33,394 nucleotides of DNA, taken from positions 1 to 33,394 of the forward strand of contig JALFIB010000007.1 in assembly GCA_022776305.1 (NCBI GenBank), in the 5' to 3' direction. Both the position numbers and the translations under genes were made by a program. The notes under the pieces were generated by a model, which saw only the letters and a list, made by a program, of their open reading frames with translations, did not search any database and was not told where the DNA came from. Below, in pieces: positions 1 to 33,394 of this stretch; positions within the stretch are counted from its first letter, which is position 1; each line of letters starts with the position of its first letter. The DNA comes from Lachnospiraceae bacterium. GTDB lineage: Bacteria; Bacillota; Clostridia; Lachnospirales; Lachnospiraceae.

Positions 1-216
1 CATGTCATGGGCTTTTTTGTAAACCTCAGGCGCATACATATCCTGATTTTCTCCAAATTGTGTCTCTGGTCGGTCAATGTTTAAAAAAGATAGCCTGTCC
101 CTGGCAGCAGCCTGATAAGCTTCCTTTCGATTATACACATCGTAAGGAAGAGCTGCCACACGGGAAACGTACTCTTTTGCCGGCCTGACACATTGGAATG
201 GTCTCATTTCTGCCAT
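1..216 (-). CDS. DUF1015 family protein, N-terminal part (cut by window edge)
   Basis: This is the first 72 codons of a gene that continues beyond the left edge. The N-terminus reads MAEMRPFQCVRPAKEY and is followed by RVAALPYDVYNRKEA. That pattern is typical of the DUF1015 (COG4198) family, whose proteins often sit next to serA in clostridia. The biochemical function of the family is not established. The ATG at 214-216 is preceded on the minus strand by AGAAGGGATAG, a usable ribosome binding site. It lies 23 nt after the serA stop, so it is most likely the third gene of the serC-serA operon. The family assignment rests on the N-terminal signature alone. Co-transcription is inferred from spacing. 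Confidence 0.8.
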   Translation of the reverse strand, partial: MAEMRPFQCVRPAKEYVSRVAALPYDVYNRKEAYQAAARDRLSFLNIDRPETQFGENQDMYAPEVYKKAHDM

Positions 217-239
217 AATCTATCCCTTCTGTAAACGAA

Positions 240-1397
240 TCAACGCACAACGCGGACTTTGATCACACCCTCAATGGCCCGAAGCTGGGAAACTACTTCT
301 TCTGACACAGGTGTATCAAGGTCAAACAGAGTATATGCGTAATCCCCTTTACTTGTATTGCTCATGTTCTGGATGTTGGTGTCTGACAATACATCCGTAA
401 ACCGGCTGATCATCTTCTTCACATTTTTGTGGTAGATCGCCAGCCTCGATGCAGCCGTACAAATGCCAAGGTCGCAGTTGGGATAATTGACAGAGTTCCG
501 GATATTTCCATTTTCAAGGAAATTCTTAAGCTCATTTACTGCCATCACTGCACAGTTGTCTTCGGATTCCACTGTGGATGCCCCAAGATGAGGGGTCACG
601 ATCACGCCCGGTTTTCCCGCTGTCACTGTATTCGGGAAGTCAGAAACGTAGCGATGTACTTTTCCTGCCTCAATAGCTTCCAGAACTGCCTCTTCATCTA
701 CCAAGAGATCCCTTGCATAGTTCAGGATCACCACATTATTTTTCATTTTTGCGATGGCATCCCTGTTGATCATCTTTTTGGTGGACTCCAGCAGCGGAAC
801 ATGGATTGTAATATAATCACACTGTTCATAAATCTGGTTCACATCATTGATATGGTGGATGTTTCTGGAAAGGCTCCATGCCGCATCCACAGAAATATAT
901 GGATCATATCCGTATACTTCCATGCCAAGATGAGTTGCTGCGTTGGCCACCTGTACGCCGATGGCTCCAAGGCCGATGATTCCCAGTTTTTTATCCTGAA
1001 GTTCACTTCCTGCAAACTTCTTCTTTTCTTTTTCCGTGGCAGCAGCGATTCCTTCATTGCCGGCCTGGCTTTTTACCCAGTTTGCTCCGCCGATGATGTC
1101 TCTGGCAGCCATGAGCATTCCTGCAAAAACGAGCTCTTTTACACCGTTTGCATTCGCTCCCGGTGTATTAAATACTACAATACCCTTTTCCGCACATTTA
1201 TCCAGCGGAATATTGTTCACACCGGCACCTGCACGGGCAACCGCCTGTAAGGTATCCGGGAGTTCCATTTCATGCATATTTGCGCTGCGGACCAATACGG
1301 CATCCGCCTCGCTGATATCTTTTACTTCTTTGTAGTCCTCTGTAAAACGGTCAAGACCTACTTTTGCAATGGGATTTAAACAAGCATAACGATACAT
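240..1397 (-). CDS. serA: D-3-phosphoglycerate dehydrogenase with C-terminal ACT domain
   Basis: The product (385 aa) should oxidise 3-phosphoglycerate to 3-phosphohydroxypyruvate with NAD, the first step of serine synthesis in the cytoplasm. The D-2-hydroxyacid dehydrogenase fold is clear. The Rossmann motif GLGAIGVQVANAATHLGMEV is followed by YGYDP, and the acidic residue there fits NAD rather than NADP. The C-terminal segment VTPHLGAST carries the catalytic His. The last ~70 residues look like an ACT domain, the usual place for serine feedback. The length matches the short ~385-residue form common in anaerobes, which lacks the extra ASB domain. The ATG overlaps the serC stop by one base (TAATG), so the two genes are probably translationally coupled. 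Serine inhibition is inferred from the ACT domain. Confidence 0.95.
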   Translation of the reverse strand: MYRYACLNPIAKVGLDRFTEDYKEVKDISEADAVLVRSANMHEMELPDTLQAVARAGAGVNNIPLDKCAEKGIVVFNTPGANANGVKELVFAGMLMAARDIIGGANWVKSQAGNEGIAAATEKEKKKFAGSELQDKKLGIIGLGAIGVQVANAATHLGMEVYGYDPYISVDAAWSLSRNIHHINDVNQIYEQCDYITIHVPLLESTKKMINRDAIAKMKNNVVILNYARDLLVDEEAVLEAIEAGKVHRYVSDFPNTVTAGKPGVIVTPHLGASTVESEDNCAVMAVNELKNFLENGNIRNSVNYPNCDLGICTAASRLAIYHKNVKKMISRFTDVLSDTNIQNMSNTSKGDYAYTLFDLDTPVSEEVVSQLRAIEGVIKVRVVR

Positions 1398-2479
1398 TAT
1401 TTATTCACCTCTTCAAACTCTTTCATGAATTTTACGAGAGCCTCTACACCCTCTATGGGCATAGCGTTGTAAATGCTTGCACGCATTCCACCCACCGTGC
1501 GATGCCCTTTTAAATTGACAAAGCCTGCAGCTTCTGCTTCTTTCACGAATTTTGCATCAAGCTCTTTATTTCCTGTGACGAAAGGAACATTCATCAAAGA
1601 ACGGTCTTCTTTTACCACAGTACCGCTGAACATATCACTCTGGTCAAGGAAATCGTACAGGATCTTTGCTTTTGCCTCATTGCGCTCTTTCATGGCAGAT
1701 AAGCCGCCGATAGATTTAATCCATTTAAACACTTTGCCGCACATATAAATGCAGTAGCAGTTGGGCGTGTTGTACATGGAACCGGCATCTGCATGGGTCT
1801 TGAATTTCATCATGGTCGGTGTGAAAGGCATCACATCATCTGTGATCAGGTCTTCACGGACTATGGAGATCACCATACCGGCCGGACCGATATTTTTCTG
1901 TACGCCGCCATAAACAATACCGTAATCCGATACGTTGATAGGCTCAGAAAGGAAACAGGAGGAAACATCTGAAACCAGAAGCTTTCCCTTTGTATTCGGA
2001 AGTTTTTTATATTTTGTTCCATAAATGGTGTTATTCTCGCATATGTATACGTAATCCGCATCCTCGCTGATGGGAAGATCACTGCAATCCGGAATGTAAG
2101 AGAACATCTTATCTGCACTGGAAGCTACGGCATTTGCTTTTCCGTATTTCTGTGCTTCCTGCCATGCTTTTTTCGCCCACTGGCCTGTGATCACATAATC
2201 TGCTACCCCGTTTTTCATCAGGTTCATCGGAATCATTGCAAATTGGAGGCTGGCTCCGCCCTGCATAAACAACACTTTATAATTGTCTGGAATCTGCATC
2301 AGGTCCCGCAGGTCTGCCTCTGTCTCCTGAATGATATCATCAAACATTTTTGAACGATGGCTCATTTCCATGACAGACATCCCATGACCTCTGTAGTCCA
2401 TCATTTCTTCCTGTGCTTCTAACAGCACAGCTTCCGGCAATACTGCCGGCCCTGCAGAAAAATTGTATACTCTGCTCAT
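1397..2479 (-). CDS. serC: phosphoserine aminotransferase
   Basis: The PLP enzyme (360 aa) transfers the amino group of glutamate to 3-phosphohydroxypyruvate, giving phosphoserine. The N-terminus MSRVYNFSAGPAVLP is the SerC hallmark. The PLP lysine is K195 in YGGVQKNIGPAGM, and HRTVGGMRASIYNA near the C-terminus is the phosphate-binding segment. An in-frame upstream start at 2509 exists, but the ATG at 2479 has AGGAGG seven bases upstream and gives the standard 360-residue length, so it was chosen. The gene leads the serC-serA-DUF1015 unit. It has its own promoter overlapping the end of ilvB and a long structured leader. No phosphoserine phosphatase gene is in view. Confidence 0.96.
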   Translation of the reverse strand: MSRVYNFSAGPAVLPEAVLLEAQEEMMDYRGHGMSVMEMSHRSKMFDDIIQETEADLRDLMQIPDNYKVLFMQGGASLQFAMIPMNLMKNGVADYVITGQWAKKAWQEAQKYGKANAVASSADKMFSYIPDCSDLPISEDADYVYICENNTIYGTKYKKLPNTKGKLLVSDVSSCFLSEPINVSDYGIVYGGVQKNIGPAGMVISIVREDLITDDVMPFTPTMMKFKTHADAGSMYNTPNCYCIYMCGKVFKWIKSIGGLSAMKERNEAKAKILYDFLDQSDMFSGTVVKEDRSLMNVPFVTGNKELDAKFVKEAEAAGFVNLKGHRTVGGMRASIYNAMPIEGVEALVKFMKEFEEVNK

Positions 2480-2637
2480 TTTTTCATCCTCCTCAATCCT
2501 CATGCCCATCGGGCTGCCGCACCATACATTCCGACTTATGGTTTCCTGTACCAGATCTCATTTCAAACCATACAGGATCTTTGTATGCTGCAACAGCCCG
2601 ATTTTCTTTACCGCTCTACTCCATCGCAGTGCGGATT
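2480..2637 (-). promoter_or_regulatory. Structured 5' leader of serCA, candidate cis-regulatory RNA
   Basis: The region between the predicted serC transcription start (~2637) and the serC start codon can fold strongly on the minus strand. A nine-base arm (2594-2602) pairs perfectly with 2508-2516. The pairing continues inward, 2583-2593 against 2517-2527, with one mismatch and two G-U pairs, giving about 20 bp. Inside the loop, CCTGTA (2571-2576) can pair with TACAGG (2545-2550), and ATGGTTT (2565-2571) with AAACCAT (2538-2544). These two pairings interleave, so they form an H-type pseudoknot or two exclusive hairpins. A small stem (2611-2614 with 2631-2634) precedes it. No U-tract follows the long stem, so it is not a simple terminator. 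No T-box signature was found. It resembles no RNA class I recognise. Confidence 0.6.
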
Positions 2638-2643
2638 TTCTAT

Positions 2644-2672
2644 ATTGTATTACTTCGTTAAAGATTAGTCAA
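2644..2672 (-). promoter_or_regulatory. serCA promoter, sigma-A type
   Basis: TTGACT (2667-2672) and TACAAT (2644-2649) on the minus strand are separated by exactly 17 bp. The -35 box overlaps the ilvB stop codon, so serCA can be transcribed independently of the upstream leuB-ilvD-ilvB genes. The expected start is near 2637. Confidence 0.75.
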
Positions 2673-4338
2673 GGTCATCTTGGTCAAATACAGCCTCAAT
2701 TGACTGTCCTGCCGGAACCATGGGGAAAACTTTGTCATCGCAGTCGATGATACAGTCAAGAACAACCGGCTTTCCGAGGGCAATGGCCCGTTCCAGAGCA
2801 GGTCCCACCTCTTCTTTTTTTGTAACACGGATTCCTTCCGCTCCCATTGCCTCAGCAAGCTTTACGAAATCCACTGCGTCATTTAAAACTGTCTGAGAAT
2901 AGCGTTTTCCGTAAAACAGGGTCTGCCACTGGCGAACCATGCCCAGAACATGGTTGTTGACTACCACCTGAATCACAGGAATGTTATATCTTGCCGCTGT
3001 AGCGATCTCATTCATATTCATGCGGAAACAACCGTCACCTGCCACATTGATGACTACTTTATCCGGATTCGCTGTCTTTGCACCGATGGCAGCGCCAAGA
3101 CCGTAACCCATGGTGCCAAGGCCTCCGGAAGTAAGAAGCGTACGCGGTTTCTGGTATTTAAAATACTGTGCCGCCCACATCTGATGCTGGCCTACCTCTG
3201 TGACAATAATAGCGTCTCCTTTTGTAATACGGTAGATCTCCTCAATAATATAAGGACCGGTCAGACCCTCTGTGTTATATTTCAACGGATATTTCTCTTT
3301 TAATTCCTTAACGGATGCATCCCACTCATCATGGCGATGGTCTTCGATACGGGCATTCAACCGCTTCAGCACTTCTTTGATATCACCGATAACGCTGGCA
3401 TCTACTTTAATGTTTTTATTGATCTCAGCCGGATCTACATCAATCTGAACAATTTTTGCATGTTTTGCAAATGTCTTTGCATTCCCGATGACACGGTCAC
3501 TGAACCTTGCTCCCACTGTAATCAAAAGGTCGCACTGCATAACGCCCAAATTGGACGCTTTCGTCCCATGCATGCCAAGCATACCGGTGTACAGTTCACT
3601 CTCTCCATTGTATGCACCTTTCCCCATCAGGGAATCCGCAACCGGCGCATGCACTTTTTCTGCAAATTCTTTCAGCTCGTCAGCCGCATCTGAGATCACA
3701 GCGCCGCCGCCCACGAAAATAAACGGTTTCTTACATTTATTGATCAATTTTATAACTTCATCAAGGTCTGACTCTTTGATGTATTCCGTGCTTCTTACGA
3801 TGGGTTCCGGAACCGCTGGCTCGTAATCTGTCACAGCTGCCGTTACATCTTTCGTAATATCCACAAGAACAGGACCCGGTCTGCCTTCCTGCGCGATCCG
3901 GAAAGCCCAACGAAGGGTATCAGCAAGCTTTGTGACATCCTTTACAATAAAATTGTGTTTTGTGATAGGCATGGTCACACCGGTAATATCAATCTCTTGG
4001 AAACTGTCTCGTCCAAGCATAGGTACCGCCACGTTTGCCGTAATTGCCACCACGGGTACTGAATCCATATATGCAGTAGCAATTCCTGTAACCAGATTGG
4101 TTGCTCCCGGGCCGGATGTAGCCATACAGACACCTACTTTACCTGTAGAACGGGCATATCCGTCTGCTGCGTGTGCTGCCCCCTGCTCATGTGAGGTAAG
4201 GATATGGCGGATCTCTCCGCTGTGTTTATAGAGTTCATCGTATACATTCAGAATGGTTCCGCCCGGATATCCAAATACGGTATCCACGCCCTGTTCCTTC
4301 AGACATTCAATCACAATTTCTGAGCCATTCAATTTCAT
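2665..4338 (-). CDS. ilvB: acetolactate synthase, large (catalytic) subunit
   Basis: The ThDP enzyme (557 aa) condenses two pyruvates, or pyruvate and 2-ketobutyrate, in the first common step of valine, leucine and isoleucine synthesis. Visible landmarks are the ThDP-activating glutamate E51 in LTSHEQGAAHAADGYAR, the central FAD/Rossmann-like domain, and the ThDP-Mg motif starting GDGCFRMNMNEIATAARYN. The last segment YFKYQKPRTLLTSGG belongs to the catalytic domain. It starts 102 bases after ilvD and has a GGAAAG ribosome binding site. No ilvN regulatory subunit follows. The next genes are serC and serA, so the small subunit must be elsewhere or absent. The enzyme is biosynthetic rather than catabolic by context. 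Confidence 0.94.
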   Translation of the reverse strand: MKLNGSEIVIECLKEQGVDTVFGYPGGTILNVYDELYKHSGEIRHILTSHEQGAAHAADGYARSTGKVGVCMATSGPGATNLVTGIATAYMDSVPVVAITANVAVPMLGRDSFQEIDITGVTMPITKHNFIVKDVTKLADTLRWAFRIAQEGRPGPVLVDITKDVTAAVTDYEPAVPEPIVRSTEYIKESDLDEVIKLINKCKKPFIFVGGGAVISDAADELKEFAEKVHAPVADSLMGKGAYNGESELYTGMLGMHGTKASNLGVMQCDLLITVGARFSDRVIGNAKTFAKHAKIVQIDVDPAEINKNIKVDASVIGDIKEVLKRLNARIEDHRHDEWDASVKELKEKYPLKYNTEGLTGPYIIEEIYRITKGDAIIVTEVGQHQMWAAQYFKYQKPRTLLTSGGLGTMGYGLGAAIGAKTANPDKVVINVAGDGCFRMNMNEIATAARYNIPVIQVVVNNHVLGMVRQWQTLFYGKRYSQTVLNDAVDFVKLAEAMGAEGIRVTKKEEVGPALERAIALGKPVVLDCIIDCDDKVFPMVPAGQSIEAVFDQDDLD

Positions 4339-4379
4339 CGAAAATCTTTCCTTTCTTTTGCATTGTATCTTGGATGCGC

Positions 4380-4410
4380 CAAAGGGGATTTCTCCGTGCG
4401 GTCCCCTTTG
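4380..4410 (-). other. Intercistronic stem-loop between ilvD and ilvB
   Basis: A perfect 9-bp stem (4380-4388 with 4402-4410, CAAAGGGGA/TCCCCTTTG) with a 13-base loop lies in the 102-base ilvD-ilvB gap. No U-tract follows on the minus strand. It is more likely an mRNA stability or processing element than a terminator. Confidence 0.5.
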
Positions 4411-4440
4411 ACTCGATATGATCTGTAATCTTTCGATTCT

Positions 4441-6117
4441 TTAAGCTTTCTTTCCCGGAAGTTCCAGCACTGCTCCGCGGTTTGCTGATGTGACAAGAGA
4501 TGCATATCTTGCCAGATACCCTGTGGTCACCTTCGGTTCCCTTGGCTGCCATTTTGCTTTTCTCTCGGCAAGGACTTCATCGCTTACCGCAAGCTCAAGC
4601 TTGCACTCCGGAATATTGATCTTAATGATATCTCCTTCTTCTACCAAGGCGATAGGACCTCCTACAGCTGCCTCCGGACATACGTGGCCAATAGAAGCTC
4701 CTCTTGACGCACCGCTGAAGCGTCCATCTGTGATCAGGGCAACGCTTGAGTCAAGCCCCATTCCTGCAATAGCGGAGGTAGGATTGAGCATCTCACGCAT
4801 ACCCGGGCCACCCTTCGGGCCTTCATAGCGGATCACAACCACGTCACCTGATACGATCTTTCCTCCGAGAATAGCTGCAATGGCATCTTCCTCGCTGTCA
4901 AATACACGTGCAGGCCCTTCATGTACCATCATCTCTGGTACAACTGCAGAGCGCTTTACAACGCCTGAATCCGGAGCCAGATTACCCTTTAAGATGGCAA
5001 GCCCGCCAGTCTCACTGTAAGGATTTTCCAGTGGACGGATCACCTCAGGATTTTTATTGATACATCCGGAAATATTTTCTCCTACTGTCTTGCCTGTCAC
5101 TGTCATGCAGTCAAGGTTCAGCAAGTCTTTTTTCGTTAATTCATTCATTACGGCATAAACACCGCCTGCTTCGTTCAGGTCTTCCATATAAGTAGGACCG
5201 GCAGGTGCCAGATGGCAAAGGTTCGGTGTCCTTGCACTTACTTCATTCGCGATATCTACATTCAGCTCTACCCCAGCTTCGTGTGCAATTGCCGGAAGGT
5301 GGAGCATACTGTTTGTGGAACATCCCAGAGCCATATCTACAGTCAATGCATTCATAAATGCTTTTTCTGTCATAATATCACGTGGACGGATATCTTTCTT
5401 TAAAAGCTCCATGATCTGCATACCGGCCATTTTTGCCAGACGGATCCTCTCGGAATATACGGCAGGAATCGTACCGTTTCCCCTCAAGCCCATACCAAGC
5501 ACTTCGGTCAGGCAGTTCATACTGTTGGCTGTGTACATGCCGGAGCAGGAACCACAGGTCGGGCAGACCTTTTCTTCATATTCCACGACTTCTTCCGCAC
5601 TCATCTTGCCGGCTGTATAGCCACCTACTGCCTCAAACATGCTGGAAAGGCTGCGTTTTCTTCCGTGGAGATGTCCGGCCATCATCGGGCCGCCGCTGAC
5701 AAAGATCGTCGGAATATTTAATCTTGCCGCTGCCATCAAAAGCCCCGGAACATTTTTATCACAGTTCGGGATCATCACGAGGGCATCAAACTGATGAGCC
5801 ATCGCCATACATTCAGTAGAATCTGCAATCAGGTCACGTGTCACAAGGGAATACTTCATACCGATATGCCCCATGGCAATACCGTCGCAGACTGCGATCG
5901 CCGGAAACTCTCTGGGGACTCCCCCTGCCATAGAAACGCCAAGCTTCACTGCCTCTGTGATCTTATCCAGGTTCATGTGCCCCGGAACGATTTCATTGTA
6001 GGAATTTACAATACCGATCAGCGGCTTTTTCATCTCTTCTTCCGTAAGTCCCAGAGCATGGAACAAAGAGCGATGGGGAGCCTGCTGAATTCCTTTTTTT
6101 ACTGCGTCGCTTCTCAT
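4441..6117 (-). CDS. ilvD: dihydroxy-acid dehydratase
   Basis: This iron-sulfur dehydratase (558 aa) converts 2,3-dihydroxyisovalerate and dihydroxymethylvalerate to the keto acids in valine, leucine and isoleucine synthesis. The cluster cysteines are visible in NCDKNVPG and in [18 protein letters not shown]. The C-terminal GRFSGASRG motif is also intact. The length is typical of the bacterial IlvD/Edd family. IlvD is favoured over phosphogluconate dehydratase by its neighbours leuB and ilvB. The ATG has AGGAGG upstream and starts 18 bases after leuB. ilvC is not in the window. Confidence 0.95.
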
Positions 6118-6135
6118 AATTTTCCTCCTTCTTTC

Positions 6136-7218
6136 TCAGACTCTCGCGGCGATCAAATCACCCATCTTAGCTGTGCCTACCTGCGTACAGCCTTCCGACA
6201 TAATATCCACCGTGCGATAGCCTTCTTTTAACACTTGTTTTACCGCTGACTCAATCGCATCCGCAGCCTCATCAAGATCCAAGGAATAGCGGAGCATCAT
6301 TGCAGCTGACAAGATGGTGGCAATGGGATTTGCGATCCCTTTGCCTGCAATATCAGGTGCAGAGCCATGGCTTGGCTCATACAAACCGAATTTTGTCTCA
6401 TTTAATGATGCAGATGAAAGCATCCCGATGGAGCCGGTCACCATGCTGGCTTCATCAGAAAGAATATCTCCAAACATATTTTCCGTCAGGATCACATCGA
6501 ACTGTCCCGGATTGCGGACCAGCTGCATTGCACAGTTGTCAACCAGCATATGAGAAAGCTCCACATCAGGATATTCCTTTGCCACTTCTTCCACCACAGC
6601 TCTCCAAAGCCTTGAAGAATCAAGTACATTTGCCTTGTCCACACTGCATACCTTGCTGCGGCGCTTTCTTGCGATGTCAAATCCTTTTATGGCGATCCTA
6701 CGGATCTCATTTTCATTATATACAAGCGTATCTGTTGCTTTCCGGATGCCATCCTCCACAACAGTCTCTCTCGCTCCAAAATATAATCCTCCTGTCAGCT
6801 CACGCATGATCATCATGTCAAAGCCTTCTCCGATGATATCATCCCGCAGCGGGCAGGCTGCCTTTAACTCTTCATACAGATATGCCGGGCGAAGGTTCGC
6901 AAATAGATTCAGTTCTTTTCTGATCTTTAAAAGTCCTGCCTCCGGGCGCAGCTGGGGCTCCAGCTTATACCAAGGTGAAGTCTTCGCATCGCCTCCGATG
7001 GATCCCATCAATACCGCCTCACTTGCTTTTGCCTGCGCAATAGCTTCGTCTGTAAGGGGCACTCCGTGTACATCAATCGACGCACCACCCAGCAATACTT
7101 CCGTATAATCTAACTTAAAATCATATTTTGCTGCAGCCGCATCTAATACTTTCTGTGCTTCAGCCACAATTTCCGGACCTATTCCATCCCCCGGAATCAC
7201 TGCAATTCTATGTATCAT
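6136..7218 (-). CDS. leuB: 3-isopropylmalate dehydrogenase
   Basis: The enzyme (360 aa) performs the NAD-dependent oxidative decarboxylation of 3-isopropylmalate in leucine synthesis. The N-terminus [19 protein letters not shown], the internal segment [12 protein letters not shown], the substrate-loop region [14 protein letters not shown] and the signature [20 protein letters not shown] are all characteristic of LeuB rather than isocitrate dehydrogenase. An AAAGGAG ribosome binding site precedes the ATG. It is the first gene of a leuB-ilvD-ilvB transcript. leuA, leuC and leuD are not visible, so leucine synthesis genes are split between loci. Confidence 0.95.
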
Positions 7219-7268
7219 TTTTGCGTCTCCTTTTCTGTCATTCCATACCCAAAAGAGCTTTTCCCTTT

Positions 7269-7297
7269 ATAATAATGTATTTCCTTCCACTTTTCAA
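7269..7297 (-). promoter_or_regulatory. leuB-ilvD-ilvB promoter, sigma-A type
   Basis: TTGAAA (7292-7297) and TATTAT (7269-7274) on the minus strand are 17 bp apart, placing the start near 7262. The leader is only about 44 nt, too short for a T-box or leader-peptide attenuator. Any amino acid control should therefore act at the promoter. I see no CodY-like AATTTTCNGAAAATT box. Confidence 0.7.
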
Positions 7298-7341
7298 CTG
7301 TTTCATGTAAGGATTCCGGCAAAAAATTGTATTCCGTCCCC

Positions 7342-8364
7342 TTATATCTTTCCAAAACTGCAGGCCGGATAGTGGCACTGCGCACATCCGAGACACAAAC
7401 CTCCATGTCCTAAAGCGGTAATTTCTTTTCGGGAGATCTTCTCTCCTGCTGCCACCCTCGGCAGCATCAAGTCAAAAATAGTGGTATTTGCATACATAAC
7501 ACACCCCGGCAGTCCCATAACAGGGGTTCCATCTTCAAAATAGGCAAGGCAGAACATAGCGCCCGGCAATACAGGAGCGCCGTAAGAAACCACTTCTGCT
7601 CCACTCTCTTTGATCGCGCCCGGTGTCTGGTCATCAGGGTCCACACTCATACCTCCGGTGACAACGATCAGTTCACATCCTTTTTCTTTTAGCGCAAGGA
7701 TGGCTGCTGTGATTTTTTCTTTTTCATCATTGACTGTCATATGCTCTTTTGCCAGAATCCCGTACTGGCTTAATTTTTGAACCACTACCGGTGTAAAAGT
7801 ATCTTGGATTCTCCCGTAATACACTTCATTTCCGGTGGTTACGATCCCCGCTTTTTTTGATTTATACGGCAAAAGCGTACAAAGAGGCTTTTCTCCCGCA
7901 CATTCCTTCACCATCTCCATCTTTTCTTTCTTGATCACCAGAGGGATCACTCTCGTTCCAAGAAGCTTATCACCTTTTTTTACCGGGGTGTTTGTATGTC
8001 TGGTGGCGATCATCACCTGATCGATCTCATTGATCTCGTTCAAGCGCTCCACATCTATTTTGAAAAGGCCATCACATGCTGCTGACAGCTCGATTTTTCC
8101 TTCTTTCACTTCAGACGGCACCATATTCTCATTGATACAGACACCACATAAAATCTCCGCTGCTTCATTTTCATGGTAGACCGTATCATCGTTTTCCCAA
8201 ACGTACAGATTGTCTTTCCCCAGACTTAACAGCACCGGAATGTCCTCCTCTGTCACAATATGTCCCTTTCGAAACCGTGCCCCCTTTGTCACTCCTTTAA
8301 TAATCTGTGTAATGTCGTGGCACAATACATGCCCCACTGCATCCTGTGTTCGTATTAATTTCAA
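7342..8364 (-). CDS. molybdopterin-binding protein, MoeA/MogA-like
   Basis: The protein (340 aa) belongs to the MoCF-biosynthesis group that binds molybdopterin. The central segment ELIVVTGGMSVDPDDQTPGA is the MogA/MoeA-type loop, and PVLPGAMFCLAYF with PVMGLPGCVMYAN completes the domain. The N-terminal part (KLIRTQDAVGHVLCHDITQI...GARFRKGHIV) and the cysteine-rich tail GHGGLCLGCAQCHYPAC are typical of a clostridial variant often found with xanthine dehydrogenase-type loci. The open frame extends to a TTG at 8391. The TTG at 8364 is preferred because AGGAAAGGAAG lies 8 bases upstream and family members begin at this point. It follows modABC and probably acts in molybdenum insertion; this is inferred. 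Confidence 0.82.
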   Translation of the reverse strand: MKLIRTQDAVGHVLCHDITQIIKGVTKGARFRKGHIVTEEDIPVLLSLGKDNLYVWENDDTVYHENEAAEILCGVCINENMVPSEVKEGKIELSAACDGLFKIDVERLNEINEIDQVMIATRHTNTPVKKGDKLLGTRVIPLVIKKEKMEMVKECAGEKPLCTLLPYKSKKAGIVTTGNEVYYGRIQDTFTPVVVQKLSQYGILAKEHMTVNDEKEKITAAILALKEKGCELIVVTGGMSVDPDDQTPGAIKESGAEVVSYGAPVLPGAMFCLAYFEDGTPVMGLPGCVMYANTTIFDLMLPRVAAGEKISRKEITALGHGGLCLGCAQCHYPACSFGKI

Positions 8365-8477
8365 TTTCTGCGCTTCCTTTCCTTGCTGCAATTTCTTTAT
8401 TGTCCTTTTGTCTATTTTGATCCAAAAATGTCAAATGATACCAGCGAAATTATTTCATATCTGGCACTTCCGTAATC

Positions 8478-9524
8478 CTATTCCGGATATAAAAGCAATA
8501 CATTCTGGGATGAGATTCCCAACTGCTTTACCATTTCCTGTGGGCTTCTGTCTTTTGGCACCCGCCACCAGATATCCGGAGTCCCCGCTTTCTGAGATAC
8601 ATAGCGAAACAGTATCCTCGTTTCAAATGGTTCCGCACGTTCCGCCACATACTCAACAGGAAATACATTTTCTTTCGCCTTCGGATGGAAATAATGAGCC
8701 CTGAGCCCCACAGCACAGACAGAATCCCCTACCGGCATTTTCGTAACAAGATGGATTCCCCACTCCGGTACATAAATTTCATATGGCCCTGTCTTCTTTG
8801 CAGATGCAATATTTTTACATCCGGTGAGCACTGCAGCCGTGCGGCTTCCCGGATCTGCAAAAATCTCTTTTGTGGATCCCATGTTCAAAACCCGCCCCTG
8901 ACTCATAATGGCGGTACGATTACAAAGGTAATATACCTCATCCCTGCTGTGGCTCACCATCAGCACATCTTTTCCAAAACGTTCCAAAATCAGGCGTACC
9001 TGCGTCTGGAGCTGCTCCCGAAGGTAAGCATCCAGAGCGCTGAATGGCTCATCCAACAGAAGAAGCTTCGGATCACTGACCAACATCCTTGCCAGAGCCG
9101 TCCTCTGCTGCTGGCCACCGGAAAGCTGGTAAGGATATCTCTTTCGCAGATCGGCAAGTCCCATCACCGCAAGCACTTCTTCCAGCCTGTCACGCCGCTT
9201 TGCTTTTTCTTTTTCCCGGCACAAACCGCATAAAATATTTTTTTCCACCGTCATATTGGGAAATAGGGCATAATTTTGGAACAAATACCCTACTTCCCTC
9301 TCCTGAGGCTTAAGGTTGATCTTCTTTTCACTATCAAAAAGCACCCGCCCGTTCAGCACGATCCTTCCTTCATCGGGACGTTCAATACCCGCAATGCATT
9401 TTAAGGTCATGCTTTTGCCGCATCCGGAAGCTCCCAGCAATCCGGTCACTCCGTCAGGATGTTCCAGATCAATATCCAGTAGAAAATCTCCCATCTTCTT
9501 TTTCACATGGACAGACAGACTCAT
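8478..9524 (-). CDS. modC: molybdate ABC transporter, ATP-binding protein
   Basis: This cytoplasmic ATPase (348 aa) powers molybdate import. Walker A is GASGCGKS (residues 31-38), the ABC signature is LSGGQQQRTALARML, and Walker B is LLLLDEPFSALD. The ~120 residues after the ATPase domain are the regulatory extension seen in ModC-type proteins, though weakly conserved here. The gene overlaps modB by four bases (ATGA), so the two are translationally coupled. The modA-modB neighbours make molybdate (or tungstate) the likely substrate. Substrate choice cannot be settled from this gene alone. Confidence 0.93.
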   Translation of the reverse strand: MSLSVHVKKKMGDFLLDIDLEHPDGVTGLLGASGCGKSMTLKCIAGIERPDEGRIVLNGRVLFDSEKKINLKPQEREVGYLFQNYALFPNMTVEKNILCGLCREKEKAKRRDRLEEVLAVMGLADLRKRYPYQLSGGQQQRTALARMLVSDPKLLLLDEPFSALDAYLREQLQTQVRLILERFGKDVLMVSHSRDEVYYLCNRTAIMSQGRVLNMGSTKEIFADPGSRTAAVLTGCKNIASAKKTGPYEIYVPEWGIHLVTKMPVGDSVCAVGLRAHYFHPKAKENVFPVEYVAERAEPFETRILFRYVSQKAGTPDIWWRVPKDRSPQEMVKQLGISSQNVLLLYPE

Positions 9525-10189
9525 AGGGCACCCGCCTTTCTGTTTTTATTCTCCAGCATATTCACAAGAAGCAGTATGACAGCCGATATAGCCAGATTCA
9601 CCAGAACCCACCGAAAAGCCCCCTGATCATCATTTGTTCTCCAAAGCTGGTACACCGTAGTGGATATCGTGGCTGTTTTCCCCGGAATATACCCGATCAG
9701 CATACTGGTGGCCCCATATTCCCCCAGTGCTCTGGCAAATGCCAGAACTGTGCCTGCCAAGATTCCCTGCTTGCATGCCGGCATCCGTATCTTCCAAAAA
9801 ATAAATGTGTTGGAAAGCCCCAATGTCTGCCCGGAGTAAGACAGCGTCTCATCAAAACTTTCGAATGCTCCTCTTGCAGTCCGGTACATCAGCGGAAAGG
9901 CAACTACCGCGGATGCTAAAATCCCGCCATACCAAGTCATGACAAAATGGATCCCAAATTTTGCGAAGAACATTCCCAGGGGGCGCTTCGTACCTAAGAG
10001 TAATAACAGAAAATACCCGCAGACTGTGGGCGGAAGGACCATCGGAAGTGTAAACGCCACGTCAAGGATCCCTTTTAATCCTCTGGGGAGCTTCGCAACA
10101 TAATAGGCCGCAAATATTCCTGTAAAAAACACAAGGATGCTGGACAAAGCAGCAATCCGAACAGAATTCCAAAGTGGATACCAATCCAA
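9521..10189 (-). CDS. modB: molybdate ABC transporter, permease
   Basis: This membrane permease (222 aa) has about five or six hydrophobic segments and the cytoplasmic EAA loop (RALGEYGATSMLIGYIPGKT) that contacts ModC. The open frame extends upstream to 10273 inside modA. The TTG at 10187-10189 is the likely start. It gives the family-typical N-terminus (M)DWYPLWNSVRIA. It also has a GGGGGTGA ribosome binding site, and that site overlaps the modA stop codon. modB therefore begins four bases after modA ends, which suggests coupled translation. Confidence 0.93.
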   Translation of the reverse strand: MDWYPLWNSVRIAALSSILVFFTGIFAAYYVAKLPRGLKGILDVAFTLPMVLPPTVCGYFLLLLLGTKRPLGMFFAKFGIHFVMTWYGGILASAVVAFPLMYRTARGAFESFDETLSYSGQTLGLSNTFIFWKIRMPACKQGILAGTVLAFARALGEYGATSMLIGYIPGKTATISTTVYQLWRTNDDQGAFRWVLVNLAISAVILLLVNMLENKNRKAGAL

Positions 10190-10193
10190 GATT

Positions 10194-11045
10194 TCACCCC
10201 CGATTTTGTGGGATAGGTGAGAATCCCACCCCTTCAAAAATCTCCATACACTCATCTGTCTGTAAAAAATCAAGGAATGCTGCTGCCTCTTCCGGATGGC
10301 TGCTGTTTTTCAAAACTGCTGCCGGGTAGATCACCTGCCCGCACATCTTTGGCGTAGCACTGTCTGTGACTGTAAGCCCTGCTGAAAATGCATCCGTACA
10401 ATAAATCACACCGCAGTCCACACTTCCCTCAGAAACCTGCGTGGTCACCTCTTTTACATTGCTTCCGTATGAGATCACGCCTTTGGATGATAATTCTTCT
10501 TCGTCCAGCCCATAATAAGCCAGAATTTTCTGTGTGTACTGACCTACAGGAACATCACTGTTCCCCATAGCCATCAGGATGTTCCCCTCTTCCAGCGCTG
10601 CTGCCAGGTCATCAAAGCTTTCCACTCCGGCATCACTCGTATCACTGACACAAAGAGTCACCTTGTTTTCAAGGATATCGATCCTCGTATCCTCTTTTAC
10701 GTAATCAAGCTGTTCCGTATTCACTTTAGGATCTGCCGAAATGTCCAATTGATCCATCTGCTTTTGTCCAGCAGAAATAAACAAGTCACATTCCGCCCCC
10801 TCCTGAATCTGCGTCTTTAATGTGCCGGATGAATCAAAATTGAAGACCAATTCTACATTCGGACACTCTTCTTTGTAGCGTTCGCTGATCTTAGTCAGTG
10901 TCTCCGGCATGGAAGCTGCCGCAAATACAGTCAGCTCTACCGCTTCTCCATTTGCCGCCTCTGCACCGTAAGCAGTCACGCAAAAAGCCATCAGAACCAC
11001 CATCAGTACCGGCACGAAATTTCTTCTCATCGTGTTTCTTTTCAT
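10194..11045 (-). CDS. modA: molybdate-binding protein of ABC transporter
   Basis: This exported substrate-binding protein (283 aa) captures molybdate outside the membrane. The mature N-terminus VELTVFAAASMPETLTKI and NFDSSGTLKTQIQEGAECDLFIS are standard ModA motifs, including the serine-rich oxyanion pocket. A basic, hydrophobic signal peptide covers residues 1-30. No canonical lipobox is visible: the only Cys there is in LMAFCVTAYGAEA, so cleavage after AYGA or AEA by signal peptidase I looks more likely than lipidation. That is unusual for a Gram-positive binding protein. AAGGAAGG lies eight bases before the ATG. Confidence 0.93.
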   Translation of the reverse strand: MKRNTMRRNFVPVLMVVLMAFCVTAYGAEAANGEAVELTVFAAASMPETLTKISERYKEECPNVELVFNFDSSGTLKTQIQEGAECDLFISAGQKQMDQLDISADPKVNTEQLDYVKEDTRIDILENKVTLCVSDTSDAGVESFDDLAAALEEGNILMAMGNSDVPVGQYTQKILAYYGLDEEELSSKGVISYGSNVKEVTTQVSEGSVDCGVIYCTDAFSAGLTVTDSATPKMCGQVIYPAAVLKNSSHPEEAAAFLDFLQTDECMEIFEGVGFSPIPQNRG

Positions 11046-11080
11046 TTTGTTTTCCTTCCTTTCTTATTCAGAAATTTATG

Positions 11081-11104
11081 CAAAACGTGGATTTACACGC
11101 TTTG
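11081..11104 (-). promoter_or_regulatory. Stem-loop in the modA leader
   Basis: A 9-bp stem (11081-11089 with 11096-11104, one G-U pair on the minus strand) with a six-base loop lies in the predicted leader of modA. It lacks a U-tract. A second inverted repeat (11108-11115 with 11124-11131) spans the predicted start site and may be an operator. Confidence 0.4.
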
Positions 11105-11133
11105 TCCAAAAGAATCAAAGGATATTCTTTTTC

Positions 11134-11162
11134 ATCTTATCTGTATTTTTTCGTACTTGCAA
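11134..11162 (-). promoter_or_regulatory. modABC promoter, sigma-A type
   Basis: TTGCAA (11157-11162) and TAAGAT (11134-11139) on the minus strand are 17 bp apart, with the expected start near 11127. Two imperfect direct repeats (11161-11183 and 11187-11209) begin at the -35 box and run upstream, in the position expected for an activator or repressor. Confidence 0.65.
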
Positions 11163-11209
11163 GTCTTTTTCCACTTTCATATTATAAAGTCTTTTCCATT
11201 TTCATATTG
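11161..11209. repeat. Two ~23-bp direct repeats upstream of modA
   Basis: Copies at 11161-11183 and 11187-11209 share AAGTCTTTT, CCA, TTTTCATATT and similar bases, with one T inserted and one C/T change. The period is 26 bp, about 2.5 helical turns. They abut the modA -35 box and are candidate binding sites for a regulator of molybdate uptake. Confidence 0.6.
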
Positions 11210-11215
11210 CAAAGA

Positions 11216-11309
11216 TGTTCCGGAACAGCTAGCCAGATTTTTGAGAATCTGATAAGATAGGCATAAGAATTACAGCAGTAACATTCCTAAATAAACATAA
11301 GAATTACAG
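11216..11309. repeat. Palindrome and 14-bp direct repeat in front of the xdhC-like gene
   Basis: TGTTCCGGAACA (11216-11227) is a perfect 12-bp palindrome. CATAAGAATTACAG occurs twice without change, at 11262-11275 and 11296-11309, with a 34-bp period. A small inverted repeat (11234-11239 with 11246-11251) lies between. I cannot identify a convincing promoter for the plus-strand gene, so these sites may be part of it or of its regulation. Confidence 0.55.
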
Positions 11310-11326
11310 AAAACAAGGAGTTCTTT

Positions 11327-12349
11327 ATGACAGGATTATTTCAAAAAATCGAAGAACTGGATTCTAGCACCCCAAACATGGTCTTAACCGCTCTGGATCC
11401 GGAATTTTTTGGAGAAAAAGCACTTTTTTCCGGACAAACCTGCATCTGGGAATCCAGAAAAAACGGCTTTTTTACAGAACATAGAAAAGAAATACCCGAT
11501 CTCGAAAAGGACGGTATCTGTGTTGTTTCCGGGAAACAAGTATTCTGCGAATTTCTAAGTCAGGAAAAGCATCTGGTCATTTGCGGCGGGGGCCACGTGT
11601 CCATTCCGGTGATCAAAATCGGCCGCATGGTGGGATTTAAAGTCACCGTGCTGGAAGACCGGCCAAAATTTGCCGACCATGCCAGAGGGGCCGGCGCAGA
11701 TCAGGTGATCTGCGGTCCATTTGAGCAAAGCCTCGCAGCCATTCCCGGAAATAAAGATACTTTTTTTGTGGTGGTGACGCGCGGGCACCGATACGATGAA
11801 ATGTGTTTAAAACAGATTACTTCAAAAGAATATGCGTACATCGGGATGATGGGAAGCCGGCTTCGCGCGGCAAAGGTCAAAGAAGCTCTGGCACAAAGCA
11901 GGGTCTCTCCCGCCATAATCGGGGACATCCACTCCCCCATCGGCTTAAAGATCGGGGCTGAGACACCGGAAGAGATCGGCGTGTCCATCATGGCAGAAGT
12001 GATACAGATAAAAAACCAATCCTGCAAAAACAGCGGATTTACAAAGGAAATCGTTCAGGCTGTTTTAAAAGAGCCGGGGCAAAAGGTGCTCGCCACTATC
12101 GTAAGCCGCAAAGGTTCTGCACCCAGAGATGTGGGTACGAAAATGCTTATACTGCGTGACGGACGCACCGTAGGAACCATTGGAGGGGGCTGTCTGGAAG
12201 CGGAAGTGTTCCAAAAATCCCTGCAGCTTCTTTTAAATCCAGAAAAAACCTCCCTCCTCTGCCACGCTGACATGAGCGGAAATGATGCAGAGGAGGAAGG
12301 CATGGTGTGCGGCGGTTCCATCGATGTGCTTTTGGAAGCTTATGTTTAA
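11327..12349 (+). CDS. XdhC/CoxI-family molybdenum hydroxylase maturation protein, unusual domain order
   Basis: XdhC proteins bind molybdenum cofactor and help insert the sulfurated form into xanthine dehydrogenase-type enzymes. In this 340-aa protein the Rossmann (XdhC_C) part comes first: LVICGGGHVSIPVIKIGRMV at about residues 83-102, then FVVVTRGHRYDEMCL and YIGMMGSR. The CoxI-type part is at the C-terminus: LATIVSRKGSAPRDVGTKML, GTIGGGCLEAEV and MVCGGSIDVLLE. Textbook XdhC has the opposite order. The first ~80 residues faintly resemble a decayed CoxI domain (FFGEKALFSG). AAGGAG lies eight bases before the ATG. The modABC and MoeA-like genes diverge from it, supporting a molybdenum role. 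No Mo-enzyme gene is visible. Confidence 0.85.
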   Translation: MTGLFQKIEELDSSTPNMVLTALDPEFFGEKALFSGQTCIWESRKNGFFTEHRKEIPDLEKDGICVVSGKQVFCEFLSQEKHLVICGGGHVSIPVIKIGRMVGFKVTVLEDRPKFADHARGAGADQVICGPFEQSLAAIPGNKDTFFVVVTRGHRYDEMCLKQITSKEYAYIGMMGSRLRAAKVKEALAQSRVSPAIIGDIHSPIGLKIGAETPEEIGVSIMAEVIQIKNQSCKNSGFTKEIVQAVLKEPGQKVLATIVSRKGSAPRDVGTKMLILRDGRTVGTIGGGCLEAEVFQKSLQLLLNPEKTSLLCHADMSGNDAEEEGMVCGGSIDVLLEAYV

Positions 12350-13509
12350 CGGGACATTTTCTCCCGAATACAGGACAAACGGTCCAGTGCCTCTTTCAGC
12401 GTTTCTTCTTTCTTTGCAAAATGAAGCCTTACATAATTGTGGATAGGCTCACGGAAAAAGCTTGAACCGGGCACTGCACCCACTCCTACCTTTGCTGCCA
12501 GGTCCTCACAGAATTTCAGGTCATCCTCATATCCGAACTCTGAAACATCCATCATCACATAATATGCGCCTTGCGGTACATTGTGTACCAGACCGATCTC
12601 ATCCAGCCCGTGAAGGAACAATTCCCTTTTTTTCGTGTAAAGGTCTAACAGCTCATCATAATAATCCTGACCGAATTCTAATCCCGGGATCACTGCTTCC
12701 TGCAGTGGTGCAGCTGCGCCCACCGTAAGGAAATCGTGGACTTTTTTGATCCGGTCTGTGATCTTGGGCGGAGCAATGGTATAGCCAAGACGCCATCCCG
12801 TAATCGAATAAGTCTTCGATAAAGAACTGCAGGAGATCGTCCTCTCCCGCATACCGGGCAGGGATGCAAAATAAATATGATAGTTCGGTGCATAGACGAT
12901 GTGTTCATACACCTCATCTGTCACAACATACGCGTCATATTTCCGAACCAGATCTGCGATCACTTCCAGTTCCTGCCTTGTAAAGACTTTTCCGCAGGGA
13001 TTTGAGGGATTGCAGAGAATCAAGACCTTCGCTCCGCCTCTGAAAGCGTCCTCCAGCACTTCCGGGTCAAAATCGTACCCGGGAGGATTTAAGGGTACAT
13101 AAATGGGTTCTGCTCCTGTAAGGATCGTGTCTGCACCGTAGTTTTCATAAAAAGGTGAAAAAATAGCCACTTTATCGCCGGGATTCGCCACCGTCATCAT
13201 GGAAGCCATCATAGCCTCGGTACTGCCGCAAGTCACTACGATCTCACTGTCCGGGTCTATGGAAAAACCCATTCTCCCTGACTGTTTTCTTGCAATAGCC
13301 TCTCTTAAATTCTGCGCTCCCCAGGTAAGGGAATATTGGTGTACATCCTCATCTGCCACTTGGCGCAGCCGGTCTAAGATCGCTTTAGGGGGATCAAAAT
13401 CCGGAAAACCTTGTGAGAGATTGACCGCCCCATATTGATTGGATATTCTCGTCATCCTTCGGATCACAGAATCTGTAAAATTGGCAGTGCGCCGTGATAA
13501 TTCTTTCAT
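12346..13509 (-). CDS. class I/II pyridoxal phosphate aminotransferase
   Basis: The fold-type I aminotransferase (387 aa) has the PLP lysine K232 in SSLSKTYSITGWRLGY, the N-terminal NLSQGFPDFDPP, the phosphate-binding CGSTEAMMA and the NPSNPCGKV motif. It is close to the AspC / kynurenine-aminotransferase-like group that transaminates aspartate, aromatic or branched amino acids. The substrate cannot be fixed from sequence. The frame extends to a GTG at 13524, but the ATG at 13509 has GGAGG eight bases upstream. The stop codon overlaps the stop of the converging XdhC-like gene, with no terminator between. Confidence 0.88.
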   Translation of the reverse strand: MKELSRRTANFTDSVIRRMTRISNQYGAVNLSQGFPDFDPPKAILDRLRQVADEDVHQYSLTWGAQNLREAIARKQSGRMGFSIDPDSEIVVTCGSTEAMMASMMTVANPGDKVAIFSPFYENYGADTILTGAEPIYVPLNPPGYDFDPEVLEDAFRGGAKVLILCNPSNPCGKVFTRQELEVIADLVRKYDAYVVTDEVYEHIVYAPNYHIYFASLPGMRERTISCSSLSKTYSITGWRLGYTIAPPKITDRIKKVHDFLTVGAAAPLQEAVIPGLEFGQDYYDELLDLYTKKRELFLHGLDEIGLVHNVPQGAYYVMMDVSEFGYEDDLKFCEDLAAKVGVGAVPGSSFFREPIHNYVRLHFAKKEETLKEALDRLSCIREKMSR

Positions 13510-13566
13510 ATTCTCATCCTCCACCTATTCATCCTTCACGCGTGCCCAGTTTCCTGAAACACCGCA

Positions 13567-13597
13567 TAAAATAGAAAAGGGGCTGTACCCAGCCCCC
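13567..13597 (-). terminator. Rho-independent terminator after yajC
   Basis: On the minus strand GGGGCTG (13590-13596 side) pairs with CAGCCCC (13579-13585 side) around a four-base loop, followed by TTTTCTATTTT. It sits about 30 bases after the yajC stop and separates it from the aminotransferase gene. Confidence 0.85.
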
Positions 13598-13626
13598 TAA
13601 CTTTCATCCGTTTTCCATTTATTCGA

Positions 13627-13938
13627 TTATTCCTGCCCCGGTTTTTCTACCTCTGCAATGGCAGCTTTCTTCATCGGGATACGGCAGTTTTTGTTACTTC
13701 CAAACTCGACGATACAGTCCTCATCTGTGATATCGATCACAACACCATAAAAACCGCTGGTAGTTACAACTGTGTCGCCTACTTCCATGGATGCAATTAA
13801 GGCATTCATTCTCTTCTGCTCTTTTTTCTGCGGTCTGATGGCGAAAAAGTACATCGCTCCACCGATAATCAAGATGTACACGATCATCAGCATCATACTG
13901 CTGCCCGCTCCAGAAGCCTCTGACAATAAATTCAGCAT
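13627..13938 (-). CDS. yajC: preprotein translocase subunit YajC
   Basis: This small protein (103 aa) of the Sec holotranslocon has one membrane segment at about residues 15-34 (MMLMIVYILIIGGAMYFFAI). It is followed by the classic RPQKKEQKRM sequence and a cytoplasmic KOW-like part, VGDTVVTTSGFYGVVIDI. Length and layout are standard. AAAGGAGG precedes the ATG. It lies downstream of tgt, the common bacterial order (tgt-yajC), but has its own promoter. secD and secF are not next to it. It ends at a strong terminator. Confidence 0.95.
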   Translation of the reverse strand: MLNLLSEASGAGSSMMLMIVYILIIGGAMYFFAIRPQKKEQKRMNALIASMEVGDTVVTTSGFYGVVIDITDEDCIVEFGSNKNCRIPMKKAAIAEVEKPGQE

Positions 13939-14007
13939 TTATAATTCCTCCTTTAATTTTACCGGAATACCCCTGCCTCCGCAGCAGCTTACCGGTCCAT
14001 AGCTATC
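13939..14007 (-). promoter_or_regulatory. yajC 5' leader with stem-loop
   Basis: About 69 nt separate the predicted start (~14007) from the yajC ATG. ACCGG (minus strand, 13992-13996 side) can pair with CCGGT (13961-13965 side), enclosing an inner CTGC/GCAG hairpin. The stems are short (5 and 4 bp). Evidence for a regulatory RNA is weak. Confidence 0.3.
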
Positions 14008-14013
14008 TCTACA

Positions 14014-14042
14014 ATAATACACAATCCTGTCACCCGAATCAA
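14014..14042 (-). promoter_or_regulatory. yajC promoter, sigma-A type
   Basis: TTGATT (14037-14042) and TATTAT (14014-14019) on the minus strand are 17 bp apart. The site lies between tgt and yajC, so yajC can be expressed separately from tgt. Confidence 0.7.
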
Positions 14043-14105
14043 GCACTTTTTTCGCGGTTTTGGGAATATATGCAATTTTATCTTTACTTTCGCGGAAAAT
14101 TTTTA

Positions 14106-15257
14106 TCAGCCTACAGATTTTCCATTTTTCTCATTCTGTGTATAACGCTCGATCTTCTGTTTTTTGAATTGTTTATAATTCCCCTGATCAATGGCATCTC
14201 GGATCTCTTCCATGAGATGATTGTAAAAATAAAGGTTATGCAATACACAAAGTCGCATTCCCAGCATTTCTTTCGCCTTCAGCAAATGGCGGATATATCC
14301 CCTGCTGTAATTCTTACATGCAGGACATCCGCAGCCCTCCTCAATGGGAAGTTCATCCAGTTCATATTTTGCGTTAAATAGATTTAGTTTCCCATCATTG
14401 GTGTATACGTGTCCATGGCGTCCGTTTCTGCTGGGATAAACACAGTCAAAGAAATCTACTCCCCGATCTACCGCCTCGAGAATATTCACCGGTGTGCCCA
14501 CACCCATCAGATACGTAGGTTTGTCTGCCGGCAGATAAGGTACAACAGAATCTAAGATCCGGTACATCTCTTCATGTGTCTCCCCCACTGCAAGGCCGCC
14601 TACTGCATACCCATCCAGATCAAGCTCTGAGATTCTTTTCGCATGTTCAATGCGGATGTCATCATAGACAGCTCCCTGATTGATCCCAAAAAGCATCTGG
14701 TGGGGATTAATGGTGTCTTCCAGACTGTTCAGCCTCTGCATCTCCGCCTTGCATCGTATCAGCCACCGTGTGGTCCGGTCTACTGAATTCTGCACGTATG
14801 TGCGGTCTGCTACACTGGAGGGGCACTCGTCAAAGGCCATAGCAATGGTAGACGCCAGATTCGACTGGATCTGCATACTCTGCTCCGGCCCCATGAAAAT
14901 CTTCCTGCCGTCAATGTGGGACTGGAAATAAACGCCCTCTTCTTTTATCTTGCGCAGGCTTGCAAGAGAAAAGACCTGAAATCCACCGGAATCTGTCAGG
15001 ATCGGCCTGTCCCAATTCATAAACTTGTGGAGTCCTCCCATTTTTTTAACGATCTCATCTCCCGGACGCACATGGAGATGGTACGTATTGGAAAGCTCCA
15101 CCTGCGTCCCGATCTCTCTTAGGTCTGTAGTAGCAACTGCACCTTTAATCGCCGCAGCCGTACCCACATTCATAAAAAGCGGTGTCTGGACCGTTCCGTG
15201 TACGGTAGACAACTCTGCCCTTTTTGCCATTCCATCCCGTTTTAAAACTCGATACAT
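14106..15257 (-). CDS. tgt: queuine/preQ1 tRNA-guanine transglycosylase
   Basis: The enzyme (383 aa) replaces G34 with preQ1 in tRNAs for Tyr, His, Asn and Asp. Visible motifs are the catalytic aspartates in LTDSGGFQVFSL and GVDFFDCVYPSRNGRHG, and the zinc site CGCPACKNYSRGYIRHL. The last residues are lysine-rich (FKKQKIERY). An in-frame start at 15302 is possible, but the ATG at 15257 has GGGGAATAAC upstream and matches the family N-terminus (MYRVLKRDGMAKRAEL). No queuosine synthesis genes are adjacent. Confidence 0.95.
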   Translation of the reverse strand: MYRVLKRDGMAKRAELSTVHGTVQTPLFMNVGTAAAIKGAVATTDLREIGTQVELSNTYHLHVRPGDEIVKKMGGLHKFMNWDRPILTDSGGFQVFSLASLRKIKEEGVYFQSHIDGRKIFMGPEQSMQIQSNLASTIAMAFDECPSSVADRTYVQNSVDRTTRWLIRCKAEMQRLNSLEDTINPHQMLFGINQGAVYDDIRIEHAKRISELDLDGYAVGGLAVGETHEEMYRILDSVVPYLPADKPTYLMGVGTPVNILEAVDRGVDFFDCVYPSRNGRHGHVYTNDGKLNLFNAKYELDELPIEEGCGCPACKNYSRGYIRHLLKAKEMLGMRLCVLHNLYFYNHLMEEIRDAIDQGNYKQFKKQKIERYTQNEKNGKSVG

Positions 15258-15490
15258 GTTATTCCCCTTTCTTTTCAGGCAAACATTTTTCTGCAGACTC
15301 ATTCATCATTTTTGACAAAGTTTTTCCGGATTTTTAAGAAATATTTTATGAGTCATTTAATAACTGTAATCTACTTCTTTTTGTCTGATATTTGATCTAA
15401 TTTTTCTTTATGTGAAAAATATTGTCTGTCATCTTTTTCCTTCCGATTCTTAAAACCTAACTTTTTTTGTCCAATTTGCCTTAGAAATAA
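15258..15490 (-). promoter_or_regulatory. Long AT-rich leader of tgt
   Basis: The predicted tgt promoter implies a leader of about 230 nt, strongly AT-rich. I see no terminator, riboswitch signature or long coding frame. An 11-codon frame at 15397-15432 with an upstream AAGGAAAAAG is the only candidate reading frame. It is described separately. Confidence 0.4.
15397..15432 (-). CDS. Possible 11-codon leader peptide upstream of tgt
   Basis: A short frame reads MTDNIFHIKKN and stops with TAG. The sequence GGAAGGAAAAAG precedes its ATG at a good distance. Nothing else supports translation. It could be a chance frame in AT-rich DNA, and no run of a regulatory codon is present. Confidence 0.2.
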   Translation of the reverse strand: MTDNIFHIKKN

Positions 15491-15519
15491 AGTATATATG
15501 GATTTATTTCATATTGCAA
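15491..15519 (-). promoter_or_regulatory. tgt promoter, sigma-A type
   Basis: TTGCAA (15514-15519) and TATACT (15491-15496) on the minus strand are 17 bp apart. Its -35 box is five bases from the -35 box of the plus-strand activase promoter, so the two promoters lie back to back. Confidence 0.65.
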
Positions 15520-15524
15520 GCAGT

Positions 15525-15553
15525 TTGATATTTCAAAAAAATTGTCGTATAAT
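15525..15553 (+). promoter_or_regulatory. Promoter of the CoA-activase gene, sigma-A type
   Basis: TTGATA (15525-15530) and a perfect TATAAT (15548-15553) are separated by 17 bp. The expected start is near 15560, leaving a leader of about 125 nt before the coding sequence. Confidence 0.8.
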
Positions 15554-15559
15554 ATGGAA

Positions 15560-15685
15560 GCTATAGTTTTGCCATTTTGCAACAAGGCTTATGCACACTT
15601 CTGTGCTACGGAATAAATGGCCAAACTGCAGAACATAGTTTAGCACATCGCAACACGATAAGGAGGCGCGGGCTTACGCCTGCGG
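15560..15685 (+). promoter_or_regulatory. Structured leader of the CoA-activase gene
   Basis: The leader has a 13-bp stem with one mismatch (15565-15577 with 15615-15627) that encloses a second hairpin (15593-15597 with 15602-15606). A third hairpin (15664-15668 with 15677-15681) overlaps the AGGAGG at 15661-15666. That ribosome binding site is 19-25 bases from the candidate start codons, much too far unless the hairpin closes the gap. An imperfect direct repeat (ATAGTTTTGCC near 15563 and ATAGTTTAGC near 15635) could allow alternative folds. Control of translation by RNA folding is plausible but unproven. Confidence 0.5.
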
Positions 15686-18600
15686 ATGATAATGACAAAA
15701 TCTATACATACACTCGGAATCGACATCGGTTCCACCACAGTAAAAGTAGCGGTTCTTAGTCCTGACCATAAATTATTATTTTCGGACTACAAACGTCATT
15801 ATGCAAATATACAGGAGACACTCTCCTCTTTAATTTCAGAAGCAGTAAATTTATTGGGAGACCTTGACGTTTCACCGGTCATCACCGGTTCCGGCGGGTT
15901 GACGCTTGCCAATCATTTAGGGGTACCCTTTGTGCAGGAGGTCATCGCCGTTGCCACTTCTCTGGAGCATTTTGTCCCACAGACAGATGTTGCCATCGAG
16001 CTTGGCGGTGAAGACGCCAAAATTATTTATTTTGAAAACGGGAATGTGGAGCAGCGTATGAACGGAATCTGTGCCGGCGGTACAGGCTCATTCATCGACC
16101 AGATGGCTTCTCTTTTGCAGACGGATGCCACCGGACTGAATGAATACGCGAAAAGTTATTCTTCCCTGTACTCTATCGCTGCCCGCTGCGGCGTTTTCGC
16201 AAAATCAGACATTCAACCCCTGATCAATGACGGCGCCACCAAGGAGGACTTGTCTGCCTCTATTTTCCAGGCAGTGGTAAACCAGACCATCAGCGGTCTG
16301 GCCTGCGGAAAACCTATCCGCGGCCATGTTACTTTTTTGGGTGGTCCGCTCCACTTTCTTTCCGAACTTCGCGCTGCGTTTATCCGCACGCTGAATCTGG
16401 ATGACGAGCACGCCATCACCCCAGAAAATTCACACTTATTCGCGGCCATCGGTTCTGCGTTAAATGCCAAAGAAGACTGTGCCACTACGCTGGGTGCCCT
16501 GAACCAGAAGCTTTCCGGTACCATCCATTTGGAGTTTGAAGTGGCAAGGATGGAGCCCCTCTTCTCTTCCCAAGAAGATTATGAGTTGTTTTTATCCAGG
16601 CAGAGCTGTCACCGAGTAGCCACCGGCAGCCTTGCAACATACAAAGGAAACTGTTATTTAGGAATCGACGCAGGATCCACCACCACAAAAGCTGCTCTGG
16701 TGGGAGAAGACGGAACCCTGCTGTACTCCTTCTACAGCAACAACAACGGAAATCCTCTGCGCACCACCATCACAGCCATTCAGGAAATCTATGATCGGCT
16801 TCCGGAAGATGCCCATATTGCATGGTCCTGTTCCACCGGTTACGGGGAAGCTTTGATCAAAGCTGCTTTGATGCTGGATGAAGGGGAAGTAGAGACAGTT
16901 TCCCATTACTACGCTGCCTCCTTCTTTGATCCCGAGGTAGACTGTATCCTGGACATCGGTGGTCAGGACATGAAGTGCATAAAGATCAAAAACCATACGG
17001 TAGACAGCGTACAGCTCAATGAGGCCTGCTCTTCCGGCTGCGGTTCCTTTATCGAGACCTTTGCAAAATCCCTGAATTATTCTGTTCAGGATTTCGCAAA
17101 AGCCGCATTGTTTGCCAAACATCCCATTGACCTTGGTACCAGATGTACTGTATTTATGAATTCCAAGGTAAAACAGGCACAAAAAGAAGGGGCAGAAGTC
17201 TCTGATATCTCTGCCGGCCTTGCTTATTCTGTCATCAAAAATGCACTTTACAAAGTAATCAAAGTCTCAGATGCCTCTGAGCTCGGCCACCATATTGTAG
17301 TTCAGGGCGGTACCTTTTACAATGACGGTGTCCTGCGGAGTTTTGAAAAAATCGCCGGCTGCGAGGCCATCCGCCCGGATATCGCCGGTATCATGGGTGC
17401 ATTCGGAGCTGCCCTCATTGCAAGAGAACGATATCAGGAGGGAGCCCAGACGACGATGCTCTCTATTGACCGCATCAATGCTCTGGAATACACTACCTCC
17501 ATGGCCAAATGTAAAGGCTGTACCAACCAGTGCCGCCTTACCATCAACCGTTTCTCCGGCGGACGCCAGTATATCAGCGGCAACCGTTGTGAACGCGGTA
17601 TCGGCAAACAAAGGAATAAAGACAATATTCCGAATTTATTTGAATTTAAAAATAAACTGCTGTTTTCCTATGAACCCCTGCCGGAGGATGAAGCTACAAG
17701 AGGTATCGTAGGAATTCCCAGAGTTTTAAATATGTATGAAAACTATCCTTTCTGGTTCCGCTTTTTTACGGAACTGAAATACCGTGTGATCCTTTCCCCG
17801 CCAAGTACGAGAAAGATCTACGAGCTTGGTATTGAATCCATCCCAAGCGAATCCGAATGTTATCCGGCAAAACTTGCCCACGGACATGTAGAATGGTTGA
17901 TCCGAAAAGGAATCAAATACATCTTCTATCCCTGTATCCCCTACGAGCGTACGGAGTTTGAAGACGCCCCCAACCACTACAACTGCCCCATCGTTACGTC
18001 ATATGCGGAAAACATTAAAAATAACGTGGAAGCGCTCCGGACAGAACATATCCGGTTTGAGAATCCTTTTATTGCTTTCACCAATCTGGACACCGTCACA
18101 AAACGGCTGAAGGACGCATTCCCGGATATCCCTGCCGATGAAGTCACAGCAGCTGCAAAAGCCGGCTGGGATGAACTTGGAAAGACCCGTGAGGCAATGT
18201 ACAAAAAAGGAGAAGAGACATTAAAATATCTGGAAGAAACGGGAAGGCACGGGATCGTTCTGGCCGGACGCCCCTACCACATTGACTCTGAGATCAACCA
18301 CGGTATTCCGGAGCTGATCAATTCCTTCGGCATGGCAGTGCTCACGGAGGACTCCATCTCTCACCTGAATCCGGTGGAACGGCCTTTGATGGTGCTGGAT
18401 CAATGGATGTACCACAGCCGCTTATATGCTGCAGCCAATTACGTGAAGACAAGAGATGACTTAGACTTGATCCAGCTGAATTCCTTCGGCTGCGGTCTTG
18501 ATGCCGTCACCACCGATGAAGTGAATGATATTTTATCCCATTCCGGCAAGATATATACCTGCCTGAAAATCGATGAAGTCAACAACCTTGGTGCCGCAAA

Positions 18601-19924
18601 GATCCGTATCCGTTCCCTGATCGCTGCGATCCGTGTGCGCAAGCAGCATGAAGAAGAACAACGCAAGATCGTACCGGCCAATATCAACCGTGCCGTCTTC
18701 ACCAAGGAGATGCGGAAGGATTATACGATCCTCTGCCCGCAGATGTCACCGATCCACTTCAAAATGCTGGAGTCAGCCATGAACGCTTCCGGTTACCACA
18801 TTGAGCTTCTCCGCAATGATAACCACAAAGCTGTAGATGTGGGATTAAAATACGTAAACAACGATGCTTGTTATCCATCCTTGATGGTCGTCGGGCAGAT
18901 TATGGATGCACTGCTCTCCGGCAAATATGATTTGAGCCGGACGGCTGTGATCATGACTCAGACGGGCGGTGGCTGCCGTGCATCCAACTACATTGGTTTT
19001 ATCCGCCGTGCACTGCAAAAAGCAGGAATTCCGGATATTCCCGTTATCTCACTGAACCTGAGCAGCCTTGAGAGCAATCCCGGCTTTACCATCAGTTACC
19101 AGCTTGTAAAACGCTGTATGTTTGCTCTGGTATTCGGCGATATTTTCATGCGCTGCCTCTACCGCATGCGTCCTTATGAGCAGGAACCCGGATCGGCAAA
19201 TGCATTATTCCGTAAATGGGAAGACCGCTGCTGTGAATTTGTTTCCGGCAAGCCCTCTTATGGCCAGTTTAAGAAGATGTGCCGTGAGATCATCCGTGAT
19301 TTTGACACGCTGCCAATCACAGATACAAAAAAACCAAAAGTGGGTATCGTAGGAGAGATCCTTGTAAAATTCATGCCTGCCGCCAACAACCATCTCGTAG
19401 AACTTCTGGAAGCAGAAGGGGCACAGGCGGTCGTACCTGACTTGATGGATTTCCTTCTCTACTGCTTCTACAACCAGAACTTCAAGAGTGAATATCTGGG
19501 GACAAAGAAGAAATCGGCAATGATCGCTAACTTCGGCATCATGGTTCTTGAAAAGCTTCGTTCGGCAGCAGCGGAGGAACTGGAAAAGAGCGTACATTTT
19601 GATCCGCCTACAAAAATCGAACATTTAGGTGAAATGGCGAAGGATATCGTTTCCCTTGGCAACCAGACAGGAGAAGGATGGTTCCTCACAGGAGAGATGC
19701 TGGAATTGATCCATTCCGGCGTAAACAACATTGTCTGCACCCAGCCTTTTGCCTGCCTGCCCAACCATGTGGTAGGAAAAGGTGTGATCAAAGAGCTGCG
19801 CAGACAATACCCTGCGTCCAATATAGTCGCCATTGACTACGATCCCGGCGCCAGTGAAGTAAACCAGCTGAACCGTATCAAGCTGATGCTGTCCACTGCA
19901 CAAAAGCATCTGATACAGGAATAA
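15686..19924 (+). CDS. 2-hydroxyacyl-CoA dehydratase activase-like protein, fused (two BadF/BcrA ATPase domains + DUF2229)
   Basis: The 1412-aa protein contains two ASKHA ATPase domains of the HgdC/BadF type. The first starts at [14 protein letters not shown] (~residue 10) and the second at [15 protein letters not shown] (~323), with ELGGEDAK and DIGGQDMK as their second motifs. HgdC dimers share one [4Fe-4S] cluster through two cysteines per subunit. Here candidate equivalents are C129 and C168 in domain 1 and C448 (or C452) and C487 in domain 2. A Cys-rich [11 protein letters not shown]...GNRCERG segment (~620) precedes a DUF2229 region ([20 protein letters not shown]), and a ~600-residue tail resembles dehydratase subunits. 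Such giants are common in clostridia with unknown substrate. The start may be ATG 15686 or 15692. Confidence 0.88.
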
Positions 19925-19953
19925 AACCGATACGTTTCTAATGTAGAATAATG

Positions 19954-19998
19954 AAAAAGCTGATGCAAACAATTTACGTTCTGCATCAGCTTTTTGTT
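19954..19998 (+). terminator. Strong terminator between the activase gene and ung
   Basis: A perfect 14-bp stem (19954-19967 with 19982-19995) ends in five T residues. The stem begins with five A residues, so it also works on the minus strand. It lies between converging genes and probably terminates both. Confidence 0.9.
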
Positions 19999-20026
19999 AT
20001 GTCAACGTTGAAAACAAACATCCGAC

Positions 20027-20701
20027 TTACACATTCTCAATCTGCCAATCAATAGGAGCAATGCCATTTTGCTCCAAAAACTTGTTGGTGCGTGAGAAAG
20101 GCCTGCTGCCAAAAAATCCACGATATGCAGACAGCGGGCTTGGATGAGGTGCTTCCAGAATCAAATGCTTCGGATTATTCAGCATAGATTTTTTCATCTG
20201 CGCCGGACGCCCCCACAGAATAAACACGATGGGCCGGTCAATCTCATTTAAAATGCGGATCGCCGCATCTGTAAATTCTTCCCAACCGATCCCCCGATGA
20301 GAATTTGCCTGATGGGCGCGGACAGTCAATACGGTATTGAGCATCAATACGCCCTGCTTTGCCCATTTCGTCAGATAACCATTATTGGGGATATAGCAGC
20401 CGCAGTCCTCATGTAATTCTTTGTAAATATTCACAAGCGAAGGCGGGATCTCCACATCCGGTTTTACGGAAAAGCAAAGGCCATGGGCCTGCCCTTCCTC
20501 ATGATAGGGATCCTGACCTAATATCACTACCTTCACTTCACTTAATGGCGTAAATGCAAAGGCATTAAAAATATCGTCTGCCGGAGGATAGATCACCTTC
20601 GTCCTGTATTCCTCATTTACAATTTTATAAAGTTTCGCATAATAGGGCTTTCCAAATTCCGGTTTCAGCGGAACAAGCCAGTCATTTGAAATCGGCGGCA
20701 T
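20027..20701 (-). CDS. ung: uracil-DNA glycosylase, family 1
   Basis: The enzyme (224 aa) removes uracil from DNA to start base excision repair. The water-activating motif LGQDPYHEEGQAHGLCFSV places the catalytic Asp at residue 64. HPSPLSAYRGFFGSRPF is the minor-groove intercalation loop with the second catalytic His. Length is standard. GAGGAGGG precedes the ATG. The gene follows hisF by 107 bases that consist mainly of a tandem repeat of the hisF 3' end. It converges on the activase gene. Confidence 0.97.
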   Translation of the reverse strand: MPPISNDWLVPLKPEFGKPYYAKLYKIVNEEYRTKVIYPPADDIFNAFAFTPLSEVKVVILGQDPYHEEGQAHGLCFSVKPDVEIPPSLVNIYKELHEDCGCYIPNNGYLTKWAKQGVLMLNTVLTVRAHQANSHRGIGWEEFTDAAIRILNEIDRPIVFILWGRPAQMKKSMLNNPKHLILEAPHPSPLSAYRGFFGSRPFSRTNKFLEQNGIAPIDWQIENV

Positions 20702-20725
20702 ACTGTGTCCCTCCTCACTTTATCT

Positions 20726-20837
20726 GCATGTATTATATCATCGCACAGAAACGTCTTTTTCCGCATGTATTTTATAACCGCACGGATACGTTTTTTCCCG
20801 TAGGTATTTTATAAACGCACGGATACGTCTTTTTCCC
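20726..20837 (-). repeat. Three tandem ~37-bp repeats derived from the 3' end of hisF
   Basis: Copies at 20726-20762, 20763-20799 and 20800-20837 share the core CGCAC-GATACGT-TTTTTCC and the preceding GTATTTTATAA. The third copy contains the last codons and the stop of hisF, so the hisF tail (REKDVSVRL-stop) is repeated downstream as non-coding DNA. The copy nearest ung has diverged most. Each copy contains a TATAAA or TATAAT-like box on the minus strand, the one nearest ung being a perfect TATAAT (20732-20737). No good -35 box accompanies it. Confidence 0.8.
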
Positions 20838-21570
20838 GCAAATATTTTTTTACCTCGCGGATCTCAAGCTCCTTGTAATGGAACAGTGATGCGGCAAGGG
20901 CTGCATCTGCTTTTCCTTCTGTGAGTGCATCATAAAAATGCTCCATGGTCCCTGCTCCTCCCGATGCAATCACCGGAACAGAAACATGCTCTGCAATAGT
21001 GCGCGTCAGTTCAATATCGTACCCTGCCTTTGTACCGTCACAGTCCATACTGGTCAACAGGATCTCCCCTGCGCCAAGGCTGTCTGCTTTCATGGCCCAC
21101 TCAACAGCATCGATACCCATATCCACCCGTCCGCCATTTTTATAAATATTCCATCCGGATCCATCGGGACGTCTTCTGGCATCGATGGCTACTACCACGC
21201 ACTGGCGGCCGAATTTTTCCGCAGCCTCCCTGATCAAGTCAGGATTCATGATGGCAGCTGAATTGACAGAGATCTTGTCTGCCCCCTCACGCAGCAGCAT
21301 TTTAAAATCATCCACAGTGCGGATACCACCGCCTACTGTAAATGGGATAAACACTTTTTTGGCCACCTCACGGACCATATCGACCACTGTTTTTCTTGCA
21401 TCAGAAGAAGCTGTAATGTCAAGGAAAACCAGTTCATCCGCTCCCGCCTTATCGTAAGCGGCGGCTATCTCCACCGGATCTCCTGCATCTTTTAAATTTA
21501 CAAAATTTACTCCCTTTACCACACGGCCATTATGTACGTCAAGGCATGGGATGATCCTTTTCGTAAACAT
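20809..21570 (-). CDS. hisF: imidazole glycerol phosphate synthase, cyclase subunit
   Basis: This (beta/alpha)8 barrel (253 aa) cyclises PRFAR with ammonia from HisH to give IGP and AICAR in histidine synthesis. The N-terminus [23 protein letters not shown] carries catalytic Asp 11. The second catalytic Asp is in [10 protein letters not shown], and the phosphate-binding motifs are GGGIR and VIASGGAG. The start follows the hisH stop directly (TAAATG), so subunits are made in a coupled way. The C-terminal nine residues are encoded by one unit of a tandem repeat. Other his genes are not in the window. Confidence 0.97.
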
Positions 21571-22191
21571 TTAGCACTCCTCCTTTTTGATCTTTATAAA
21601 ATTCTTCAAAATCCCAAGGCCCACATCGCTGCTCTTTTCCGGATGGAACTGGCAGGCGAAGACATTTCCTTGCTCTATGGAGGCGTGAATATGTGTGGAA
21701 TACTCCGTGGACGCTGTGACGATACCCGGATCTTCCGCTTTCAGATAATAAGAATGTACAAAATATACGTAAGAATTTTCCGGAATCCCTTCAAAAAGCC
21801 TTCCCGGATTGTCATAGTGAAGAGAATTCCATCCCATATGGGGGATTTTCAGCCCTTCCTGATCGGGAATCCTGAGGATCTTTCCTTTACAAATACCAAG
21901 TCCTTCCACTCCCGGTGATTCTTCACTTGATTCAAAGAATAGCTGCAGACCAAGGCAAATCCCAAGGAGAGGCGTCCCCTTCTGCGCTACTTCCCGGAGC
22001 ACATCCACAAGGCCGTACTGGTGAAGCTTTTCCATGGCATCACCAAAAGCTCCCACTCCCGGCAGGATCACTTTGTCCGCTTTTAGGATCTCCTCCTTTT
22101 CCCGCGTGATCACAGGCTTTTCTCCCAGAAAATCCAAAGCCTTTTCCACACTTTTCAGGTTCCCGGCATCATAATCCACAATTGTAATCAT
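21571..22191 (-). CDS. hisH: imidazole glycerol phosphate synthase, glutaminase subunit
   Basis: This class I glutamine amidotransferase (206 aa) supplies ammonia to HisF. The nucleophile is C79 in LLGICLGLQLFF, the oxyanion segment is LPGVGAFGDAM, and His-Glu of the triad are in ACQFHPEKSSDVG. Length is normal. GAGGAGTGACAG precedes the ATG. The hisH-hisF pair stands alone, separated from the usual his operon, and a terminator from the upstream gene lies only ~30 bases before it. Confidence 0.97.
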   Translation of the reverse strand: MITIVDYDAGNLKSVEKALDFLGEKPVITREKEEILKADKVILPGVGAFGDAMEKLHQYGLVDVLREVAQKGTPLLGICLGLQLFFESSEESPGVEGLGICKGKILRIPDQEGLKIPHMGWNSLHYDNPGRLFEGIPENSYVYFVHSYYLKAEDPGIVTASTEYSTHIHASIEQGNVFACQFHPEKSSDVGLGILKNFIKIKKEEC

Positions 22192-22218
22192 AATCTGTCA
22201 CTCCTCATAATATAATGT

Positions 22219-22256
22219 AAAAAAGGAGTGCCGCGTCATCGCAGCATTCCTTTTTA
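22219..22256 (-). terminator. Terminator between the PRTase gene and hisH
   Basis: A 12-bp stem with one mismatch (22220-22231 with 22244-22255 on the plus strand) is followed on the minus strand by a T-run. It most simply terminates the PRTase transcript. A candidate hisH promoter overlaps its 5' arm. Confidence 0.75.
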
Positions 22257-22284
22257 ATTTAGCATATTCTTTTCTATGATACAA
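22256..22284 (-). promoter_or_regulatory. Candidate hisHF promoter overlapping a terminator
   Basis: TTGTAT (22279-22284) and TAAATT (22256-22261) on the minus strand are 17 bp apart. The predicted start (~22249) lies inside the 5' arm of the terminator stem, so new transcripts would lack part of the stem while read-through from upstream would contain all of it. Confidence 0.45.
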
Positions 22285-22319
22285 GAAAATTGTTTTACTG
22301 TTTTGAATAGAGAATCTTT

Positions 22320-22961
22320 TTACAGTTTTGAATAACCGAAGCTGTTTACAATGGCGTCGATCTTTTCTTTCCGTGCGCACATGGGACACTGGGATGCATC
22401 ATAAGTCCTGTAATTCGCAATATCATTCCCACCGAAAATGTAGTTGATATCGATTCCCTGTACATTATCACTGGCGCTGAAGATCGCAGATACTCCTTCT
22501 ACAATACCGCCGTAATACTGAACACACTCTACTGCACGGGCAATGGTACGTCCTGTCGTGGCGGAAGCCAATAAAAGAAGACAGTGTTTGCCGCTTATCA
22601 TCATCTGCATATTGTCACGGAAGATCAGCTGTCCGCCGGGATTTACCTCCGGAGTAACAATGTACATAGTCTTATGCTGGTTCAATGACATGATACCGGA
22701 AGCTGTCAGCTCATCTGCCAGATACGCCCCGATCACCTCGCAGCCATCCATACAAATAATCGTATCAATATATGTACTGGTGGAATATTTTCTGGCTAGT
22801 ACAGAAGCTGCTGCTGCCGCTTCACTCTTTCTTGATTTCATGATCGTCATATCTACGTAATGGTTGATATGAGAATGGTTCGTCGCAAAATGTCCCGGAA
22901 TTACTCGAATAATGGCATTGGGGTTAATACTTGAGTGAATTTTTGTCGCTCTGGTCTCCAT
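22320..22961 (-). CDS. phosphoribosyltransferase-like protein, possibly orotate PRTase-related
   Basis: The 213-aa protein has the general layout of a type I phosphoribosyltransferase, with a variable N-terminal part, a TIICMDGCEVIGAYLADEL region and a candidate PRPP loop. In canonical enzymes that loop reads as two acidic residues followed by TTG. Here it is HCLLLLASATTGRTIARAVE, without the acidic pair. The C-terminus is CPMCARKEKIDAIVNSFGYSKL with a CxxC pair, unusual for orotate PRTases. Similar clostridial proteins are often labelled orotate phosphoribosyltransferase, but no pyr gene is nearby. Function should be treated as unknown. GGAGGTG precedes the ATG. Confidence 0.6.
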   Translation of the reverse strand: METRATKIHSSINPNAIIRVIPGHFATNHSHINHYVDMTIMKSRKSEAAAAASVLARKYSTSTYIDTIICMDGCEVIGAYLADELTASGIMSLNQHKTMYIVTPEVNPGGQLIFRDNMQMMISGKHCLLLLASATTGRTIARAVECVQYYGGIVEGVSAIFSASDNVQGIDINYIFGGNDIANYRTYDASQCPMCARKEKIDAIVNSFGYSKL

Positions 22962-23018
22962 AGATACACCTCCGTATAAGAATCAGCAGATCACAGTTTC
23001 TACTTTTAAGATATATCT

Positions 23019-23047
23019 ATCATACACAAGTTTTGAATATATTTCAA
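23019..23047 (-). promoter_or_regulatory. Promoter of the PRTase-like gene, sigma-A type
   Basis: TTGAAA (23042-23047) and TATGAT (23019-23024) on the minus strand are 17 bp apart, starting transcription near 23012, about 50 bases before the ATG. Confidence 0.7.
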
Positions 23048-23129
23048 TGATTATTTATAATTTTTGTACAATTATGTTTCTTTCTTCATTGAATAGCTAT
23101 AATTTGACATTTTATTCATAAGATGCCAG

Positions 23130-23178
23130 ATCAAAAGTCATTAACCACGATGTTTTTACCCATGAGTGGTTATATGAC
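23130..23178 (-). terminator. Probable terminator after the Sir2-like gene
   Basis: On the minus strand GTCATATAACCAC (23166-23178 side) pairs with GTGGTTAATGAC (23137-23148 side) with one bulged base and a 17-base loop, followed by a short TTTT. The U-tract is weak, but the position 30 bases after the stop fits. Confidence 0.6.
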
Positions 23179-23207
23179 TTAATGACCTGCCCAATATTCT
23201 CGAAACA

Positions 23208-23903
23208 TCAGAACTCTTTTAAAAACTGCAACGGGTTTTCCCGGATGCTGATCCCGCGATGAGCCAGTTCCTCGGGAAGCTGCGGTAACTTACTGTTTAC
23301 CCGGATCAATGTGGCTTTCTGGTTATAAAAAGCTGTTTTTTCAAATGGGAACCTAACCACCTGCGGATAAGAGAACCCCACTCCCAATTCTAAAATGCAA
23401 AGCCTCCGGTTCAAGGTACAGGTCAGCCACTTTGTGTACTTTTCCCACTGGGGCAGGTACCCCTGCTCCAGATAGCCGGGATTTGATACGGTGTGGAAAG
23501 CTAAAGGCTGTCCGCATACTGGGCACACAGCAAGTGATTCATCTCCCGTTTCCATTACCCTGTCCCGAATCTCTTTTGCATCTACAATATGTTCTTTACA
23601 TTGCAGCTTTCCCATACTTCCGCAGGGAGCCACGATCAAGTCATCTTCCAGAGAAGAACGATAGATCAGATCATCTGTATTCATGGTAACCACGAAGTAA
23701 GGTCTCACGCCGATCAGGCTGCGCAATGTATCATAAGTACCAAAGATCTCATGATCCTCTCCTACTTCTTCATAAAACTTACTTTTCCTGCACATGGAAA
23801 GAAAATCAGATCCTTCTTCCTCCACCGCCGGGGAAAACTCATCCCCTATCCCAACGAGAAACATTTCAGCATTTTTTATTACATCCAATATATTCTGTTC
23901 CAT
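23208..23903 (-). CDS. Sir2-like protein with altered active site
   Basis: The 231-aa protein follows the sirtuin layout. FLVGIGDEFSP stands where sirtuins have GAGxSxxSGIPDFR. VVTMNTDDLIYRS matches the TQNxDxL segment. The zinc site is present as LQCKEH and CPVCGQPL. LELGVGFSYPQVVRFPFEK matches the NAD-ribose region. The catalytic His normally found in the HG motif is replaced: the segment reads IVAPCGSMGK. Deacylase activity is therefore doubtful. It may bind NAD or ADP-ribose instead. AGGAG precedes the ATG. It is monocistronic, with its own strong promoter and a terminator. Confidence 0.72.
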   Translation of the reverse strand: MEQNILDVIKNAEMFLVGIGDEFSPAVEEEGSDFLSMCRKSKFYEEVGEDHEIFGTYDTLRSLIGVRPYFVVTMNTDDLIYRSSLEDDLIVAPCGSMGKLQCKEHIVDAKEIRDRVMETGDESLAVCPVCGQPLAFHTVSNPGYLEQGYLPQWEKYTKWLTCTLNRRLCILELGVGFSYPQVVRFPFEKTAFYNQKATLIRVNSKLPQLPEELAHRGISIRENPLQFLKEF

Positions 23904-23946
23904 AAATTACTCCTGTCTTTCTTTTTTTTCCAAACGTTACTTATCT

Positions 23947-23978
23947 GTTCAAAACCCACTCGAAAACCGGTTTTGAAC
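23947..23978. promoter_or_regulatory. Inverted repeat at the start site of the Sir2-like gene
   Basis: GTTCAAAACC (23947-23956) and GGTTTTGAAC (23969-23978) are perfect 10-base complements separated by 12 bases. A third AAAACC half-site lies between, forming AAAACCGGTTTT (23963-23974). The element begins two bases downstream of the -10 box and covers the predicted start. It could be a repressor operator or a protective 5' mRNA hairpin. Confidence 0.6.
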
Positions 23979-23979
23979 C

Positions 23980-24008
23980 ATCATAAATCATATGGATTTT
24001 TCTGTCAA
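23980..24008 (-). promoter_or_regulatory. Promoter of the Sir2-like gene, near-consensus sigma-A
   Basis: TTGACA (24003-24008, perfect) and TATGAT (23980-23985) on the minus strand are 17 bp apart. The expected start is near 23973. Confidence 0.8.
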
Positions 24009-24023
24009 CTTCAGTAAAATCGT

Positions 24024-24052
24024 TTGCTACTTTATAGTATCTGTGCTAGACT
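24024..24052 (+). promoter_or_regulatory. Promoter of the polysaccharide deacetylase-like gene
   Basis: TTGCTA (24024-24029) and TAGACT (24047-24052) are 17 bp apart, with the expected start near 24059. It diverges from the Sir2-like promoter, the two -35 boxes being 15 bases apart. Confidence 0.55.
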
Positions 24053-24098
24053 GTCATTACACCAGTTTTCAGAAGATAATAGAAGGGGGATCTGCTTG

Positions 24099-25682
24099 AT
24101 GAATGAAAATTTCGATCAAGATTTTGAGCTTGATGATTATGAAATGCGCCGCAGAGAGCGGAGAAGAAAACGAAAACGAAAAGTAGCCATACAGAAAGCT
24201 ATTTTTATCATTGTATTTTTAGCAATTATTGCCCTTGGTGTTTTTGCCGGATTGAAATTCTTTCTCAAAGATGGTTTTTCCAATACAAACCAAAACACCT
24301 TGACACAAAATACACAGGAAAATACCCAGACAGAGCAACTGCAGCAAACACAGCCTGTGGAAACAGAAGTTGAAACAGCTTCCGAAGAAAACCTTCCTTC
24401 GGAAACAGAACCTTCTGACACATCCGGCGCTTCTTCCGGCGAGGTAACTTCTATTCTGGAGGAAGCAAAGCTTTTAGCTATGGGATACGACTATGACGGT
24501 GCGATCCAACTGTTAAAAACAGTACCTTCTTATGAAGCTAACGCTGAGATAACTTCCGCCATAGAAGAATATGAAACCACAAAAGCTTCCTGTGTGGCTG
24601 TAGATGTGACAACCGTACCACACATTTTTTATCATTCTCTTGTGAATGAACCGGAACGGGCATTCAGCGCATCGGTGATGGGACAAGGCCAGGCGGACGG
24701 CATGAATGCCTGGATGACTACAGTGGAAGAGTTTGATAAGATCACGCAGGCCATGTATGACAACGGCTACGTCTTCGTTCGCCTCCGTGACCTCGTAGTG
24801 GAAAGCACCGATGAAAATGGAAACGTTACGTTCACACCAAATAACAACCTGCTGCTGCCGCCCGGGAAAAAAGCGGTTGTCCTCTCTGTAGACGACCTAA
24901 GCTACTACCACTCCTACGAGGCTGCCGGATATCCGGATAAGCTTATCATAGACGAAAACGGAGAAGTAAAATGTCACTACGTCTCTTCTGACGGCACCGA
25001 GCAGGTAGGGGATTTTGACGTAGTTCCCCGGCTGAATACCTTTTTGGAAGAACACCCTGACGGCGCTTACAAGGGAGCCCGCGGCCTCATTGCTTTGACC
25101 GGCTACAATGGTGTCTTCGGGTACCGTACCGATGAAGATTATGAAACACGCGAACACCTCATGGAAGACCAGAGCAAATGGCTGAGTGAACATCCAGACT
25201 TTAACCGCCAGAGTGAGATTGAGGAAGCTACAAAAGTGGCAAATGCCATTAAAGAAAGCGGATGGGAATTTGCCAGCCATACCTGGGGACACTTAAGTGT
25301 GACGAACAAAACAGTAGAGGATCTGGAACGTGACAACACGAAATGGGTCAATAATGTCCAGAATATTGTAGGCCCCGTGGATACCATTATTTTTGCACAC
25401 GGCAATGACATCGGCGACTGGCAGGACTACAGCAGTGATAATGAAAAGTTCCAATACTTTAAGAGCGCAGGCTATAACTTCTACTGTAACGTAGACGGTT
25501 CCGTTCCTTATTGGGTACAGATCCGGAGCAATTACGTAAGGCAGGGCCGTATCAATCTGGACGGCTACATGCTCTACCAGTCCAGCATCGGTGCAACCAC
25601 CGTTTTAGACAATATGTTCAAAGCCTCCTCTGTGTTTGATTCAAGACGGCCTACACCGGTCGTAGCAAACGGGGAAGCCTGA
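24099..25682 (+). CDS. membrane-anchored polysaccharide deacetylase-family protein
   Basis: The protein (527 aa) has a short acidic N-terminus, a basic stretch (RRRERRRKRKRKV) and one membrane segment at about residues 30-50 (FIIVFLAIIALGVFAGLKFF). A Gln/Thr/Glu-rich linker follows (~55-115). The extracellular part carries NodB-type motifs: the metal-binding Asp pair in VVLSVDDLSYY and the His pair in ASHTWGHLS. A large insert separates them, so the catalytic domain is atypical. It probably trims N-acetyl groups from cell wall or surface glycans. The frame extends to 24024, but AAGGGGG lies eight bases before the ATG at 24099, which also gives a sensible type II membrane protein. Confidence 0.8.
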   Translation: MNENFDQDFELDDYEMRRRERRRKRKRKVAIQKAIFIIVFLAIIALGVFAGLKFFLKDGFSNTNQNTLTQNTQENTQTEQLQQTQPVETEVETASEENLPSETEPSDTSGASSGEVTSILEEAKLLAMGYDYDGAIQLLKTVPSYEANAEITSAIEEYETTKASCVAVDVTTVPHIFYHSLVNEPERAFSASVMGQGQADGMNAWMTTVEEFDKITQAMYDNGYVFVRLRDLVVESTDENGNVTFTPNNNLLLPPGKKAVVLSVDDLSYYHSYEAAGYPDKLIIDENGEVKCHYVSSDGTEQVGDFDVVPRLNTFLEEHPDGAYKGARGLIALTGYNGVFGYRTDEDYETREHLMEDQSKWLSEHPDFNRQSEIEEATKVANAIKESGWEFASHTWGHLSVTNKTVEDLERDNTKWVNNVQNIVGPVDTIIFAHGNDIGDWQDYSSDNEKFQYFKSAGYNFYCNVDGSVPYWVQIRSNYVRQGRINLDGYMLYQSSIGATTVLDNMFKASSVFDSRRPTPVVANGEA

Positions 25683-25700
25683 GTTTCCTTCCTGTGATCA

Positions 25701-25762
25701 AGCGGATATTCGCCATCCGCTTCGCTACTTTTTTTAACCGAATAACTGCTTCGGTTAAAAAA
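25701..25762 (+). terminator. Double hairpin terminator region after the deacetylase gene
   Basis: A 7-bp stem (25701-25707 with 25715-25721) is followed by CTTTTTTT after eight bases. The T-run is itself the arm of a perfect 13-bp stem (25730-25742 with 25750-25762). The second stem starts with T6 and ends with A6. Together they should stop transcription before spoVAF. Confidence 0.7.
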
Positions 25763-25791
25763 GTATAAAAACAGAAAATCCGGACATTCTA
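25763..25791 (+). promoter_or_regulatory. Sigma-G-like (forespore) promoter of spoVAF
   Basis: GTATA (25763-25767) and CATTCTA (25785-25791) are separated by 17 bp. This matches the known sigma-G pattern (GHATR and CATnnTA with 17-18 bp). It lies 59 bases before the ATG. No good sigma-A promoter is present in the same gap, which fits forespore-only expression. Confidence 0.6.
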
Positions 25792-25849
25792 CTTTTATGA
25801 TGACAGCATGTTCTTCCGACGTGCAAATATAAAACGGAGGACCGAAATA

Positions 25850-27211
25850 ATGCCAGAAATACAGAATGTCTGTAAGGAAATAAGTGAAAACAGAGAACTA
25901 ATGAGACATCTTCTGCCCATTCAGGAAAGTTTTGACCTGATCCAGCGGGATATCCGCATCGGCGGCAGGGATGCCTCATTTTATTTTCTTGACGGTATGC
26001 TAAAAGATGAAACCATGCTGAAGATCATGGATTCCCTTTTGAAAATACAGGAATCCGATATGCCTTCCGATGCCACCTGCTTTTCCCAAAACTGTATCCC
26101 CTACGTCGAAGTAGATATTTACGGTGATTATGACCAGATCATCCGGAATATCCTCTCCGGTGTTCTGGTGCTTTTTATTGACGGATACGAGGCCGGGATC
26201 GCAATCGACTGCAGGACTTATCCCATGCGCAGCGTGGAAGAACCGGAAAAAGATAAATCACTGCGCGGTTCAAAGGATGGATTTGTAGAGACTGTAGTAT
26301 TCGATACAGCGCTCATAAGGCGTCGGATCCGCGATCCGGGCCTTGTCATGGAAATGCTGGAAGTGGGCACCTCTTCCCGCTCCGATGTGGTGCTCTGCTA
26401 CATGAAAGATCTAGTCGATCCGAACCTTCTGTCCAACTTACGGAAAAAAATCCAATCGATCCAGACTCCTGACCTTTGTATGAACCAGCAAAGCCTTGCA
26501 GAAGCCTTGATCGGCTCCAGATGGTACAACCCATTTCCAAAATTCAAATTTACTGAGCGCCCAGACACAGCAGCTGCCTGCATCATGGAAGGGAAAGTCA
26601 CGATACTGGTGGACAACTCCCCCGCTGCTATGATCCTCCCCACTTCCATCTTCGACATGATCGAGGAAGCAAACGACTATTATTTTCCGGCCTGGACTTC
26701 TCTCTACCTGAAAATATCCCGGGTGATCATTTTGCTGCTGACCGTTTTTTTAACACCTGTCTTTCTCCTTTTTATGAGATATCCCCAGTGGATCCCGCCT
26801 GCTCTTGATTTTATCGCCGTAAAAGATGTGGTCAACATCCCTTTGATCTACCAATTTTTAATACTGGAGCTTGCCATCGACGGCCTGCGACTGGCCGCAC
26901 TGAACACGCCAAACATGCTGAGCACTTCCTTCAGTGTTTTTGCCGGTCTGGTACTGGGTGAATTTTCCGTTAACTCCGGATGGTTTAACTCCGAGATCAT
27001 GCTGTATATGGCTTTTGTCGCCATTGCTAACTATACCCAGCCCAATTTTGAACTTGGTTATGCCGTAAAATTCATGCGGATCATGCTGTTGATCCTCACC
27101 GCACTTTGGGGATGGGTCGGTTTCCTTCTTGGCTGCATCCTCCTGCTCCTGCTGCTCTCTACTAACAAAACCCTCTCCGGCAGGAACTACCTCAATGTGA
27201 AACTTCCTTAA
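25850..27211 (+). CDS. spoVAF: GerA-family spore membrane protein, stage V sporulation protein AF-like
   Basis: The 453-aa protein matches the GerA family: a soluble N-terminal part (~280 residues, with the FIDGYEAGIAIDCRTYPMRSVEEPEKDKSLRG pattern, seen as VLFIDGYEAGIAIDCRTYP then SLRGSKDGFVET) and a C-terminal membrane part with about five segments. The PAAMILPTSIFDMIEEANDYYF stretch marks the junction. SpoVAF is close to germinant receptor A subunits and sits in the forespore inner membrane. It usually ends the spoVA operon, but here it stands alone after a terminator, with a sigma-G-like promoter. The frame extends to 25808, but GGAGG nine bases before the ATG at 25850 decides the start. 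A GerA receptor subunit is an alternative. Confidence 0.85.
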   Translation: MPEIQNVCKEISENRELMRHLLPIQESFDLIQRDIRIGGRDASFYFLDGMLKDETMLKIMDSLLKIQESDMPSDATCFSQNCIPYVEVDIYGDYDQIIRNILSGVLVLFIDGYEAGIAIDCRTYPMRSVEEPEKDKSLRGSKDGFVETVVFDTALIRRRIRDPGLVMEMLEVGTSSRSDVVLCYMKDLVDPNLLSNLRKKIQSIQTPDLCMNQQSLAEALIGSRWYNPFPKFKFTERPDTAAACIMEGKVTILVDNSPAAMILPTSIFDMIEEANDYYFPAWTSLYLKISRVIILLLTVFLTPVFLLFMRYPQWIPPALDFIAVKDVVNIPLIYQFLILELAIDGLRLAALNTPNMLSTSFSVFAGLVLGEFSVNSGWFNSEIMLYMAFVAIANYTQPNFELGYAVKFMRIMLLILTALWGWVGFLLGCILLLLLLSTNKTLSGRNYLNVKLP

Positions 27212-27230
27212 CAAAATGTATTAATCTTCC

Positions 27231-27260
27231 ATTCCTCTGCTGTACATACAGCGGGGGAAT
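27231..27260 (+). terminator. Probable terminator after spoVAF
   Basis: A 13-bp stem (27231-27243 with 27248-27260, two G-U pairs) has a four-base loop. The following TTCCAAAGTTTTCC is a poor U-tract, so termination may be partial. Confidence 0.55.
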
Positions 27261-27274
27261 TTCCAAAGTTTTCC

Positions 27275-27303
27275 TTGCCTCACCCTTTCGTCTACTTTAT
27301 AAT
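27275..27303 (+). promoter_or_regulatory. Promoter of the aldo/keto reductase gene
   Basis: TTGCCT (27275-27280) and a perfect TATAAT (27298-27303) are 17 bp apart, about 33 bases before the expected ribosome binding site. Confidence 0.65.
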
Positions 27304-27342
27304 AAAAGAATGATAATTATATAAAACAAGGGAGGATTTTGC

Positions 27343-28302
27343 ATGAAATATATTGAAGTGGGAAAATCTGGGGTAAAAGCATCCAACCTGATCATGGGCT
27401 GCATGCGACTGAAAGGCAAGACCCCGACAGAGGCAGAAAAAATGATCCGCACTGCTTTAGAGGAAGGAATCAATTACTTTGACCATGCAGACGTATACGG
27501 AAGTGCGGGACATCGGGGAGAATGCGAAGAAATATTCGGAAAAGCCGTTGATCTTATGGATCCGTCTATCCGTGAAAAAATGATCATTCAAGGAAAATGC
27601 GGTATCGTAAAAGGTGAAGTGGGCGCTTATGATTTTTCAAAAGAACACATTTTGGAGGCTACCGATGGCATTTTAAAACGTTTACATACAGAGTATCTGG
27701 ACTTTCTCCTGCTGCACAGGCCGGATACGCTGGTAGAGCCGGAAGAAGTGGCAGAAGCCTTTGAGATCCTTCATACACAAGGAAAAGTCCGCCATTTCGG
27801 CGTATCAAACCACAAACCAATGCAGGTAGAACTGCTGCAGAAATACGTTCCTTTCAAACTTGAAGTCAATCAGCTCCAGCTGAGCATTGCCCATTCTCTG
27901 ATGATCGACTCCGGAATTGCAGCAAACATGGACATTGCCCAAGGATATGATAAAGAAGGTTCCGTACTGGAATACTCCAGACTTCGCGATATGACGATCC
28001 AGGCCTGGTCACCGTTCCAGCAGTCCGGCTTCGTCAGCTCCTCCCATGCCAATCCATTCCTCGGCGATATGGAGCATTTCGGAAAATTGAACGAAGTGAT
28101 CCGTCGTCTGGCACAAAAATACGAAGTGACCGATACAGCCATCGCAGTGGCTTGGATCACACGCCACCCGGCCAACATTCAGGTAATCCTTGGCACTATG
28201 AACCCTCAGCGCATGAAAGATGCCTGCAAAGGTTCTGATATTCCCCTTACCCGCAGTGAATGGTATGAATTGTATCAGGCTGCTGGGAAAAGACTTCCGT
28301 AA
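27343..28302 (+). CDS. aldo/keto reductase
   Basis: The (beta/alpha)8 oxidoreductase (319 aa) has the AKR tetrad: D47 and Y52 in FDHADVYG, K86 in IIQGKCG and H126 in LLLHRPD. FGVSNHKPMQVELL and the C-terminal TDTAIAVAWITRHPANIQVI belong to the NADPH-binding side. It resembles E. coli YdhF-type reductases. No Fe-S ferredoxin tail is present. The substrate is unknown. GGGAGGATTTTGC precedes the ATG. It is transcribed alone and ends ~70 bases before a hairpin cluster. Confidence 0.9.
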   Translation: MKYIEVGKSGVKASNLIMGCMRLKGKTPTEAEKMIRTALEEGINYFDHADVYGSAGHRGECEEIFGKAVDLMDPSIREKMIIQGKCGIVKGEVGAYDFSKEHILEATDGILKRLHTEYLDFLLLHRPDTLVEPEEVAEAFEILHTQGKVRHFGVSNHKPMQVELLQKYVPFKLEVNQLQLSIAHSLMIDSGIAANMDIAQGYDKEGSVLEYSRLRDMTIQAWSPFQQSGFVSSSHANPFLGDMEHFGKLNEVIRRLAQKYEVTDTAIAVAWITRHPANIQVILGTMNPQRMKDACKGSDIPLTRSEWYELYQAAGKRLP

Positions 28303-28372
28303 TTCTCTACGGTCGTCAAATATCCATTCTTCTCGTCGACAGAACAAGGAGTCGCTTTGTCCTATAACTTAT

Positions 28373-28506
28373 AAAAAAGTGTGCTTCGCACACTCTCGCG
28401 ACTTTATAAAGCGTCAGGAAGCACACTTTTTTCGCGCCGGATGCGTTTTGCGAAGCAAAAAAACTCTTCTCGCATCCGTGCGCATCTATGCACGAAGTGC
28501 TTTTTT
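28373..28506. repeat. Hairpin cluster with GCGAAGC mini-hairpins between converging genes
   Basis: About 135 bases fold almost completely. Stem A is 14 bp perfect (28373-28386 with 28419-28432) and ends in T6. Its left arm can instead form a 7-bp mini-hairpin with a TTC loop (28378-28394). Stem B is 12 bp with one bulge (28434-28445 with 28471-28483) and holds a 6-bp mini-hairpin with a GAA loop (28446-28460). Stem C (28490-28500) also has a GAA loop and is followed by T6. The reading GCGAAGC or its complement occurs in A and B. It may be a double terminator for both flanking genes, a small RNA, or a dispersed repeat. Confidence 0.6.
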
Positions 28507-28516
28507 ATTTCAATTC

Positions 28517-29065
28517 TTAATCTAGATATGTTTTACTGTCCGTCACCTGAACGTGCATCGGTGAAAAGCTCTCCGCAAGTTTCCTGATGCGCTCTTCATT
28601 TTCCCTGCTCTGTCCCGAGATACAATCTGTCAGATAAACGATCTCAAATCCTAGGTCGATTCCCTCAAGAAGCGTAGCCGCTACACAGCACTCTGCCACC
28701 ACACCGCTAAGAAATACCCGGTCTGACTGTTTTGCAAGGGCAATGAGTTCTTCAATTTTAAAAGAGGAATAGACAGACTTCTCAAACACAGGATATTTTT
28801 TTGCATACGGCTGCAGGGCTGCTACCAGTTCATTGCAAAATGGATCCTCATTTATCTCCTTATACTCCTGATTGTATCGCTGCCATGTGCCTACCGGCTG
28901 CTCCGGTGCCTGAAACTTTGTAAAAGCTACCTGCCCTATTGTTTCGCTGTCCAACAACCGTATGATACCATCGATAGATCTTGGCATAGAAGGACATTCC
29001 CACTCCTGCCCCGGCATGTATACATTCTGCATATCGATCACAAGCAGCAAATCTTTCTTCTTCAT
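28517..29065 (-). CDS. isochorismatase-family cysteine hydrolase
   Basis: The 182-aa enzyme has the catalytic triad of the family: D11 in LLLVIDMQNVY, K96 in VFEKSVYSSF and C127 in GVVAECCVAAT. The cis-peptide bond segment SGVVAE precedes the Cys. Family members hydrolyse nicotinamide, isochorismate, N-carbamoyl compounds or ureidoacrylate. The residues seen do not decide which. The metal-binding His motif of nicotinamidases (DxHxxxH) is absent, so nicotinamidase is less likely. GGAAGGAG precedes the ATG. It is divergent from the nucleoside phosphorylase. Confidence 0.85.
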   Translation of the reverse strand: MKKKDLLLVIDMQNVYMPGQEWECPSMPRSIDGIIRLLDSETIGQVAFTKFQAPEQPVGTWQRYNQEYKEINEDPFCNELVAALQPYAKKYPVFEKSVYSSFKIEELIALAKQSDRVFLSGVVAECCVAATLLEGIDLGFEIVYLTDCISGQSRENEERIRKLAESFSPMHVQVTDSKTYLD

Positions 29066-29143
29066 CCTAATCTCCTTCCCGTAGTGCTTCTTATTCCCGA
29101 TGCCTCGCTGTTTATTTTTTCACTTTTTCTATTGTTTATGCAC

Positions 29144-29172
29144 TTGCAATTCCTCTTGACAAATGATACGCT
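29144..29172 (+). promoter_or_regulatory. Tentative promoter of the nucleoside phosphorylase gene
   Basis: TTGCAA (29144-29149) and TACGCT (29167-29172) are 17 bp apart. A TGA directly before the -10 box gives an extended -10 (TGnTACGCT). The -10 match itself is weak. Confidence 0.35.
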
Positions 29173-29211
29173 GGAAAAAAAGAAATCTATGAAAACAAGA
29201 AGGTGCTACAT

Positions 29212-29997
29212 ATGAATAAAATGCCTCATATCCAACTTGATTCCAGTATCAACTGCTCCTGCGCGATCCTGCCCGGTGATCCTGCCCGTGTAGATGCCAT
29301 TGCCGCATATCTTGAAGATGTGCACGAAGAAGCATTTAACAGGGAGTACAAAAGCATCACAGGCACATACAAAGGTACACGCATTCTTGCCATCTCCACC
29401 GGAATGGGCGGTCCTTCCGCTGCAATCTGTGTGGAAGAGCTTGCCTGCATTGGCATCAAACATATCGTCCGCATCGGAAGCTGCGGTGCGCTGCAAAGCG
29501 GCCATCCATTAGGAGAACTGGTTTTGTGCGACCGTGCCGTCTGCGATGACGGGACAAGCCGGACTTATCTGCAGGCAGAAAAATTTATACGTCAGCTGGA
29601 AGAAAACCTTCCCTGTGAAGAGCCTCAGATCTCTTACGCCTATGCAGACGAAAAACTGCAAAATGCATGCCGGATGGCTGCTGAACAATTGCAGATTCCC
29701 TACGCAATCGGATCTACCCGCTGCCATGATGCCCTTTATTTAAACCAGAAAGCCCAGATCGACATGTATTATTCAAAACAGGGCGTTCTGGCTTCTGATA
29801 TGGAAACAGCAGCTATTTTTGCGGTAAGCGCCCTTCGGGATATCCAGGCAGCCAGTATCTTGAACGTAGTCGTCCAGTGGAAATCCAATATCACGGAAGG
29901 GATCTCTTCCTATAAATCTGGAGAAGATGCCACGGCCGCAGGAGAAAAGAATGAAATCCTGACTGCACTGGAAGCCCTTGTTCTGATCTCACAATAA
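29212..29997 (+). CDS. udp: uridine phosphorylase-like nucleoside phosphorylase
   Basis: This 261-aa enzyme of the PNP/UDP family I splits nucleosides with phosphate. The N-terminus CAILPGDPARVDAIAAYL and the phosphate site ISTGMGGPSAAICVEEL are typical. RIGSCGALQ follows, and the catalytic DMETAAIFA with GVLASDMET lies near the end. LNVVVQWKSNI is the usual C-terminal strand. Uridine phosphorylase is the most likely specificity, but purine nucleoside activity cannot be ruled out. AAGGTG lies seven bases before the ATG at 29212. An in-frame GTG at 29203 is rejected because it would lie in that site. It converges on topB with a 9-base gap and no terminator. Confidence 0.88.
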   Translation: MNKMPHIQLDSSINCSCAILPGDPARVDAIAAYLEDVHEEAFNREYKSITGTYKGTRILAISTGMGGPSAAICVEELACIGIKHIVRIGSCGALQSGHPLGELVLCDRAVCDDGTSRTYLQAEKFIRQLEENLPCEEPQISYAYADEKLQNACRMAAEQLQIPYAIGSTRCHDALYLNQKAQIDMYYSKQGVLASDMETAAIFAVSALRDIQAASILNVVVQWKSNITEGISSYKSGEDATAAGEKNEILTALEALVLISQ

Positions 29998-30006
29998 GAT
30001 TACCTT

Positions 30007-32226
30007 TTATTTTTCGTCCAGCCGGATTCCCGCAAGAGCAGCTGCGAAAGCATTGTTTACCGGCTCGGACGATTCTTTTTGCTGTTTTTTCATATAAGCT
30101 GCCACATCACGTTTTGTCACCCCGGCACCTTCTTTCTGTCTTCTCTCCTTGAATTTTTCCAATCGTTCCCGATAACCGCAGGCACAGAAAAAGGTAGCAT
30201 TCTCCTTTTCCCCTGAAAGCTCCATCTTTTTATGGCATACCGGGCATCTGGCATTTGAAAGCCTTGAGACAGTCTCACGGTATCCGCAATTCCTGTCCTG
30301 ACACACCAGCAGCTTTGCATTTTTCCCATTGACTGCTAAAAGCCTTTTCCCACAGTTCGGGCATTTTTTGTTTGTCATATTTTCATGACGGTAAGTCCCT
30401 TCCTGCGTATTGATCTCTCTGATCAGGTCTATGGTATAACTGCGTATCTCTTTCATAAACGTATCTCGCCTGATACTACCTTTGGCGATACGGGATAGTT
30501 TCATCTCCCAATCCGCAGTCAATTCAGGTTTTTTTAAGTCTTCCGGGACGAGTTGCAGCAGCTGCCTACCTTTCGCGGTAAGGTAGATTTCCTGCCCTCT
30601 TTTTTCCATAAGAAAGCTTCCGAAAAGCTTATCGATAATATCTGCCCGTGTGGCAACTGTCCCTAATCCACCTGTCTCAGTCAATGTTTTTGCCTGATCC
30701 CGATCGCTGCTTTCCATGTATTTCACCGGATTTTCCATTGCAGATAATAGGGTGGCTTCTTGGAAACGTGCAGGAGGTTTTGTTTTTCCCTCTTTACACA
30801 AAACGGCTCTCACAGGAAGCACCTGTCCCAGTGAAAAAGAAGGTAAAATCTGGTCTCTTATCTCATCTTCGTTTTCTTCTTGTTCTTCTGAAATATCGCC
30901 ATATGCTTCTTTCCATCCTAAAAAAAGTACCGTCTTACCCATTGCCCCGAACTGAAGAGTCTTTCCCTTTACACCTGCTCTGACAGTGGATTCTGCGGTA
31001 AGGATTGTCTCTTCATATTCAAAGGGAGGATACAATACTGCGAAAAACCGTCTCACCACAAGATCATACACTCTTCTCTCATCGACCGTCATATGTGACA
31101 GCTCCGGCACTTCTTCCGTAGGAATAATCGCATGGTGATCTGAAACCTTTGCATTATTTACAAATGCCATTTTTTCACTAAACTTTTTATTCTTTATTTT
31201 AGCTGCAATGGTTTTATAAGGACCTACACCGCAGGAATCTATACGTTCCCGCAATGTGGGCACAATATCCGAAGTGAGATATCTGGAATCCGTTCGCGGA
31301 TAAGTCAATACTTTATGGTTCTCGTAAAGCCTCTGCATAATATTCAGCGTTTCCTTTGCAGAATAACCAAACCTCCTATTACATTCTCTTTGGAGTTCTG
31401 TCAGGTCATAAAGTAAAGGAGCATAGGATTTTTTCTGCTTTTTCTCCACTTTCGTGATCTTTAAGCTGCTACCCTGCATCTCTTTTTTCATCTCTTCTGC
31501 GCGTTCTTTTGAAAATGTCCTGCAGCTGCCGGATCCCATATCTTTCCATTGGAATCGCACGCCTTGGCAATCTACCGTCAAAGTATAATAGCTCTCGGGC
31601 TGAAATTTTTTTATTTCTTCTTCACGTTTTGCGATCATAGCCAGCGTCGGCGTCTGTACACGTCCGCAGGAAAGCTGTGCATTATATTTACACGTCAGTG
31701 CTCTTGTTGCATTGATCCCTACCAGCCAGTCTGCCTCCGCCCGTGATACTGCCGCCCGGAACAAATTTTCATACTCTCTTGCATCCTTTAAATTCGCAAA
31801 CCCTTCCCGGATCGCTTTATCCGTAACAGAAGAAACCCATAGTCTTTTGCACGGCTTATGGCACCCTGCCTTTTGTAAAATCCAGCGAGCTACCAATTCA
31901 CCCTCCCGGCCTGCATCTGTAGCAATCACCACATTCTGCACATCTTTGCGGTTCAGCAGTGCATACACTTTTTTATACTGCTTCGCAGTCTGTCCAATCA
32001 CAACTGTCTGAAGCTTTTCCGGCATAATTGGCAGGTCATCAGCCTTCCATTCTTTATATTTCTTATCATATCCTTCCGGCGGCTGCAGCTCAATCAAATG
32101 TCCCAGCCCCCATGTAACAACGTAATCTTTTCCCTCTATAAAACCATCCGATTTCTGGTTACAGTGAAGTACACGTGCAATATCCCTTCCAACAGAGGGT
32201 TTCTCCGCTAATACTAATGTTTTCAT
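30007..32226 (-). CDS. topB: DNA topoisomerase III
   Basis: This type IA topoisomerase (739 aa) relaxes and decatenates DNA. The TOPRIM domain is at the N-terminus (LVLAEKPSVGRDIARVL, then ATDAGREGELVARWIL). The active-site tyrosine is Y309 in VLTYPRTDSRYL. SCGRVQTPTLAMI is another type IA signature. The C-terminus carries two four-Cys zinc ribbons: CPNCGKRLLAV...CQDRNCGYRE and CPVCHKKMELS...CACGYRE. Length is normal for chromosomal TopB; no integrative element genes surround it, so it is likely a housekeeping copy. GAGGAAG precedes the ATG. Confidence 0.95.
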   Translation of the reverse strand: MKTLVLAEKPSVGRDIARVLHCNQKSDGFIEGKDYVVTWGLGHLIELQPPEGYDKKYKEWKADDLPIMPEKLQTVVIGQTAKQYKKVYALLNRKDVQNVVIATDAGREGELVARWILQKAGCHKPCKRLWVSSVTDKAIREGFANLKDAREYENLFRAAVSRAEADWLVGINATRALTCKYNAQLSCGRVQTPTLAMIAKREEEIKKFQPESYYTLTVDCQGVRFQWKDMGSGSCRTFSKERAEEMKKEMQGSSLKITKVEKKQKKSYAPLLYDLTELQRECNRRFGYSAKETLNIMQRLYENHKVLTYPRTDSRYLTSDIVPTLRERIDSCGVGPYKTIAAKIKNKKFSEKMAFVNNAKVSDHHAIIPTEEVPELSHMTVDERRVYDLVVRRFFAVLYPPFEYEETILTAESTVRAGVKGKTLQFGAMGKTVLFLGWKEAYGDISEEQEENEDEIRDQILPSFSLGQVLPVRAVLCKEGKTKPPARFQEATLLSAMENPVKYMESSDRDQAKTLTETGGLGTVATRADIIDKLFGSFLMEKRGQEIYLTAKGRQLLQLVPEDLKKPELTADWEMKLSRIAKGSIRRDTFMKEIRSYTIDLIREINTQEGTYRHENMTNKKCPNCGKRLLAVNGKNAKLLVCQDRNCGYRETVSRLSNARCPVCHKKMELSGEKENATFFCACGYRERLEKFKERRQKEGAGVTKRDVAAYMKKQQKESSEPVNNAFAAALAGIRLDEK

Positions 32227-32247
32227 TTTTCTTCCTCGTATTTCAAT

Positions 32248-32276
32248 ATAATATCTTCTATACTAACATATATGAA
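32248..32276 (-). promoter_or_regulatory. topB promoter, sigma-A type
   Basis: TTCATA (32271-32276) and TATTAT (32248-32253) on the minus strand are 17 bp apart, close to the topB start. It diverges from the HAD gene promoter, the two -35 boxes being ~20 bases apart. Confidence 0.5.
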
Positions 32277-32297
32277 AAAGATTCTCGACCTTTTTTC

Positions 32298-32326
32298 TTG
32301 ATAAAAAAATTGTTTTTCTGTATACT
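32298..32326 (+). promoter_or_regulatory. Promoter of the HAD hydrolase gene, sigma-A type
   Basis: TTGATA (32298-32303) and TATACT (32321-32326) are 17 bp apart, 30 bases before the ATG. Confidence 0.65.
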
Positions 32327-32356
32327 TATTATAATTTATCTTTCTTGGAGGATATT

Positions 32357-33145
32357 ATGAACAACATCAAGCTTATAGTCACAGATCTGGATTTCACAGC
32401 ACTGCGAAACGACCGCAGTGTTTCTTCTTATACTGCTGAAGTATTCCGCCGCTGCTCCCAATACGGTATTGCTACTTCCATTGCAACTGCCCGTTTTTAC
32501 TATGGTGCAAAGCCTTTTATGGAAAAGTTGATGACAGATTATGCGATCACGAATGACGGAACAATGGTGTATCGGGGCCATGATTTTTGGTTTGGAACAT
32601 CCCTTGGTCAGGAGCGTACTTCTTTTTTACTTTGTGAACTTCAGAAGCAAGATCCTGGTATCCGTATTTCTGTAGCCGCCCAAAACAAAGTATATCGTAA
32701 TTTTACCCAAGTGGATTATGCTATCGCTCCCTATTCTGAATTTGACGTTGTTAAATTTACTCCTTCTTTCAAGAAAGATGCTTATAAAATTGTGGTCGAA
32801 CCAACAAAACCTGAATTGCTTGAACATATCGCTTCCCAGGCATATTGCAAACTCCTGCACTATCGCGGTGAAAACCGCTATACATTTTTGCTGCACAATA
32901 CAGGAAAAGCCAGTGCCTTAAGATCACTGGCAGATCATTTGAATCTTTCCATGTCTGAAATTGCTGTTTTCGGGGACGATCAAAACGATGTAGAAATGTT
33001 AAAAGCTTGCGGTTTAGGGATTGCTGTGGCAAATGCCATTCCTGAAGTCAAAGCTGTGGCGGATGACTTCGCTCTAAGTAATGAAGAGGATGGCGTCGCT
33101 GCATATATTGAACAACATTTTTTCACAGAAAAAGTGCAAATGTAA
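32357..33145 (+). CDS. HAD-superfamily hydrolase, Cof type
   Basis: The 262-aa protein has the HAD core with a C2-type cap. The nucleophile loop reads VTDLDFTALRND: D10 and D12 are kept, but the usual Gly of DxDGT is Phe. Motif IV FGDDQNDVEML is standard and binds magnesium. The ending AIPEVKAVADDF...EEDGVAAYIE is typical of Cof proteins, which dephosphorylate sugar phosphates or flavin-like compounds. The substrate is unknown. The frame begins with a TTG at 32345, but GGAGG eight bases before the ATG at 32357 decides the start. Confidence 0.88.
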   Translation: MNNIKLIVTDLDFTALRNDRSVSSYTAEVFRRCSQYGIATSIATARFYYGAKPFMEKLMTDYAITNDGTMVYRGHDFWFGTSLGQERTSFLLCELQKQDPGIRISVAAQNKVYRNFTQVDYAIAPYSEFDVVKFTPSFKKDAYKIVVEPTKPELLEHIASQAYCKLLHYRGENRYTFLLHNTGKASALRSLADHLNLSMSEIAVFGDDQNDVEMLKACGLGIAVANAIPEVKAVADDFALSNEEDGVAAYIEQHFFTEKVQM

Positions 33146-33159
33146 TCTGTTTCTATTTT

Positions 33160-33193
33160 AAAAATTCTCCTATAGATAAAAGGAGAATTTTTT
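33160..33193 (+). terminator. Terminator after the HAD gene
   Basis: A 12-bp stem (33160-33171 with 33181-33192) ends in T6. The A-rich left arm also suits minus-strand use. Confidence 0.85.
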
Positions 33194-33212
33194 ATATCAA
33201 AGCACTTAATCA

Positions 33213-33245
33213 TAAAAAAAAGACACAAGATTAAATTCTTGTGTC
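33213..33245 (-). terminator. Terminator of the rRNA operon
   Basis: A perfect 9-bp stem, GACACAAGA with TCTTGTGTC (33222-33230 with 33237-33245), is followed on the minus strand by eight T residues (33214-33221). It lies about 80 bases after the 23S rRNA 3' end. Confidence 0.9.
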
Positions 33246-33322
33246 CATTCTCACATACCTTCAAAACCACATACAGAACATAATACCCTACACCTTTTAC
33301 TTTGTTACCCTACCGTTCTTTT

Positions 33323-33394
33323 GGATAAGCTTGCGACCTATTAGTAGCAATCAGCTCCATGCATTACTGCACTTCCACCCTTGCCCTATCTACC
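33323..33394 (-). rRNA. 23S ribosomal RNA, 3' end (cut by window edge)
   Basis: The minus strand reads GGAAGTGCAGTAATGCATGG, then AGCTGATTGCTACTAATAGG and TCGCAAGCTTATCC. This is the conserved last helix region of bacterial 23S rRNA (the GAGCTGA...TACTAATxGxTCG pattern). The mature end is placed at the final CC, with an error of a few bases. The operon reads leftward and its 5' part is outside the window. No 5S rRNA is seen between this end and the terminator. Confidence 0.9.

Follow-up and report, generated by a model that had tools for sequence, protein, structure and literature searches.

A stable but poorly conserved predicted RNA hairpin with a plausible role between ilvB and serC of a Lachnospiraceae bacterium

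A preliminary description of this locus proposed that a structured leader in front of the serine biosynthesis genes serC and serA might be a new ligand-responsive RNA. Is it such a switch, or a more ordinary element of the message? We addressed this question in a 33,394-nt stretch of Lachnospiraceae DNA, the whole of which is referred to here as the window, and in related genomes. The hairpin between ilvB and serC is real. It resembles an ordinary stem-loop between genes, one that may tune the message or protect it, rather than a new metabolite-sensing switch; the earlier observation was largely sound, whereas its interpretation as a new switch lacks support.

The ilvB-serC spacer and its hairpin

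Along the minus strand of the window, the gene order is leuB, ilvD, ilvB, serC and a serA-like gene (Table 1), and all genes of this row except serA matched protein families above the curated cut-off for the named function. The relatives of SerC carry Lachnospiraceae names. The serA-like product, of 385 aa, scores far under the cut-offs of the phosphoglycerate dehydrogenase models and may be a divergent or short form. The 185-nt gap between ilvB and serC (2664-2480) takes in the greater part of a promoter-like site, the small and the long hairpin, and a free AGGAGG. The long stem ends 28 nt before the serC start codon and 14 nt before the AGGAGG, not the 18 bases originally given.

Table 1. 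Features of the ilvB-serC-serA region, in window positions.
Feature	Coordinates	Strand	Basis
ilvB, acetolactate synthase large subunit, upstream neighbour	2665..4338	-	TIGR00118, 738 bits, above cut-off
Promoter-like TTGACT-17-TACAAT, probably internal serCA promoter	2644..2672	-	10/12 hexamer match; block in congeners
Small predicted hairpin, leader 5' end	2611..2634	-	computed fold
Outer stem, 5' arm	2582..2602	-	inverted-repeat search, fold
Inner hairpin of best fold, TCCTGTA/TACAGGA plus upper pairs	2544..2577	-	fold, partition function; alone not above chance
Outer stem, 3' arm	2508..2528	-	inverted-repeat search, fold
AGGAGG ribosome-binding site of serC	2488..2493	-	sequence; outside stem, 8 nt before start codon
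serC, phosphoserine transaminase	1397..2479	-	NCBIfam NF003764, 553 bits, and TIGR01364, 514 bits, both above cut-off
serA-like, phosphoglycerate dehydrogenase family	240..1397	-	TIGR01327, 258.6 bits, below curated cut-off of 454

The two arms of the inverted repeat, 21 nt each with 86% Watson-Crick pairing, are separated by 53 nt. Counting G-U pairs, of which there are two, 20 of the 21 positions are paired and the odd one is a G-G mismatch, which bears out the closing stem of about 20 bp in the preliminary description. The fold is far more stable than that of dinucleotide-shuffled sequences, both for the 107-nt hairpin (z -6.67) and for the 171-nt leader (z -5.59), and in neither case did any of 200 shuffles reach the same stability. 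At its quality (21-nt arms, at most one mismatch with G-U allowed, loop of at most 100), the repeat is unique on both strands of the 33 kb. The stem is followed by GGGCATGAGG and has no U run, and a terminator scan of positions 2000-3000 found none; the hairpin is therefore not an intrinsic terminator. Likewise, the ribosome site is free and the hairpin therefore does not mask translation. A repeated or mobile element was also rejected: eight matches to the hairpin region were obtained in its own genome, those listed being the region's match to itself and three others, 17-20 bases long, with E values of at least 0.098, in a draft assembly of 303 contigs where repeats may have collapsed.

The 17-bp-spaced promoter placed upstream of the leader was recovered, though the match alone lies within chance, with a mean of 1.9 such sites expected in shuffles of the 1-kb region scanned. 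Its -35 hexamer overlaps the last ilvB codons. A block TTGAC..TTAAC.AA followed by the -10 occupies the end of ilvB in the window and at loci L031, L059 and L070, and L041 carries the variant TTGACA-17-TAGAAT. The description of a structured leader before serC-serA is thus supported, with the leader lying behind a promoter block that four congeners share. The carriers sit in separate parts of the ilvB tree, in which forks are weak and the window is on a long branch, and all five spacers with the block, the variant of L041 included, fold with z <= -3. Conversely, two genomes, G067 and G006, have lost the -10 and the leader, the -35 block running directly into the AGGAGG, so that the leader would be dispensable there, at least if ilvB read-through serves serC.

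The form TTGAC-N6-TTAAC-N-AA of this block (2654-2672, minus strand; L189-L205) bears what we take to be a resemblance to the Rex operator consensus. This pattern occurs 17 times, in 14 of the 47 genomes of the genus; four of the matches lie before serC and many are followed by a TATAAT-like box. The backwards control pattern also gave 17 matches, i.e. no enrichment, and a Rex-like operator was dropped from the mechanism. As a separate observation, the genome encodes a Rex-type N-terminal domain.

Inner pairings and known leader RNAs

The interleaved a-b-a'-b' pairings described earlier are both present within the loop, as TCCTGTA/TACAGGA (2577-2571 / 2550-2544) and a competing TATGGTTT/AAACCATA (2572-2565 / 2544-2537), on the minus strand. 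Shuffling the 53-nt loop produced two interleaved perfect 6-mers in 3 of 5000 cases, and shuffling the whole 161-nt leader did so in 530 of 5000; at 7 nt, the real sequence has no interleaved pairings under the counting rule used. Folded alone, the inner 61 nt do not exceed the stability expected by chance (z -1.07), and 30 of 200 shuffles fold equally well. The partition function assigns a probability of about 0.97 to the first pairing and about 0.02 to the second (ATGGTTT/AAACCAT), and forcing the latter costs 2.6 kcal/mol relative to the best fold, under an energy model that does not score pseudoknots. Furthermore, judging from the coordinates, two full inner helices would hardly coexist because their arms abut, or overlap by one base, on both sides. 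Plainly read, these models give a single long hairpin plus a minor alternative pairing, and the proposal of a pseudoknot or two-state switch is unsupported.

At the gathering score, Rfam returned nothing over the window nor on the 20 serC loci, out of 127, that were compared, and on positions 2400-2720, up to an E value of 10, nothing but a snoRNA match that covers a few bases and is attributable to chance. The 14-nt T-box sequence has no match within three mismatches in 2480-2664, and four in the window against 5.2 expected. The statement that no T-box or riboswitch class fits is thus borne out. Passages in PMC8002221 report serine T-boxes ahead of serA or serC in some Firmicutes, and the present locus shares with them an RNA leader of a serine biosynthesis gene in that phylum; in the absence of the T-box sequence, of an Rfam match and of an intrinsic terminator in 2000-3000, a T-box riboswitch was rejected. 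In our literature search on serC riboswitches or leaders and on noncoding RNA motifs of Lachnospiraceae, no such element appeared among the matches listed, which is not proof of absence. Nor was a shared serine-rich leader-peptide frame seen by eye in the leaders of the window and L031.

A close counterpart by position is the serC element RF00517, a structured leader directly after the promoter and before serC-serA in alpha-proteobacteria, which, as excerpted from PMC1273637 and PMC7266159, hides the ribosome site inside a hairpin and has the start codon at most 11 nt past the last hairpin. The window leader differs in its 28 nt from stem to start, in its free AGGAGG and in the unmatched Rfam model, and membership was rejected, the ribosome site lying outside the stem. 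An alternative role for the hairpin is that of an operator for an RNA-binding regulator or of a ligand-free leader shaping serC initiation. The hairpin sits just upstream of the ribosome site, and the alpha-proteobacterial element is thought, in the portion of PMC1273637 that treats it, to use hidden ribosome sites, possibly with a protein. Yet the AGGAGG is outside the stem here and the relatives lack conserved unpaired nucleotides that could serve as a binding site, and we regard a protein-bound or translation-coupled leader as improbable.

Conservation and folding of serC spacers in relatives

serC is present in 46 of the 47 genus genomes (the exception being G024), and the spacer between ilvB and serC ranges from 20 to 296 nt in the 45 genomes where it could be measured, that of the window included; in this survey, starts were placed up to 9 nt off in some cases, one spacer (G030) was cut by a contig end and the second copy in G001 was left out as a duplicate. 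That genome carries two serC copies (L055 and L057, on contigs C75 and C141) with the same upstream stretch, either an assembly duplication or a real repeat. The upstream stretch of one congener is identical to that of Parablautia sp. Marseille-Q6255.

The spacer sequence is not conserved between species. A search with the 211-nt leader in 60 genomes gave matches in the last 34 nt, i.e. the ribosome site and the serC start, and one match over the promoter block, in G010. With a covariance model, R1, built from the window hairpin alone and run under stricter filters for the genus and family sets, we found in the 47 genus genomes only the hairpin itself, its own reverse strand and one match with an E value of 0.23 in G033, and in 397 family genomes only the hairpin itself and one match with an E value of 0.1, from another genus; in 100 of the collected loci, two matches with E values above 1 were added to the hairpin. 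Covariation across homologous leaders had been put forward as the check on the leader; a lack of covariation, or of the stem in close relatives, was what would count against it. With R1 finding just two weak matches in the genus and family sets apart from the hairpin itself, this is largely what we observe.

The one candidate homologue is the serC leader of G010 (L031:1402-1479), which came second best, with 11.3 bits and an E value of 0.44, when R1 was run unfiltered on a choice of six loci. There, 14 of 14 modelled outer pairs are standard, the loop has 37 nt versus 66 and the inner pairings are not kept. This likeness to the outer stem of the window is suggestive but falls short of proof. 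As firm covariation evidence it was set aside: MAFFT aligns the 5' arm of L031 to the inner strand of the window while the covariance model aligns it to the outer arm, and in the same run a site of L041 that is not part of the serC leader there outscores L031, with 11.6.

These searches also bear on a metabolite riboswitch, or a pseudoknotted two-state switch, responding to serine, glycine or one-carbon compounds. The interleaved pairings do exist and are rare in shuffles of the loop alone, and the downstream genes make serine. On the other side are the near absence of relatives in genus and family, the marginal second pairing, the frequency of such 6-mers in whole-leader shuffles, the apparent lack of connecting loops for two full helices and the unlike loop of L031. 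With a second pairing so rarely formed and no convincing relatives in either genome set, the ligand-switch reading of the leader is very improbable, and little support remains for the hairpin as a riboswitch candidate.

If the sequence is replaced, is folding nevertheless retained? Of the 57 distinct serC spacers that are 60 nt or longer and have a recognisable ilvB, 23 reach z <= -3; in the 31 of at least 130 nt the number is 18. In a matched comparison of co-directional spacers of 60-400 nt from 39 stretches, z <= -3 was reached by 10 of 17 serC spacers versus 45 of 200 others (Mann-Whitney p 4e-4); only these 17 serC spacers passed the length limits and the simple gene caller, the window's own being absent, and the species are related, so that all such counts are not independent. 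By length, serC spacers differed from the others at 60-100 nt (p 0.010) and 150-400 nt (p 0.004) and resembled them at 100-150 nt (2 vs 65, p 0.46). A U-rich tail after the largest domain was found in none of the 10 strongly folded serC spacers and in 4 of the 45 others. Grouped by downstream gene, with names that outside the window we assigned from protein starts and take as presumptive, the others reached z <= -3 before leuB in 6 of 14, ilvB in 3 of 10, ilvD in 3 of 9, glgB-like genes in 7 of 17, DUF1015-like genes in 2 of 5 and the rest in 24 of 145. Some genus serC spacers show no notable fold, e.g. L028, L042, L046, L062 and L071. Across 195 kb of the genome to which the window belongs, six of 97 intergenic region-orientations fold at z <= -5 and 18 at z <= -3.

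In a clade of six congeners, all 48 of 48 cells of the spacer hairpin are paired, and three pairs have changed on both sides. None of 500 shuffles reached the covariation score, whereas the count of pairs with a double change was reached by 61 of 500 and that of pair types by 398 of 500; the structure was read off the same sequences, which inflates the covariation. Altogether, what recurs in serC spacers is a hairpin of changing sequence.

Possible roles of the stem-loop

The reading that we tentatively favor, at somewhat short of even probability, is that the hairpin is an intercistronic stem-loop which follows a probable internal promoter of serCA and influences how the mRNA is processed or how long it lasts. 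Intergenic stem-loops are cleavage and stability signals in clostridial operons, according to PMC4423207, PMC8219983 and PMC10311766, and a stable stem in an operon spacer near a probable internal promoter fits such a role. RNA would reach the hairpin by read-through from ilvB and, probably, from the internal promoter, in which case the stem-loop would double as the 5' leader of the serC-serA message. It may then be a sequence-tolerant element marking the point at which the long mRNA is cleaved or shortened and protecting the serCA 5' end, the ilvB 3' end or both, which would let the serC-serA level differ from that of ilvB; transcription, cleavage, stabilisation and any effect on expression are what we infer from the arrangement.

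The closest parallel is with the intergenic stem-loops of selective RNA processing and stabilisation (SRPS) operons, e.g. cip-cel of Ruminiclostridium cellulolyticum, which, in the text excerpted from the same three reports, are likewise stable, without a U run, placed between co-directional genes and also changing during evolution. The window hairpin has the stable stem-loop in such a spacer, the single transcript being presumed; it is known from its sequence, whereas the SRPS class is defined by a processing site and a transcript ratio. In those excerpts, moreover, many stem-loops stabilise the upstream gene and the best-known case concerns a protein complex, here replaced by a biosynthesis operon. 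If the hairpin does set the level of serC-serA relative to ilvB, cellulosome-operon stem-loops would extend to amino-acid biosynthesis in Lachnospiraceae, and the short, covarying spacers of the one clade would offer a natural series in which to separate shape selection from template-switch repair.

Several results argue for the processing and stability role: (i) the strongly negative z of the hairpin, the lack of a terminator in the region and the free AGGAGG, (ii) the promoter block in L031, L059, L070 and L041, and (iii) the fold enrichment of serC spacers together with the pairing in the six congeners. Others weigh against it, namely the unconserved sequence, the two genomes without -10 and leader, the unfolded spacers in the genus, the ordinary behavior of serC spacers of 100-150 nt, the strong folds elsewhere (in the own genome and before glgB-like genes) and a promoter match that by itself is within chance.

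The main rival to the stability reading is a neutral quasi-palindrome, that is, an inverted repeat made and kept tidy by replication template switching in a loosely constrained spacer, with no role. Template switching can create and mend stems and imitate compensatory change, as set out in PMC8794818, and on that basis it would explain spacer turnover equally well. It agrees with the variation of the spacer in length (20-296 nt) and sequence among species, the clean loss of the leader in G067 and G006 and the strong hairpins in other intergenic regions of the same genome. The excess of structured serC spacers (10/17 vs 45/200 at z <= -3) speaks against it, and one would hardly expect a palindrome that arose by chance to turn up with such frequency behind a promoter at a single gene. 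We consider a neutral origin a serious possibility, albeit on balance a doubtful one.

Returning to the functional reading, it is tempting to speculate that the ilvB-serC spacer of the genus carries a regulatory hairpin selected for shape alone, with its sequence replaced between species and a stem persisting close to the serC ribosome site, and that the window copy is an enlarged version in which two competing apical pairings provide an additional, lineage-specific switch for serC-serA; this combined proposal is quite unlikely.

Two further observations concern folded spacers. The serC spacers of L043, L055 and L038 contain repeated G+C-rich hairpin modules, GAGCCGCGC...GCGCGGCCTGCGTCC, similar across these species and reminiscent of an invasion of the spacer by small palindromic repeats. 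Within the window, a strong fold is predicted on the plus strand at 25683-25849 (z -5.8 for 25683-25807, and -4.9), upstream of an ORF starting MPEIQNVCKEISENR.
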